Shown: positions 1 through 64,000, counted from the stretch's first letter. The stretch: DNA of 64,000 bases from Exiguobacterium marinum DSM 16307 (GCF_000620845.1 NZ_KK211189.1:759662-823661), one strand, 5' to 3'. Numbers and translations: made by a program. Notes: generated by a model not told the origin, from the sequence alone.

Positions 1-445
1 GAACGACCGCATGACCGACTTCTTGTAATTCACCTAATTCTTGGCGCACGTAGCGGATGCGCTCTGAGAACCATGTCGTGAGCCCCCCGACGATGCCGAC
101 GAGTGCCGCTTCAGGTCCTAAACTTGCCCCTCCGATGAGGACGAGTAAAGCGGTCAATGTCGTGAACCCGATCAAGCGGTAGTCAATACGGCCGGTCCCT
201 TTCCGTTCTTCTAATACTTCTGGCATGAGGCGCGGCATCCGACCATAACGGTGTTGCAAAAGACCGATCAACACCCCGGCGAGGACCGGGACGAGGAATA
301 GATACAACCGAACATCAAATTGTTCAGGGACCGTATGCCATACAAAATGAATCCCTTTATAGACGACGGATAAGAAGAGCCAACTCACTAAGCCGATGAT
401 AATTCCGAGTACAATCGCATAGCCACTGACAATCCATGATTTCAT
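1..445 (-). CDS. ClC-family chloride channel/antiporter, 3' part cut by window edge
   Basis: Only the N-terminal 148 residues lie in the window; the gene runs off the left end. The visible part holds about three hydrophobic segments and the ClC signature GGASLGPEAAL, which in this family forms part of the anion pathway, so the product is probably an integral membrane H+/Cl- exchanger or chloride channel. I start it at the ATG ending at 445: a GAGGTG ribosome site lies just upstream, and an ATG six bases further up is followed at once by TAG. The exact ion and whether it is channel or exchanger cannot be told because the gating glutamate region is only partly visible. Confidence 0.8.
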   Translation of the reverse strand, partial: MKSWIVSGYAIVLGIIIGLVSWLFLSVVYKGIHFVWHTVPEQFDVRLYLFLVPVLAGVLIGLLQHRYGRMPRLMPEVLEERKGTGRIDYRLIGFTTLTALLVLIGGASLGPEAALVGIVGGLTTWFSERIRYVRQELGELQEVGHAVV

Positions 446-575
446 CTACATATTCACCTCTTTCGCCCGCATCAATCTTCTATAATTATGCTATCTCCTG
501 AACACCTCTGACCGAAACCTAAAAATTAATGAAATAAAGAGGAAGGAATGGGCGGCAGACATTTACTCATCATAG

Positions 576-622
576 AAAAACGAAAAGAGTGCAGGGTTTC
601 GACAAGGTCGATGCCTACACTC
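576..622 (-). terminator. Intrinsic terminator of the EAL gene
   Basis: On the minus strand a 9-bp stem (GAGTGTAGG pairing with CCTGCACTC, one mismatch) is followed by a T-rich tract TTTTCGTTTTT. It begins 18 bases after the stop codon of the EAL gene. Confidence 0.65.
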
Positions 623-639
623 CTCGTTAAGAAGTTTAC

Positions 640-1578
640 TTATGCAATTTCAAAGGTGTGCTTATTCGCAGGTGCCGGTTTTCCAAAGAAATACCCTTGT
701 GCCAAATCGAATCCGAGCTCACGACAGACATCTGCCTCCTCTAGACGCTCTATGCCCTCGGCAAGAAGCGTGATTCCCATCGAATTGGTCAAAGTTCGTA
801 CTTTTTTGAGGAAGGACCGCTTCTCGGCATCTTCATCACAAAATGAAATATAAGAGCGGTCGATTTTGACATAGTCTGGTTCGAGTCGTTTCAACATATC
901 GATGGTAGAGAAACCTGCACCGACATCATCTAATGCGACTTTCATCCCCCGTTGTTTATACGTTGAAAAAACGTGTTGAAGATGATCGACGTCATGTACT
1001 TTCTCCGTCTCTACGACTTCGAATATAAAGCGGTCTGGGCTGAGTCCATATCGATCGATGATATCGAACGTATGTTGTAAACAATAGTCCGGATTATAAA
1101 TCGTCGATGGTAAAAAGTTGATAAACGTCTTTTGATGTGGAGCGACGGCTTCGAACGTCGCTTTAATCGCCTCGGCGCGAGCACGTTGATCGAGCTTCGA
1201 ATGCAACCCAAACCGGTTGGCCGTTCGGAACAGATCACCGGGTGAAATAGAAGCACCACTACGGAGAAGTGCCTCATACCCGAACGTTTCCTTAGAATCG
1301 AGGAAGATAATCGGTTGAAGGTGGCTCTCAAACGTTCCGTGCTGAATTTGATCAATGATATGACGATGCGCGAGTTGATCGCGTAACACCTCGACCTCGA
1401 GTGGAGGCGTTTGACTGTTCGATTGATTGTCGACACAGTATACGGTACCCTCAACGTGCATCAGAAGTGCATCTAATTCTTCGAATGATGTATAAGAATA
1501 TTCTTTCGTTTTTGTGATGAGTTCCCCTTGAGAAATTAAAGGAACCGTTGTGTTACAGGAAGCACAGGGTGACCACAT
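640..1578 (-). CDS. EAL-domain cyclic-di-GMP phosphodiesterase-like protein
   Basis: A 312-residue soluble protein with an EAL domain over roughly residues 75-305. The residues expected for an active c-di-GMP phosphodiesterase are present: EAL at 102-104, the metal-binding Asn in INFLP (154), Glu in FEVVETE, the LDD pair near 217, Lys in VKID (238), and AEGIE near 274, ending in AQGYFFGKP. The N-terminus carries a CxxC pair (Cys5, Cys8) and no membrane helix. Start choice: the longest frame begins 18 bases upstream, but its coding bases contain the AAAGGTGG ribosome site, which is correctly spaced for the ATG at 1578. Monocistronic, closed by a terminator. Function in c-di-GMP turnover is inferred from the domain. 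Confidence 0.85.
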
Positions 1579-1779
1579 AGTATTCCACCTTTCCATTCAA
1601 AATTAGTTCATTCAGTATATCGGCTACGTCTCACAAAAAACTCACATTCAAGATACATTTCGCAAAAAAATCGTGCAAAATGGGTACAGGTTTTGTATAC
1701 TTCCTATCGTATGAATAAGAAGCGCCTCAAAACGCCACTCGCATACGAACAACTTTTTGAACAGAAAGGGGTTCTATCG

Positions 1780-2619
1780 ATGGACCAAAAATTAAAATTA
1801 TGGTTTACGGAGCACCAAACAGAAGATTACGGAATCACGTTCCGTGTAAACCACGTTTATGAGAGCGAACAAACGGAGTTTCAACGACTAGAAATGGTCG
1901 AAACGGACGAGTTCGGAACGATGTTGTTACTTGACGGGATGGTCATGACGACGGATAAGGACGAATTCGTCTATCACGAGATGGTCGCACACGTCCCACT
2001 CTTTACACACCCGAATCCAAAACATGTACTGGTTGTCGGTGGGGGAGACGGCGGTGTTATTCGTGAAATTATGAAACACCCATCAGTGGAAAAAGCTGTT
2101 CTCGTTGATATCGACGGGAAAGTCATTGAATATTCGAAGAAATACTTACCAAATATCGCAGGTGAACTGGATAACCCACGCGTGGAAGTCATCGTCGGTG
2201 ACGGGTTCATGCATATCGCTAAGTCTGAAAACGAGTACGACGTCATTATGGTCGACTCGACAGAACCGGTCGGACCAGCAGCGAACCTCTTCACAAAAGG
2301 GTTCTATGCAGGGATTTCGAAGGCGCTCAAAGAGGATGGCATCTTTGTCGCACAGACGGATAACCCATGGTTCACACCAGAACTTATCCAAACGGTTCAA
2401 CGTGACGTGAAGGAAATCTTCCCGATCACGAAATTGTACACGGCAAATGTTCCAACGTACCCGAGCGGCATGTGGACGTTCACAATCGGTTCGAAGAAGT
2501 ACGACCCTGAACAAGTATCAGCGGAGCGTTTCCATGACATCGAAACAAAATACTATACACCGAAGCTTCACAATGCAGCGTTCGTCCTTCCAAAATTCGT
2601 GGAGGATTTGACAAAATGA
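1780..2619 (+). CDS. speE: Spermidine synthase
   Basis: Transfers an aminopropyl group from decarboxylated S-adenosylmethionine to putrescine to form spermidine in the cytoplasm. The 279-residue product has the family size and an SAM-type Rossmann core: GGGDGGV nucleotide motif, [13 protein letters not shown], and the catalytic-loop DSTEPVGPA; it is closely similar to B. subtilis SpeE throughout. The frame is open 29 codons further upstream from a TTG, but the ATG at 1780 follows AAAGGGG and matches the usual N-terminus. It overlaps speB by four bases (ATGA), so the two are translationally coupled; agmatinase supplies the putrescine that this enzyme uses. Confidence 0.96.
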
Positions 2620-3497
2620 TCAAACGTTTCGATGAAGCCTATTCAGGTAAAGTGTTTATCGCCAGTCTCCCAGAGGTGACAGAGGCGAAGACCGTTCTTT
2701 ACGGGATGCCGATGGACTGGACGGTCAGTTTCCGTCCGGGCTCGCGTTTCGGTCCGAACCGGATTCGTGAAGTGTCGATCGGCCTTGAAGAATACAGCCC
2801 ATATTTAGACGGTGACTTGGCTGATGCTGCGGTGTACGACGCAGGAGACATCCCACTTCCGTTCGGGAACGCACCAAAGTCGCTCGACCTCATCGAAGCA
2901 TTCGTCAAAGATGTCGTCAAGGCGGGCAAGTTCCCACTCGGAATGGGTGGCGAACACCTCGTCACATGGCCGATTATCAAAGCGATGCACGACGTATATG
3001 GTGACGACTTCGTCATCATCCACTTGGATGCGCATACGGACCTTCGGGATGAGTATGAAGGCGAGCCACTCTCGCACTCGACTCCACTTAAAAAGGCGGC
3101 AAACTTGATTGGACCATCGAACTGTTACTCGTTCGGGATTCGTTCAGGGATGAAAGAAGAGTTCGAATGGGCACGTGAAGTTGGCTACAATATGCACCAG
3201 TTTGAGGTGGTCGAGCCACTCAAGCGCGTCTTGCCGACACTCGCTGGGAAAAAAGTATATGTCACCATCGATATCGATGTCTTAGATCCATCGGCAGCAC
3301 CAGGTACGGGCACACAAGAAATCGGTGGCATCTCGACGAAAGAATTGTTAGAAGCGGTACACGCCATCGCAAATGCGGACCTCGACATCATCGGAGCGGA
3401 CCTTGTCGAAGTATCACCGGCATATGATCAGTCGGATATGACGGCCATCGCGGCGGCTAAGATTCTTCGCGAGATGATGATTGGATTCGTGAAGTAA
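2616..3497 (+). CDS. speB: Agmatinase
   Basis: Manganese ureohydrolase that splits agmatine to putrescine and urea. The 293-residue protein shows the arginase-family metal ligands in order: GGEH (His114), DAHTD (Asp138, His140, Asp142) and DIDVLDPS (Asp219, Asp221), followed by EVSPAYD. It starts inside the last codons of speE (ATGA overlap) and is followed without a gap by the DUF2294 gene, so speE-speB-DUF2294 form one transcript. The pair makes putrescine then spermidine from arginine-derived agmatine. Confidence 0.95.
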
Positions 3498-3857
3498 ATG
3501 CGGAAAAAAGGTCAGCTGGAAATGGAACTGAGCGCCCGCATCACCCAATGGGAGAAAGAATACCTGGGTCGCGGATCATTGACGTGTAAGGCAGACCTGC
3601 TTCGAGACCTCGCCATCGTCACACTCCAAGGGGTGTTGACGCCGGCCGAGTATGATTTGGCCACCAAGTCGTCAGGTCGCGAACAATTAAAGAAATACCG
3701 CAACAATCTTGTCGAAGCGGGACGCACTCAACTCGAGTCCATCGTCGAGCAAGTACTTGGTCGCTCGATCGTCTCTCTCCATACGGACATCAGTACGAAA
3801 ACGGGAGAGCGTCTGATTGTGTTTCGTTTGGACGCGCCTTGGGATCAAACCGATTGA
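3498..3857 (+). CDS. DUF2294 family protein
   Basis: A 119-residue soluble protein that matches the DUF2294 family along its length (ITQWEKEYLGRG..., VTLQGVLTPAE near 45-53, STKTGERL near 98). The biochemical role of this family is not known to me. The ATG directly follows the speB stop codon with no strong ribosome site of its own, which suggests translational coupling to speB. Its last codons overlap the -35 hexamer of a strong promoter for the downstream leader. A later ATG at 3522 is possible, but the family usually begins with a short basic N-terminus as here. Confidence 0.8.
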   Translation: MRKKGQLEMELSARITQWEKEYLGRGSLTCKADLLRDLAIVTLQGVLTPAEYDLATKSSGREQLKKYRNNLVEAGRTQLESIVEQVLGRSIVSLHTDISTKTGERLIVFRLDAPWDQTD

Positions 3858-3882
3858 CAACGGGAACATGACTTTTTAAAAT
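3854..3882 (+). promoter_or_regulatory. Strong sigma-A promoter for the bicarbonate-permease leader
   Basis: TTGACA at 3854-3859 (6/6), 17-bp spacer, TAAAAT at 3877-3882 (5/6). It overlaps the stop codon of the DUF2294 gene and would start RNA near 3889, about 185 bases before the permease start codon. A second, weaker match (TTGTTA 3946, TTTAAT 3968, 16-bp spacer) lies inside the leader. Confidence 0.75.
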
Positions 3883-3888
3883 GAGAGT

Positions 3889-4054
3889 CAGAGACGTATA
3901 TAGGAGCGACTGGACGAGTCATCATGAAGCGTGTTGTTCGAAATCTTGTTACGGAGCTACTGACCAATTTAATAACCGACAGTTGTCGGCCTGACGGAGC
4001 GATTGTTCGAGCCGTCGGCATACAGCGCACGCCTATTTAGGTGTGCGCTTTTTT
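3889..4054 (+). promoter_or_regulatory. Structured 5' leader ending in a terminator (candidate attenuator/riboswitch)
   Basis: The RNA between the promoter at 3854 and the permease contains a small GACT/AGTC hairpin (3908-3920), a CCGAC-AGTT-GTCGG hairpin (3976-3989), a hairpin at 3993-4016 with 5 bp, a symmetric AG/AG internal loop, 3 more bp and a UUGU loop, and then a strong intrinsic terminator (4025-4054). No promoter fits between that terminator and the permease ribosome site, so expression should depend on read-through. CCGAC 3976-3980 could instead pair with GTCGG 4014-4018, and GCGTG 3929-3933 with CACGC 4028-4032 in the terminator stem. I could not match it to a riboswitch class that I know. 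Confidence 0.5.
4025..4054 (+). terminator. Intrinsic terminator inside the permease leader
   Basis: GCGCACGCCT and its partner strand ending GTGCGC form about a 10-11 bp stem (4025-4048, one G-U pair, ATTT loop) followed by six Ts. It may also end the speE-speB-DUF2294 transcript. It lies only about 8 bases before the AAGGAGG ribosome site of the permease. Confidence 0.85.
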
Positions 4055-4074
4055 GTCGCCAAGGAGGAAGACGT

Positions 4075-5031
4075 ATGGAATTGTTTTTATTTTTATTGAC
4101 GAGCGCCCCGGTGCTTCTGTTTGTGACGGGGGTCATCGCCGCAGTCGGAAAATCAAATCTCAAGATTCCCGATTCGCTGAGCACGACGCTAAACATTTAC
4201 TTACTACTCGCCATTGGGCTAAAGGGTGGCATGGGACTCGCCTCGGTATCTTTTGAGGAGATTGCGTTACCGCTGATCGTGACGCTTTTGATTGGAATTT
4301 CACTGCCGATTCTCGCGTTTTTCGTCGGAGGAATGCTCAACTTTTCATTCCATGAACGAATTGCGATGGCTGCGACGTTCGGTTCCGTTTCACTCGTGAC
4401 ATATGTGGCTGCATCGACGCAACTTGAGCGACTCGGGATTGGATATGAGCCGTTCATGACGACACTGGTCGTTGTCCTCGAAATCCCAGGTTTGATTGTG
4501 GCGTTACTGCTATATAATCAGACACAAGTTTTGGGCATCACGGCGACATCCAGCAAAACAAACTCATTGTCTGTGCTACGGGATAGCTTATTCTCAAAGA
4601 GTATTCTGTTGATGCTTGCAGGTCTTGTCGTAGGACTCGTGACACCAGACGCAACTCCGCTCAAGCCATTCTTTGTAGACTTGTTTCCAGGGGTGTTGCT
4701 CCTCTTTTTATTAGGGTTAGGCGTCAAAGTCGGACATCAGTTAAAGACGGTGTCGACGTACGGATTGAAGTTCGTCATCATGGGAACACTCTTCCCGTTG
4801 ATTGGAGCACTTGTCGGCTTTGTCGCAGCAGGAGTCGCTGGTCTGTCCGATGGAGGGACGATTCTTCTGATGACACTTGCGGCGAGTGGGTCATACATTG
4901 CTGCTCCAGCGATGCTACAAGCCTCGGTCCCAGAAGCGAAACCATCCTTCTATTTGACCTTGTCTCTCGCAATCACCTTCCCGTTCAACTTATTAATCGG
5001 AATACCAATGTATATCGCAATCGTCACATGA
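4075..5031 (+). CDS. SbtA-like sodium-dependent bicarbonate permease (DUF897)
   Basis: A 318-residue integral membrane protein with about ten hydrophobic helices. It resembles the SbtA/DUF897 family of sodium-dependent bicarbonate transporters, including the characteristic KIPDSLS and LLAIGLKGG stretch (near 29-55) and a second half with LGLGVKVGHQL and the AASGSYIAAPA motif. Predicted role is bicarbonate uptake; substrate is inferred from the family and the bacterial homologues are mostly untested. Start: ATG 4075 with AAGGAGG at 4061; the frame stays open upstream into the terminator but that is leader RNA. No SbtB/PII partner gene lies beside it. Expression probably depends on the leader described above. 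Confidence 0.78.
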   Translation: MELFLFLLTSAPVLLFVTGVIAAVGKSNLKIPDSLSTTLNIYLLLAIGLKGGMGLASVSFEEIALPLIVTLLIGISLPILAFFVGGMLNFSFHERIAMAATFGSVSLVTYVAASTQLERLGIGYEPFMTTLVVVLEIPGLIVALLLYNQTQVLGITATSSKTNSLSVLRDSLFSKSILLMLAGLVVGLVTPDATPLKPFFVDLFPGVLLLFLLGLGVKVGHQLKTVSTYGLKFVIMGTLFPLIGALVGFVAAGVAGLSDGGTILLMTLAASGSYIAAPAMLQASVPEAKPSFYLTLSLAITFPFNLLIGIPMYIAIVT

Positions 5032-5065
5032 AAAAGCGCTGACTTATTAGTCGGCGCTTTTTCAT
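5028..5065. terminator. Bidirectional terminator overlapping the permease stop codon
   Basis: A long inverted repeat (ATGAAAAAGCGC with GCGCTTTTTCAT, extended by TGAC/GTCG, TTATTA loop) gives T-rich 3' ends in both directions. It serves the permease (+) and the convergent FGSW-repeat gene (-). Confidence 0.85.
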
Positions 5066-5078
5066 GTCTCATCTTAGA

Positions 5079-5831
5079 TTATTGCGTAATCTTTTGTGTC
5101 TCCATGCATTTGAGAGCGGCAGTCCAGCTTCCGAATAGGACATTAATCGTAGACGTACTCGGCACGTTCCGTCCTTCAGCCCATTTTCGGTAATGGAGGA
5201 TACTGAAGTGGGATAATTCTTTTTTCGCAAGACGCAACGCTTCAATGACATCCTCTTCATCCCATTTTCTTTTTGGTGGAGCGATGTCCAACACAAAAAG
5301 TGCATAGCTCCAAGAACCGTACTTCCGGGCAATTGTGGCGACTGTCGGATAGCCACGTTCTTGTGCCCACACTGCATAGTGTTGTGACGTTAAACGTTCG
5401 AGCTCTTCAGACGCTTCAATCAAGGCTTGAATGATTCGTTCTTCACTATTTTTAGCGGCCGTCGTTTGAAGTTTGGCCTCTCGAAGTGCATTCGACCATG
5501 AACCAAAACGACTACTGATAAGTGTGAGGGAAGGAGAACGCGTCACTTTTGACCATTCTCGGTACGTTTGACTCGTGAACAGAGCGAGTTCTTCTGCAGC
5601 TTTGTTTAATGCGAGTAGAATATCTTCGTCTGAATAATAATGGAACGAGAGCTTAATTTGTGCGGCAACGAGAGCTTCACGCCACGATCCGAATTGGTGA
5701 ATGACAGTAGAAAGGGAAGGGACATTTTTGTCATGTGACCAAACACTGTATTGTTTGGAATCGAGTTCTGAGTATTCTTGGGCAGCGAGTTGCAAAGCTT
5801 GTACGATTTGAGGTCGTGTCCATTTTTTCAT
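5079..5831 (-). CDS. Stand-alone protein of four homing-endonuclease-associated (FGSW) repeats
   Basis: The 250-residue protein is almost entirely four copies of a 55-60 residue repeat (about 4-58, 66-121, 128-183, 190-245). Each has the pattern I..AL..A...L....Y..W......PS...I...FGSW..AL, which matches the homing endonuclease associated repeat family (Pfam HNH_repeat), helical modules thought to bind DNA. No HNH, GIY-YIG or LAGLIDADG catalytic motif is present and there is no signal or membrane helix. ATG at 5831 follows AAAGGAGA. A paralogue with three repeats lies at 10164 on the other side of the amino-sugar genes. A role as DNA-binding regulator is my inference; the family has no assigned function as a free-standing protein that I know. 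Confidence 0.75.
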   Translation of the reverse strand: MKKWTRPQIVQALQLAAQEYSELDSKQYSVWSHDKNVPSLSTVIHQFGSWREALVAAQIKLSFHYYSDEDILLALNKAAEELALFTSQTYREWSKVTRSPSLTLISSRFGSWSNALREAKLQTTAAKNSEERIIQALIEASEELERLTSQHYAVWAQERGYPTVATIARKYGSWSYALFVLDIAPPKRKWDEEDVIEALRLAKKELSHFSILHYRKWAEGRNVPSTSTINVLFGSWTAALKCMETQKITQ

Positions 5832-6077
5832 CTTGGTGTCTCTCCTTTTGTAGGGACGCTAGCAGGCGTCTTAGAAGGTCTCTTGGTGTGAATGAACATG
5901 TATGTTGTCAGAACGGTCGTACAGAAGTGAACAGCGATGCGTTGCAGGTACCTCCTTTTCAATCAAAACACAGTTGTCAACAACACCCAATTTTATTTGG
6001 TTTATTCTTTCCATTCCCGTTAGGTGGGAAATTATTCATTATGTGAATGAAATAGTGAGAATAACTTTGTAAACTTA

Positions 6078-6141
6078 TTTGTTACAGCGATTTCATTAAT
6101 AACAAAAAGCTCGAATTATCCTTAAATTTGTTACAACGACT
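6078..6141 (+). repeat. Pair of 15-bp direct repeats at the dehydratase promoter
   Basis: TTTGTTACAGCGATT at 6078-6092 and TTTGTTACAACGACT at 6127-6141 (13 of 15 identical, 49 bp apart). Both are preceded by CTTA. The second copy covers the -35 hexamer, as an operator would. Confidence 0.5.
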
Positions 6142-6156
6142 CGGGTAGTTTACTAT
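6128..6156 (+). promoter_or_regulatory. Promoter of the amino-sugar cluster
   Basis: TTGTTA (6128-6133), 17-bp spacer, TACTAT (6151-6156). Each hexamer matches the sigma-A consensus at four positions; the start point would be about 70 bases before the dehydratase ATG. Confidence 0.45.
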
Positions 6157-6230
6157 CATCAACGTATTCTTCGCACAATCCATGACCCAACAAGATCAAA
6201 CAACTTAGACATTTGGAGGTGCAGTAAACG

Positions 6231-8147
6231 ATGGCTACACTCGTTAGCGTATATCGGAGAAATCGTAGAAACTTACTATTTTTCTGTGTCGACATTGCAA
6301 TCGTTTCAATCGTGTTATACATGACGTTTGATATTTTGTTCTCGAGAGTGATGCCTTATACGGCAACGAATTACGATTTGATGCTGATGGTATTCATCAA
6401 GATGATCAGTTTTATGTTCGTCGGAATGCTTTTGAAAATTCACCGAATCGATTGGCGTTACGCATCCATTCATGAAATGAAACAAGTGACGATTGCGTTG
6501 ATTAGCAGTGACTTGATTTTATTCGCTTACAATCAAATTCAATTTGGGCGCGGACTTGGGGTAATGATTGCCGTTCAAGGCTTGCTTGCGTTTAACTTCA
6601 TTCTGTTTACTCGTGTACTAGCACGAAACCATGTTCTGCATACGTTTAAACTACATGCTTCTCCCCAAGGTCGAAAAACACTCATCATCGGAGCCGGGAA
6701 CTCAGGTCAACTCATCGTGCGTGAATTGAAGGAGTATCGAACAACAGTACTTCACGTAGTGGGCATACTCGATGACGATTCGATGCTTGAGTCGTTATAC
6801 GTTCATGGTGTTCCGATTCTTGGAACGACGGATGAATTAGAACGAATCATCGAAGATCAAGGAATTGAAGTTGTGATTCTCTCGATTCCTAGCTTGTCGT
6901 ACACAAGACGAATCGAGTTGTTAAAACGAATTGAGAAGACAGGCGTTGAATCCCACGCGTTACCGATGATATCGGAACTTGCGACTGGAAATGTTTCAAT
7001 CAACGAAATCCGCGAAGTGAAGATTGAAGACTTGTTGGGACGTGAGCCCGTCCAACTCGATATTTCTGGTATCTCGAAACATGTAGAAGGCGCAACCGTT
7101 CTAGTGACTGGAGCTGGGGGGTCAATCGGCTCAGAACTTTGCCGTCAATTGATCAAGTTCAAACCAGCCGAGATGATTCTTCTCGGACATGGTGAAAACA
7201 GTATTTATTTAATCGAAAAAGAACTGAGCGGTCTTGGACTTGAGACGAAGCTTCATCCGGTCATCGGAGACGTGCAGGACATAGAGCGCCTCGAGTATGT
7301 TTTTCAGACGTATCGTCCTGAAATTGTGTACCATGCAGCGGCTCATAAACACGTCCCATTAATGCAAGACAATCCGTTAGAAGCCGTCAAAAACAACGTG
7401 TATGGAACGAAAAATATGGTTGATGTTGCCTCCAAATATCGAGTTGATCGATTCGTGATGGTTTCAACCGACAAGGCGGTGAATCCGACGAACGTCATGG
7501 GGTCGACAAAGCGGATCGCAGAAATGATTGTTCAAGAAAAATCACGATCGAGCGAGACGATCTTCGCGGTCGTTCGGTTTGGTAACGTACTCGGTAGTCG
7601 TGGGTCCGTCGTCCCACTTTTTAAAGAGCAAATTGTACGAGGCGGTCCTGTCACCGTAACCGACCCAGAGATGACACGTTACTTTATGACGATTCCTGAG
7701 GCGAGTCGACTCGTTATTCAAGCGAGTGTGTTGTCACGAGGCGGTGAAATTTTCGTGCTTGATATGGGCAATCCGGTAAAAATCATCGACTTGGCCAAGA
7801 AAATGATTGAACTCAGTGGATTTACCACCGATCAAATTCCGATTGAAGTGACGGGCATCCGTCCAGGCGAAAAATTATACGAAGAGTTACTGGCTACCAA
7901 TGAACTGGACCCAGAGGCAAATATTTTCCCTAAAATCTTTGTCGGTTGCACGCGTCCATTCACATCAGCGACTCCTATTTTGCGGTTAGTCGAACACTTT
8001 AGAGACAATAGTGCAGCACTGACTGATGCCTTACTTTTTGTTGCGAACAGCGATGATATTGATGGAGATTTGCAACGAATCTTTGCAAGTGGATTTGAAT
8101 TCATCCCAGCCCAGCAAGTGCGGATCCGCGTCGCCGATGGAAATTAA
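6231..8147 (+). CDS. Membrane-anchored nucleoside-diphosphate-sugar 4,6-dehydratase (PglF/EpsC/CapD family)
   Basis: A 638-residue protein with four N-terminal membrane helices (about 14-36, 50-69, 86-101, 110-130), a first Rossmann domain starting LIIGAGNSGQ (151-160) and a catalytic short-chain dehydrogenase domain starting VTGAGGSIGSE (292-302). The active site has the family pattern STDKAVNPTNVMGSTK (412-427), where Met stands in for the usual Tyr of YxxxK, as in PglF and CapD. It should convert UDP-GlcNAc to a UDP-4-keto-6-deoxy sugar at the inner membrane face. ATG follows GGAGGTG. It heads a run of five same-strand genes to 11423. The exact sugar product is inferred from family. Confidence 0.88.
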   Translation: MATLVSVYRRNRRNLLFFCVDIAIVSIVLYMTFDILFSRVMPYTATNYDLMLMVFIKMISFMFVGMLLKIHRIDWRYASIHEMKQVTIALISSDLILFAYNQIQFGRGLGVMIAVQGLLAFNFILFTRVLARNHVLHTFKLHASPQGRKTLIIGAGNSGQLIVRELKEYRTTVLHVVGILDDDSMLESLYVHGVPILGTTDELERIIEDQGIEVVILSIPSLSYTRRIELLKRIEKTGVESHALPMISELATGNVSINEIREVKIEDLLGREPVQLDISGISKHVEGATVLVTGAGGSIGSELCRQLIKFKPAEMILLGHGENSIYLIEKELSGLGLETKLHPVIGDVQDIERLEYVFQTYRPEIVYHAAAHKHVPLMQDNPLEAVKNNVYGTKNMVDVASKYRVDRFVMVSTDKAVNPTNVMGSTKRIAEMIVQEKSRSSETIFAVVRFGNVLGSRGSVVPLFKEQIVRGGPVTVTDPEMTRYFMTIPEASRLVIQASVLSRGGEIFVLDMGNPVKIIDLAKKMIELSGFTTDQIPIEVTGIRPGEKLYEELLATNELDPEANIFPKIFVGCTRPFTSATPILRLVEHFRDNSAALTDALLFVANSDDIDGDLQRIFASGFEFIPAQQVRIRVADGN

Positions 8148-8160
8148 AGGGGGGAGTGCA

Positions 8161-9012
8161 ATGAGTAATCGTGTCATGGTGGTCGGTGTATCAACGTTTA
8201 AAGGATTTCATATTGCTCGACGTCTATTAAAAGAAGGTTGCGAAGTAATCGGGATCGATGACGAAGGACAAGCGAAACATCAACTCTCAAAGCAACGACT
8301 CTATGTATTGTCTCACCCAATGTTTCATCTCATTCGAACAGATACATCACACAGGCCGAATATGCGTCAAGTCATGACGATGTATGAGCCAAATCACGTC
8401 ATCTTATGCGGGGGACCTTCAAGTGTTTATACAGGGAGGGAGATGGAGCGCTTTGAACAGGTGAAGCAATTGATCAGAAGTCAAAAAAATAGGGTGTCCG
8501 CCCCATCGTTCATCACTTTCGACCTTCCAATCGAAGATACACGACATTCCTCGTCGGCACTGCACCTCGTGACAGAAGATGTTTACGGCCCTTGGGACGA
8601 TTCGACTACGTTGTTCTCAAAAGCAGTGCTCGCTATTGATCAAGGTCATCGTATGGTTGGTTACTATGCAACGGATATCGTGAAAGCTTCTTATATCGAT
8701 GATGTGGTTGAAACAGTCGTTCGAGTTCTACGGCTCATTCAATCAGATTTGACTCTCGTTGGGCAGTTTCGAATTAACGCTTCCGACTATGTCCATGTTC
8801 AAACGTTATTAACTGAAGTCGGATATTTGATGCATCATCCGGTAAACCTGACGCTTCCGGTTCGTGATCAAGTGTTTCATGAAGTAGATTTGCCTACGCT
8901 AGAAGCTATGACTGGTTTTAACCCTCGGACATCCTTATATGAAGGGTTGAAGGAATTGATTGAATGGTACGACACCTATCAAACGATGATGAAGGAGGAC
9001 ATGAGCACATGA
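8161..9012 (+). CDS. Degenerate NAD-dependent epimerase/dehydratase-like protein
   Basis: A 283-residue protein resembling extended short-chain dehydrogenases such as UDP-glucuronate epimerase: a Rossmann start (VMVVGVSTFKGFHIARRLL, residues 5-23) in which the TGxxGFIG motif is altered to GVSTFKGF, and the EDVYGPWDD segment near 141. The stretch that normally carries the catalytic YxxxK is missing or unrecognisable, so it may not catalyse epimerisation. The ATG at 8161 has AAAGGGGGGAG upstream, 13 bases after the dehydratase stop. It overlaps the following aminotransferase by four bases, which ties it to the amino-sugar pathway, possibly as a binding or scaffolding partner. Confidence 0.65.
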   Translation: MSNRVMVVGVSTFKGFHIARRLLKEGCEVIGIDDEGQAKHQLSKQRLYVLSHPMFHLIRTDTSHRPNMRQVMTMYEPNHVILCGGPSSVYTGREMERFEQVKQLIRSQKNRVSAPSFITFDLPIEDTRHSSSALHLVTEDVYGPWDDSTTLFSKAVLAIDQGHRMVGYYATDIVKASYIDDVVETVVRVLRLIQSDLTLVGQFRINASDYVHVQTLLTEVGYLMHHPVNLTLPVRDQVFHEVDLPTLEAMTGFNPRTSLYEGLKELIEWYDTYQTMMKEDMST

Positions 9013-10151
9013 ATATTCTATTATCAAAGCCGCACATGTCCGGTCGAGAAATGATCTATGTAGAGGAGGCGTTCTCGAGTAATTGGATTGCGCCACTCGG
9101 TCCGAACGTCAACGCATTTGAAGACGAACTTGGAAAGTACACCGATCATACGCATATGTTGGCAACTAGCTCCGGTACGGCGGCGCTACATCTTGCCTTG
9201 ATGACGCTCGGGATAGAGAAGAACGATCTCGTCTTTTGTCAGACACTCACTTTTGTCGCTTCGGTCAATCCAATCCTTTACGTCGGAGCAACACCGGTCT
9301 TCATTGACTCAGAAGATGAGACGTGGAACATGTCTCCGGAGGCTTTGCGGAAAGCACTCGTTCAAGCTGCTACGAAAGGGCGATTACCTAAAGCAGTCAT
9401 CGTTGTTCATCTATATGGGGTGGTCGCAAAAATCGGTGAGATTCGTCAAATTTGTAAGGAATTTGAGGTCCCGTTGATTGAAGATGCCGCAGAGTCACTC
9501 GGTTCGACGTGGCAAGGTCTAATGACCGGTACGATTGGAGACATCGGTTTTTATTCATTCAATGGTAATAAAATTATCACAACATCAGGCGGAGGGATGC
9601 TACTGCTCGGCTCTGACAGTCAACGTCAACATGCGTTAAAACTCGCAACACAAGCAAGGGAGAATGAGTTGCACTATGAGCATGAGGAAGTAGGTTATAA
9701 CTACCGTTTAAGTAATGTCTCGGCAGGTATCGGTCGTGGACAGTTAGAGGTCATCGAACAGCGGGTACGTGCGCGACGCAATGTCTTTAAACGATATGAA
9801 CGCATGTTTTCAGAAATGGATGTCACGTACCAACAAGAGGTTCCGTATTCGCGTGCGAATCGTTGGCTGACTGCGATGCAACTTGGTCGAGACGTCGTCA
9901 GCCGTGATCAATTGATTCAACACTTAACAGGGGCTGGTATTGAATCACGACCTGTGTGGAAACCAATGCATTTACAGCCGCTCTACCGAGATGCTGAATA
10001 TGTCACAGTCGATGGAGAAGATGTCAGCCGTCGATTATTTGAAAACGGGATTTGTTTACCGTCGAGCTCCAATATGACGATTGGAGAACAGCAAAAAGTG
10101 ATTCAAACCGTGCTTGATACACGTTCTTTCATAAAAGAAAAAAGCGTGTAA
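9009..10151 (+). CDS. DegT/DnrJ/EryC1 PLP-dependent sugar aminotransferase (EpsN/PglE-like)
   Basis: A 380-residue aminotransferase of the family that adds an amino group to 4-keto-6-deoxy nucleotide sugars. Visible features: TSSGTAALHLAL near 53-64, the EDAAESLG cofactor segment (158-165), and the PLP lysine in FNGNKIITTSGGG (Lys188). It should act on the product of the dehydratase at 6231 to give a UDP-4-amino-4,6-dideoxy sugar, as in bacillosamine-type pathways. Start chosen at the ATG overlapping the previous stop (ATGA) with GAAGGAGG upstream. No acetyltransferase of the PglD type follows; a formyltransferase-like gene does. Confidence 0.88.
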   Translation: MNILLSKPHMSGREMIYVEEAFSSNWIAPLGPNVNAFEDELGKYTDHTHMLATSSGTAALHLALMTLGIEKNDLVFCQTLTFVASVNPILYVGATPVFIDSEDETWNMSPEALRKALVQAATKGRLPKAVIVVHLYGVVAKIGEIRQICKEFEVPLIEDAAESLGSTWQGLMTGTIGDIGFYSFNGNKIITTSGGGMLLLGSDSQRQHALKLATQARENELHYEHEEVGYNYRLSNVSAGIGRGQLEVIEQRVRARRNVFKRYERMFSEMDVTYQQEVPYSRANRWLTAMQLGRDVVSRDQLIQHLTGAGIESRPVWKPMHLQPLYRDAEYVTVDGEDVSRRLFENGICLPSSSNMTIGEQQKVIQTVLDTRSFIKEKSV

Positions 10152-10163
10152 GGAGGAACATAT

Positions 10164-10745
10164 ATGACGAAGGAAGCAGAGATCATTCAAGCGCTTCAAA
10201 CTGCTGCATCTCTGACTCCCTCCCTCACGGTGACACAATATCAACGATGGAGCCAAAATCGAGACGCCCCCACGTTTCTAGACATTTTGAAAGTATACGG
10301 GACGTGGACAAGTGCCTTGAAAGCGTCAGGGTTGTTAGAACCAAGGCGTTATGAATCTCATGATTTTATACAAGCGCTTCGGCTCGCATCGATACAAGGA
10401 GGAAAGTTAACGAGCAGTCAATATCAACAATGGGCAGCTGGTCGGAACGTCCCTTCATTAGGTGATATTATTACCCACTTTGGGTCATGGAGTCTTGCTG
10501 TAAAAGCGGTCGAACATTTAGAAGAAGAACATTTCACGGTACAACCCGCGAAAGAGAAAGCGGAGATGGTGCAAGCGTTGTATGAGGCCTATCGGGTGTT
10601 AACCCCGTTCAATGCGATTACTTATCAAAAATGGGCGAAACAATTTCATAAACCGAGTGTGGCAAAAGTGTCAAGACGTTTTGGTTCATGGAAGCGGGCT
10701 CTATATGAACTTGGGATTCAAGAAGTGACGGATCGAAAGCGATAA
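10164..10745 (+). CDS. Stand-alone protein of three homing-endonuclease-associated (FGSW) repeats
   Basis: A 193-residue protein made of three 55-60 residue repeats (about 3-57, 62-118, 129-185) with the pattern IIQAL..A...L...QY..W......P....I...FGSW..AL. It is a paralogue of the four-repeat protein at 5079-5831. No nuclease motif, signal peptide or membrane helix is visible. ATG follows AAGGAGG, 12 bases after the aminotransferase stop, so it is transcribed with the amino-sugar genes. Such repeats occur beside HNH-type homing endonucleases, where they are thought to recognise DNA. Here a regulatory or structural DNA-binding role is only a guess. Confidence 0.72.
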   Translation: MTKEAEIIQALQTAASLTPSLTVTQYQRWSQNRDAPTFLDILKVYGTWTSALKASGLLEPRRYESHDFIQALRLASIQGGKLTSSQYQQWAAGRNVPSLGDIITHFGSWSLAVKAVEHLEEEHFTVQPAKEKAEMVQALYEAYRVLTPFNAITYQKWAKQFHKPSVAKVSRRFGSWKRALYELGIQEVTDRKR

Positions 10746-10763
10746 GTGTGGAGGGATGTGGAG

Positions 10764-11423
10764 ATGACTAGACCCATTGTGATCATGATTAGTGATCATC
10801 ATACGTCTATTTTTGTATATCATGCTATTCGTAATTTGGGAGTAACACATGTCATTCAAGAAGATGGGCCAACCGAACATCGACCGCAGTCTCTCAAGGA
10901 ATGGCTTATCCATCAATACATTCGGTGGGCGACACCGTTTATGCGTTGGACGAGTCAAAAGCGTATTCAAGAAGTGAGAAAACGGTATCCGTTAAATGAT
11001 CTATCGATTCCACCACACCATATCATTCATGTGTCATCATTGAACGATGATAAGACGATGATGTGGCTTGAAAAACTTGCCCCAGAGTTAATTGTTGTCC
11101 ATGAGACAGGGCCGATTGAGCCGAGTCGATTGAATCAATTGCCGTGTCCGATTCTCACGATACGTCCATCAATGGCGGAAGGACAGCTACAAGCGTATTG
11201 GGCGATTCAACATCAGCCTTCGTTCTGTGAGACGACGCTTGAACAATGGACCACACAAGGATGGCGGGTTCTCGAGCGAGTGGTCATCTATAAAGGTGGG
11301 ACCGACAATTTTGCCACATATCCTTACCTACAATTGACAACGGTCTTACCGATGTTACGTCGACACATCGAAACGATGGATAGTATGAAAACAGACCACC
11401 GACAAATCAAAGTCCAAGCCTGA
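10764..11423 (+). CDS. Formyltransferase-like protein with altered catalytic residues
   Basis: The 219-residue product resembles the N-terminal domain of N10-formyltetrahydrofolate-dependent formyltransferases: a Rossmann-like start (IVIMISDHHTSIFVYHAI), LAPELIVVHETGPI near 103-116, then ILTIRPSMAEG and YWAIQHQ near 127-150, which align with the NxHPSLLPxxRG...WAI region. In that alignment the catalytic Asn and His become Thr and Arg, and the later Asp is not obvious, so enzymatic activity is doubtful. Context (dehydratase and aminotransferase upstream) would fit N-formylation of a 4-amino sugar. Start ATG 10764 after GGAGG; a GTG 18 bases upstream is less well placed. Recognition is moderate; it could be another Rossmann protein. 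Confidence 0.45.
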   Translation: MTRPIVIMISDHHTSIFVYHAIRNLGVTHVIQEDGPTEHRPQSLKEWLIHQYIRWATPFMRWTSQKRIQEVRKRYPLNDLSIPPHHIIHVSSLNDDKTMMWLEKLAPELIVVHETGPIEPSRLNQLPCPILTIRPSMAEGQLQAYWAIQHQPSFCETTLEQWTTQGWRVLERVVIYKGGTDNFATYPYLQLTTVLPMLRRHIETMDSMKTDHRQIKVQA

Positions 11424-11434
11424 GGCTTGGACTT
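11410..11434. terminator. Hairpin overlapping two convergent stop codons
   Basis: AAGTCCAAGCC-TGA-GGCTTGGACTT is a perfect 11-bp inverted repeat whose loop is the stop codon of the formyltransferase-like gene and whose right arm touches the stop of the MerR gene. T-runs on either side are poor, so termination efficiency is uncertain. Confidence 0.5.
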
Positions 11435-12197
11435 AACTGTTGACGATACAATAATATTGGATGGCTTCGTTGTAATAGGCAGCAAGACCTGGCTCGAAGC
11501 GGTCATAAAATTCGGTGAATCGTTCATCCGCCACATACATCTGTCCGAGTCCACTGAACATGTCGAGCGAACAATCGTAAAAGTGTGTGTCGATGAACAA
11601 ATGATTGTCTCTGACAATCGATTGAACCCGTTCATCCTCGATTGCGACTTGTGAGCGGAACAGGTCGACGAGTGGCGCAATCAAATCGAGGTGCATCTGA
11701 TTCATGCGCTCCCAGTCCGTTTTCGAGCGCTTCGCCGCCCGTTCTTGTGTGGTTTTGTAAGCTGAACTGTCCCCCCACCGCTCCTTTACCTCATCTTGAT
11801 GCTTTGCCTCATGTGCTTGAATCTCTTCATAAGACAATCCGTTGAACAATGATTTGTCTTCCATCGGGATCCCTCCTTTTAGTGAGGTGAGGGTCGCTTC
11901 AGCGGTCTCCGCCAACTTCGCAAAATAAGCCGCTTTCTGTCGTAACGCCTCGATATGCTCACTCAACACCTCGACTCGGTCGAACGTCGTCGAATCAAGC
12001 AATTGTCTGATTTGATCGAGGGGGACATCGAGTGTTCGGTAGAATAAGATAAGTTGCAACCGTTCTGCGTCGCTCGACATGTAACGCCGGTAACCGTTAT
12101 CATCGCGAGCGGGAACGAGAAGACCAATCGCGTCATAGTGTCGAAGCGTTCGTGTCGTCGTCCCTGCGAGTGCCGCGAGTTGTTGGATGGTGTACAT
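11433..12197 (-). CDS. MerR-family regulator with TipA-type ligand domain
   Basis: The 254-residue protein has an N-terminal MerR winged helix (1-70; YTIQQLAALAGTTTRTLRHYDAIGLL), a dimerisation coiled coil (about 75-115) and a C-terminal TipAS domain (about 130-250) with LSYEEIQAHEAKHQDEVKERWG, the fold that binds peptide antibiotics in TipA and is found in B. subtilis Mta. It probably activates its own promoter and multidrug-response genes on ligand binding. ATG is preceded by GGAGGTG. The GNAT gene at 12245 lies directly upstream on the same strand, and a palindromic operator with a 19-bp promoter spacer separates them. Confidence 0.85.
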   Translation of the reverse strand: MYTIQQLAALAGTTTRTLRHYDAIGLLVPARDDNGYRRYMSSDAERLQLILFYRTLDVPLDQIRQLLDSTTFDRVEVLSEHIEALRQKAAYFAKLAETAEATLTSLKGGIPMEDKSLFNGLSYEEIQAHEAKHQDEVKERWGDSSAYKTTQERAAKRSKTDWERMNQMHLDLIAPLVDLFRSQVAIEDERVQSIVRDNHLFIDTHFYDCSLDMFSGLGQMYVADERFTEFYDRFEPGLAAYYNEAIQYYCIVNS

Positions 12198-12217
12198 CCC
12201 TTCACCTCCTTAGCTTC

Positions 12218-12248
12218 AGCGTAAACGTTGACGTCACGTCAAGGTCAA
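12218..12248 (-). promoter_or_regulatory. MerR-type promoter/operator
   Basis: TTGACGTCACGTCAA (12228-12242) is a perfect 7+1+7 palindrome. On the minus strand it sits between TTGACC (12248-12243) and TACGCT (12223-12218), a 19-bp spacer, which is the long spacer typical of MerR-activated promoters. It lies 20-50 bases upstream of the TipA-like regulator, so autoregulation is likely. Confidence 0.55.
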
Positions 12249-12709
12249 GCCCGTTTTTCAAATAACGAAAATCCGTTCCGTTCCCCGATGTAACGGAAAC
12301 CGAACTGAGGATAGTACCCATTCAAGAAGGTGTTGTCGGCAACACAGTCTAACCGAATCGTTGATGGTGAATGGGAGAGCGCATATTCCATTAATTTCTC
12401 TCCAATCCGCTCACCCTTTAAACGTGAGTCCGTGACGAGTCGATGCAAGTAAACGGCATCGTCCGGTTTTTCCCATAGGTTATGGTCCCAATCGGTCGGT
12501 GGGATGAGACTGACCGAACCGACCACTTGCGCGTCACGTTCATATACAAACACGGACCCTTTCGTTAAATCGTGTCGTACATAATCCGAGCGGCTCGGCT
12601 CTAAATACTTGACCCATTGTGACTTCCCGGCGACTTGAAACTCTTTCGCTTTCTTCAGAATTAAGTGATCGATTGCTGGGAAATCCCGAAGTGTAGCAGG
12701 TCGAAACAT
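12245..12709 (-). CDS. GNAT-family N-acetyltransferase
   Basis: A 154-residue single-domain GNAT protein. The acetyl-CoA binding core is visible as VYLHRLVTDSRLKGERIGEKLMEYAL near 86-111, followed by the conserved YYPQFGFRYIGE segment near the C-terminus. The substrate is unknown. Start set at the ATG ending at 12709, seven bases after GAGGTG; an ATG 21 bases further upstream has no ribosome site. Its end overlaps the -35 of the MerR promoter, and the two may also be cotranscribed. Confidence 0.82.
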   Translation of the reverse strand: MFRPATLRDFPAIDHLILKKAKEFQVAGKSQWVKYLEPSRSDYVRHDLTKGSVFVYERDAQVVGSVSLIPPTDWDHNLWEKPDDAVYLHRLVTDSRLKGERIGEKLMEYALSHSPSTIRLDCVADNTFLNGYYPQFGFRYIGERNGFSLFEKRA

Positions 12710-12781
12710 GATAAAACACCTCGCTTTCATTTCTTTACAAAATCATGTAGGGTACACGTTAAGTATGCTGATGAAACATCT

Positions 12782-12853
12782 TTGTATCATTGAATGTTTT
12801 TTGGTAAGATAAATTTATTGCAACGTGCAAACGATTGCGCTAATTGATATAAA
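12782..12853 (+). promoter_or_regulatory. Glucosidase promoter with LacI/CcpA-type operator
   Basis: TTGTAT (12782), 17-bp spacer, TAAGAT (12805) form one promoter candidate; GTGCAA (12825), 17-bp spacer, TATAAA (12848) form another. The partly palindromic GTGCAAACGATTGCG (12825-12839) matches the cre consensus WTGNAANCGNWNNCW at 13 of 15 positions and is also a good LacI-family half-palindrome. It would sit just downstream of the first start site or over the second -35. Confidence 0.5.
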
Positions 12854-12881
12854 GTTCACAGCACGGATAAGATGATTATAT

Positions 12882-14633
12882 ATGAAGAGCAGTGAGTTTT
12901 GGGATAAGGAGTATCTAGATCACATGCAACTTTTACAACGAGAACAACAAACACAAACAAAGACGCTTAAACGCAACTGGTGGAAAGAAGCCGTCGCCTA
13001 TCAGATTTATCCGCGCAGTTTTTACGACGCGAACGGAGACGGAATCGGAGACATCCAAGGAATCATTGATAAGCTCGACTATTTGAAAGACCTCGGCATT
13101 GACGTCATCTGGATTTGTCCGATGTATAAGTCACCAAACGATGATAACGGTTATGACATTAGTGACTATCAAGATATCATGGACGAGTTCGGTACGATGG
13201 AAGACTTCGACCGCTTATTGGACGAAGTGCATCAGCGCGGTATGAAACTGTTGCTCGACCTCGTCGTCAACCATACGTCGGATGAGCACCCTTGGTTCAT
13301 TGAATCGAAGAGCTCAAAAGACAATCCGAAGCGCGACTGGTATATCTGGCGCGACGGAAAACCGGACGGGTCGAAGCCGAATAACTGGGAATCGATCTTT
13401 GGTGGCTCGGCTTGGGAATTCGATGAGACGACGGAGCAATACTACTTGCATGTCTTCTCGAAGAAACAGCCGGACCTCAATTGGGAAAATCCTGAGATGC
13501 GTACAGCGGTATACGATATGATCAACTGGTGGCTCGAAAAAGGAATCGACGGATTCCGTGTCGATGCAATCAGCCACATTCGCAAGAATCCGACGTTCGC
13601 CGACTTGCCAAACCCGAACGACCTCGACTTTGTACCGTCGTTCGAGATGCACATGAACGTGGACGGAATTCACGACTATTTAGAAGAGCTTCGTGACGAG
13701 ACGTTCAATAAACATGACATCATGACAGTCGGTGAAGCGAACGGTGTATCCCCTGACGATGCGCACCTTTGGGTCGGTGAAAAAGAAGGGAAGATGAACA
13801 TGGTCTTCCAATTCGAACACATGGACCTATGGAGTGAAAATGCCGATTCGAAACTCGATGTCGTCCACTTGAAGAACGTGTTGACGAAATGGCAAAAAGG
13901 ACTTGAAGCCGACGGATGGAACGCGCTTTACGTCGAAAACCATGACCAAACGCGTACCGTCTCAAAATGGGGAGACGATGAGCGTTACTGGAAAGAGAGC
14001 GCGAAATCGATTGCGATGATGTACTTCCTCATGCAAGGGACGCCGTTTATCTATCAAGGTCAAGAAATCGGGATGACGAACGTCAAATTTGAGTCGATTG
14101 ACCAATACGATGACATCGCGACACGCAATCGCTACTATATCGGCGTCGAACAAGGGAAGAGCCATGACGAAATGATGCGCATCACGTGGAATTCGTCACG
14201 CGACAACACGCGTACACCGATGCAGTGGAGTGATGCTCCGAATGCCGGGTTCACGTTCGCGGAGAAGCCGTGGTTCGGGATCAATCCGAACTATACAGAC
14301 ATCAACGTCGAATCGCAGCTTGAAGACGAGGACTCGATCTTCAACTTCTATAAAGAGATGATTCAACTTCGCAAAGGTGACGAGACGTTTGTATACGGTT
14401 CGTATGACGTCGTCTTACCGGATCACTCGGAAGTGTATGCTTATACGCGTACGCTCGGGGAGACGCAATACCTCGTCGTCACGAACTTGACGGCGAAAGA
14501 GACGATGTTTGACATGGATCAAACACTTCGTGCGAAAAATGTCGTCTTGAGCAATATGCCGATTGAAGGCGATGTTGAATCAACACTCCTTCATTTGAAA
14601 CCATTCGAAGGCCGTGTGTATAAAGTAAGCTAA
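12882..14633 (+). CDS. malL: GH13 oligo-1,6-glucosidase / alpha-glucosidase
   Basis: A 583-residue glycoside hydrolase family 13 enzyme with the (beta/alpha)8 barrel motifs: DLVVNHTSDEHPWF, QPDLN (196-200, the oligo-1,6-glucosidase subfamily marker), GFRVDAIS with nucleophile Asp228, VGEANG with acid/base Glu285, and ENHDQTR with Asp355. It should cleave isomaltose-type oligosaccharides in the cytoplasm; no signal peptide is present. The homologous region normally starts at the WWKEAV segment, which is residue 33 here, so the N-terminus is about 30 residues longer than usual. ATG 12882 has only a weak GGATAAG site; ATG 12924 behind AAGGAG is an alternative. No sugar transporter gene is adjacent. 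Confidence 0.9.
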   Translation: MKSSEFWDKEYLDHMQLLQREQQTQTKTLKRNWWKEAVAYQIYPRSFYDANGDGIGDIQGIIDKLDYLKDLGIDVIWICPMYKSPNDDNGYDISDYQDIMDEFGTMEDFDRLLDEVHQRGMKLLLDLVVNHTSDEHPWFIESKSSKDNPKRDWYIWRDGKPDGSKPNNWESIFGGSAWEFDETTEQYYLHVFSKKQPDLNWENPEMRTAVYDMINWWLEKGIDGFRVDAISHIRKNPTFADLPNPNDLDFVPSFEMHMNVDGIHDYLEELRDETFNKHDIMTVGEANGVSPDDAHLWVGEKEGKMNMVFQFEHMDLWSENADSKLDVVHLKNVLTKWQKGLEADGWNALYVENHDQTRTVSKWGDDERYWKESAKSIAMMYFLMQGTPFIYQGQEIGMTNVKFESIDQYDDIATRNRYYIGVEQGKSHDEMMRITWNSSRDNTRTPMQWSDAPNAGFTFAEKPWFGINPNYTDINVESQLEDEDSIFNFYKEMIQLRKGDETFVYGSYDVVLPDHSEVYAYTRTLGETQYLVVTNLTAKETMFDMDQTLRAKNVVLSNMPIEGDVESTLLHLKPFEGRVYKVS

Positions 14634-14654
14634 CCTTTTGACTTTTCATAGGGA

Positions 14655-14687
14655 GACCGCGGGTACATCATTGCCTGCGGTCTTTTT
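14655..14687 (+). terminator. Intrinsic terminator after the glucosidase
   Basis: GACCGCGGGT pairs with GCCTGCGGTC (10 bp, two wobble pairs) and is followed by TTTTTC. Confidence 0.85.
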
Positions 14688-14705
14688 CTAGAGTTGTCTT
14701 TCTAG

Positions 14706-14861
14706 CGTATCGAGACACATATCAATCTTGACAATGAAGCATCCATCCATTTCACAGAGCGTGTCGGAATGTCGTACGAGTGCACAAGAGAAGGATTCAT
14801 CTATGAAAACGATGAGTGGATGAATCACTTTGTCTACGTGAAGACGAAGCAATGTCAATAG
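14706..14861 (+). pseudogene. C-terminal remnant of a GNAT acetyltransferase
   Basis: An open stretch of 51 codons, bounded by TAG on both sides and lacking a start or ribosome site, reads RIETHINLDNEASIHFTERV, then GM, EGFIYENDEW and MNHFVY. This matches the last 50 residues of RimJ/YjcK-type GNAT proteins (the D-N-x-A-S-I-x-x-x-E-K-x-G-F core and the closing aromatic strand). The N-terminal two thirds are gone; the upstream sequence is the glucosidase terminator. I take it for a deletion remnant. Confidence 0.6.
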
Positions 14862-14912
14862 AACGATATGTGGAAGATGTGGTACGATGAGTTGACGGAA
14901 AGGGGGATGAGC

Positions 14913-15332
14913 ATGGCGATTGAACCACTTCGCGTGCGTGTCCAGCAAACAACACGGATGAGTGATATTCCAGAAGCGATTGAGTTAACGATGGATGGAT
15001 TATACTATCCATTGAAGACTGGATTTATTCTCATGTTTGACCAGCAACAAGAGGACGGACCAGTCCCGACGACAATCAAGTACACACCAGAACGGTTGGC
15101 GCTCATCTGCAAAGGACCGATTGAGATGAACCATTCATTCATCGAAGGGCGCTTCACGCAAAGCCTATACAAGAATGCATATATGTCGATGACGATGGCC
15201 ACGACGACATCGCGCCTCGACGTGTCCGAAGAGTCGTGTACGTTCGTATACGAATTGTCCATGAATGAAGAAAACGTGGGTATATATGAAGTACACGTCA
15301 CATGGACGTTTGAAGGAGGAGAGAACGAATGA
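14913..15332 (+). CDS. DUF1934 family protein
   Basis: A 139-residue protein of the DUF1934 (YwiB-like) family, which has a calycin-like beta-barrel. Matching segments include the barrel strands around YYPLKTGFILMF, IKYTPERLALICKGPI, and the closing EVHVTWTFEGGE. The function of the family is not established. Start: the ATG at 14913 is seven bases after AAAGGGGG, whereas the in-frame ATG at 14907 is too close to it. It overlaps the next gene by four bases (ATGA). Confidence 0.75.
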   Translation: MAIEPLRVRVQQTTRMSDIPEAIELTMDGLYYPLKTGFILMFDQQQEDGPVPTTIKYTPERLALICKGPIEMNHSFIEGRFTQSLYKNAYMSMTMATTTSRLDVSEESCTFVYELSMNEENVGIYEVHVTWTFEGGENE

Positions 15333-15757
15333 ATTTTACAGAACGTGTAAACAAGATTGAAGAGATGTTAAATGAAGATTGGTTCGAGATGCTCGAGACG
15401 AACGAAGAAGAGTATGAAGAGTGGCGTGGTCGTCTCGAAGACCATGCTGAACAAGTCATCGTGCATTACGACCAGGAGAACGGGATCGATGTCAATTCGA
15501 TTGATAAACTGCTTCAATTGAACGACGAGTTCCCTCTTCTTTACGGTGAGGATACGGTTCGCCTGTATATCGCACTCATTGAGGCACGCCCAGAAGACAA
15601 AGCGGTCTACGATCGGTACGTCGATTATTTGGCGGCCATCAGTGATGCATCGCATGAACAGTTTTTACATTTCCATACGCTCGTCGAGGCAGGTCGGTTG
15701 GAAGAGGCGAGACAACTCGCTCCGCATATGCCGCAGCGTCTCGGACTCGAAGAGTGA
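15329..15757 (+). CDS. Small acidic hypothetical protein
   Basis: A 142-residue, strongly acidic, probably all-helical soluble protein (many Glu/Asp, WFEMLETNEEEYEEW near 18-32; the second half reads like short helical repeats, LLYGEDTVRLYIALIEARPED). I do not recognise the family. It is translationally coupled to the DUF1934 gene through an ATGA overlap and GGAGGAG, and the two-gene operon is closed by a terminator, so it is very probably expressed. Confidence 0.65.
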   Translation: MNFTERVNKIEEMLNEDWFEMLETNEEEYEEWRGRLEDHAEQVIVHYDQENGIDVNSIDKLLQLNDEFPLLYGEDTVRLYIALIEARPEDKAVYDRYVDYLAAISDASHEQFLHFHTLVEAGRLEEARQLAPHMPQRLGLEE

Positions 15758-15767
15758 GTCTACGAAA

Positions 15768-15798
15768 AGTGTCATCTGAACAAGATGGCGCTTTTTTT
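15768..15798 (+). terminator. Intrinsic terminator of the DUF1934 operon
   Basis: AGTGTCATCT pairs with AGATGGCGCT (10 bp with two G-U pairs), followed by seven Ts. Confidence 0.85.
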
Positions 15799-15925
15799 CA
15801 TGCCTAAAAGGGGGACAATATCCAATCAGAACGTCCATTTTATTTCGAGTGAGCATTCTCTAAGATGAAGGAACAAGGAAATCAAATAGAGAACGTGAAT
15901 GGAAATGAATAAAGGGGGAATTGTG

Positions 15926-16444
15926 ATGTTAAGACTAATCAAAACATCTGTCGAACAAAAAGAACAGATTCTGGCGTTTTTACAGGAATGGCATGAGCGC
16001 GATGAACGAATCGTCCCGACCTCAGTCGACCGTGAGACGATGGACTTCGAGGCATACGTCAACACGTTACGCCAGAAAGAGTTACGTGAACATATTGAGG
16101 AAGGCTGGGTCCCGAGTACGACGTATTGGCTCACGGAGGGGGAAGAAATTCTCGGCGCGGCGAACATTCGTCACGAGTTGAACGAGTCGCTTTTGAAGAT
16201 TGGTGGTCATGTCGGGTACGGGGTGAAACCGAGCGCGCGTGGTCGTGGACTCGCCACACGTCAACTGCAACTTGCGCTTGAGAAAGTGAAAGAGCTCGGC
16301 ATCGAGCGTGCACTCATCACGTGCAACCGAACGAATATTGCTTCACGTCAAGTCATTTTAAACAATGGTGGCGTTGCGGATACACCATACACGGAAGAAG
16401 ATGGGACGATTGTCGAGCGGTTTTGGATTGACTTGAAAGGGTGA
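15926..16444 (+). CDS. GNAT-family N-acetyltransferase
   Basis: A 172-residue acetyltransferase with an extended N-terminal part and the acetyl-CoA loop GYGVKPSARGRGLATRQLQL near 102-121, then ALITCNRTNIASRQVILNNGG. This pattern fits the predicted-acetyltransferase group around COG3981. Substrate unknown. Start: ATG 15926 behind AAAGGGGG; the frame is open nine codons further but those include the ribosome site. It is followed after seven bases by the membrane-protein gene at 16452, so they likely form an operon. Confidence 0.82.
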   Translation: MLRLIKTSVEQKEQILAFLQEWHERDERIVPTSVDRETMDFEAYVNTLRQKELREHIEEGWVPSTTYWLTEGEEILGAANIRHELNESLLKIGGHVGYGVKPSARGRGLATRQLQLALEKVKELGIERALITCNRTNIASRQVILNNGGVADTPYTEEDGTIVERFWIDLKG

Positions 16445-16451
16445 AGACGAG

Positions 16452-17168
16452 ATGGCGAACTGGATCATCATCTATTTGACGTTGATTAATTTCTTCGGCA
16501 TCTATTTGTTCCGGGAAGAGACCGTTCCTTCTAAGAAATGGTTCTCATTCTCGAGTGGGGTCGCCATCACGTACTTCTTCATGTATCTCTTGCCGTCGCT
16601 GAATAAACGCCAGGACACGCTTCGTGTCGACTGGCTGAATTTGGCCTTACCTTCCGAGATTTACATCGTCAGTCTCACCGGGTTCACAATATTTTATGGC
16701 ACCATGCGATTCGTTCGAACTCCTCACTTCCAAGATGAGGCGGTCGACCGGGCTGTCTCGTATTGGCTACAGGTGACACTACTCACGACATATATGACCT
16801 TTTCAGCGTATGTGGTGACGGCGGACTCCGTGACGTTCGTCGCGAGAAGCTTCTATGCGACGGCTCTCGGGGTCCACTTCTTGGCGCTCGGTCATGACTT
16901 GAACCGCCATTACGGGGAACGCTATATGCGACAAGGACGCTACTTGTTGAGCGGTGGAATTTTACTCGGAGGTTTCGTTTCACGATGGATTGACTTGGCC
17001 GCGCACGTCGAAGCGCTCTGTTTTGCGTTTGTGGCCGGGGCGATGATTCTCAACATCGTGAAATTTGAACTCCCGTCCGACCGGAATTTACACTTTCGCA
17101 CGTTCGTTTTGGCCGTGTTCAGTTATGGCGGCTTACTCCTTATTTTGAAACATCTTCTAAACTTCTGA
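16452..17168 (+). CDS. Seven-helix membrane protein, weakly ZIP-like
   Basis: A 238-residue integral membrane protein with about seven hydrophobic segments (roughly 3-20, 32-50, 66-86, 103-122, 130-147, 163-180, 190-206 and a last one near 218-236). Two stretches resemble ZIP metal transporters (SGVAITYFFMYLLPSL and FVAGAMILNIVKFELP), but the metal-binding His motifs of that family are not clear; GVHFLALGHDLNRHYG is the only His-rich helix end. I would not assign a substrate. Likely cotranscribed with the GNAT gene upstream. Confidence 0.6.
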   Translation: MANWIIIYLTLINFFGIYLFREETVPSKKWFSFSSGVAITYFFMYLLPSLNKRQDTLRVDWLNLALPSEIYIVSLTGFTIFYGTMRFVRTPHFQDEAVDRAVSYWLQVTLLTTYMTFSAYVVTADSVTFVARSFYATALGVHFLALGHDLNRHYGERYMRQGRYLLSGGILLGGFVSRWIDLAAHVEALCFAFVAGAMILNIVKFELPSDRNLHFRTFVLAVFSYGGLLLILKHLLNF

Positions 17169-17185
17169 TGAGAACTTCGCAAAAA

Positions 17186-17217
17186 TGAATGACTGTTCAT
17201 TCATCATTTGATATACT
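17186..17217 (+). promoter_or_regulatory. FadR operator and promoter of fadF
   Basis: TGAATGACTGTTCATTCA (17186-17203) is a palindrome that matches the B. subtilis FadR (TetR family) box TGAATGANTANTCATTCA at nearly all positions. It covers the -35 hexamer ATGACT (17189-17194) of a promoter whose -10 is TATACT (17212-17217) with a 17-bp spacer. Repression by FadR and release by long-chain acyl-CoA is expected. Confidence 0.8.
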
Positions 17218-17260
17218 GAATTCAAGATTGAATCCGTTTTCATAAGGGGGAGTTTTGGGG

Positions 17261-19387
17261 ATGTCTACATTTTTAATCGTCAACTGGATTCTATTCTTGC
17301 TCGTCTTCGGCTATGGTGTGTATTTATTTGCTACGCTGGTTCACCAGCGCTATACGTTCATCACGCTGGGGAAGAAGGCAGAATGGAACCAAACGAACAA
17401 AGAACGACTCGAACAGGTCATGATCAACGTGTTCGGTCAAAAGAAATTGTTAAAAGATAAGAAGAGTGGCGCAATTCACGTCATGATGTTTTATGGCTTC
17501 ATCCTCGTCCAATTTGGGGCGATTGATTTTATTTGGAAAGGACTAGCGGTCGGAACACGTTTCCCACACATCCCGCTCGGTCCGCTCTATCCAATCTTTA
17601 CGTTCATGCAAGAAATCGTCATGCTCATGATTCTCGTCGCGGTCGTTTGGGGGTTCTACCGTCGTTACGTCGAGAAGCTTGTACGCTTGAAACGAAACTT
17701 TTTAGCGGGTCTCGCCCTCATCTTCATTGGCGGGCTGATGGTTTCCGTCTTGTTCGGGAACGGGTTTTACCTCGTCTATAAAGAAGAGCTTCCGATGTGG
17801 GGCGAACCGGTCGCGACACTCATCGGTTCAGCGTTTGCTTGGGTACCAGGATCAGTCGCATTCGCGTTGTTCGTCGTCTTTTGGTGGATGCACCTCTTAT
17901 TCTTGCTCAGCTTCATGGTCTACATCCCGCAAGGCAAACACGCTCACTTGATTGCTGGGACGCTCAATGTCTGGCTTGGTCGTACCCATAAAGTCGGACG
18001 CTTAGCGCCCGTTGATTTTTCGGCGATGGAAGAAGCAGAAGAGTCAGATGAAGAGATTGTGTTCGGGGTTAATAAAATCGAAGACTTCAACCAAAAACAA
18101 CTCGTCGATTTGTACGCCTGCGTCGAGTGTGGACGCTGTACGAATGTGTGTCCGGCAACAGGAACTGGGAAGATGTTGTCGCCGATGGACTTGATTGTCA
18201 AACTTCGCGACCATATGAATATGAAAGGTGCAGCGGTCACGAGAAAATCACCTTGGGCACCGGCACTCATGTTCCAAAACACGCAAGGTGCTGAAATCGC
18301 AGCAGCGGCGCAAGACGGTCATATGCTCGTCGCAGACGAATTGATCGGCAACGTCATCACAGAAGAAGAAATATGGGCGTGTACGACATGCCGCAATTGT
18401 GAAGATCAATGTCCGGTCATGAACGAGCACGTCGATAAAATCATCGACCTTCGTCGCTACCTCGTCATGATGGAAGGGAAGATGGACCCTGAGGCGCAGC
18501 GAACGGTAGCGAACATCGAGCGTCAAGGAAACCCATGGGGGATGAACCGGAAAGAACGCGAGAACTGGCGCAAGGATACAGAGCTCGTCATCCCGACGGC
18601 GAAGGAGAAGAAAAAAGCAGGTGAAGAATTCGAATACCTCTTCTGGGTCGGCGCGATGGGTTCTTACGACAGCCGTAGCCAAAAAGTCGCGCAAAGCTTT
18701 GCGAGCGTCTTGAACAAGGCTGGCGTCTCATTTGCCATTCTCGGAAATGAAGAGAAAAACTCAGGGGATACACCACGTCGAATTGGGAATGAGTTACTCT
18801 TCCAAGAACTCGCTGAAGCGAACATTAAACTGTTTGAGAAGTATGGGGTGACGAAAATCGTCACGGTCGACCCACACGCCTACAACACATTCAAAAATGA
18901 GTATCCAGACTTCGGTTTGACTGATGTGAAAGTGTATCACCATACGGAATTACTCGCCGAGTTGCTCGATACGGGTCGAATCCAACCGGATCTTCAAGTG
19001 AATGAGCGTGTCGTCTACCACGATTCTTGCTATCTCGGTCGTTACAACGGCATATACGATGCACCGCGGTTCGTCCTCGAGCGGATTCCGGGTGTCGAAC
19101 TCGTCGAAGCGACACGTAACCGTGAAAACGGTATGTGCTGTGGAGCGGGTGGTGGTCTCATGTGGCAGGAAGAAAAAGTCGGGACACGTGTCAACGTGGC
19201 TCGGACGGAACAGTTGCTTGAGACGAAACCGACTGTCATCGGTTCGGCGTGTCCGTACTGCTTGACGATGTTGTCAGATGGAACGAAAGCGAAGGAAGTC
19301 GATGAGACGGTCGGCACGTTCGACGTCGTCGAATTGCTCGATCGTTCGCTGAAAGCCATCGAGATCCCAGAACCGGTTGTCCAATAA
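17261..19387 (+). CDS. fadF: Membrane iron-sulfur oxidoreductase FadF (ETF:quinone-oxidoreductase-like)
   Basis: A 708-residue protein with an N-terminal nitrate-reductase-gamma-like membrane part (helices near 5-27, 75-95, 112-133, 147-170, 185-222), two 4Fe-4S clusters (Cys287, 290, 293, 297 and Cys374, 377, 380, 384) and a C-terminal HdrB-like CCG region ending in HDSCYLGRYN and GMCCGAGGGLMW. It fits B. subtilis FadF (YwjF), which passes electrons from fatty acid beta-oxidation, via electron-transfer flavoprotein, to the quinone pool. ATG 17261 follows AAGGGGGAG. It stands alone here; acdA and etfBA are not adjacent. The FadR box upstream supports the role. Confidence 0.9.
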   Translation: MSTFLIVNWILFLLVFGYGVYLFATLVHQRYTFITLGKKAEWNQTNKERLEQVMINVFGQKKLLKDKKSGAIHVMMFYGFILVQFGAIDFIWKGLAVGTRFPHIPLGPLYPIFTFMQEIVMLMILVAVVWGFYRRYVEKLVRLKRNFLAGLALIFIGGLMVSVLFGNGFYLVYKEELPMWGEPVATLIGSAFAWVPGSVAFALFVVFWWMHLLFLLSFMVYIPQGKHAHLIAGTLNVWLGRTHKVGRLAPVDFSAMEEAEESDEEIVFGVNKIEDFNQKQLVDLYACVECGRCTNVCPATGTGKMLSPMDLIVKLRDHMNMKGAAVTRKSPWAPALMFQNTQGAEIAAAAQDGHMLVADELIGNVITEEEIWACTTCRNCEDQCPVMNEHVDKIIDLRRYLVMMEGKMDPEAQRTVANIERQGNPWGMNRKERENWRKDTELVIPTAKEKKKAGEEFEYLFWVGAMGSYDSRSQKVAQSFASVLNKAGVSFAILGNEEKNSGDTPRRIGNELLFQELAEANIKLFEKYGVTKIVTVDPHAYNTFKNEYPDFGLTDVKVYHHTELLAELLDTGRIQPDLQVNERVVYHDSCYLGRYNGIYDAPRFVLERIPGVELVEATRNRENGMCCGAGGGLMWQEEKVGTRVNVARTEQLLETKPTVIGSACPYCLTMLSDGTKAKEVDETVGTFDVVELLDRSLKAIEIPEPVVQ

Positions 19388-19393
19388 TACAGG

Positions 19394-19419
19394 AAGGCAC
19401 GGTCCGCGGACTGTGCCTT
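19394..19419. terminator. Bidirectional terminator between fadF and the globin sensor gene
   Basis: AAGGCACGGTCC and GGACTGTGCCTT form a 12-bp stem with one G-T pair. T-rich bases follow on the plus side (TATTTGTTT). Confidence 0.75.
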
Positions 19420-19425
19420 ATTTGT

Positions 19426-20724
19426 TTACTGCATTTCGGAAGTAGATAAAAGAGAGGAGGTCAAGTGAGATAACCCTTGTGTCGTCTCGTTGATGGATGA
19501 AATGGTTTCGACCATCTGCCCGAGGTCTTGTTTGTTTCGTTCGAAAGAAAGGACGTATTGTCCCATCTCTTCTTGGACGGTCGAAAACCCAACTTTGACG
19601 GCGTTTAGTTGACGCATCGCTTCATCGTTCGTCCGATGCATGTGACCCATTTGATCGAGGAGAGCCGCGATGTTCGCCTCATTCTCATGAATGAGCGCAT
19701 TGATTTGACTGCTCAGTTGTTTCGCGTTCTCCGCGAGTGTGCGTACTTCGGTGGCGACGACGGCGAACCCTTTGCCGTGTTCACCTGCACGGGCCGCTTC
19801 AATCGAAGCGTTCAAGGCGAGTAAGTTGGTTTGATTGGCAATTTGTTCGATGCTTCGCGTCATGCTGACGATATCTTGAGAACCGTCCTTCAAAGCTGTT
19901 ATTCGATCGAGTGAGGTATCGACATAGGTAGCCGACTGTTTGAATTCAGCTTCCATCTGTTCGATTTGTTCTCCATTTGTATGAGTCAACGTCATCAAGT
20001 GGCGACTCATCTTTTCTGTTTGTTCCGTCTCTGCCAAGACTTGATGAGCGCGATTGCTTGTATCGGACATAGCTTGCCCTGTATGCTCCATTGTCGTCGC
20101 CACTTCTGTACTGACGCGTGACACGTCACTTAATAGAGCGGCACGGGATTGGTTCGCAGACTCAAGCTCATCGAGACGGGCGTTCACATATTGTTCGGTA
20201 ACGATTTGAGCGTCCAAGTTCATCGCGTGTGACAGAGCCAAAAGGGATTCGGTCAGAATGGCCGGATCGTGTTGATACGTTTCGACCACTTTCGGGATGA
20301 GCAAGGTGTTAAACGCCGAGTATGTTGCCAAGAACCAGACGACGGGGACTGAAAAATGGTGATGGGTTTGTCCCATTCGCTTCCGCATTGCTAAAAATTT
20401 ATCATCGATGTTCCCGGTTAACAAACTACGGAAATAAGCAGCAAATACATTTTTTAAACGTTCTCGTGTCGACGAGCCATTCGCAATTTGAACCATCTCT
20501 GGTTGAAGCATTAAGTGGTCGAGTACATTTTCGAGTACCTCGTCTAGGACGGACTCGACGAGTGGAGCCATGTCTTGTAGCCGTTTCACTTGAGATGATG
20601 TATATCCCATATAGTGTGCGCGCCCGTTTAAGCTCGAGTCGGCTGGTTTAGCGATTGTGTGAATCTCAGGAAAGCCTTCGGAAGCGACGAAATCTTTTGA
20701 GGTTGTCTTACGAAAAAATGCCAT
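19426..20724 (-). CDS. hemAT: HemAT-type globin-coupled methyl-accepting oxygen sensor
   Basis: A 432-residue soluble chemoreceptor. Residues 30-185 form a globin-like sensor domain with the proximal heme His in [11 protein letters not shown] (about His121), followed by a cytoplasmic MCP signalling domain with the highly conserved hairpin tip [20 protein letters not shown] and [16 protein letters not shown]. No transmembrane helix or periplasmic domain is present, as in B. subtilis HemAT, which senses oxygen for aerotaxis through CheA/CheW. The C-terminal signalling arm is shorter than in membrane MCPs. ATG at 20724 follows AGAAGGAG. Flagellar and Che genes are not in this window. Confidence 0.87.
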
Positions 20725-20893
20725 ATTTTTATTCTCCTTCTATTTCATATCTAAAGTGGCGTTCTCTTCTATATCGGCAGAAATATGAAGAAGCTAAGAA
20801 GTCAATGTGTTGCAAAACAGGTTCATCGACAAATAGAACTGGGAAAGGAAAAATGAGGAGTAGAATATTCCAGTTTCAGTGAGGGGTGGACTT

Positions 20894-22219
20894 ATGAAAA
20901 ACATAGTGATCCTGTTGACAATTGTAAGTGCCCTAAGTAGTCAAATTCTTCCACAGATTTTGTTCTTATCCATCATGGCGGTCGAAGAAGGTGTCGGACG
21001 TCTCATTCCATTTTTAATTTTTTATGTGGCCAGTATGTCAGGTCTTTTACTGTGGGTGTATGTCATCGGTCGACGCGGTTCAAAAGACACGTTTTTAATT
21101 GCCTTATCTGTGCTCGTCGTCGGTCTCATTTGTTTTGTACTTCCCTTTGACAGCGCAATTGAATGGAGTGCGTTTTTAGTCGGAGTCGGCTCGATTGGAG
21201 TTGCCTCCATCATGACGACGATTTTATCACAATTGAATGAATTGAAGCCGAAAACTGAGACGGAATCAAAAGATGAAGGTGGTAGTTCGTGGCCGTTGGT
21301 TCTTATGTTAGTCGGTTGGATTGCGGTGTTCTCGTATGCGTTGACGCAGTCGTACAATCTTGCCGTCGCCCTATTCTTAGTGAGTTTGATTCTACCGTGG
21401 CTATTCGTGAGGAAATTACCCCTCCAAAAATCAGCAACGTGGCAGTTTGAAACGCGTTCCTTTCTCCGCGCTTTCATCGCAGTCACGGTCTTCACATTGA
21501 TTAGTCGACTTCTCAGTCTCCTAGAAGGGGCGCGTGGTTATGTCGAAGTATTTAGCTTGATGATTATTTTGTTGGTCTATGTCGGATGGCTGTTGTTTCA
21601 AAAGCGTGTCCGACAGTTTATCACAGCAAGCCGTACTCGACAGGTTCAGTTATTATCGTTTGTTATCGGATTGTTTGGCGGATGGACGTTGATTGGTGCC
21701 GTTTTTGTGAGTCTTGCCTTGTATTCGTTTCAAGTGTTGATTTTTTATGTGTTCGTCCCATTCTTAGTCGGTGTTATCGGTTGGATTTTGTTTAGTCGCC
21801 TGTTTGATTTCGCGCGCCATCCATACATCCTGTTACTCGTGTCCTCCCTCATCTTTTTCCTAGGATTTATCGAGCCTCTTGCGTTCATCCCAGTACTATT
21901 TGTCAGTGGCTATACGCAGACGATGTATTCGAGTGTCAGTCATACGTATTTGTTTGATCAGTATGGGGAAAACCAAGAGTTCGCGTCTTTACTGCTACAG
22001 TTGTGGAAACGATTCGGCATGGTCGTGGCGTATTCATTTTTGATGATCGGATTGCTCGGATATGGATTGTACGTCGGTCAAACGGTCAACGAGGAGTTGT
22101 CGTTCCAGATTCCGCGAGCGTGGATGGTGGGTGTCTTAGGGGTGACATGGGTGTTTAATATCGGATTGATTAGTCTGTACTGGTTCCGAATCAAAGCCAA
22201 GACATCACACGAATCATAA
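20894..22219 (+). CDS. MFS-like multi-spanning membrane protein
   Basis: A 441-residue hydrophobic protein with about 12 predicted helices and a polar central loop (near 118-136, rich in Lys/Glu/Ser), the usual shape of a major facilitator transporter. The canonical MFS loop motif between helices 2 and 3 is only weakly present (VIGRRGSKDTFL near 57-68). Substrate cannot be predicted. Start ATG 20894 has GAGGGGTG upstream; the frame is open five codons further. It lies divergently from the globin sensor gene and ahead of rpoE, with no clear terminator in between. Confidence 0.65.
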   Translation: MKNIVILLTIVSALSSQILPQILFLSIMAVEEGVGRLIPFLIFYVASMSGLLLWVYVIGRRGSKDTFLIALSVLVVGLICFVLPFDSAIEWSAFLVGVGSIGVASIMTTILSQLNELKPKTETESKDEGGSSWPLVLMLVGWIAVFSYALTQSYNLAVALFLVSLILPWLFVRKLPLQKSATWQFETRSFLRAFIAVTVFTLISRLLSLLEGARGYVEVFSLMIILLVYVGWLLFQKRVRQFITASRTRQVQLLSFVIGLFGGWTLIGAVFVSLALYSFQVLIFYVFVPFLVGVIGWILFSRLFDFARHPYILLLVSSLIFFLGFIEPLAFIPVLFVSGYTQTMYSSVSHTYLFDQYGENQEFASLLLQLWKRFGMVVAYSFLMIGLLGYGLYVGQTVNEELSFQIPRAWMVGVLGVTWVFNIGLISLYWFRIKAKTSHES

Positions 22220-22299
22220 TTTACTCTAGCTTTTTCATATCGCTTTTGTTTATAATGAGGAGTGATGTTTAACTAGTGACGGAAAAGGAGTGTCCTTTA

Positions 22300-22779
22300 A
22301 TGAATAAATCGTTGATTGATTTCGTTTATGAACTTCTCCAAGAAACTGGCGAGCAGCCTGTTTCTTTTGATGAGATTCGCGAAAAAATCAAGCAAAATTA
22401 TACGTTTGCGAGTGAAGAGGAAGAACTCGAGAAAATCGCACAACTTTACACCGATTTGAACATCGACGGGTTGTTCGTCAACTTAGGTGCAAACCGCTGG
22501 GCGCTTCGCGTATGGTATCCATTCGACAAGTCGGATGAAGATCTCGTCATCGAAGCACGTCAACGTGGTGAACTTGACGAATTCGAAGAAGAGTTCGAAG
22601 AGGCAGACGAAGGTATCGTCGACATCGAAGATGACTTGGATGTATTCGCAAAAGTTGAAGATTACGATTCAACTGAATTTGACGATGCGGGCGAACAAGA
22701 AAAAGTTGATGGCCTAGATGACTTCAAGGATGATGATTTGGACGACGACCTCGATCTCGAAGACGAGGATGATTTATAA
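22300..22779 (+). CDS. rpoE: RNA polymerase delta subunit
   Basis: A 159-residue protein with the HARE-HTH N-terminal domain (1-85: SLIDFVYELLQETGEQPVSF, then ANRWALRVWYPFD) and an unstructured, extremely acidic C-terminal tail (about 90-159, almost only Asp/Glu), which is the hallmark of Gram-positive RpoE. It binds RNA polymerase, speeds recycling and lowers non-specific nucleic acid binding. ATG 22300 follows AAAAGGAG; a TATAAT (22251-22256) lies 44 bases upstream. It precedes pyrG as in B. subtilis. Confidence 0.95.
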   Translation: MNKSLIDFVYELLQETGEQPVSFDEIREKIKQNYTFASEEEELEKIAQLYTDLNIDGLFVNLGANRWALRVWYPFDKSDEDLVIEARQRGELDEFEEEFEEADEGIVDIEDDLDVFAKVEDYDSTEFDDAGEQEKVDGLDDFKDDDLDDDLDLEDEDDL

Positions 22780-22835
22780 GAGACCGCAAAAAGCCGGGCA
22801 TTGGGCCCGGCTAGGCGTGTCTCTTTTTCTTTTTT
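22780..22835 (+). terminator. Intrinsic terminator of rpoE
   Basis: Outer GAGAC/GTCTC and inner AGCCGGGC/GCCCGGCT stems are followed by a long T-rich tract (TTTTTCTTTTTT). Confidence 0.9.
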
Positions 22836-22875
22836 AATGATTTTGAACAACATGAAAAAAAGAAAAAATAATATC

Positions 22876-22905
22876 TTGACGACTGTATCGTCTCTGGCGT
22901 AAATT
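22876..22905 (+). promoter_or_regulatory. pyrG promoter
   Basis: TTGACG (22876-22881), 18-bp spacer, TAAATT (22900-22905). Seven bases downstream is GGGC at 22912, the expected 5' end of the transcript. Confidence 0.7.
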
Positions 22906-22911
22906 AGTCAT

Positions 22912-24622
<1,711 letters not shown>

Positions 24623-24629
24623 GTGATTG

Positions 24630-24661
24630 AAAGCCACGATTCGAAATGAATCGTGGCTTTT
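24630..24661 (+). terminator. Intrinsic terminator of pyrG
   Basis: AAAGCCACGATTC and GAATCGTGGCTTT form a perfect 13-bp stem with loop GAAAT-type bases and a short T tract. Confidence 0.9.
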
Positions 24662-24759
24662 CTACATCAAAAGCATGAGGTGCAAGACGTCCTTGGCAGG
24701 ATACATCACCTTCACTTTCTGGGTACACTAGAAGTAGAACGGGGAGAGGGTGATGGCTC

Positions 24760-25602
24760 ATGAAAGAACGACATTCGATTTATCTTGGATATGGATTTGG
24801 ACTTGTCGCGCTCAGTCTGTTGCCATTCGTCGTCTTACCTTCCCTCTTATTGCCGTACCAACTAGGGTGGACGGGCGTTGTCTTGCTCGCGCTCTCGGTC
24901 GGGCTACTTCGAGCGATACGCGACGGCTCGAATGTTATCTTGAAGCAGATGTGGAAAATCACATTTTCTCTTTTTTTAATCTTCGTGTTCGTCTATTACG
25001 TATCATTTGGACTCGTCTTATACGATACGTATGGACTGGATCGTCTATTAGAACAGTACGAGCGTCAGGCGGTTTGGGTGTTCGCGGCATTCAGCTTTCT
25101 ACAGCCAATCGCCTTACCGGTCCCAGAAGCGGTCAGTGTGCCGATTGGGAGTGTCGCCCTCGGTCCATTTCGTGCCGCTCTGGTTGGGAGTATTGCGACC
25201 ACGCTTGGTATCTTCGTCATGTATGGATTGGCACGATTCGGCCGAGAGCGAATCATCCGCTGGGTCGATGAGGAGAAGTTGAAGACGTACGACCGATATG
25301 TCGAGAAGTATGGCCTTGGCATCTTGCTCGTCTTGTTCATTATTCCGATTTTACCGGACGAGGTCATTTGTCTCGCCGCCGGGTTTAGCCGCGTGCCGTT
25401 CCCGCGTTTCGCGGGCATCGCGTTCGGCGCGAAACTCGTCACATCGTTCGGGCTTGCCTACTCTGTCTCCATCGGACAATTGTTTATGACTGATTCGAGT
25501 CCAATCGCCATCGCTTCCGTCATGGCGAGTTTGATCGTCTTAATCCTCGCGTTCATTTGGCGCAAACGAAAAAAAGGGGATTCGAACGGGACACACGAAT
25601 AA
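24760..25602 (+). CDS. VTT-domain (DedA/TVP38-like) membrane protein
   Basis: A 280-residue membrane protein with about seven helices and the VTT/SNARE-associated signature: PIALPVPEAVSVPIGSVALG near 113-132, GSIATTLGIFVMYGLARFG near 138-156 and FIIPILPDEVICLAAGFSRV near 193-212. The family has been linked to lipid scrambling or flipping and membrane homeostasis; a precise substrate is unknown. ATG 24760 lies about 11 bases after GAGAGGG. The gene is followed 35 bases later by a GNAT gene on the same strand. Confidence 0.75.
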   Translation: MKERHSIYLGYGFGLVALSLLPFVVLPSLLLPYQLGWTGVVLLALSVGLLRAIRDGSNVILKQMWKITFSLFLIFVFVYYVSFGLVLYDTYGLDRLLEQYERQAVWVFAAFSFLQPIALPVPEAVSVPIGSVALGPFRAALVGSIATTLGIFVMYGLARFGRERIIRWVDEEKLKTYDRYVEKYGLGILLVLFIIPILPDEVICLAAGFSRVPFPRFAGIAFGAKLVTSFGLAYSVSIGQLFMTDSSPIAIASVMASLIVLILAFIWRKRKKGDSNGTHE

Positions 25603-25637
25603 TATTTGATAAAGCTTTATATAGAGAGGAAGACAAG

Positions 25638-26168
25638 ATGCGACAAGATCAAGAAGTGGTTATTCGACCGATTGAAGGGCGAGACTTATCACGACTATGG
25701 GAATTGATTTATCGAGATGCGGCACCGGAGTGGAAACAGTGGGACGCGCCTTACTTCGAACACAAGGCGATGTCTTATGAAGAATTCCAGCAAATCGAAC
25801 AGTCACTCATCAAAAAAGAAGACATGTGGGTCATTGAAGTGGATGGGACCGTATGTGGGACCGTTTCTTACTATTTCGAAGATGCTGGGCGAGAATGGCT
25901 CGAGATGGGCATCATATTGCATCAGTCCAATCGCTGGAATCGCGGCGTCGGGACGCGTACCCTACGTTTATGGATTGAACATCTATTTGAGACGTTACCT
26001 GTCGCCCGTGTCGGCTTGACGACATGGTCTGGGAATGAGCGTATGATGCGGGTCGCTGAAAAAGTAGGAATGCAACTCGAAGGACGTATTCGCCAAGTTC
26101 GTGTCGTGAACGGGAAGCGATACGATTCGATTCGGATGGGCATGTTACGGGAAGAATGGATGACATAA
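25638..26168 (+). CDS. RimJ-type GNAT N-acetyltransferase
   Basis: A 176-residue GNAT protein with VVIRPIEGRDL at the N-terminus, the LEMGIILHQSNRWNRGVGTR acetyl-CoA segment and a C-terminal AEKVGMQLEGRIRQVRVVNG strand pair typical of the ribosomal-protein/aminoglycoside acetyltransferase type. Substrate unknown. ATG 25638 follows AGAGAGG; upstream codons overlap the VTT gene in another frame and are not used. Ended by a strong terminator. Confidence 0.83.
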   Translation: MRQDQEVVIRPIEGRDLSRLWELIYRDAAPEWKQWDAPYFEHKAMSYEEFQQIEQSLIKKEDMWVIEVDGTVCGTVSYYFEDAGREWLEMGIILHQSNRWNRGVGTRTLRLWIEHLFETLPVARVGLTTWSGNERMMRVAEKVGMQLEGRIRQVRVVNGKRYDSIRMGMLREEWMT

Positions 26169-26204
26169 AAGCACCGCGGATGAAAAAAGAATCCGCGGTG
26201 CTTT
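26168..26204. terminator. Bidirectional terminator between GNAT and OYE genes
   Basis: AAAGCACCGCGGAT and ATCCGCGGTGCTTT form a perfect 14-bp stem around an A-rich loop; the T/A-rich ends serve both strands. Confidence 0.88.
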
Positions 26205-26207
26205 GCA

Positions 26208-27323
26208 TTATTTTACTTTTTGATCTTTAATCGGGAACCACCCGGCACGAGTCGTGATCGCATTCCAAAGTGGAGCCGGGACAGCAAGTTCGGCTTGTTT
26301 ATCCAAGTCGAGTTCTGTCTCGATGTCATCTTCACGGTCCGTCTTCACTTTTTCGAGCCATTCAGGGTCGATGATGAGTTCACGACCGAGCGCGGCGAAA
26401 TCGACAACGTCGAGTGCATCTTCGACTTGAGCAGGACGTTGGAGTTGTCCGACTCCGATGAGTGGGATGGCACCATTGATGCGTTTGGCGATGCGGTCAA
26501 TCGAACGTTCCGTGACGTTTTCGTCACGCATAGAGGCTGTATTGAAGTTCCAAAGAGAAGCGTGAATATAATCCACACCTTCTTCTAAAATCATATCGAG
26601 CAACACATCCGTGTCGTCAAGTGTGATTCCTGGTTCTTCGATTTCTTCTGGTGAGAAGCGATAACCGACTAAGAAGTTCTCTGCATCTGCAGCTGCTTCT
26701 TTGACACGACGAATGACTTCGCGTGGGAACGTCAAACGTCCATGAACATCACCACCGAAGCGATCTTCACGGCGATTCGAATGCGGTGAGAAGAATTGTT
26801 GAATCAAGTATGTGTTCGCCCCGTGAATCTCGACTCCGTCAAACCCGGCTTCGATGGCACGACGTGTCGCTTCGCCGAACGCCTCGATAATAGCTTCGAC
26901 TTCTGATGTTTCGAGAGCGCGCGGTGTGACAGCGCCTTCTCGAACAGGTGCGACGGCACTTGCACTCACAGGTTGTTCGTTCGGGACGAGTTCAGGTGGT
27001 GACATACGCCCGGCGTGGAAAATTTGAAGGATGGCTTTTGCGCCTTCTGCTTTTAAACTTTCTGCCAATTGGCGGAGACCTGGGATGAATTTGTCGTCAT
27101 TGGCCCCGAATGCGTTCGGGAACCCTTTCCCGTCTTCTGTTACGTAAGCGCAAGCCGTGATGGCAAGCCCGACGCTTTGCGCCCGCTTCCGATAGTAAGC
27201 GAGCTCGTGCTCGGAAACTTCCCCGGTTGGTTCTGACGAATAATGTGTCATCGGAGCCAACACGAGGCGGTTCGGTAGTTCGACGCCATTTTTAAACTGA
27301 AAAGGTTGTAACATACGTTTCAT
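26208..27323 (-). CDS. Old Yellow Enzyme family NAD(P)H-dependent flavin oxidoreductase
   Basis: The 371-residue TIM-barrel flavoprotein begins with LPNRLVLAPMTHYSS (FMN binding) and has the substrate/FMN residues HAGRMS (near 104) and VEIHGANTYLIQQFFSP with the HGAN pair near 166-169, then RFGGDVHGRLTFPREV. These are hallmarks of the OYE group close to B. subtilis YqiG and similar ene-reductases. It likely reduces activated C=C bonds of electrophiles; the natural substrate is unknown. ATG at 27323 has AAGGAGG upstream. It is a single-gene unit. Confidence 0.85.
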   Translation of the reverse strand: MKRMLQPFQFKNGVELPNRLVLAPMTHYSSEPTGEVSEHELAYYRKRAQSVGLAITACAYVTEDGKGFPNAFGANDDKFIPGLRQLAESLKAEGAKAILQIFHAGRMSPPELVPNEQPVSASAVAPVREGAVTPRALETSEVEAIIEAFGEATRRAIEAGFDGVEIHGANTYLIQQFFSPHSNRREDRFGGDVHGRLTFPREVIRRVKEAAADAENFLVGYRFSPEEIEEPGITLDDTDVLLDMILEEGVDYIHASLWNFNTASMRDENVTERSIDRIAKRINGAIPLIGVGQLQRPAQVEDALDVVDFAALGRELIIDPEWLEKVKTDREDDIETELDLDKQAELAVPAPLWNAITTRAGWFPIKDQKVK

Positions 27324-27454
27324 CTGAAATCCTCCTTCAACATGGTACCTTGAAGTCTAAGCTTCTCAACTAAAAAATGCGAGTCGGATGCTTGTGAATC
27401 AACACATTACAGATTGATTAAGCGCAAGAGATGATTGAACTGAAAAGAATAGGG

Positions 27455-27547
27455 TATAATACAGGAGAAAAGTTGATATTCGGTTCGAGACAATAGAGAG
27501 ACCATAACAGAAGGGGGAAGCCTTGTTTTTGTTGTGGTCTCTTTTTC
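27455..27547 (+). promoter_or_regulatory. glpD promoter and antitermination-type leader
   Basis: TATAAT at 27455-27460 (a clear 17-bp -35 partner is not seen) is followed by a leader that folds into an intrinsic terminator at 27497-27547: AGAGACCATAAC pairs with GTTGTGGTCTCT (12 bp, one wobble), then TTTTTC. The terminator lies between promoter and glpD ribosome site, so transcription of glpD must read through it. In B. subtilis glpD is controlled this way by the antiterminator GlpP with glycerol-3-phosphate; assignment here is by analogy. Confidence 0.65.
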
Positions 27548-27589
27548 TAGTCATCTCAATGAGCCGTATTTACTATAGGAGGGAATAAG

Positions 27590-29248
27590 ATGGAAATCAA
27601 AAATTTCTCAGCGAAAGAACGATCAAAACGATATGAGCAACTGACAAATGAGCGTCATGATGTTCTTGTTGTCGGAGGCGGCATCACAGGTGCTGGGATT
27701 GCGCTTGATGCATCGTCGCGTGGGATGAAGACGGCTGTGCTCGAAATGCAAGACTTTGCGGCGGGGACGTCAAGTCGTTCGACGAAACTTGTTCATGGGG
27801 GACTCCGCTATTTGAAACAATTTGAAGTGGCGCTTGTCGCAGAAGTCGGGAAAGAACGGGCCATCGTATATGAGAACGGCCCACACGTCACGACACCGGA
27901 GCAAATGCTCTTACCGATGCACAAGGGAGGCACGTTCGGTCCGTTCTCGACAGCAATTGGACTTATGGTGTATGACTTCCTCGCAGGAGTGAAGCGTGCA
28001 GAGCGTCGCATGATGCTTAAGCCAGATGAGGTCATCAAAAAAGCACCACTCGTGAAAAAAGATGATTTGGTCGGAGGCGGCTATTACGTAGAGTATCGGA
28101 CGGATGATGCTCGAATGACAATTGAAGTGGCAAAAGAAGCGGCGAATCACGGTGCGCTTCTTATGAACTATGCAAAAGTAACTGGATTGATCTATGAGAA
28201 CGGTAAAGTGGCCGGTGTACACGTCGAGGACCAGATTGACGGGTCGACGTATGACGTATATGCGAAGAAAGTCATCAATGCGACGGGCCCGTGGGTCGAT
28301 GAATTACGAGAAGAGGATAACTCGAAGAAAGGGAAACAACTTCGCCTCACAAAAGGGATTCACTTGGTCATCGATCAATCGAAATTCCCGCTCAAACAAG
28401 CGATTTATTTCGATACACCAGACGGGCGGATGGTCTTCGCGATTCCGCGCGGAAATAAAGCATACGTCGGAACGACGGATACGTTCTTCGATAAAAACAA
28501 AGCGCATCCACGCATGACGACGGAAGACCGTGATTATATTTTAGAAGCCATTCACTATATGTTCCCTGACGTCAATGTCACGGCGGATGATGTAGAGTCG
28601 AGCTGGGCAGGTATTCGTCCGTTGATTTATGAGGAAGGAAAAGACCCTTCTGAAATTTCACGTAAAGATGAAATTTGGCAGTCAGACAGTGGCTTAATCA
28701 CGATTGCCGGTGGTAAATTGACAGGGTATCGGAAGATGTCAGAAACGGTCGTCGACCTCGTCGCTAAATTATTGAAAGAAGAGGACGGTGTCGTTTACTT
28801 GGCGAGTCGGACGAAGCATATGCCAATGTCAGGTGGTCATGTCGGCGGGTCGAAAGGCTTCAACGATTTCCTCGAGAAGAAAACGAAAGAACTTCAAAAT
28901 CATGGTCTAGACGCAAACCACGCGGAAGAACTCGTTCGTCTATACGGATCAAATATTGATCGTGTCATCGAGCGGATGGATTCGAACGCATATGAGCTTC
29001 CTGAAATCGTCTACGCGCAGTTGGTTTACGGAATCGAGGAAGAGTCAGTCGTTCGCGCTATCGACTTCTTGATTCGTCGAACAGGGGCAATGTTCTTTGA
29101 TATCGATTTCGTTCATCAATACAAAGACGGCGTGCTTCATGCGATGGCTGACATCTTCAAATGGTCAGATGCGCGTTTGAAAGAAGAACGTGAAGAGGTC
29201 GAGAAGGAGATTGAAATCGCAGTCGTTCCAGTGACTGTCGAATCATAA
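27590..29248 (+). CDS. glpD: Aerobic glycerol-3-phosphate dehydrogenase
   Basis: FAD enzyme that oxidises glycerol-3-phosphate to dihydroxyacetone phosphate at the membrane and passes electrons to quinone. The 552-residue product has the N-terminal dinucleotide fold [19 protein letters not shown] (23-41), the [17 protein letters not shown] motif and the late [10 protein letters not shown] segment, plus the C-terminal helical domain of GlpD. ATG follows AGGAGGG. It stands alone; glpF and glpK are not nearby. The leader upstream suggests control by antitermination. Confidence 0.95.
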
Positions 29249-29270
29249 GCCACACACAACGGATCACCTA

Positions 29271-29304
29271 AGAGGCTCATTCTCAATAGAATGAGCCTCT
29301 TTTT
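29271..29304 (+). terminator. Intrinsic terminator of glpD
   Basis: AGAGGCTCATTCT and AGAATGAGCCTCT form a perfect 13-bp stem with a CAAT loop, followed by five Ts. Confidence 0.92.
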
Positions 29305-29376
29305 GCGGGGTTTCATCACGACGCAATAACGGTATATCTCATACGTAGTGACTCTTGAATTGGAGGAGAGCTGTTT

Positions 29377-29733
29377 ATGAAACGCAATCTCATCGCCGTA
29401 TTGTTGATCGGCGTTTTATTAGTGATTGGTTGGCGCTATGTCGACCCGAATCGTCTACTGGCGGACGTTTATTATGTCAAAGTACCTAATGCTGAAGTGG
29501 CGACAAAAGTCTCTGATGGTTATCGCTATGACCTGATTGGATACGATGCGGATGGGAAAAAGCGCCCGTTAGCCATAACAACCTCTGCATTACTAGCGGA
29601 AGGTGACTATCTGAAAGTGTTCGTGAAAGAGGAGAATCCTGAAGTGACCGACTATGAACGAGTGAGTGATTTAGAGGTACCACAACAGTTAAAGGAGGAA
29701 CAAGAAGATACATCCGAGTCATCGTTCCCTTGA
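29377..29733 (+). CDS. YxeA-like (DUF1093) small exported or membrane-anchored protein
   Basis: A 118-residue protein with one N-terminal hydrophobic helix (about 4-19, preceded by KR) and a beta-rich domain that fits the YxeA/DUF1093 family (VYYVKVPNAE, YRYDLIGYDADGKKRPLAITT, LLAEGDYLKVFV). The role of the family is unknown. ATG follows GGAGGAG. A short Glu/Asp/Ser-rich tail ends the protein. No operon partner is evident; the Spo0F-like gene starts 91 bases downstream. Confidence 0.72.
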   Translation: MKRNLIAVLLIGVLLVIGWRYVDPNRLLADVYYVKVPNAEVATKVSDGYRYDLIGYDADGKKRPLAITTSALLAEGDYLKVFVKEENPEVTDYERVSDLEVPQQLKEEQEDTSESSFP

Positions 29734-29824
29734 TTTCAAAAGATAGGCATCGCGAAAAAAAGATGAGTTTGGTATGGTTAAATTGTTTGATTATGGAAAA
29801 CGATGAATGAAAGAAGGGACATGC

Positions 29825-30184
29825 ATGTCACGGATGTTGATTGCGGATGACCAGGATGGTATTCGTACGATGCTCGCACAAGTGTTCACAAACATGGGTG
29901 TAGATGTGGACTCGGCACAAGACGGCATCAGCGCATGGGAATTTTTAGAGCGGGAACGATACGACCTAGTCTTGCTCGATATGAACATGCCTCGAATGCT
30001 TGGGCATGAAGTGTTGCGACGAATGCGCGAAGAGAAGTTGGAAACGCCTGTAATGATTATGACGGCGTTTGGAGAAGAAGCGGTGATTGAAGAAGTACGT
30101 CGACTTGGAATAATCGCGCAGTTCGAAAAACCGTTTGATATATACGGGATGATTGAAAAAGTGAAGGAAGTCTTGAAAATCTGA
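29825..30184 (+). CDS. spo0F: Spo0F-like single-domain response regulator
   Basis: A 119-residue receiver domain with no output domain: acidic pair Asp8-Asp9, phosphoacceptor Asp52 in LVLLDMNMP, Thr80 in MTAFGE and Lys102 in FEKPFD. It has the sequence style and the pyrG-fbaA position of B. subtilis Spo0F, the phosphorelay intermediate for sporulation. Other sporulation genes expected in this stretch (spoIIR) are missing, so its partners and purpose may differ. Start: ATG 29825 is better placed behind GAAGGGAC than the ATG 18 bases upstream. Identity as the Spo0F orthologue rests on synteny plus similarity. Confidence 0.82.
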   Translation: MSRMLIADDQDGIRTMLAQVFTNMGVDVDSAQDGISAWEFLERERYDLVLLDMNMPRMLGHEVLRRMREEKLETPVMIMTAFGEEAVIEEVRRLGIIAQFEKPFDIYGMIEKVKEVLKI

Positions 30185-30206
30185 CATTTCGTCACGAAGA
30201 TGACAT

Positions 30207-30221
30207 ATGTAAACGCTTGCG
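30207..30221 (+). promoter_or_regulatory. cre-like CcpA site upstream of fbaA
   Basis: ATGTAAACGCTTGCG matches WTGNAANCGNWNNCW at 14 of 15 positions. It is centred about 38 bp upstream of the -35 of the fbaA promoter, a position that in B. subtilis often goes with CcpA activation rather than repression. Confidence 0.5.
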
Positions 30222-30248
30222 CCGAGCCATTTCTATGCCCGAATAGCA

Positions 30249-30277
30249 TAGGCACATGTTTTACGGTGTGTTATAAT
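30249..30277 (+). promoter_or_regulatory. fbaA promoter with extended -10
   Basis: TAGGCA (30249-30254, 4/6), 17-bp spacer, TATAAT (30272-30277, 6/6) preceded by TGT, an extended -10. Predicted start about 60 bases before the fbaA ATG. Confidence 0.75.
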
Positions 30278-30345
30278 GGGAACGAATTGCACGGGGGTAC
30301 TTTCCCTAAACGTGTATAATAGCGAACAGACAGGAGGATGTCATT

Positions 30346-31200
30346 ATGCCATTAGTATCAATGACAGAAATGCTTAATAAAGCATTCGAAGGCAAGTATG
30401 CAGTCGGCCAATTCAACATTAACAACCTCGAGTGGACGCAAGCGATTCTTCGCGCTGCGGAAGACGAGAAATCACCAGTAATCCTCGGTGTATCAGAAGG
30501 TGCAGCGAAATACATGGGTGGCTTCACTACAGTTGTCAAAATGGTTGAAGGTCTCATGCACGACTACAGCATCACTGTTCCAGTTGCAATCCACCTTGAC
30601 CATGGTTCTTCATTCGATAAGTGTAAAGCAGCGATCGACGCTGGCTTCACATCAGTCATGATCGACGGTTCACACCATCCGATCGACGAAAACGTCGAAA
30701 TGACGAAGCAAGTTGTCGAGTACGCGCACGCTAAAGGTGCTTCTGTTGAGGCAGAAGTCGGTACAGTTGGCGGCGAAGAAGATGGCGTAGTCGGTGGTGT
30801 ACAATACGCTGATCTTGATGAGTGCGTACGTGTCGTCAAAGAAGCGAAAGTGGATGCACTTGCTGCAGCACTCGGTTCTGTACACGGAGAATACGCAGGC
30901 GAGCCAAACCTCGGCTTCAAAGAGATGGAAGAAATCGCAGAAGCGACTCAAACTCCACTCGTTCTTCACGGTGGATCAGGAATTCCTGAGCACCAAATCA
31001 AAAAAGCAATCGAGCTCGGACACAGCAAGATTAACGTTAACACAGAGTGCCAACAAGAGTGGACTCGTGCCGTACGTGAGAAAGTTGCTGCTGATGCAAA
31101 AGTATATGACCCACGTAAAATCATCGGACCTGGTATCGAAGCGATCTACAACGTCGTTACTGGTAAGATGCGTGAGTTTGGTTCAAGCAACCAAGCATAA
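30346..31200 (+). CDS. fbaA: Class II fructose-bisphosphate aldolase
   Basis: Zinc aldolase of glycolysis and gluconeogenesis that interconverts fructose-1,6-bisphosphate with DHAP and glyceraldehyde-3-phosphate. The 284-residue protein has the class II motifs: [15 protein letters not shown] (catalytic Asp and zinc His near 82-87), [21 protein letters not shown] and [11 protein letters not shown] follows CAGGAGG. Codon use is strongly biased, as expected for a highly expressed gene. It is its own transcription unit between a good promoter and a terminator. Confidence 0.97.
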
Positions 31201-31212
31201 TCCTGTTTGATC

Positions 31213-31242
31213 AAGTCGGTTCTCTATGAGGACCGACTTTTT
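31213..31242 (+). terminator. Intrinsic terminator of fbaA
   Basis: AAGTCGGT/ACCGACTT stem (with further pairing TC-GA inside) followed by TTTTT. Confidence 0.85.
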
Positions 31243-31351
31243 ATATTCTCTCTGTCGTCTCGTTCCGAATCTAACAAAGGGTGTAGTAATTCGCCAAGTC
31301 TTTCCTCATAATAGAGATTGTAAGCGATCACAACTTGAGGAGGACACACAT

Positions 31352-32002
31352 ATGCGTTTTTTTATTGACACAGCGAATGTGGAAGACATTAAAAAGGCCC
31401 ATCAGATGGGCGTCATCGGAGGCGTGACGACGAATCCATCGCTCGTTGCCAAAGAAGGTGTCGATTTCCATACAAGACTTCGTGAAATCTGTGAGATCGT
31501 CGGGGATCTCTCGGTCAGCGCTGAAGTTATTGCACTCGATGCATCGGGTATGGTGGAAGAAGGAAAGGAACTTGCCGCTATAGCGCCGAATATTACAGTA
31601 AAAGTACCGATGACTCCAGCGGGAATGGAAGCAGTGAAACAGTTCAAAGAGCTCGGGATCAAAACGAACGTCACGCTCATCTTTAATGCGAATCAGGCGT
31701 TACTCGCAGCGCGTGCCGGAGCTTCGTATGTTTCTCCATTCATCGGACGATTAGATGATATCGGACAGGATGGACTCGATTTAGTCGAGACGATTGCGAA
31801 CATCTTTGCGATTCATGGCATCGAGACAGAAATTATTGCGGCATCTGTACGTCACCCGATTCACGTGACGAAAGCCGCACTCCTTGGGGCTGACATTGCG
31901 ACAGTACCATACAAAATCATCGAACAGATGATGAATCATCCGCTCACAGACAAAGGTATTGAGCAGTTCTTAGCGGATTGGAACAACGCTCAATCCAAAT
32001 AA
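31352..32002 (+). CDS. tal: Transaldolase (TalC/FSA-type)
   Basis: A 216-residue short transaldolase of the MipB/TalC group, corresponding to B. subtilis YwjH. The Schiff-base lysine is in ITVKVPMTP (Lys84); [13 protein letters not shown] and [14 protein letters not shown] near the start and the [11 protein letters not shown] segment near the end are conserved. It moves a dihydroxyacetone unit between sugar phosphates in the pentose phosphate pathway; whether it acts as transaldolase or fructose-6-phosphate aldolase cannot be decided from sequence. ATG 31352 follows GAGGAGG. It is in the conserved fbaA-tal-murA-glpX order. Confidence 0.92.
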
Positions 32003-32029
32003 GTCCGTCGTAGAAAGGTTTTGATCAGC

Positions 32030-33286
32030 GTGGAAATTCTCCATATCGTTGGGCAGCAAAAACTAGAAGGAACCGTCGAGATTAGCGGAGCGAAACAGAG
32101 CGCTCTTCCTTGCCTTGTGGCTGCACTTCTCACGGAAGAGTCGGTGACGATTGAAAACGTCCCGATGATTGAAGATGTAGAAGTGATGGTCAATCTGTTG
32201 ACAGAGCTAGGGGTTCGAGTGGAGCGCGATGGCGAGCAGGTGACCATTCATTCGAATGAAGCGGTTGCGATGCCCCTTCTCGGTTCCGAGACGAGGAAAG
32301 TTCGTGCCGCTGTCTATTTACTTGGTGTCTTCGCCGCTCGTTTCGGAAAAGGAGCAGTTGGGCTACCTGGAGGATACGCGATTGGTCCACGACCGATTGA
32401 TCTGCATGTGAAAGCACTAGAACGGCTCGGAATACACGTTGAGAATGAATCTGGTTTGTATCATGTCCGAGTCGAAGAACTCGTCGGGAATCGAATTTAT
32501 TTGGATTTACGGTCATTTGGGGCAACTGTAAGCGCGATGCTTGCTGCGGTCTTAGCGAAAGGGACAACGGTCATTGAAAATGCAGCCTGTGACCCTGAAG
32601 TCGTTGATTTAGCGACGATGTTGACATCGATGGGGGCACATGTGAGCGGAGCAGGGACAGATGAGATTCGCATCAAAGGGGTTGAACGGCTACACGGATG
32701 TACACATACATTGATTCCAGATCGCCTCGAGGCAGGAACATTCATGATGTTCGGTGCCGTATCTGGTAGTGTGACCGTACAATCAATCATTCCAACACAT
32801 CTTGAGGGTGTCATACAAAAACTATTGGATTTTGGTGCAAATGTGGAAGTCGGTGAGGAGTCAATCACCGTTACCGCCAATGAATTTGTGCCGACGGATA
32901 TTCGTGTGTTTCATTATGCGGGGTATCCGAGTGATTTGCAGCCAATCATGTCAGCGGCTTTGTTGAAAGCGGACGGCACGAGCATTGTCACAGATAAATT
33001 GTATGCCCAGCGATTCCGACATATTGCGGAGATGCGTCGAATGAATGCACAAATCACACTTGAAGACGCGTCGGCTGTGATTCGTGGGGGAAACCAACTT
33101 GCGAACGCAGAGATGGAGTGTACAGACGCAAGGAGTGCTGCGGCACTTGTCTTATCGGCACTTCAAGCATCAGGAGAATCCACATTACTGCATGCAGAAC
33201 GATTAAATGATTCATATGTCGACTTCGTCGGCAAATTAAAACAACTCGGTGCGCTCGTTTGGCTAGAAGAACACACTGAGGCATAA
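32030..33286 (+). CDS. murA: UDP-GlcNAc 1-carboxyvinyltransferase (MurA) paralogue lacking the catalytic cysteine
   Basis: The 418-residue protein has the two-domain EPSP-synthase/MurA fold and sits where B. subtilis has its second MurA (MurAB/MurZ). Lys22, the arginine in GPRPID, the aspartate in YPSDLQP (about 302) and an arginine in TDARSAA are kept. However, the fosfomycin-binding Cys is Tyr116 (GGYAIGPRP instead of GGCAIG), and Asn23 is Gln (GAKQSALP). These changes predict fosfomycin insensitivity and perhaps reduced or changed catalysis. I start it at GTG 32030, which gives the normal N-terminus; TTG 32021 is possible but too near its AGAAAGG site. A canonical MurA probably lies beyond the right window edge, after atpC. 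Confidence 0.85.
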
Positions 33287-33300
33287 AGGGGAGATTTCGG

Positions 33301-34272
33301 GTGGAAAGAAGTTTATCGATGGAACTGGTTCGGGTGACAGAAGCAGCGGCACTTGCTTCAGCCCGTTGGATGGGACGAGGTTTGAAGGTCGAGGCAGATG
33401 ATGCAGCGACAACAGCCATGCGAGATGTCTTTGATACGATTCCGATGAAGGGGATTGTCGTCATCGGGGAAGGTGAAATGGACGAAGCGCCGATGCTCTA
33501 TATCGGAGAAAAGGTCGGGAATGGTTATGGTTCGCGTCTTGATGTCGCAGTCGATCCTTTAGAAGGCACGAACATCGTCTCCACAGGGACGTGGGGGGCG
33601 CTCGCAGTCCTCGCGGTTGCGGATGCGGGAGATCTACTTCATGCACCGGACATGTATATGGATAAAATCGCGGTGGGACCGGAAGCTGCTGGTCTCGTCA
33701 GCCTCGACAACTCGATTGAAGAAAATATTGAGATTGTGGCAAAAGCGAAGAAGAAAAACGTGGAAGATGTCGTCGTGACGATTTTGCATCGGGATCGACA
33801 CGAAGAAATCATCCAACGCGTTCGGACGACTGGGGCGCGAATTAAACTGATTCCAGACGGGGATGTCGCCGCAGCCATCAATACGGCTTTCGCGAAAACA
33901 GGTGTCGACTTGTTACTTGGTTCAGGTGGGGCACCGGAAGGCGTCATTGCAGCGGTCGCGATGAAATGTTTAGGTGGAGACTTCCAAGGACGTTTGCTTC
34001 CAGAAGACGAAGCTCAAAAACAGCGTTGTCATGACATGGGCATCGAAGACACGGATCGAATCCTACTTCTAAATGATTTAGTGAAAGGTGAAGATTGTAT
34101 CTTTGCGGCGACTGGTGTCACGGACGGTGAATTGTTGCGTGGGGTACAATTCACATCACAAGGTGGACAGACACATTCAGTTGTTATGCGTGCGAAGTCT
34201 GGTACGGTGCGTTTTGTTGAAGGGAACCACTCTCTCAAGAAAAAACCAAAAATGGTCATGAAGCCAGAATAA
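33301..34272 (+). CDS. glpX: Class II fructose-1,6-bisphosphatase
   Basis: Gluconeogenic phosphatase that converts fructose-1,6-bisphosphate to fructose-6-phosphate. The 323-residue protein has the GlpX motifs [11 protein letters not shown] (metal site), VDPLEGTN (84-91 region) and [15 protein letters not shown]. It begins at GTG 33301 behind AAAGGGGAG and follows the MurA paralogue by 14 bases, so the two share a transcript with tal. Together with fbaA and tal it covers the reversible triose/hexose section of central carbon metabolism. Confidence 0.95.
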
Positions 34273-34276
34273 CGCG

Positions 34277-34310
34277 AAGTCGTGGACGTGCAAACGTCCG
34301 CGGCTTTTTT
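34277..34310 (+). terminator. Intrinsic terminator of the tal-murA-glpX operon
   Basis: AGTCGTGGACGT and ACGTCCGCGGCT form a 12-bp stem (two wobble pairs, GCAA-type loop) followed by seven Ts. Confidence 0.88.
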
Positions 34311-34359
34311 TGTGATGAAACATCTAAAAACGGGAATGGATAGTGAGGAGGTGGGTGTG

Positions 34360-35286
34360 GTGATTGAAGTAGAAGGGCTCGTGAAAACATATAAAGATGT
34401 TCCCGCAGTAGATCATGTTTCATTTTCTGTAAACGAAGGAGAAATCTTTGCGTTCTTAGGGCCGAACGGTGCCGGAAAGTCGACGATGGTGCAGATGTTG
34501 ACGACGCTTGTTCGTCCAACGTCAGGATCTGCTCGGGTCAATGGATTTGATATCGTCAAACAAGAAAAAGATGTTCGACTTTCCATAGGAGTCGCTTTAC
34601 AGGAGACAGGCATTGACAAAGTGTTGACCGGACGTGAACTGCTCGTCTTACAAGGTCGTTTATTCAAAATGTCGAATGAAGAGGCACGACGTCGTGCAGA
34701 TGAGTTGTTAAAAGTCGTGTCTTTGACGGATGCCGCAGATCGACGAAGCGGTACGTATTCCGGAGGGATGCGGCGACGTCTCGATTTAGCACTCACGCTC
34801 GTTCATCGACCGACGGTGTTGTTTTTAGATGAACCGACGACAGGTCTCGACCCGGCAAGTCGAATCGAGATATGGAACGAAGTAAGACGATTGAACCAAG
34901 AGTTTGGAACGACAATATTTTTAACGACTCAGTACTTAGAGGAAGCCGATGAATTGGCTGACCGAATCGCCATCATCAATCACGGTCAAATCGTCAGTGA
35001 AGGGACGGCTGATGAGTTGAAGCAACTTGTCGGTGATGAGACAATCGCAATGGACTTTTCAAGCGAATCGGATGCAGCAGCTGCTGCGACGTTATTTGAT
35101 ACGACTGCGGATGGGGCACATGTGTCTTTCGAGTTGCGCGACGTCACGTTGACTGAGATTGTTCGTGCGTTAGATGAACAGCGACTTCAACCTGAACGTC
35201 TGACCGTGAAACAACCGTCGCTCGATGACGTCTTTTTAAAGGTAACGGGAGAGTCGTATGAAGGGGGCGAGATTCATGTGGACTGA
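34360..35286 (+). CDS. ABC-2 type transporter, ATP-binding subunit (DrrA-like)
   Basis: A 308-residue ATPase with Walker A GPNGAGKST (near 36-44), ABC signature YSGGMRRRLDLAL, Walker B VLFLDEPTTGLDP and the H-loop region replaced by FLTTQYLEEADELAD, a Gln where most ABC proteins have His, as in DrrA-type drug exporters. The C-terminal 90 residues fit the DUF4162 domain. Start is GTG 34360, correctly spaced after GAGGAGGTGG. It overlaps the permease gene by 11 bases. The pair plus the DUF421 gene interrupts the B. subtilis-like glpX-rho order. Likely a drug or lipid exporter; substrate unknown. Confidence 0.88.
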   Translation: MIEVEGLVKTYKDVPAVDHVSFSVNEGEIFAFLGPNGAGKSTMVQMLTTLVRPTSGSARVNGFDIVKQEKDVRLSIGVALQETGIDKVLTGRELLVLQGRLFKMSNEEARRRADELLKVVSLTDAADRRSGTYSGGMRRRLDLALTLVHRPTVLFLDEPTTGLDPASRIEIWNEVRRLNQEFGTTIFLTTQYLEEADELADRIAIINHGQIVSEGTADELKQLVGDETIAMDFSSESDAAAAATLFDTTADGAHVSFELRDVTLTEIVRALDEQRLQPERLTVKQPSLDDVFLKVTGESYEGGEIHVD

Positions 35287-36046
35287 GACATGGTTATTCA
35301 CAAAGCGGAGTTTATTGACGACGATTCGAAATCCGTTTTCATTTATTCCGAACTTGATTATTTCTGTATTTTTTTTACTCGTCTATACGAGTGGTTTATC
35401 GAGTGTGGCCTCTCTTCCACAATTCGAGGGAAGTGATTATTTGAACTTCATCTTGCCGGTATCGATTGTTTCGGGTGCAGTCGGTGGGGCAGGCGGGACG
35501 GGGCAAGCGCTTGTTCGTGATATCGAAAGCGGTTATTTCGCAAGGCTACTGTTAACGCCTGCGACTCGGACGGCCATCGTGCTCGGACCAATGATTGCTG
35601 GCATGTTGCAACTGTTCGTCCAAACATTACTTATCTTTGCTGTCGCTTTTCTACTTGGTCTCACGATTCCTGTCGGGGCAGTTGGATTCTTTTTCACGGT
35701 ACTACTCGCCATTGGGTTTGGACTTGGGTTCGCCGGGTATTCTGTCGGTGTTGCACTGAAGACGAGGAATGCGCAAGCAGCACAGGCCGGTACACTTTTG
35801 TTTTTCCCACTCATCTTCTTATCGACCACGTTCGTTCCGAAAGAGTTGATTGAAGCAGAATGGCTGAAAATGGCCGCCACATTCAATCCAACGACGTATA
35901 TTTTCGAAGGGATGCGGGCGGTTCTGACTCAACCTGAGATTGATTGGGGTGCCTTGTCAGCAGGACTTGCGGTCGCTGGCACGATGAGTGTACTCATGAT
36001 TGTCTTTGCAGCAACAAATGCGAGAGGGGCGCTGAAACAAAAATAA
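35276..36046 (+). CDS. ABC-2 type transporter, permease subunit
   Basis: A 256-residue membrane protein with six helices (near 22-43, 58-79, 101-124, 133-155, 166-183, 226-246) and the ABC-2 permease pattern, including the loop SGYFARLLLTPATRTAI and a late FPLIFLSTTFVPKE. It pairs with the ATPase encoded just upstream; ATG 35276 lies inside that gene behind AAGGGGGCGAG, so translation is coupled. Together they form a DrrAB-like exporter. Confidence 0.87.
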   Translation: MWTETWLFTKRSLLTTIRNPFSFIPNLIISVFFLLVYTSGLSSVASLPQFEGSDYLNFILPVSIVSGAVGGAGGTGQALVRDIESGYFARLLLTPATRTAIVLGPMIAGMLQLFVQTLLIFAVAFLLGLTIPVGAVGFFFTVLLAIGFGLGFAGYSVGVALKTRNAQAAQAGTLLFFPLIFLSTTFVPKELIEAEWLKMAATFNPTTYIFEGMRAVLTQPEIDWGALSAGLAVAGTMSVLMIVFAATNARGALKQK

Positions 36047-36058
36047 GGGAGGAGTTAG

Positions 36059-36544
36059 ATGGAACAGCTATCGACAATCATCCGTATTGTTTTGACTGGG
36101 GTTGGGGCGTATATCTCAATCATTCTGATGTTGCGTATTTCCGGAAAAAGAACGTTGGCAAAAATGAATGCGTTCGATTTTATCGTGACGGTTGCATTAG
36201 GATCAATCTTAGCGACGACCTTGACGAGTCAACAAACTTCTTTAATCGCTGGGTTGACCGCGTTTGGCACACTGGTCGCCTTACAATATATATTGGCGAA
36301 ATTGTCGAAGCGTTATTCAACAGTGAACAAAATGATTAAATCAGAGCCGACTTTACTGTTCTATAGAGGGGACTATCTACACGAGTATTTAAAAAGGGAG
36401 CGAATATTAGAAATGGAAGTCGTTCAGGCGATTCGTGCAAGTGGGACTCCTGTTGATCAAGTCGAAGCGGTCGTACTAGAGACGGATGGGACGTTCTCAG
36501 TGCTGAAAGATTCGCAATATTTGATGGAACATGTGAAAATATAA
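36059..36544 (+). CDS. DUF421 (YetF/YcaP-like) membrane protein
   Basis: A 161-residue protein with three N-terminal membrane helices (about 5-26, 37-57, 62-82) and a small cytoplasmic alpha/beta domain, matching the DUF421 family (MLRISGKRTLAKMNAFDFIVTVALGS is the typical segment, near residues 22-47). The biochemical function is unknown. ATG follows GGGAGGAG, 12 bases after the permease stop, so it is probably cotranscribed. It is shorter than many YetF proteins because the C-terminal domain is a single copy. Confidence 0.83.
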   Translation: MEQLSTIIRIVLTGVGAYISIILMLRISGKRTLAKMNAFDFIVTVALGSILATTLTSQQTSLIAGLTAFGTLVALQYILAKLSKRYSTVNKMIKSEPTLLFYRGDYLHEYLKRERILEMEVVQAIRASGTPVDQVEAVVLETDGTFSVLKDSQYLMEHVKI

Positions 36545-36575
36545 AAAACGACTCGGTTCCGATGAACCGAGTCGT
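36545..36575 (-). terminator. Terminator hairpin between DUF421 and NlpC/P60 genes
   Basis: ACGACTCGGTTC and GAACCGAGTCGT form a perfect 12-bp stem. On the minus strand it is followed by TTTTTTA, so it mainly ends the NlpC/P60 gene; the plus side has no T run. Confidence 0.8.
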
Positions 36576-36587
36576 GTTACTGTTGTA

Positions 36588-37289
36588 TTAGAGATATGAT
36601 CCAGCGCCAACGTAACGCGGTGCCCAATATCCAGAAGTGAAGCTCGCGTACTTGACGCCACCTGTTTCTGAGTTGATCATTTTTGTTTTGCTAAGAGCCA
36701 TTCCAACGTGATGGATCGTACCGCCTGAATGAGAGAAGAAGACGAGATCTCCTGCTTGAATCGATGACTTCGAAATTTTCTTCGCGCTTGAGTATTGCTG
36801 ACGTGAAGAACGTGGAAGTGTTTTCCCGATTGCTTTTTTGTAAACATATCCTGTGTAACCAGAGCAGTCAAATCCAGAAGTTGATGTTCCACCGTAACGG
36901 TAAGGTTTACCTAAATATTTTTTTGACTCAGCGACGAGTTTTGAACGTTTGCTAGATGATGATGTTGAAACCGTTTTTGAAGTTGATGTCGATGTTCTAG
37001 GTTTCAAGTAAGAATATTTTGAAGAGGCTGAGATATAACGATGTTTGCCTTTATAATTGATTTTATAGAACGAACCGGATTTACCAAGGTATGTATAGCG
37101 TTGACCTTTATCCATTTTCGCAACAACTTTCGATGACGTAAGTGACGGGGCAGTACGGATGTTCAAACCGTTAACTTTCGAGTAGGCAAAAGTTCCTGTA
37201 GCGGCTTCTGCTTGTTCTCCTGTTGAGAACATGAGACCCGAGAAAGCAACAGTGGCAGCGACGACGATAGATGCAATACGCTTTAACAT
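36588..37289 (-). CDS. Secreted NlpC/P60 peptidoglycan endopeptidase with SH3b domain
   Basis: The 233-residue precursor has a signal peptide (about 1-30, cleavage near AEA-ATG), one bacterial SH3 domain (about 32-95: VNGLNIRTAPSLTSSKVV, YKINYKGKHRYIS), a Ser/Thr/Lys linker and a C-terminal NlpC/P60 peptidase (about 120-233). The catalytic Cys is in FDCSGYTG and His in IHHVGMAL. It should cut gamma-D-Glu-diaminopimelate or lysine peptide links in the wall. Start: ATG at 37289 behind CGGAGGG; the frame extends ten codons further without a site. It is a single-gene unit. Confidence 0.9.
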   Translation of the reverse strand: MLKRIASIVVAATVAFSGLMFSTGEQAEAATGTFAYSKVNGLNIRTAPSLTSSKVVAKMDKGQRYTYLGKSGSFYKINYKGKHRYISASSKYSYLKPRTSTSTSKTVSTSSSSKRSKLVAESKKYLGKPYRYGGTSTSGFDCSGYTGYVYKKAIGKTLPRSSRQQYSSAKKISKSSIQAGDLVFFSHSGGTIHHVGMALSKTKMINSETGGVKYASFTSGYWAPRYVGAGSYL

Positions 37290-37684
37290 TGTATAAATCC
37301 CTCCGTTTTTTAAAATCAATATGTGGCTATATGACAGAATCGAGTAATATTATTAGGTAGAGCACAAGTTGCGAGATATACCCGGTTTCCTGTGCAAATA
37401 AACTATATCATGCGCAAGACCGATAGCATTTTTCAATCGCAAGTCAAAAAAGCGTTTTCTTGTAATGGAAATGAAACAATATGTGGATATAGCACTTATT
37501 TTGTTACAAAACCATCATTTACTGTGTAAGGATTTGTACAAGAGGGGAACGGTTGAACAAAAGGTGATTTTTGCACAGTGACGGCACGGACAAAATATGG
37601 TTAGATGATGGCAGAACATAAATGAAAAGTTTGCATAAACTCGAATACTTCTTGTAATGAAATGTAGAAAGATAGGTGACTTGA
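37290..37684. other. 395-bp divergent intergenic region between the NlpC/P60 gene and rho
   Basis: No gene is seen. It contains two copies of CAATATGTGGNTATA (37317-37331 and 37477-37491, 14 of 15 identical, 160 bp apart), a partial cre match AAAGCGTTTTC near 37450, two similar TTCTTGTAATG elements (37456, 37649), and the rho promoter. A partial WalR-like TGTAAT-N5-TGAAAC also occurs near 37461 but is imperfect. Confidence 0.5.
37631..37658 (+). promoter_or_regulatory. rho promoter candidate
   Basis: TTGCAT (37631-37636), 16-bp spacer, TGTAAT (37653-37658, 5/6). It would start RNA about 20 bases before the rho start codon, leaving a very short leader. Confidence 0.5.
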
Positions 37685-39016
<1,332 letters not shown>

Positions 39017-39022
<6 letters not shown>

Positions 39023-39045
39023 ATCCTATAGTTGGGTGATATTAT
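39017..39045 (+). promoter_or_regulatory. rpmE promoter overlapping the end of rho
   Basis: TTGTAA (39017-39022, includes the rho stop codon), 17-bp spacer, TATTAT (39040-39045, 5/6). Confidence 0.55.
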
Positions 39046-39104
39046 ATTCTAGTGAACTTTCTCTAGGTTGAAAGAATACTTAGGGCCGAAGGAGTTGAAA
39101 AGCA

Positions 39105-39347
39105 ATGAAACAAGGAATCCACCCAGAATACCGTAAAGTCGTATTCATGGACTCGACGACAGAATTCAAATTCATCACTGGTTCAACTCGTTACTCTAAC
39201 GAGACAATCACGATGGAAGATGGAAACGAGTACCCACTCATCCGTGTCGATGTATCTTCTGATTCGCACCCGTTCTACACAGGTCGCCAGAAATTCGCAT
39301 CTGCAGATGGTCGTATCGAGCGCTTCAACAAGAAATACCAACGTTAA
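39105..39347 (+). CDS. rpmE2: 50S ribosomal protein L31 type B (zinc-free form)
   Basis: An 80-residue L31. It lacks the CxxC zinc ligands of type A L31 and has the type B sequence [18 protein letters not shown] and [10 protein letters not shown]. In B. subtilis the gene next to rho encodes the zinc form, whereas the zinc-free form is elsewhere and Zur-controlled; here the zinc-free form occupies the rho-linked place and no Zur box is apparent upstream. ATG follows GAAGGAG. Confidence 0.93.
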
Positions 39348-39365
39348 TCGTAAAGTTGTATGCTC

Positions 39366-39396
39366 ACCGCCTAGGGATTGCCCTTGGCGGTTTTTT
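39366..39396 (+). terminator. Intrinsic terminator of rpmE
   Basis: ACCGCCTAGGG and CCCTTGGCGGT form an 11-bp stem with one mismatch, followed by six Ts. Confidence 0.88.
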
Positions 39397-39446
39397 GTTA
39401 CAATAACGCGGGTAAAGAGACGAAAGAATGTCATGAGGGGGCCTTT

Positions 39447-40670
39447 ATGGAATTTATACTCATCAGTATCAGCTTGTTAATCGGAGTCGGTATCATGTCA
39501 CAATGGTTGGCATGGCGCTATCAAATCCCAGCAATCATCATTATGACACTCGCCGGAGTATTGGCAGGTCCGATTCTTGGCCTGTTCGACCCACGTGAAT
39601 TATTAGGGGATCTATATAGTCCTATCATATCGTTTGCGGTTGCCATTATCTTATTTGAAGGAAGTCTCGGGCTTCATTTCAGCGAAATCAATCAGTTCCG
39701 TCGGTCGATTGTGCGAATCGTTACAGTCGGGGTTGCCTTGTCGTTTGTCGGGTCGTCGCTACTCATCCAATATGTCGGTGGGTTGCATTGGGTGGTCGCG
39801 TGGACCATGGGTGCGCTCTTCGTCGTGACGGGACCGACCGTCGTTATTCCGTTATTGCGCCAAGCGCATTTGAAAGATCGGGTCGGTGCGATTCTGAAGT
39901 GGGAAGGCATTATCGTGGATCCTGTCGGTGCGCTACTTGGTCTCTTCGTCGTACGACTTGGCTACATCGTATATGAAGGAATGGATTTATGGATGCAACT
40001 CCTCTTTGCAGGTGCTTGTATCGTAGGGATTGGACTCGGTTACTTGTTTGGTCATCTCTTGATGGGGTGGTTTGTCGCTGAAAAAGTGCCGCGTTACCTT
40101 CGTGCCTCGGTCACATTGACGGCCGTCCTCGTCTTATTCTCACTGAGTGAGCTTATGATGCACGAAGTCGGGCTTCTTGCCGTGACGGCAATGGGGATGA
40201 CGATGGCCAACACGAAGCATCGGGATGAAGAAATTATTGAAGAACTGCAATCATTTAAAGAAGATATTTCGATCTTGCTCATCTCATCTGTATTCATTTT
40301 ATTGACGGCATCGCTGTCCCGAGAGGAACTATTGAATATTTTCCAATGGCCACTTCTATTGACGATTGCCGGCATCCTTTTCTTAGTACGTCCGGTAGCA
40401 ATTTATTTTTCCACAATCGGTGGGGGCTTACCGCTTGCGGAACGAGGGTTTATCGGTTGGATTGCACCACGTGGTATCGTGGCGATGACGGTTGCTGGAT
40501 TCTTTGCCGAAGAGGTCGCGCATCTTGGGATTGAAGATGCGAAGCAAATGTTACCGCTCACCCTCGGACTCGTCTTCATTTCCGTAACGTTGCACGGTCT
40601 CACGATTCGACCGCTCGCACGCAAATTGAAATTAATTGATGAGCAAAAAGAAGCGAATGCCGACGAATAA
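39447..40670 (+). CDS. CPA1-type sodium/proton antiporter (NhaP-like)
   Basis: A 407-residue membrane protein with about 12-13 helices of the monovalent cation:proton antiporter fold. Typical segments are YQIPAIIIMTLAGVLAGP (near 27-44), FEGSLGLHFSE (about 72), the helix-5 region TGPTVVIPLL with GPT in place of the more usual GPTDP, and KWEGIIVDPVGALLG (near 151-165) carrying the conserved acidic residue. Likely role: Na+ or K+ export in exchange for protons. ATG 39447 follows GAGGGGG; codons further upstream overlap the rpmE terminator. It is inserted between rpmE and tdk relative to B. subtilis. Confidence 0.86.
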   Translation: MEFILISISLLIGVGIMSQWLAWRYQIPAIIIMTLAGVLAGPILGLFDPRELLGDLYSPIISFAVAIILFEGSLGLHFSEINQFRRSIVRIVTVGVALSFVGSSLLIQYVGGLHWVVAWTMGALFVVTGPTVVIPLLRQAHLKDRVGAILKWEGIIVDPVGALLGLFVVRLGYIVYEGMDLWMQLLFAGACIVGIGLGYLFGHLLMGWFVAEKVPRYLRASVTLTAVLVLFSLSELMMHEVGLLAVTAMGMTMANTKHRDEEIIEELQSFKEDISILLISSVFILLTASLSREELLNIFQWPLLLTIAGILFLVRPVAIYFSTIGGGLPLAERGFIGWIAPRGIVAMTVAGFFAEEVAHLGIEDAKQMLPLTLGLVFISVTLHGLTIRPLARKLKLIDEQKEANADE

Positions 40671-40776
40671 AGGACTTGTCCACGGCTAATGGGAATTGAG
40701 AGAAGTCAACCCTTTTCCTCAACTCGAAAGATAGGTATAATCGGAAAGCGATTATCGATGGAGAGGGCGAAGAATA

Positions 40777-41388
40777 ATGATGCATGTGACGAACCGATAT
40801 GGTTGGATTGAAGTGATTTGTGGGAGTATGTTTTCAGGGAAGTCGGAGGAATTGATTCGCCGTGTCCGCCGCGCTCACTATGGAAAGATTCCGGTCCAAG
40901 TGTTCAAACCAGCAATCGACGACCGGTATCATGAAGAGAACGTCGTCTCACACATGGGCAACTCGGTCGTGGCAGTACCTGTCGCATCGAGCCAGGACTT
41001 ATACGATGCCGTACGTGAAGAAACACAAGTCATCGCGATTGATGAGGTGCAATTCTTTGATGAAGGCATCGTTGATGTCATCGAACAGCTCGCGAACGAG
41101 GACAAACGCGTTATTTGTGCAGGGCTCGATATGGACTTTCGTGGTGAACCGTTCACGATGATGCCTGAACTGTTGTCCCGTGCCGAGTTTGTGACGAAAC
41201 TGCAGGCGATCTGCCTGTCTTGCGGGGCACCTGCTTCGCGGACACAGCGTTTGATTGACGGGAAACCGGCTCGTTATGAAGATCCGGTCATCTTAGTCGG
41301 AGCTTCAGAATCGTATGAGCCGAGGTGCCGTCATTGTCATGATGTGCCGAATAAACCACGTCCGGTCCGCCATACGGTGGTAGACTGA
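40777..41388 (+). CDS. tdk: Thymidine kinase
   Basis: A 203-residue type II thymidine kinase that phosphorylates thymidine to dTMP in the salvage pathway. Walker A is [12 protein letters not shown] (near 15-26), Walker B is [10 protein letters not shown], and the C-terminal zinc site uses CLSCGAPA and CRHCHD. The first two codons are both ATG (40777 and 40780) behind GGAGAGGG. A TATAAT at 40736 marks the probable promoter. Same position relative to rho-rpmE and prfA as in B. subtilis. Confidence 0.96.
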
Positions 41389-41395
41389 TGAATCG

Positions 41396-41424
41396 ACGGA
41401 CCGCCCTCGGCGGTCCGTTTTTTT
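41396..41424 (+). terminator. Intrinsic terminator of tdk
   Basis: ACGGACCGCC-CTC-GGCGGTCCGT is a perfect 10-bp stem with a three-base loop, followed by seven Ts. Confidence 0.9.
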
Positions 41425-41432
41425 GCTATAAT
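41424..41432 (+). promoter_or_regulatory. Extended -10 promoter of the prfA operon
   Basis: TGCTATAAT is a full extended -10 element directly behind the tdk terminator T-run; no good -35 is seen. It would start RNA about 30 bases before prfA. Confidence 0.55.
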
Positions 41433-41470
41433 AGATAGAGTTTGATTTGACGGAGAAAGGACGGATCATC

Positions 41471-42541
41471 ATGTTTGACCGTTTAAGTGTATTAGAAGAT
41501 CGTTATATGCAATTGAATGAGATGCTCGCCGACCCTGAGGTGCTCAGTGACTCGACGAAGTTGAGACAATATTCGAAAGAGCAAGCACAGTTAGAAGAGA
41601 CGGTACAGATGTATCGGCAGTATAAGGGTAAGAGTGAGGCCTTCAAGGAAGCGAAGTCGATGCTCGAAGACCGGACGCTCGATGCCGAGATGCGTGAACT
41701 TGCAAAAGAAGAGATGCAGCTTTTAGAACCGGAAGTAAAAGAGTTAGAAGCGAAGTTACGGATTTTGTTACTTCCAAAAGACCCGAACGATGACAAAAAC
41801 GTTATCGTCGAAGTCCGAGGTGCGGCAGGTGGAGACGAAGCGGCCCTTTTCGCAGGAGATCTTTATAAGATGTACACACGATTCGCTGAACGTCAAAATT
41901 GGAAAGTTGAATTGATCGATGCAAACTATACCGAACTCGGCGGATTTAAAGAAGTCACGTTCATGATCAATGGGGCTGGTGCCTACTCAAAACTTAAGTT
42001 TGAGAATGGGGCACATCGTGTGCAACGGGTCCCGTCTACGGAATCGGGTGGACGAATCCATACGTCTACGGCAACGGTCGCTGTCTTACCTGAAGCGGAA
42101 GATGTCGAGGTCCATATCGATATGAAAGATGTGCGTGTCGATACGTTCACCTCGTCCGGTCCAGGTGGACAGTCAGTCAACACGACACAGTCTGCCGTTC
42201 GTTTGACACACATCCCATCAGGCCTCGTCGTGTCTTGTCAGGATGAGAAGTCGCAACATAAAAATAAAGACAAGGCGATGAAGGTCCTTCGGGCACGCCT
42301 GTATGACAAGATGCAGAGCGAGCATATGGAAGAACTGTCGGCACAGCGGAAATCCGCTGTCGGGACAGGTGACCGCTCAGAGCGGATTCGCACATATAAC
42401 TTCCCGCAAAGTCGTGTCACAGACCATCGCATCGGTTTAACGCTCCAAAAGTTAGACCGTGTGTTAGCGGGTGAACTAGAAGACATCATCGACGCACTCA
42501 TCATGGATGAACAGGCACGTCTCATGGAGGATGCAGAATGA
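41471..42541 (+). CDS. prfA: Peptide chain release factor 1
   Basis: A 356-residue class I release factor for UAA and UAG stop codons. The GGQ catalytic motif is in [17 protein letters not shown] (near 228-244), and the domain order helical N-terminus, decoding domain (with [20 protein letters not shown] near 190-209) and GGQ domain is intact. ATG 41471 follows AGAAAGGA. It overlaps prmC by four bases (ATGA), coupling the factor to its methyltransferase. Confidence 0.97.
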
Positions 42542-43398
42542 TGCGTGTCGCCGCGCTACTCAAACAGACAGAAAAACGGCTTTCAGAAGCCGGGCGCGAC
42601 CACGCGGCTGCCGAGTGGTGGCTCATGCATGTGCTTCGCGTTGATCGGACTGGTCTCCTCGTCCGCCTGTCGGATGAACTGTCGGAAGATGAGGCGACAC
42701 GATTTGAGGAAGGCGTTGAGCGTATGTTGACCGGGGAACCGGTACAACATGTGATTGGACGAGCGCCGTTTTACGGGCGTTCTTTCGAAGTGAATCGCGA
42801 CGTCTTGATTCCGAGGCCAGAAACAGAAGAATTGATTGACTGGGTGCTCGGTCAAATTCGTCACATAACGGACGATGAAATCGTGGATGTCGGGACGGGG
42901 AGTGGAGCGATTGCGATCACGCTTAGTTTAGAACTCGGTATCCGGGTACACACGGTCGATATTTCTCCGGAAGCGATAGTGGTCGCGAAACGAAATGCGG
43001 AAGCGCTCGGTGCGAATGTTCGTTTTTATGAAGGAGACGGGCTCGCTCCAGTCGCCGATCGGTCGATTCGTATTCTCGTCTCGAATCCGCCTTATATCGA
43101 AGCGGAAGTGCTGTTAGATGAGACCGTTGTCGCCTACGAGCCGCATCTAGCCCTCTTTGGAGGCGCGGACGGGCTTGATATGTATCGTCAACTCATTTCG
43201 GAATCAGTGCGCGTCTTACGTGCCGATTGGCAATTGATTGCGTTTGAAATCGGGTATAACCAAGGACAAGATGTGAAATCATTGTTGTCTGAACGTTATC
43301 CTGAAGCAGAAACGGGTATTTTAAAAGATATAAACGGTAAGGACCGTATCGTCTATGCCGTAAGGGAAGGGATTGCGTATGGAAACGAAATGGATTAA
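42538..43398 (+). CDS. prmC: Release factor glutamine methyltransferase
   Basis: Methylates the glutamine of the release-factor GGQ motif using SAM. The 286-residue protein has the N-terminal helical domain, the linker segment [20 protein letters not shown] motif [12 protein letters not shown] and the catalytic NPPY (SNPPYIEAE near 181-189). Translationally coupled to prfA, and its 3' end overlaps ywlC by 20 bases. Confidence 0.95.
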
Positions 43399-44389
43399 AT
43401 CGAATGAGGTTGAAGAGGGGGTACGTCTTCTTCAAGCGGGTGAAATCATCGCCATGCCGACAGAAACCGTTTATGGTCTCGCGGGGGACGCCATGAATGA
43501 TATGGCGATTCGCAAGATTTTTGAGGCGAAAGGTCGTCCGTCGGATAACCCACTCATCGTCCATATTGCTTCAATCGAACAAGCGAAAATGTTCGTCGAT
43601 TCGATCCCTCCCGTTGCCAAACGCTTAATGGATGTGTTTTGGCCAGGCGCTTTGACAATCATCTTGCCTTCAAACGGCCGAGCCTCTTCGCTCGTGACCG
43701 CGGGCCTCGATTCCATCGGATTACGGATGCCGAACCATTCGGCAGCACTTGAGTTGATTCGTGAGTCGGGTTTAGGACTTGCGGCTCCAAGTGCGAATCG
43801 TTCTGGGCGCCCCTCGCCGACCACCGCTCAACATGTGGCTGATGATTTGGCCGGGCGAATCGCAGGGATTGTTGATGGGGGTCCAACTGGAATCGGTGTC
43901 GAGTCAACCGTCATCGATTGTACGGGTGACATGGTGACGATTTTACGACCTGGTGGTGTGACGCGAGAAGAAATCGAAGCCGTCATTGGATCGGTCGCTT
44001 TAGATGCCAACTTAAGTGACGAAGAAGCCGCACCAAAGTCACCGGGAATGAAATATACGCATTATGCCCCGACAGCGCCCGTCTTTTTGGTCGATGGCAC
44101 ACGTGAAGATTTAGAGCGTGTCATCGAAGAGCGTCAGCGAGTGGGGCGGCGTATCGGTGCACTCGTATTTGATGAAGAGCCGACATTGGCAGAAGTTACC
44201 TTTTCTCTCGGTACCTCGATGGAAGTGGCGGCGCAACGTTTATACGATGCCCTTCGTCGATTTGATGAGACAGATGTCGAAGAGATTTATGTGAACAAGA
44301 TTGAACCGGTCGGGGTCGCGTTAGCCGTCTATAACCGCTTATACAAAGCGTCCGGAGGGAAGGTCGTGCAACCGACGAAAGATGCCTAA
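43379..44389 (+). CDS. ywlC: Threonylcarbamoyl-AMP synthase (TsaC/Sua5, YwlC)
   Basis: A 336-residue Sua5-type enzyme that makes threonylcarbamoyl-AMP from threonine, bicarbonate and ATP for the t6A modification of tRNA. The N-terminal YrdC domain (about 8-200) shows the KxR/SxN-type residues in MPTETVYGLAGDA, KGRPSDNPLIVHI and APSANRSGRPSPT; the C-terminal Sua5 domain follows after a linker (KSPGMKYTHYAP near 219-230). ATG 43379 is eight bases behind AAGGGAAGG, inside the end of prmC. Confidence 0.94.
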   Translation: METKWIKSNEVEEGVRLLQAGEIIAMPTETVYGLAGDAMNDMAIRKIFEAKGRPSDNPLIVHIASIEQAKMFVDSIPPVAKRLMDVFWPGALTIILPSNGRASSLVTAGLDSIGLRMPNHSAALELIRESGLGLAAPSANRSGRPSPTTAQHVADDLAGRIAGIVDGGPTGIGVESTVIDCTGDMVTILRPGGVTREEIEAVIGSVALDANLSDEEAAPKSPGMKYTHYAPTAPVFLVDGTREDLERVIEERQRVGRRIGALVFDEEPTLAEVTFSLGTSMEVAAQRLYDALRRFDETDVEEIYVNKIEPVGVALAVYNRLYKASGGKVVQPTKDA

Positions 44390-44410
44390 AGACATAGAGG
44401 AGGACACGCG

Positions 44411-44911
44411 ATGTCAATGAAACGCGTATTATTCATATGTAGTGGCAACACGTGCCGAAGCCCGATGGCGATGGCCTTGCTCCGTTCGAAAATGACAGGA
44501 GATGAATTTGATATTCGTTCTGCCGGTCTACGGACGATGCAAGGATTCGATGCTTCTGAAAATGCACTGCAAGTTCTCAGAGAACGTGGGATTGAACTCG
44601 ATCATGTCACGCAAACGTTTGATGAGGTGTTAGGAAACTGGGCGGACATCATCTTGACGATGACGCGTGCGCACCGTGAACAAATCCGGGATACATACCC
44701 GGATTTAGGGGAGCGGACGTACACGCTCTATGAATTCGTAACAGGACTTGAACGAGACATCAATGACCCGTTCGGCGGCTCGATGAATGTCTATCGCCAA
44801 GTGCGAAATGAACTTGAGCCACTCGTGAATCGACTTGTGTTAAAATTAACGAATGATGGGTCAAAGGTGACGAAACCACCGAGACGCCTACCAAAGAAGA
44901 CGGGGGAATGA
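44411..44911 (+). CDS. ywlE: Low-molecular-weight phosphatase, probable protein-arginine phosphatase YwlE
   Basis: A 166-residue LMW protein phosphatase. The P-loop is CSGNTCRSP with nucleophile Cys10 and Arg16, and the general acid Asp is in DINDPFGGS. Thr14 takes the place of the Thr that in B. subtilis YwlE gives specificity for phosphoarginine over phosphotyrosine. It would oppose the McsB arginine kinase in protein quality control; mcsB is not in this window. ATG follows GAGGAGG. The C-terminus has a basic tail (KPPRRLPKK) beyond the usual end. Confidence 0.9.
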   Translation: MSMKRVLFICSGNTCRSPMAMALLRSKMTGDEFDIRSAGLRTMQGFDASENALQVLRERGIELDHVTQTFDEVLGNWADIILTMTRAHREQIRDTYPDLGERTYTLYEFVTGLERDINDPFGGSMNVYRQVRNELEPLVNRLVLKLTNDGSKVTKPPRRLPKKTGE

Positions 44912-44915
44912 ACGA

Positions 44916-45356
44916 ATGAAAATTGCAATTGGCGCCGATCACGGCGGATTCAACTTAAAAAAAGAAATTGTAGCCTTGCTTGAAGAGCTTGGACATGAGT
45001 ATAAAGATTTCGGGACCCACTCAGCCGAATCGATTGACTACCCAGACGTAGCCATCCCGGTCGCTGAAGCTGTCGCGGCTGGTGAGTTCGATCGTGGAAT
45101 TTTGATTTGTGGTACGGGAATCGGAATCGGGATTGCGGCGAACAAAGTCAAAGGGATTCGTGCGGCACTCGTCCATGATTCATTCAGCGCGAAAGCGACA
45201 CGTCAGCATAACGACTCGAACATCATGACGATGGGCGAGCGTGTCATCGGACCTGGTCTTGCACTCGACTTGGTGACGACGTGGCTCGATACGAACTTTG
45301 AAGGCGGTCGCCATTCAAACCGTGTCGGCAAGATGAGCGCTTACGAATCGAAGTGA
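44916..45356 (+). CDS. rpiB: Ribose-5-phosphate isomerase B
   Basis: A 146-residue RpiB that interconverts ribose-5-phosphate and ribulose-5-phosphate. The family motifs ADHGGFNLKK, the active-site Cys in LICGTGIGIGIAANK (about Cys66) and HNDSNIMTMGERVIG are present. It begins four bases after the ywlE stop, with GGGGGA as ribosome site inside that gene, and overlaps the next gene if that uses GTG 45353. Confidence 0.95.
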   Translation: MKIAIGADHGGFNLKKEIVALLEELGHEYKDFGTHSAESIDYPDVAIPVAEAVAAGEFDRGILICGTGIGIGIAANKVKGIRAALVHDSFSAKATRQHNDSNIMTMGERVIGPGLALDLVTTWLDTNFEGGRHSNRVGKMSAYESK

Positions 45357-45361
45357 GCCTG

Positions 45362-45895
45362 ATGAAGACGGAACTTCTCGGATTATTAACGGAGCTAAAC
45401 GGACTGTTTCCGTTACATGATGAGCGTATTCTCGTCATCGGGTGCTCCACAAGTGAAGTCCTTGGCAAAAAGATCGGCAAGGCGGGGTCCATCGACGTCG
45501 CAAGTGAGTTGATGGAAGCCTTCCTTGAATTTAGAGAAAAGACGGGTGTCCATCTGGCGTTTCAAGGGTGCGAGCACATCAATCGTGCCCTCACCGTTGA
45601 GCGCCGGACACTTAAACAGTTCGGCCTCACTGAAGTGACAGTCGTCCCGGTCCGCGCGGCCGGCGGAGCGATGTCAGAGAAAGCTTATGCAATCTTCGAT
45701 GAGCCGTGTGTCGTCGAATCGATTCAAGCAGATGCTGGAATTGATATCGGCTCGACATTGATTGGGATGCATTTGAAGCCGGTCGCCATTCCGGTCCGAC
45801 TATCATCGAAGCATCTCGGGGAGGCGTACGTCACGTTCGCGATTACGAGACCGAAACTGATTGGTGGGCCACGGGCTCAATATCCAAACAAATGA
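45362..45895 (+). CDS. ywlG: YwlG/UPF0340 family protein (TIGR01440)
   Basis: A 177-residue protein matching the YwlG (UPF0340) family, conserved next to rpiB and glyA in Bacillales; characteristic pieces are VIGCSTSEVLGKKIGKAGS, QGCEHINRALTVER and PVRAAGGAMSEKAY. The function is not known. Two starts are possible: GTG 45353, which overlaps the rpiB stop, or ATG 45362, behind GAAGTGAG; I use the ATG. It ends in a strong terminator. Confidence 0.88.
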   Translation: MKTELLGLLTELNGLFPLHDERILVIGCSTSEVLGKKIGKAGSIDVASELMEAFLEFREKTGVHLAFQGCEHINRALTVERRTLKQFGLTEVTVVPVRAAGGAMSEKAYAIFDEPCVVESIQADAGIDIGSTLIGMHLKPVAIPVRLSSKHLGEAYVTFAITRPKLIGGPRAQYPNK

Positions 45896-45938
45896 AAAGC
45901 ATCGCATTCGGTTTTTTCGACCGGATGCGATGCTTTTT
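45895..45938. terminator. Bidirectional terminator of the prfA-ywlG operon
   Basis: AAAAGCATCGCATTCGG and CCGGATGCGATGCTTTT form a 17-bp stem with one mismatch and A/T-rich ends on both strands; it also serves the convergent esterase gene. Confidence 0.9.
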
Positions 45939-45943
45939 TGTGA

Positions 45944-46729
45944 TTATAATTCTTCACCGAATAAATACGACACGACCATCGGGAAGCGCTCGCGCCAGGC
46001 AAGTTCGTTATGGACGCCTTCTTCAATCACTTCGAAACGGATGTGTTCGACCTTGTCCTTTAACAAGTTATACACGCGTTCGCTCGATTCGCGATACATC
46101 TCGTTCGTCGGACCGTTCTCCATCGGTTCCTCAACTTCTTTGGCGCCGACGTCTAAGTAAAGACGCTCGACGCCCTTCACGTCGCTCGCTTCAATCAATT
46201 GTTCCAGCTCCGTTTGGTTGAACCAAAACGCGGACGACAGGGAAGCGACCCGCTTGAAGATGTCTGGATATACACACGCTGCGTACACGGAGATAAGCCC
46301 ACCCATCGAACTGCCCATCATCGCCGTTTCTTCCGGGATGGTCCGATAGTCGGCATCGATTTGAGGTTTCAATTCCTGAGCGATGTATTCGATATAGGCT
46401 GAACCTTGCCCTCCGAGTACGATGTCTCGTCCGAGCAAACTTTCCCCGATGAAGGGATTTTCCCATGGTCCATACTCATCAAGTCGTTGTTCGCCCGGCG
46501 CACTATCAATCGCAACGACAATTAAGTCGCGCTTCGAGTCGTTCAGATATTCACTTACGCGCCAGCTCATCTTGTAGCTCGCGTCCTCGTCATTAAAGCA
46601 GTTCTGTCCGTCATGCATGTAGAGGACCGGATACTGTTTTTCCGATGTCTCATAGTCAGCAGGCGTGTAAATTCGGACTGTTCGTTTACGTTCGAACGGT
46701 GTAATCGTCATTTCTTTTGTCTCAATCAT
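45944..46729 (-). CDS. Esterase D/enterochelin-esterase-like alpha/beta hydrolase
   Basis: A 261-residue alpha/beta hydrolase of the putative esterase (PF00756) type. It has PVLYMHDGQNCFND near 33-46, the nucleophile elbow MGSSMGGLISVY with Ser near 137-139, and the catalytic His in EEGVHNELAWRE near 239. No signal peptide is seen, so it acts in the cytoplasm; the substrate is unknown. Start: ATG at 46729 behind GAGGAGG; the frame is open 14 codons further without a site. It is inserted between ywlG and glyA compared with B. subtilis. Confidence 0.83.
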   Translation of the reverse strand: MIETKEMTITPFERKRTVRIYTPADYETSEKQYPVLYMHDGQNCFNDEDASYKMSWRVSEYLNDSKRDLIVVAIDSAPGEQRLDEYGPWENPFIGESLLGRDIVLGGQGSAYIEYIAQELKPQIDADYRTIPEETAMMGSSMGGLISVYAACVYPDIFKRVASLSSAFWFNQTELEQLIEASDVKGVERLYLDVGAKEVEEPMENGPTNEMYRESSERVYNLLKDKVEHIRFEVIEEGVHNELAWRERFPMVVSYLFGEEL

Positions 46730-46860
46730 AAGTGACCTCCTCACAGTTGCATTCTTTCTAATGATACCCAACTTTCCGTCAGATTATAGCGATACCCAAA
46801 AAAACAAGCGTATGGTACGATGGGGATGTTGATTTTTAGACATTTAGAGGGGGTCTTCAC

Positions 46861-48114
46861 ATGGTAAACACGACGAAGTTAAAAGTGCAGGATGCGGAAT
46901 TGTTTGAGGCAATGCAACACGAGCTCGGTCGTCAACGCGACAACATCGAACTCATCGCCTCAGAAAACTTTGTTTCAGAAGCGGTCATGGAAGCGCAAGG
47001 AGGCGTATTGACGAACAAATATGCCGAAGGATATCCGGGACGCCGTTACTATGGCGGCTGTGAATTTGTCGACGTTGCGGAAAACTTGGCGCGCGACCGT
47101 GCGAAAGCATTGTTCGGTGCAGAACATGCGAACGTACAACCACACTCTGGTGCGCAAGCGAATATGGCGGTTTATTTTACGGTGCTTGAAGCAGGAGACA
47201 CGGTGCTCGGGATGAACCTTTCTCATGGCGGTCATTTGACGCACGGTAGCCCGGTCAACTTCTCGGGTATCCAATACAACTTCGTCGAATACGGTGTAGA
47301 CAAAGAGACAGAACACATTGACTATGACGTTGTCGCAGCGCTCGCGAAAGAACACAAGCCAAAATTGATTGTGGCAGGGGCTTCGGCTTATCCACGCACA
47401 ATCGATTTTGCGAAGTTCCGCGAGATCGCGGATAGTGTGGATGCTTACCTCATGGTCGATATGGCCCACATCGCCGGGCTCGTGGCGGCGGGTCTGCACC
47501 CGAACCCAGTCGAGCATGCGCATTTCGTCACGACGACGACACACAAGACGCTTCGTGGACCACGGGGCGGGATGATTCTTTGTAAAGAAGAGTTCGCCAA
47601 AGCAATCGACAAGTCAATCTTCCCAGGTATCCAAGGCGGACCCCTCATGCACGTCATCGCAGCGAAAGCGGTCGCATTCGGTGAAGCACTCCAACCGGAA
47701 TTCAAGGATTACCAGCGTCAAGTCATCGCCAATGCGCAAGCCCTTGCGGCAGGTCTTGAAGAAGAGGGACTCCGAATCGTATCGGGCGGAACGGACAACC
47801 ATCTCTTACTCGTCGACCTTCGCGGCATCGACATCACGGGAAAAGCAGCGGAGCACGCACTTGATGCAGCGGGGATCACGGTTAATAAAAATACGATTCC
47901 GTTCGACCCGGCATCACCATTCGTCACAAGCGGTGTTCGTCTTGGAACGGCGGCGATGACGACACGCGGTTTCAAACAAGAGGATATGAAAGAAGTGGCA
48001 CGCTTAATCGGTCGTGTGCTCAAACATCATGAAGACGAGTCGGTACTCGCAGAAGCACTTCAAGACGTGCGAACGTTAACTGCGAAGTTCCCACTCTATC
48101 CTGAACGAGGCTGA
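46861..48114 (+). CDS. glyA: Serine hydroxymethyltransferase
   Basis: PLP enzyme that interconverts serine and glycine with transfer of a one-carbon unit to tetrahydrofolate. The 417-residue protein has [35 protein letters not shown] and the PLP lysine Lys229 in [17 protein letters not shown] 46861 is preceded by GAGGGGG. It supplies one-carbon units used by purine and thymidylate synthesis; no clear PurR box is seen upstream. Confidence 0.97.
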
Positions 48115-48118
48115 GTCA

Positions 48119-49066
48119 ATGGATATCCGGACACTAGCAGAACGAGAGCTATCCGAACTTCCATTGTTCGATATGACGGAATGGTTGGCTCGTAAAGGGG
48201 AATACGACCCTTCTTTCCGTCTTGTCGCCAGTGAGTTTGAGGTCATCACGACGCTCCTCGACCATGGCTATTATGAAGAAGCGAGCGAACGAATCGTGCC
48301 GCTCCTCGGGATGAAAGTGCCTGCTGCTTTCCATCGACTAGGTCTTGCGCTAGAAGTGAAGGCGAACGGGAAAAAAGCGGCCAAGCGCCGCTTTCGTTCG
48401 TTCTCGTCGGCTGTCATCCAGCATTCGGATTTAGCCGAATGGCGACAAGTGTTCAAGTTTGATAAGAAATGGCTGGGGCTTCCACTCGTCGTCGGTCTCG
48501 CGGCGGGCGTGCTCGCATTTTGGCCAAATGCTGAACCACCAGTCGTTACATCGGACGAATCGGACCAAGTCGTCATGGAGACGGTGACCGAGGAGGAGGC
48601 GCTCGCGGAACGCCTTGAGGAGTTAGAAGCGGAAGTCGCGCGACTCGAAGAAGAGAATGAGAAACTTCAAGATTCGGACGATCAGAAACCGACTGAGTCA
48701 ACAGAAGAAGCACCGGCCGTTTCGACGGATATTGTCCCGCTGACCGAAGTTGAAGCGCTCGTTCAAGACAAGCAGTACGAAAAAGCTGATCGACTATTGG
48801 GTGGTAAAGCGAAAGCTGGTCAAGAACAAGCAGTCGGATTTTATCGACTTCTCGTCGACAATAAGTTAGGACAAGCAGAAATTACTGATTATGCAAATTA
48901 TGTCGATTCTTATCCGGAATCCGGTTACAAAGCGGATGTTTTATGGATGAAAGGGATTGCCGAGAAAAAGGCAAATGATCCCGCTTATCGCGATACGTTG
49001 ACGACCGTTTCAGAAATGGAAGGGACATATTGGGCACCGATTGCGAAGTCCGTGCTCGAAGAGTAA
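48119..49066 (+). CDS. Single-pass membrane protein with coiled coil, unknown function
   Basis: A 315-residue protein that I do not recognise. Residues 1-115 are a soluble, probably helical, cytoplasmic part; 118-136 is a single hydrophobic helix (LPLVVGLAAGVLAFW); 155-188 is a heptad-like acidic coiled coil (ALAERLEELEAEVARLEEEN); a disordered Glu/Ser/Thr linker follows and the last 110 residues look like short helical (TPR-like) repeats, outside the cell if the N-terminus is inside. It starts four bases after the glyA stop codon and so shares its transcript. A role in envelope organisation is only a guess. Confidence 0.7.
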   Translation: MDIRTLAERELSELPLFDMTEWLARKGEYDPSFRLVASEFEVITTLLDHGYYEEASERIVPLLGMKVPAAFHRLGLALEVKANGKKAAKRRFRSFSSAVIQHSDLAEWRQVFKFDKKWLGLPLVVGLAAGVLAFWPNAEPPVVTSDESDQVVMETVTEEEALAERLEELEAEVARLEEENEKLQDSDDQKPTESTEEAPAVSTDIVPLTEVEALVQDKQYEKADRLLGGKAKAGQEQAVGFYRLLVDNKLGQAEITDYANYVDSYPESGYKADVLWMKGIAEKKANDPAYRDTLTTVSEMEGTYWAPIAKSVLEE

Positions 49067-49090
49067 GGTGCTGCGTGAGCGGCGCCTTTT
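49065..49090 (+). terminator. Intrinsic terminator after the glyA operon
   Basis: AAGGTGCTGC and GCGGCGCCTT form a 10-bp stem (two G-T pairs) with GTGA loop, followed by TTTT. It touches the operator of the next operon. Confidence 0.75.
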
Positions 49091-49144
49091 CTCATAGAAT
49101 TCTAATGAAGGCCACCACGATTTCTCGTTTTCTTGTCGTATGAT
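49087..49144 (+). promoter_or_regulatory. Operator and promoter of the two-component operon
   Basis: An 11+11 bp tandem direct repeat (TTCTCATAGAA then TTCTAATGAAG, 49089-49110) lies within a 27-bp block at 49087-49113 that recurs at 51411-51437 (22 of 27 identical). The -10 TATGAT is at 49139-49144, 52 bp from the block start. Tandem 11-bp half-sites are the usual target of OmpR/PhoB-type regulators such as the one encoded at 49481. Confidence 0.7.
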
Positions 49145-49165
49145 TTGAGTAGGAGGGATGCGTGC

Positions 49166-49414
49166 ATGAAACGTGTAATGAAAACTATTGGAACAACGCT
49201 TTTCGCAATCGGACTTATAGGAATCGGACTTGCCGGATTCTTATTCTTCACTTCCCCCGGCCAATCTAGCTTGACTCAACTATCGCTGGCGGCGATGGAA
49301 GTCGAACAGCAGATCGATCAAGTCGATACGACGTGGGATGAATGGGAAGATGAGTTAGAAAGACGGGTCGAGCAAGCGATTCCAGAAGGAGTTCGTCTGT
49401 TTTTTGCTGATTGA
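49166..49414 (+). CDS. Small membrane-anchored protein preceding the two-component genes
   Basis: An 82-residue protein with a basic start (MKRVMK), one long hydrophobic helix (about 8-29, rich in Gly/Ile/Leu/Phe) and an acidic 50-residue tail (QVDTTWDEWEDELERRVEQ near 52-70). Topology suggests the tail is outside the cell. ATG 49166 follows AGGAGGG. No known family is recognised. It is the first gene behind the regulated promoter and is separated from the response regulator by a terminator hairpin, so it should be made in excess; it may act as an accessory or feedback component of the kinase. Confidence 0.65.
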   Translation: MKRVMKTIGTTLFAIGLIGIGLAGFLFFTSPGQSSLTQLSLAAMEVEQQIDQVDTTWDEWEDELERRVEQAIPEGVRLFFAD

Positions 49415-49435
49415 TTTCGGGAAATGAATAATAAT

Positions 49436-49464
49436 ACGTCGAGCGAGTTGCTCGGCGTTTTTTT
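49436..49464 (+). terminator. Partial terminator between small membrane protein and response regulator
   Basis: ACGTCGAGC and GCTCGGCGT form a 9-bp stem with one G-T pair, GAGTT loop and seven Ts. No promoter fits between it and the regulator start codon 17 bases later, so some read-through is required for the two-component genes. Confidence 0.75.
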
Positions 49465-49480
49465 CAAAGGAGTGAGCGGG

Positions 49481-50158
49481 ATGCAGACGATTCTCGTCGT
49501 AGAAGATGATTTGAAGATTGCACGATTGTTAGAGCTGGAGTTGAAGCATGCGGGATATGCCGTCGTCGTGGCCACGGACGGTCGTGGTGGTTTGGAGAGG
49601 GCACTTGCCGATGACATCGACCTCGTCTTACTCGATATTATGTTGCCTCAGATGAGTGGACTTGAGGTGGTTCGTCGTCTGAAAGAAGAGCGACCTCTGC
49701 TCCCGGTTCTGATGGTGACAGCTCGAGGAGATCGCTACGATAAAGTGAGCGGTCTCGACCTCGGCGCAGACGACTACATCACGAAACCGTTTGAAATAGA
49801 AGAAGTGCTTGCCCGGATTCGAGCTTTTTTGCGCATGCGTCAGCTCGTTCATCAAGACCATTCTGAACTAGTGTTAACATATGAGACATTAACGATCGAT
49901 GTGAATCGGCATGAAGTATATTGTGAAGGAAATAAAGTCGATTTGACACGTCGCGAATTTGATCTATTGGTTTTCTTTTTAGAACATCCTGAGCGTGTGC
50001 TGACACGTGATCAACTCGTCGAACAAGTATGGGGATTTGATTATTTCGGTGATACGAACGTCGTGGATGTATATGTCCGCTATGTTCGAAAAAAATTGAC
50101 AGGTTCCTGGATTCAAACGGTCCGCGGTGTCGGCTATATGTTGAAGCGTGGTGAGTGA
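49481..50158 (+). CDS. OmpR/PhoB-family response regulator
   Basis: A 225-residue regulator with a receiver domain (1-118; Asp9-Asp10, phosphoacceptor Asp52 in LVLLDIMLP, Thr80, Lys102) and a winged-helix DNA-binding domain (about 127-223; VDLTRREFDLLVFFLEHPE, VYVRYVRKKL and VRGVGYML). Start is ATG 49481 after CAAAGGAG. The kinase gene starts three bases after its stop. It most resembles the ArlR/CssR-like group of Gram-positive regulators; a firm orthologue cannot be named from sequence alone. It probably binds the repeat operators at 49087 and 51411. Confidence 0.9.
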   Translation: MQTILVVEDDLKIARLLELELKHAGYAVVVATDGRGGLERALADDIDLVLLDIMLPQMSGLEVVRRLKEERPLLPVLMVTARGDRYDKVSGLDLGADDYITKPFEIEEVLARIRAFLRMRQLVHQDHSELVLTYETLTIDVNRHEVYCEGNKVDLTRREFDLLVFFLEHPERVLTRDQLVEQVWGFDYFGDTNVVDVYVRYVRKKLTGSWIQTVRGVGYMLKRGE

Positions 50159-50161
50159 CCG

Positions 50162-51397
50162 ATGTTACGAACAAAAATCGCATGGGCGATGACAGGATTC
50201 ATGTTGATTCTCCTTTTCATCTCGTTTGGTGTGACATGGTTCGTTGCCCGTCAAGAGATTGTGGATTCGCGCTTTGACGTGTTACTGCAAGCACTGAATA
50301 TTTTAGAAGAAGATGTCCGGAATAGTGATGCCGTATTATCGCTCCATAAGGATAGTGTCGTATTGGAACGCCAAGAAAGCGGAGAGTGGGGAATCATCGG
50401 TGGAGAGGTACCGAATGGGACGACATTCCCCATCAATTATGGCGAGCCGGCACTTATTGATGACTGGTTTGTGGTCGCAACGACCGACGGCTTAGCGTTC
50501 GGCTTTCAAGATCGGGCCGTGAGCAACACGATTCAAGCACTCGCAACCATATTTCTTGTCATGTTTTTCCTTGCAGTCATATCGACATTCTTTGGAACGT
50601 GGTGGATTTTACGTCAAGGCTTGTCACCGTTACGACGATTGACAGACACGATGGAACGCATCACCAAATCCGGGAAGTTAGAGACGATCGAAGTGGATGA
50701 CAGAAAGGATGAAGTGACGACACTCTCGCACGGATTCAATCATATGATCGAGCGGGTCGAAGGAACGATGGAGCAACAACGCCGTTTCGTCGCCGATGTT
50801 TCACATGAACTTAAGACACCGTTGACCGTCATCGAAGGCTATTCGAAGTTATTACAACGATGGGGACAAGAAGATGAGGGTGTGCGCAACGAAGCGATTG
50901 ATCATATTTTGACGGAGTCGCGACAAATGCGAAATGACTTGATTGAACCCATGCTCGAATTGAATCGATTCACGGCACTCGAACAGGTCGACCGAGAAGA
51001 AATCGATTTAGCTGAACTCGGGGAATCGTTAACGGAACGTTTTTTACGGTCGCACGGCGTCCACCTCCCCATCGAAGCGACGGGCAGTTGGTTTGGTCAT
51101 CGTGAGTCGTTACAACGGATTCTTGTCATTTTGATTGATAATAGTTTGAAGTATGCAGAGGAGACGACTCTTCATTTGAAGAGTGATCGGATTGAAGTAC
51201 GTGATCGAGGACCAATCCTTTCAGATGAAATAAGAAATCGTCTGTTCGACCGATTTTATCGATTGGATGAAGCACGAGATCGAAGTGGAAGCGGTCTCGG
51301 TCTTGCGATTGCGAAAGAAGTGGCGGACTTGAATGAATGGACGATTGGAAGTATATCGAATGATCCCGATGGTAGTGTATTTTTCCTGACTCGATGA
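50162..51397 (+). CDS. Membrane sensor histidine kinase
   Basis: A 411-residue kinase with two membrane helices (about 7-28 and 123-150) that enclose an extracytoplasmic sensor loop of about 94 residues, a HAMP linker (about 151-205), the phosphoacceptor His215 in VSHELKTPLT and an HATPase domain with N-box VILIDNSLKYA and G-box SGSGLGLAIAK. It forms a pair with the regulator upstream. The sensed signal is unknown; the short loop and the regulated secreted protein suggest an envelope stimulus. Confidence 0.9.
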   Translation: MLRTKIAWAMTGFMLILLFISFGVTWFVARQEIVDSRFDVLLQALNILEEDVRNSDAVLSLHKDSVVLERQESGEWGIIGGEVPNGTTFPINYGEPALIDDWFVVATTDGLAFGFQDRAVSNTIQALATIFLVMFFLAVISTFFGTWWILRQGLSPLRRLTDTMERITKSGKLETIEVDDRKDEVTTLSHGFNHMIERVEGTMEQQRRFVADVSHELKTPLTVIEGYSKLLQRWGQEDEGVRNEAIDHILTESRQMRNDLIEPMLELNRFTALEQVDREEIDLAELGESLTERFLRSHGVHLPIEATGSWFGHRESLQRILVILIDNSLKYAEETTLHLKSDRIEVRDRGPILSDEIRNRLFDRFYRLDEARDRSGSGLGLAIAKEVADLNEWTIGSISNDPDGSVFFLTR

Positions 51398-51410
51398 TGA
51401 ATGTTCCTTA

Positions 51411-51468
51411 TTTTCTCATCAAATTTTAATGAAGCCTTAAATGCTCTCTCACGCACAAAGCTTATGAT
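51411..51468 (+). promoter_or_regulatory. Second copy of the operator/promoter, ahead of the acidic repeat protein
   Basis: A 27-bp block at 51411-51437 matches the block at 49087-49113 at 22 positions, again as two 11-bp half-sites (TTCTCATCAAA and TTTTAATGAAG). The -10 TATGAT is at 51463-51468, 52 bp from the block start, exactly the same spacing and -10 sequence as upstream of the two-component operon. Confidence 0.72.
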
Positions 51469-51507
51469 GAAAATAAGAAGAACGGAACACAACGAGGAGG
51501 AAATAAC

Positions 51508-52173
51508 ATGAAACGCATCGGCTGGATCATTGGAGCTTTACTTGGCGTCATGGCAATTGTAGGGATTGGATTTTATGTTAGTGGTAATCAGACGGACACG
51601 GTTATCGAGCCACAAGCAATCAACCAAACGAGCGGCAATCCATCAGCGGACAACTCAAGTGATTCCGCTACACCGGATGACTCGAGTAACGCATCAGATG
51701 ATTCATCATCACAAGTGGAGGATGGGGACGACTATGCACTGTACGGTACACTCGTGAAGTTGTCGAAAGAGGATGTCACCATTAGCTTCAATGGAAAAGA
51801 ATCCACATACCGTTTAGCAACCACACATGAAATCGACGATGACACGCCGCGAGTTGGGGACCGGGTCAAGCTCGAATTGAATCGAAATGATGAAGTGAAA
51901 GAAGTGGACCGTGAGAGTGGCGACGATGATGGGTACGTTTACGGCACACTCGTCAAACTCACGAGTCAAGAAGTTACGATTAATATCGATGGAACCGATA
52001 AAGCGTATCCACTAGCTGCACGTGCTGAAATTGATGACGACACACCGCGAGTCGGAGACTTCGTCAAACTTGAATTGAATCGAGAGGAAGCAGTCATTGA
52101 AGTAGATCGTGAATCAGAGGACGACCAGTATGAGCAAGATGATTCATCTGAAGATGAGCGAGAAAACGACTGA
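51508..52173 (+). CDS. Exported acidic protein with two beta-rich repeats
   Basis: A 221-residue protein with an N-terminal signal anchor (about 5-25), a Ser/Asp-rich linker (about 40-75) and two tandem 62-residue repeats (77-138 and 143-204) that share GTLVKL, EIDDDTPRVGD and VKLELNR. It ends in an acidic tail. The repeat resembles small DUF5666-like beta domains but I cannot name a family. Net charge is strongly negative, so cation binding is possible. ATG follows GAGGAGG. The promoter carries the same operator as the two-component operon just upstream, so it is the probable output gene of that system. Confidence 0.75.
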   Translation: MKRIGWIIGALLGVMAIVGIGFYVSGNQTDTVIEPQAINQTSGNPSADNSSDSATPDDSSNASDDSSSQVEDGDDYALYGTLVKLSKEDVTISFNGKESTYRLATTHEIDDDTPRVGDRVKLELNRNDEVKEVDRESGDDDGYVYGTLVKLTSQEVTINIDGTDKAYPLAARAEIDDDTPRVGDFVKLELNREEAVIEVDRESEDDQYEQDDSSEDEREND

Positions 52174-52184
52174 TGGAATGACTG

Positions 52185-52220
52185 AAAAGAACTAATCTCT
52201 TGATCGATTAGTTCTTTTTT
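52185..52220 (+). terminator. Intrinsic terminator of the acidic repeat protein gene
   Basis: AAAAGAACTAATC and GATTAGTTCTTTT form a perfect 13-bp stem followed by TTTTTT. Confidence 0.92.
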
Positions 52221-52315
52221 GGTTGCTAGATGTTAAGTCAGAAAAAGGATGGAATTGCTTTAGGGGCATCATCAGAAACGTAATAATTCTGAAATCATCA
52301 CAAAAATAGGTTATA

Positions 52316-52324
52316 TGTTATGAT
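52316..52324 (+). promoter_or_regulatory. Extended -10 promoter of the lipoprotein gene
   Basis: TGTTATGAT is an extended -10 element 55 bases upstream of the lipoprotein start. No strong -35 and no copy of the two-component operator is seen. Confidence 0.4.
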
Positions 52325-52378
52325 GTACAAGAAAAATTTAGGGGTTTTTCACCTAATTGGGAATGGGAGGGGACATCA

Positions 52379-53593
52379 ATGCGAGTGTGTTGGGGAATCT
52401 TTCTCAGTTGTATCTTGTTGAGTGGATGTGGTGCCGAGACGTTGAATGCGATTGAACTACGTCCTCTGTCTTCCTATCGAGTTGAGCAAGAACCTGAGAT
52501 GTCATTATCAGAACAAACAAAAAAACAAATTCTTACATATTGCGAGCGTCAACCGACCGATGTCTTACCGAAGCGAAGAGCTAAGGTGGCAGAAGTAACA
52601 TTCCATCACCCTTTATATGAAGTACTCGGATCTAAAACCGTAAAGTACTTTGCGACAGGGAATAAGCGATATATCACTTGTTCGAACAGCAATCAACTGA
52701 TGGAGCGAACTTTTTCCGTAAAACCGATTCAAGAATTTGAAGCGCTCGACGAAGACTACTTTCGAGAGTCAGACGTGGTTTCGACGATTGAATTCGAACG
52801 CGTCGACGACATCAAACAAATCGTTAATGTATTCAACCTGAATGACAGTCATGAAGAGGTTATTTCGAATTCGGCTTTTCGCTACACGACACCAGATACG
52901 GGAGCGATTTATGTGACGTTCGAGACCGTCAGGAATGGACGCACACTTGACCCGATTATCGAGCCGAAACTCTTCCCGTTTAAAAGTGGAGAAAATGAAG
53001 GGTATGTCTTTTTGACGAGGCGAGCCGATAATCGTGTCGCACTTCGATTTGGAGAAGAGTCATCGCCAAGACAACTCGTTCTTCCGAGTATGTATGAGGC
53101 TCCTTATATGAAAATTGATACAAAAGAAGAAGGGCTTTCTCTCGAAGGGGATCATCGTGAACTGATGAAGCGAATTATTTTATCAGATCAACCGATTGAG
53201 GGAGATGTGGCGAAACAGACTTCATTGGCACTGTCGAAAACATACGGCACTGTCCTTGAGATCTGGGGTCATGTCCGTCGCCCGGTGACAAATAAAATGT
53301 CGTCACGCCCGGCCGACGGAGAGACAAGGTTGGCCGTTTTCGAATCGGACGAAAATACCATTTGGTTAGACGGACCGAAGACCCAAGAATTGTTTGACGA
53401 GCTGTTTCACGTAAAGATGCGAGAGATGCCGACTACAGCCGTTCAGACCGGACAGTTACACCTGTATGAAGAATTGACGGAACAGTCATTTGACGTGTGG
53501 AAAACGGAAACGGAACTTTACTTGGTCGACGAAAAAACGTCCAGGTCATATGAATTACCTTCGAATGACTATTTCAAAGTCAATCAACCGTGA
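52379..53593 (+). CDS. Putative lipoprotein of unknown function
   Basis: A 404-residue protein with a short signal peptide and lipobox LSGC (lipidated Cys17), so it is anchored on the outer face of the membrane. The mature part shows no domain that I recognise; it is mixed alpha/beta with many charged residues and two Cys (54, 101 region). ATG follows GGGAGGGG. It lies alone between the acidic repeat protein and upp, both separated by terminators or promoters. Confidence 0.75.
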   Translation: MRVCWGIFLSCILLSGCGAETLNAIELRPLSSYRVEQEPEMSLSEQTKKQILTYCERQPTDVLPKRRAKVAEVTFHHPLYEVLGSKTVKYFATGNKRYITCSNSNQLMERTFSVKPIQEFEALDEDYFRESDVVSTIEFERVDDIKQIVNVFNLNDSHEEVISNSAFRYTTPDTGAIYVTFETVRNGRTLDPIIEPKLFPFKSGENEGYVFLTRRADNRVALRFGEESSPRQLVLPSMYEAPYMKIDTKEEGLSLEGDHRELMKRIILSDQPIEGDVAKQTSLALSKTYGTVLEIWGHVRRPVTNKMSSRPADGETRLAVFESDENTIWLDGPKTQELFDELFHVKMREMPTTAVQTGQLHLYEELTEQSFDVWKTETELYLVDEKTSRSYELPSNDYFKVNQP

Positions 53594-53690
53594 GGGTGTC
53601 TGACCTTTGACAAAATAGAAGTTGACTCTACCCATCTCTAGAGAGTTAGGGTACAATGCTCGAGAGAGAATGAGAGAGGAGTGAAGCAAG

Positions 53691-54320
53691 ATGGGAAAAG
53701 TACATGTTTATGACCATCCTTTGATTCAGCACAAAATGACGATTATGCGTAAAGTCGAGACGGGGACGAAGCAGTTCCGTGAACTCGTTGACGAAGTTTC
53801 TTCACTTATGGCATACGAAATCACGCGTAGCCTACCCCTGACAGACGTAGAAATCGAGACACCGGTCTCTGTTTCGACTCAAAAAATGATTGCCGGCAAG
53901 AAATTGGGAATCGTCCCAATTTTACGTGCAGGACTTGGTATGGTGGATGGGTTCCTCAAAATGATGCCGAACGTAAAAGTCGGTCACATCGGTCTCTATC
54001 GCGATCCAGAAACACTTGAGCCACATGAATACTACTTGAAACTTCCGACAGACGTGACGGAACGCGACTTCATCGTCGTCGATCCGATGCTCGCAACAGG
54101 CGGTTCGGCTGCCGATGCTATCGCTTCACTTAAAAAGCACGGAGCGAAGTCCATCAAGTTGGCTTGTCTTTGTGCTGCACCAGAAGGCGTAGAACGTGTG
54201 CAAGCAGAACATCCGGATGTGGAGATTTATCTCGCGGCACTCGATGAAAAGTTAAATGATCACGGTTATATCGTTCCTGGACTTGGGGATGCGGGTGACC
54301 GTTTGTTTGGTACAAAATAA
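53691..54320 (+). CDS. upp: Uracil phosphoribosyltransferase
   Basis: Salvage enzyme that makes UMP from uracil and PRPP. The 209-residue protein has the family N-terminus ([15 protein letters not shown]), the PRPP loop [12 protein letters not shown] (near 126-137) and the uracil-binding [12 protein letters not shown] at the end. ATG follows GAGAGGAG, and a TACAAT at 53652 is the probable -10. Position between glyA and the atp operon is conserved in Bacillales. Confidence 0.97.
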
Positions 54321-54325
54321 AAATG

Positions 54326-54359
54326 AAGCGAGAGTCGCCTGTGCGATTTTCGCTTTTTT
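54326..54359 (+). terminator. Intrinsic terminator of upp
   Basis: AAGCGAGAGTCGC pairs with GCGATTTTCGCTT (13 bp, two G-T pairs), followed by TTTTTTC. Confidence 0.88.
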
Positions 54360-54560
54360 CATGAGTGCTATAAAGGTTACTTATCATCTGTCATTGTCAC
54401 GAAATAGACACAAAATAAGATGGTGAGAATCATCATATGAGATGGTAACATGCTGTTCCTTCATATTTAAAAGTATACCGCTATTTTAGTTCTGGAAACG
54501 CGGGAAACATGTACATGCTGAGAACAATGAGATTCCTCACAAAAAAATGGGTAAAATCGC

Positions 54561-54616
54561 TCGACACGGGAAAAACTTCCTCGGTATACTGATACAGGAC
54601 GTTGAAAACGATTTCA
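54561..54616 (+). promoter_or_regulatory. Upstream promoter with perfect cre site
   Basis: TCGACA (54561-54566, 5/6), 18-bp spacer, TATACT (54585-54590, 5/6). TTGAAAACGATTTCA at 54602-54616 matches the 15-base cre consensus WTGNAANCGNWNNCW completely and sits just after the expected start point, where bound CcpA would block transcription. Confidence 0.65.
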
Positions 54617-54653
54617 AAATAAAAATGCCAGTCGTTTCGTAACTCTTTGTGAA

Positions 54654-54667
54654 CGTAAACGCTTACG
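54654..54667 (+). promoter_or_regulatory. Second cre-like palindrome
   Basis: CGTAAACGCTTACG is a palindrome around ACGC (5-base arms), close to the cre core but with altered outer bases. Confidence 0.4.
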
Positions 54668-54827
54668 GATTGAATTTTCCAAAACGTGGGGGTATAACTG
54701 AACTATTCTTCATCTGATTCCTTTTGTGAAATGTTATAAAGTCAACATTTTTATTTCAACGTTTCTTCACACTTTCTTAAAAAAGAGCAGTAGTCATTTA
54801 GTTTATGAAGTGCGTAAAACTATTGAT

Positions 54828-54855
54828 ATGACTTGATTTAAAGCGCTTTTATAAT
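54828..54855 (+). promoter_or_regulatory. Proximal promoter with embedded cre-like site
   Basis: ATGACT (54828-54833), 16-bp spacer, TATAAT (54850-54855, 6/6). The palindrome TTAAAGCGCTTTTA (54838-54851) lies in the spacer and overlaps the -10, as expected for a repressing CcpA site. A weaker alternative is TTGACT 54867 with TACTCT 54890. Confidence 0.5.
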
Positions 54856-54978
54856 TGTGAAATCCATTGACTTCTTATGCCATTTCTATTACTCTGAACT
54901 TGTGTGACTTTTGATGGTCACGCGAGTGTGAATTAGTGAAGAACAGAGGATCACGTAATGCTCGAAAGGAGGATTCAG

Positions 54979-55206
54979 ATGGCGAAAAAAGACAATCGTT
55001 ATCTATCCTACGCCTCGCTCGCTTCACAAATCTCGACAGCACTTGCCGGACCGATCGTCATTGGTTATCTCGTCGGACAGTACGGCGAAAGACGTGAATT
55101 TTGGGGCACGTTTGGTTGGAATGTGTCGATTATCCTCGGACTCGTGTTCGGGATTACGGCGCTAGTTCTCACCCTTCGGAGTTTATTGACAGGAGAGGAC
55201 GAATGA
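54979..55206 (+). CDS. atpZ: AtpZ, small membrane protein of the ATP synthase operon
   Basis: A 75-residue protein with two membrane helices (about 14-37 and 45-68) of the AtpZ/AtpI family, which with AtpI forms a Mg2+/Ca2+-linked complex in alkaliphilic Bacillus. SYASLASQISTALAGPIVIG near 10-29 is the conserved first helix. ATG follows AAAGGAGG; the frame is open seven codons upstream. It overlaps atpI by four bases. Confidence 0.85.
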   Translation: MAKKDNRYLSYASLASQISTALAGPIVIGYLVGQYGERREFWGTFGWNVSIILGLVFGITALVLTLRSLLTGEDE

Positions 55207-55610
55207 ATACGATTCAAGCAGACAGAAAAGCGCAGAAAGAATTGATGAAGCGTTATACGAAATGGTTTACCGTCTGGTTTGCGATTTTGTTGATTGGCGC
55301 CCTCATCATCCCGATGTATAAAGCCGTATTTCTCGGGTTGTTCATCGGCGGGGTCGGAAGTCTCATTATTCTACATATGCAGAATCGAAGCGTCATTCGC
55401 ATGTATGACGTCATCGAGCATGGACGACGACCAAAGTCGCATGGGACCGTTTCAAGAATGGCGGTCGGTGCGTTAGCAGTGATAGTCGGTCTTCTCTACG
55501 AGGATCGGGTGTCCGTCATAGCGGTGGTAACTGGTCTAATCGCCGGCCACATCATACAATTTGGCGAGTTTACACTTGCCCAGCTCAGCAGGAAAAGAGG
55601 TGAATATTAA
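55203..55610 (+). CDS. atpI: ATP synthase protein I
   Basis: A 135-residue protein with four membrane helices, in the place and style of AtpI, which assists assembly of the c-ring and ATP synthase. Sequence conservation of AtpI is low, so the call rests on position (between atpZ and atpB), size and topology. Starts in an ATGA overlap with atpZ; its stop codon overlaps the atpB start by one base. Confidence 0.85.
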   Translation: MNTIQADRKAQKELMKRYTKWFTVWFAILLIGALIIPMYKAVFLGLFIGGVGSLIILHMQNRSVIRMYDVIEHGRRPKSHGTVSRMAVGALAVIVGLLYEDRVSVIAVVTGLIAGHIIQFGEFTLAQLSRKRGEY

Positions 55611-56347
55611 TGGGTCATGAGTTTCCCACATATTCTCTGCACTTTGGGGACTATACGTTATACGGGAGCTGGACGAACGTCATTACAGTGCTAATAGCAG
55701 CTTTACTCGTCTTCGCATTCGCCATCTGGGGGACAAGACGTTTGGCTATGAAGCCGACTGGCAAACAAAACTTCATGGAATTCTTCGCAGAGTTCGTACG
55801 TGGAATCATCGCAAGTGCGATGGACTGGAAGACAGGTGGCCGCTTTATCGGATTTGGGATGACGTTGATTTTGTTCATTCTCTTCTCAAACTTGATGGGT
55901 CTACCGTTTAACGTCATTTCCGGACACTATCTGTGGTTCAACTCACCGACGGCCGATCCTTACGTAACCTTGGCGTTGTCGACACTCGTCGTTGCAATGT
56001 CGCACTATTATGGGGTGAAGCTACACGGGTTGAAACACTATTCGGCGGAGTTCGTGAAACCAGTCTGGTTCTTGCTTCCGATCAAATTGATTGAGGAGTT
56101 TGCAAACACGTTGACGCTCGGTTTGCGTCTATACGGTAACATCTTTGCCGGTGAAATCATGATTACCATCATCTTGGGACTCGCGATTACAGCCGAAGGA
56201 GCACTTAACCCGCTCGGCGCAATCTTTGCGGTCTTCCCAATGATTCTATGGCAAGGTTTTTCAATCTTTATCGGGGTTATCCAATCCTACATTTTCCTGA
56301 CGCTTGCAATGGTGTACATCGGGCACAAAGCTTCGGCCGAACATTAA
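55610..56347 (+). CDS. atpB: ATP synthase Fo subunit a
   Basis: A 245-residue membrane subunit that forms the proton half-channels beside the c-ring. The essential arginine is in LTLGLRLYGNIFAGE (near 171), followed by the conserved helix with ILWQGFSIFIGVIQSYIF. Overlaps the atpI stop codon by one base and has AAAGAGGTG upstream. Confidence 0.96.
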   Translation: MGHEFPTYSLHFGDYTLYGSWTNVITVLIAALLVFAFAIWGTRRLAMKPTGKQNFMEFFAEFVRGIIASAMDWKTGGRFIGFGMTLILFILFSNLMGLPFNVISGHYLWFNSPTADPYVTLALSTLVVAMSHYYGVKLHGLKHYSAEFVKPVWFLLPIKLIEEFANTLTLGLRLYGNIFAGEIMITIILGLAITAEGALNPLGAIFAVFPMILWQGFSIFIGVIQSYIFLTLAMVYIGHKASAEH

Positions 56348-56391
56348 TTCGGACATCTCGCCAAAGCGTTACAATCAAATTATTTACTTAA

Positions 56392-56634
<243 letters not shown>

Positions 56635-56705
56635 TTTCGAGTTAACGAGAATAGCATAAGAGGGAGCACGTCTCCCTCACTTATTTAGTCAAGAGGAGGG
56701 TATGC

Positions 56706-57233
56706 ATGGATACGATGATGATTGCAGCTGGTGCTGGCGGCGAAGGCCTCCGCATTCTGGATATGATCTTTACAATTTTCACATTCCTCGTACTCTTGGC
56801 CCTGTTGAAGAAATTTGCTTGGGGACCACTCCTTGGAATGATGAGACAGCGTGAAGAGTATGTAGCGAACGAAATTGAACTCGCTGAAAAGAGCCGCAAA
56901 GATGCGGAAAACTATGTCGTCGAACAACGTGATGCACTTAGTGCGGCACGTACAGAGTCGAAAGAAATGCTCGATGCAAGCCGTCGACAAGCAGAAGCGG
57001 AACAAGCACGCTTGGTGGAGCAGGCGCGTTTGGAATCCGAACAAATTAAAATCGAGGCAGAGAAAGCGATTGAGCGCGAGCGTGAGCTTGCGAAACAATC
57101 CCTTCAAACCGAAGTCGTCACACAGGCGCTCTCGGCAGCACGCCACGTCCTTCAATCAGACCTTAAAGGCGATGAAGCGAAACAACGTGCCCTCGTCACA
57201 GACTTCCTGTCTAAAGCGAAAGGTGCGAACTGA
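56706..57233 (+). CDS. atpF: ATP synthase Fo subunit b
   Basis: A 175-residue stator subunit: one N-terminal membrane helix (about 16-38) and a long, highly charged amphipathic helix (about 45-150) for dimerisation. ATG 56706 follows AGAGGAGGG. Its stop overlaps the atpH start (TGATG). Confidence 0.95.
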   Translation: MDTMMIAAGAGGEGLRILDMIFTIFTFLVLLALLKKFAWGPLLGMMRQREEYVANEIELAEKSRKDAENYVVEQRDALSAARTESKEMLDASRRQAEAEQARLVEQARLESEQIKIEAEKAIERERELAKQSLQTEVVTQALSAARHVLQSDLKGDEAKQRALVTDFLSKAKGAN

Positions 57234-57766
57234 TGAACGCATCATTAGCAAAACGCTATGCCAAAGCGCTCTTCGACTTAGCGCGGGAACAAGGCACGCT
57301 CGACCAAGTCGAAGCGGAAGTGCGTCTGCTCGATGAAGTGCTCCACGCGACTCCTGAACTCATGGATCTCTTAACAAATCCGGCAGTCAGTGACAGCGAG
57401 CTTGCACAACTTTTAAAAGACAGCTTTGGTGATATGACGGCGATTGTCGTGAACACACTTCTCGTCATGGTCGAGAACGACCGTGCGGCAGAGGTTCGCG
57501 CATTGCCACGTTACGTCCGCGATTTCATCAACGACTACCGTGGGATTGCAGAGGGTATTGTCACAAGCGCCTTCCCGTTGTCGGCAACAGACTTGAAAGA
57601 CGTCGAACTCGTCTTTGGAGAGAAGCTTGGGAAGACGCTCCAATTGAAGAACGTCGTCGATGAAGAAGTCATCGGTGGACTCCGTGTCCAGGTCGGATAC
57701 ACGACGTACGATGATACGATCGAAACGAAACTTACACGCCTTGAGCGTGAATTGTTGAATGCGTAA
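57233..57766 (+). CDS. atpH: ATP synthase F1 subunit delta
   Basis: A 177-residue subunit that joins the b stalk to the alpha subunits. It has the OSCP/delta pattern: LAKRYAKALFDLAREQG at the start and EEVIGGLRVQVGYTTYDDTIETKL near the end. Starts at the last base of atpF, so translation is coupled. Confidence 0.95.
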   Translation: MNASLAKRYAKALFDLAREQGTLDQVEAEVRLLDEVLHATPELMDLLTNPAVSDSELAQLLKDSFGDMTAIVVNTLLVMVENDRAAEVRALPRYVRDFINDYRGIAEGIVTSAFPLSATDLKDVELVFGEKLGKTLQLKNVVDEEVIGGLRVQVGYTTYDDTIETKLTRLERELLNA

Positions 57767-59293
<1,527 letters not shown>

Positions 59294-59323
59294 TCCGGTG
59301 ACGAGCGTCTATTAAGGTGGTGA

Positions 59324-60187
<864 letters not shown>

Positions 60188-60209
60188 GCGCGCGCCCTCT
60201 AGATTGTAG

Positions 60210-61640
<1,431 letters not shown>

Positions 61641-61668
61641 GACCTACGCGGAAGGGGGAAACTAGACG

Positions 61669-62079
61669 ATGAATACTGTTCACGTCAACGTCGTCACCCC
61701 AGATGGTGCAGCCTTTGAAGGGGACGCACGAATGGTCATCGCCAAATCGGTCACTGGTGAGCTTGGTATTTTACCGAAGCACATCCCGATGGTGACACCA
61801 CTCGACGTCTCAGTCCTCAAACTGCGCCACGAAGATGGTGGACGCACGCTGATCGCAATCAGCGGTGGTTTCATGGAAGTTCGTCCCGATACGGTGACGA
61901 TCTTAGCTGAAACAGCCGAAATGGCGGATAAGATTGACTATGACCGCGCTTCTGCGGCGAAAGTTCGGGCCGAGCGTCGTCTTCAAGACTCAAAGCTCTC
62001 AGAACTCGAATTCCGTCGTGCGGAGCTTGCGCTTAAAAAAGCGATCAACCGCTTGAGCATTCGCGATATCAATGAATAA
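61669..62079 (+). CDS. atpC: ATP synthase F1 subunit epsilon
   Basis: A 136-residue subunit with the N-terminal beta sandwich ([35 protein letters not shown]) and the C-terminal two-helix domain (about 88-133) that can inhibit hydrolysis. Last gene of the operon, closed by a terminator. Confidence 0.96.
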
Positions 62080-62084
62080 TCATG

Positions 62085-62114
62085 ACTCTCACACGAAAGT
62101 GTGGGAGTTTTTTT
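62085..62114 (+). terminator. Intrinsic terminator of the atp operon
   Basis: ACTCTCACAC-GAAA-GTGTGGGAGT is a 10-bp stem with a GNRA-type loop, followed by seven Ts. Confidence 0.92.
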
Positions 62115-62226
62115 GTTTGTGTAAAAGATGGGTCTTTTGTCGTGCTTCTAAATGACATGACTAGTATAAAATATGTGGAAGAAGACCGATAATAAGAGTG
62201 GGAATGATTGCAAAGGAGATTAAAGG

Positions 62227-63417
62227 ATGAAAGTTTACGTTGCGCGACAACCGATTTTTGATCAACAATTACGTGTTTGCGGCTATGAATTGTTATATCG
62301 CCGCAGCGAAAATAATATCTTTGAAAATGTCGATGATTCGTTAGCGACGGCCGATGTCATCCATAACGCATATCTCGTCTTTAATTTTCGGGAGTTGACG
62401 GAGGGAACACGTGCATTTATCAACTTTCCTCAGACGCTGATTGAAGGAGAAGTACCGTCACTGCTACCTCGTCAATCGCTCGTCATTGAAGTGCTCGAAC
62501 ATGTCGAACCGACTGAAAAAGTTTTACATGCTCTTCGTTCATTGAGACGTCAAGGGTATACGATTGCACTTGATGATTTCGTGTTTGAGGAGAAGTATCG
62601 GCCATTGATCGGATTAGCCGACATCATCAAAATCGATTATCAAGCGACACCAGTGGATCAACAACAAAAATTGATTGATGCACTTGGACATCGGGTTGAA
62701 TTTTTAGCGGAAAAAATCGAGACACCGGCAGAGTACGAGATTGCGAAACGATTAGGTTATAAAATGTTTCAAGGCTACTTCTTCAGTCGTCCGATTGTTG
62801 TTCACGGGGCTGAAGTTCATCCGTTGCGTCATACGCTCATTGAAATGTTAAAAGAGCTCGATCGTCCGGAACCGAGTTTCCAGCGCATTTCAGCGCAAAT
62901 CGAGCGAAGTGTCGACTTATCCTATAAGATGCTCCGTACGGTCAATACGGTGTATCAAAAAGGTCGTCGCACGATTCAATCGATCGAACAAGCCGTCGCG
63001 CGAATCGGATTGGATGAGTTGAAGCGGTGGTCGTATTTGATGTTACTTCGGGAGATGCAAACGTCTGAGTCAAAAGAATTAATTAAACAGAGCGTTATTC
63101 GTGGCAAGATGATGGAATTGATTGCAGAGGATACGTTAGATGATGTATCACCGTTTGATGCGTTTATTACCGGGATTTTCTCATCACTCGATGTCATTTT
63201 GGATGAATCGATGCAAGCGTTGATTGTTGAGTTGCCGGTAGCGCCTTTTGTGAAGGCTGCGCTCCTTGGGGAACAGAATGGGTTACGAGTGTTACTCGAA
63301 GAAGTCATCGCCTATGAAAAGTTGACAATTCCTATTCATAACACAAATTCAGATTGGTCTCAATATTATGTCGAAGCAATTCGTTGGTCACGTAGCCTTG
63401 ACGAACCCGATGAATGA
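62227..63417 (+). CDS. HDOD-EAL (YuxH-like) signalling protein
   Basis: A 396-residue soluble protein with an N-terminal EAL-like domain (about 1-200) and a C-terminal HDOD domain (about 200-390). In the EAL part the signature is ELL (GYELLYR, 19-25), while INFPQTLI, IEVLEH, ALDDF, IKID, AEKIE and QGYFFSRP are kept. This architecture (YuxH in Bacillus, CdgJ in Vibrio) is a phosphodiesterase in some species and inactive in others, so activity is uncertain. ATG follows AAAGGAG. It is the second EAL protein in the window and separates the atp operon from the DUF1146 gene. Confidence 0.87.
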   Translation: MKVYVARQPIFDQQLRVCGYELLYRRSENNIFENVDDSLATADVIHNAYLVFNFRELTEGTRAFINFPQTLIEGEVPSLLPRQSLVIEVLEHVEPTEKVLHALRSLRRQGYTIALDDFVFEEKYRPLIGLADIIKIDYQATPVDQQQKLIDALGHRVEFLAEKIETPAEYEIAKRLGYKMFQGYFFSRPIVVHGAEVHPLRHTLIEMLKELDRPEPSFQRISAQIERSVDLSYKMLRTVNTVYQKGRRTIQSIEQAVARIGLDELKRWSYLMLLREMQTSESKELIKQSVIRGKMMELIAEDTLDDVSPFDAFITGIFSSLDVILDESMQALIVELPVAPFVKAALLGEQNGLRVLLEEVIAYEKLTIPIHNTNSDWSQYYVEAIRWSRSLDEPDE

Positions 63418-63434
63418 TGTTTGAAATATATGAG

Positions 63435-63482
63435 GGGCGTCAATTAATGTAGTAAGACCTTACTGCTGATGACGTCCTTTTT
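63435..63482 (+). terminator. Terminator after the HDOD-EAL gene
   Basis: GGGCGTCA and TGACGTCC close a larger hairpin that holds an inner GTAGTAAG/CTTACTGC stem; TTTTT follows. Confidence 0.75.
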
Positions 63483-63617
63483 GGTGTGCTTGTAGAGAAA
63501 GTGAGTTGGTCGAATGGTTCAAACCGCTCGAAGCTTGAGACACTGAGTCTTTTTTTCTCTAACATGACATGATATGATTAAAAATGGTACGAATTTTAGA
63601 AAAGAGGGGAATTGTCG

Positions 63618-63836
63618 ATGATCAATACCGTATTTTCGCTAGCGATTTACGTTATAGCGATTTACGTCGCTTGGTGGGCCCTCTTACCCGTCAAATGGGA
63701 TAAGTTGCTCAATCAAGTGAAGAGTCCGCAAGCAGCAGTTTTGCGTGTTCTCGTAGCTGTCGTCTTCGGTTCACTGATTGCCCAGTTCTTTTTGGAGTAT
63801 ATCCGATTGGCGCAGGCGCTCGCACCTATACAGTAG
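63618..63836 (+). CDS. DUF1146 (YwzB-like) small membrane protein
   Basis: A 72-residue protein with two membrane helices (about 4-22 and 43-62) separated by a short basic loop (LLPVKWDKLLNQVKSPQ). Size and sequence fit the DUF1146/YwzB family, whose gene lies just behind the atp operon in Bacillales. Function unknown. ATG 63618 follows AGAGGGGA; a TTG two codons upstream is less likely. Confidence 0.8.
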   Translation: MINTVFSLAIYVIAIYVAWWALLPVKWDKLLNQVKSPQAAVLRVLVAVVFGSLIAQFFLEYIRLAQALAPIQ

Positions 63837-63856
63837 TCGCAGAATATTTAACAAAC

Positions 63857-63873
63857 TGTAATCCTGCTGTAAC
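63857..63873 (+). promoter_or_regulatory. WalR-type box near the right edge
   Basis: TGTAAT-CCTGC-TGTAAC matches the WalR (YycF) consensus TGTWAH-N5-TGTWAH at every position. The controlled gene would start beyond the window; possible -10 elements (TAGGAT, GATAAA) lie about 20 bases downstream. The last 127 bases hold no visible gene. Confidence 0.5.
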
Positions 63874-64000
63874 GACTCCTATATGAATATCATGTAGGAT
63901 AAATTCGTCTGACATGATGCGTTTTCATTTCGTTTGCATTTATTTATTTCATTTTTGTGAAATGAAAAACCATCACGTTTTACAAACCATTCTAATAATC

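Follow-up and report, generated by a model that had tools for sequence, protein, structure and literature searches.

Two 27-bp blocks of similar sequence stand on either side of the genes for an OmpR-type two-component system (TCS) in the 64-kb stretch of Exiguobacterium marinum DSM 16307 DNA analysed here (the window), and each is followed at the same distance by the same -10 hexamer. This arrangement raises the question of whether the two blocks are operators of a common regulator, which regulator would read them, and whether the promoters behind them would be activated or repressed. In order to answer it, we examined the locus within its own genome, across the genus and family, and in other Bacilli.

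Genes of the Cassette

All features described here lie on the plus strand. The cassette follows a TPR-like gene with an intrinsic terminator at 49064..49090 (fold of 49060-49095, -21.0 kcal/mol, z -5.4), the T-run of which doubles as the first four bases of operator 1. The first gene of the cassette (49166..49414) encodes a small single-TM membrane protein of 82 aa. It is followed by the genes for an OmpR/PhoB-family response regulator of 225 aa (49481..50158; Pfam Response_reg and Trans_reg_C), placed by its tree position and recognition helix in a PepSY-linked/ArlR-like clade, and for a membrane sensor histidine kinase of 411 aa (50162..51397; HAMP, HisKA and HATPase_c). Together the regulator and kinase contain all domains of an OmpR/PhoB-type TCS above Pfam curated cut-offs. 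The sensor domain of the kinase was of low confidence in the structure model, and an assignment of its fold was dropped, the model being too weak. The last gene (51508..52173) encodes an exported or membrane-anchored acidic protein of 221 aa, with an N-terminal TM/signal segment, an Asp/Ser-rich linker and two OB-like beta-barrel repeats (residues about 73-138 and 140-203), and ends at an intrinsic terminator (52185..52220; fold of 52180-52225, -17.0 kcal/mol, z -4.9).

In the gap between the small and regulator genes is a hairpin of the terminator type with a T-run (49436..49464; fold of 49425-49470, -15.8 kcal/mol, z -3.6). The hairpin and T-run are kept in the examined genus-mates that have the small gene; in one genome (G003) a covarying stem is retained at this position and the T-run is lost. 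We regard the hairpin as a candidate attenuator. The output of promoter 1 would probably contain the small protein in excess of the regulator and kinase.

Two Sites in One Genome

The block coordinates in the first-pass annotation, their identity and the position of the -10 hexamer were all exact on recheck: TTTTCTCATAGAATTCTAATGAAGGCC (49087-49113) and TTTTCTCATCAAATTTTAATGAAGCCT (51411-51437) are identical at 22/27 positions, and TATGAT begins at 49139 and 51463, +52 from the respective block start in both cases. The annotation had considered this coincidence hard to explain without a common regulator, and for the bare repeat that argument fell away. The window contains 13 same-strand pairs of 27-mers that are this similar or better, and three first-order Markov copies of the window contained 10, 2 and 4 such pairs. 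Because the Markov copies hold comparable numbers, a 22/27 repeat is unremarkable in 64 kb and is no evidence by itself, and its significance was rejected. The argument stood for the perfect-match pattern, the -10 spacing and the conservation in the genus.

A search of the 2.81-Mb genome with the pattern TTYTCAT-N4-TTYTAATGAA gave two perfect matches, which are the two blocks of the cassette, no match with a single mismatch and six with two. Requiring a -10 at +52 as well left nothing but the cassette's two sites, even with a tolerance of 2 mismatches. Sites with two or three mismatches were treated as noise (85 matches up to 3 mismatches, compared with 39 for a reversed-pattern control). The genome scan for further copies that had been proposed as a check therefore yielded none at 0 or 1 mismatch beyond the two blocks, and a larger regulon was rejected on this result. 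The earlier proposal of a self-contained, autoregulated system is supported by the same search, as the only two perfect sites in the genome both lie within the cassette.

Half-Site Architecture and Promoters

When 12 distinct promoters of Exiguobacterium and 20 distinct ones of other genera were scored for the half-site TTCTMAT, peaks appeared at offsets 2, 13, 24 and 35. The peaks at 24 and 35, offsets that played no part in promoter selection, were seen in two independent promoter sets and were reached in 0 of 5000 spacer shuffles. Whereas each block had been described as two tandem 11-bp half-sites, we found four, and each operator is thus a predicted array of four 11-bp-phased half-sites, with a strong distal pair and a weak proximal pair over the -35 region. 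The strong distal pairs, each a perfect genome-wide match, are at 49087..49113 in operator 1 (49089-49095, TTCTCAT, and 49100-49106, TTCTAAT) and at 51411..51437 in operator 2 (51413-51419 and 51424-51430). The weak proximal half-sites of operator 1 (49111..49128; about 49111-49117 and 49122-49128) appear as 11-bp-phased peaks over the -35 region, and those of operator 2 (51435..51452) as half-site peaks at about 51435-51441 and 51446-51452.

The -10 hexamers of promoter 1 (49139..49144) and promoter 2 (51463..51468) are preceded at 17-bp spacing by CACGAT and AATGCT, respectively, and on inspection of these hexamers a TTGACA-like -35 is absent from both window promoters. In PhoB-type activation, tandem dimers place the activator where the -35 would be. 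The half-site array and the missing -35 suit tandem dimers with an activator substituting for the -35, which is no proof of activation; we favor predicted activation because -35 regions unlike TTGACA are expected of activator-dependent promoters.

Conservation in the Genus and Family

Loss of the blocks from relatives that keep the genes, raised in the first-pass annotation as an argument against matched operators, is not the pattern found: the blocks and the +52 spacing persist with the corresponding gene throughout the genus. The kinase was detected in 18 of 19 genus genomes. All 18 carry the operator of the acidic-protein gene (in a diverged form in G003) and 17 carry that of the small gene; G003 alone is without the latter, having kept the TCS and lost operator 1 together with the small gene. 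The -10 phase of +52 is constant across the genus, with variable spacer and upstream bases. In another genome (G014) a transposon-like insertion lies between the regulator and kinase genes and both operators are still present, and in G013 the whole cassette is cleanly deleted between its neighbours.

At the level of the family, 34 of 38 genomes yielded both the regulator and the repeat protein and the other 4 neither, a co-occurrence that is weak evidence on its own because adjacent genes can go in one deletion. One of these four genomes (G024, from the sister genus) has lost the three module genes and retains a one-mismatch relic operator with its -10; a site can therefore outlive its regulator for a time.

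The Operator in Other Bacilli

An operator scan of 399 Bacilli genomes, run blind, gave nine places outside the family, six of them in Staphylococcus genomes. Five of the six Staphylococcus sites are upstream of an MgrA-type gene (some 340 bp away in those with a clear start), and the sixth locus is cut off. Counted from the start codon, the -10 of the mgrA site occupies about -311 to -306, which fits promoter P2 of mgrA, located 302 nt upstream and reported to be wholly ArlRS-dependent (PMC4856396). This -10 is at +30, which is 22 bp (two half-site periods) closer than +52, and the one dimer site of mgrA P2 stands where the proximal half-site pair does.

When named genomes were scanned for the operator with TATGAT at a free distance, the distances found ranged from +37 to +66. 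Among the matches listed, 26 of 79 were at +52, with 0 to 5 at each other distance. Fifteen of the 20 non-Exiguobacterium +52 matches listed with a downstream reading frame precede a gene with a PepSY-domain product, and the remaining ones precede YusW-type, VTC, DUF4342 or weakly DUF5666-like proteins. Among plasmids, a search for annotated relatives yielded two regulators of Paenibacillus and no others.

The link to the ArlR site is drawn here from the operator scan together with the published mgrA P2 data (PMC4856396). The first-pass annotation knew of no description of such a system. This does not hold for the operator type, which matches both the ArlRS-dependent mgrA P2 and the promoters of PepSY genes beside homologous TCSs in many Bacilli genera. 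Because the same operator recurs at the same spacing in many related bacteria, the cassette is, as judged from sequence comparison, a remodelled local form of a widespread, little-studied and probably envelope-sensing circuit of related soil and marine bacteria. As far as we have found, three elements are new: the OB-like repeats in the place of PepSY, a split output in which each half has an operator, and the use of four half-sites with a -10 at +52 as a marker of the family.

The same regulator might act at the same sites as a repressor, with the proximal half-sites blocking polymerase at the -35 and the promoters off until a signal arrives. The weak half-sites do overlap the -35 region, many OmpR-family regulators can repress, and the blocks would also suit a repressor. 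We nevertheless consider repression unlikely: neither window promoter has a TTGACA-like -35, the fixed +52 phase in many genera better suits contact between an activator and polymerase, and mgrA P2, where the site is the same and equivalently placed, is reported to need ArlRS for its expression (PMC4856396).

A Candidate Regulator for Both Blocks

If the blocks are sites of activation, the protein encoded between them is the candidate activator. A tree built from 47 regulators places the Exiguobacterium clade (96/88) within a larger clade (94/92) with 20 PepSY-linked regulators. ArlR (L196, L197) is outside this PepSY-linked and Exiguobacterium clade and all own-genome paralogues are further out, several of them on long branches; simple ArlRS orthology was rejected on the position of ArlR. 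The window regulator has the recognition helix TNVVDVYVR, the only such helix in the set of 12 regulators taken from its genome for comparison. Helices of the form TN[VI]VDVY[VI]R occur in the PepSY-linked clade and in ArlR, and in none of the 11 own paralogues compared. Because it is shared with the clade and missing in these paralogues, the helix is the best evidence that the regulator encoded between the blocks, and not another, would bind both of them. The first-pass annotation had proposed a common regulator with the OmpR-type protein as the candidate, and the helix, the clade and the same site beside homologous regulators elsewhere support this proposal.

Binding of the blocks by a different response regulator is improbable. 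The genome does hold 12 other regulator-like matches, and the relic operator of G024 survives without its module, but none of the 11 paralogues compared carries the shared helix, the sites, regulator and outputs travel together, and in other genera the same site adjoins homologous regulators. A likeness of the blocks due to promoter duplication only, with no shared function under selection, is plausible as a history because the sister genus carries a single operator before a fused gene, but is very improbable as an explanation when core bases and spacing are conserved while the flanking spacer diverges and the same array recurs before unrelated genes of other genera.

The Output Proteins

Neither output has a significant Pfam match, and PepSY was not found by Pfam in either of them; the two PepSY matches in the genome are both outside the cassette. 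The acidic protein was also unmatched to the YgiW/VisP bacterial OB-fold Pfam family, even at E up to 1. Its structure model has two five-stranded barrels after a disordered acidic linker, with pLDDT of about 80-88 over most of the repeats, and the top Foldseek and VIA rows for the repeats are OB folds, with Z <=7.5, a hint at the level of the fold only. An identification of the acidic protein as PepSY was set aside as unsupported, since it has no Pfam PepSY match and its repeats model as beta-barrels. In Exiguobacterium, the PepSY output is predicted to be replaced by tandem OB-fold repeats.

The sister genus carries the module as a single operon with one operator and a -10, TATTCT, at +52. 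The first of its genes specifies a single fused protein of about 295 aa. The N-terminus of this protein is homologous to the small membrane protein of the window (profile comparison E 3.7e-6; alignment z 6 to 15 vs shuffles), and the rest is built from the acidic repeats that are also found in the second output of the window. The first-pass annotation had listed the small and the acidic protein as separate parts; because the sister genus has both fused behind one operator, they are, by this homology, halves of one component. The usual layout in other Bacilli is regulator, kinase, membrane PepSY protein, operator and exported PepSY protein, which looks more like the split than the fused state of the output.

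Proposed Mechanism

Taken as a whole, the cassette is probably a dedicated, autoregulated TCS circuit in which predicted four-half-site operators activate two promoters. The kinase (50162-51397) would sense some envelope state and phosphorylate the regulator (49481-50158), and dimers of the phosphorylated regulator would bind head-to-tail on the four 11-bp half-sites before the two promoters. The strong distal dimer site would nucleate cooperative binding, and the weak proximal dimer site would stand in for the missing -35 and recruit RNA polymerase to the -10 at +52. Promoter 1 would give the small membrane protein and, by read-through of the internal terminator-like hairpin, more regulator and kinase, while promoter 2 would give the exported OB-repeat protein. 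Both outputs would most likely act where membrane and wall meet and also influence the kinase in return, in the way that TCS-adjacent PepSY proteins can.

The conservation, spacing, number of half-sites, clade, recognition helix, two-site regulon and fusion behind this scheme come from computation; binding of the blocks by this regulator, activation as opposed to repression, the signal and its sensing at the envelope by the kinase, the feedback, and the function of the acidic OB-repeat protein are elements that we infer. Feedback of the outputs on the kinase may be likened to the case of Vibrio cholerae, in which the PepSY protein DbfQ, whose gene accompanies those of its TCS, binds the kinase and favours phosphatase activity (PMC12714742). 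A signal of the secretion-stress type is suggested by analogy with Bacillus subtilis ykoJ, which is among the most induced genes on over-secretion of amylase or glutaminase (PMC11656851, PMC12542772).

Comparison with Known Systems

The PepSY-linked OmpR-type TCSs of Bacilli share with the window the regulator clade, the operator TTCTCAT-N4-TTYTAAT with its -10 at +52, and an exported-protein gene after the kinase gene behind its own operator. They differ in their outputs, which in Exiguobacterium are a small TM protein and OB-like repeats and not PepSY, and in that two operators flank the TCS genes in Exiguobacterium. We take B. subtilis YkoGH, with ykoI/ykoJ, to be the probable named member of this group; ykoJ presumably adjoins ykoGH, and YkoG is assumed to belong to the clade of the window regulator.

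ArlRS of Staphylococcus (mgrA P2, spx) resembles the window in its operator, TTTTCTCAT-N4-TTTTAATRA, and in the recognition helix of ArlR, TNVVDVYIR. In contrast, ArlR is outside the PepSY-linked clade, has a different gene neighbourhood (with odhA) and controls distant genes, and mgrA has a single dimer site and a spacing of +30, against two and +52 in the window. ArlR is the closest characterised relative, and a fragment of its own promoter was not shifted or bound (PMC6455253). In DbfQRS of V. cholerae a small exported protein is likewise encoded with the TCS, and the dbfQRS operon has been suggested to be positively autoregulated (PMC12714742); DbfQ, however, has a PepSY domain, and the host is Gram-negative. 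Similarly, ygiW/visP encodes an exported (periplasmic) OB-fold protein controlled by the adjacent, self-regulating TCS QseBC (PMC5636140), whereas the window protein has no Pfam match to that family, two OB-like repeats, an acidic linker and a Gram-positive host.

Four 11-bp half-sites with a -10 at +52 provide a sequence signature by which direct targets would be assigned within a TCS family that is widespread in Bacilli and has hardly been studied. The signature predicts a regulator for, among others, B. subtilis ykoJ, a gene with strong induction under secretion stress for which the transcriptome study lists no regulon (PMC11656851). More tentatively, and with slightly less than even confidence, we suggest that this operator may be the mark of pan-Bacilli envelope circuits with a fixed regulator-kinase core and promoter geometry and an exchangeable exported output (PepSY mostly, YusW-type or DUF5666-like proteins in some, OB repeats in Exiguobacterium), and that the small TM and OB-repeat proteins of Exiguobacterium may be a kinase ligand split by gene fission (or fused in the sister genus). 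The swap of outputs under a fixed promoter geometry, together with an output that is split in one genus and fused in its sister, would offer a clean test of whether such outputs are kinase ligands or effectors.

The cassette in Exiguobacterium

Operator 1 (49087-49113), which precedes the small membrane protein gene, takes its first bases from the T-run in the terminator of the gene upstream (49064-49090), and in G013 the deletion of the cassette begins immediately 3' of the equivalent terminator. The operon contains a conserved terminator-like hairpin (49436-49464), which follows the small gene and precedes that of the regulator; the hairpin's counterpart in G003 has kept the covarying stem and lost the T-run. 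In G014 the regulator and kinase genes are separated by an insertion with a TnpB-like reading frame (locus L154, G014:C23:60500-67000), despite which both operators are intact.

The operator in other Bacilli

In a Bacillaceae-like genome the same operator, with TACAAT at +52, stands ahead of a gene for a UgtP/YkoN-like glycosyltransferase (L161, G100:C162:15127-15148). Outputs other than PepSY proteins at the +52 promoter were represented by four loci (L233, L215, L232, and L207). In Peribacillus the PepSY protein is replaced by a DUF5666-like output (a weak match), in Planococcus by a YusW-type output, and in Lederbergia by a protein with a VTC domain. Two Staphylococcaceae loci (L194 and L195) are from genomes that carry, along with ArlRS, a second ArlR-like two-component system, which is PepSY-linked.

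A relic operator in the sister genus

Downstream of the kinase, 3' of the sister-genus operon, is a conserved M50/site-2-type membrane protease gene (L156-L160). In the sister-genus genome G024, an M50-type protease gene is still present downstream of a relic operator (L328, G024:C5:51259-51314), whose -10 hexamer is still at +52. This operator has outlasted the loss of the regulator gene, the kinase gene, and the fused gene joining the small-protein and repeat-protein parts.
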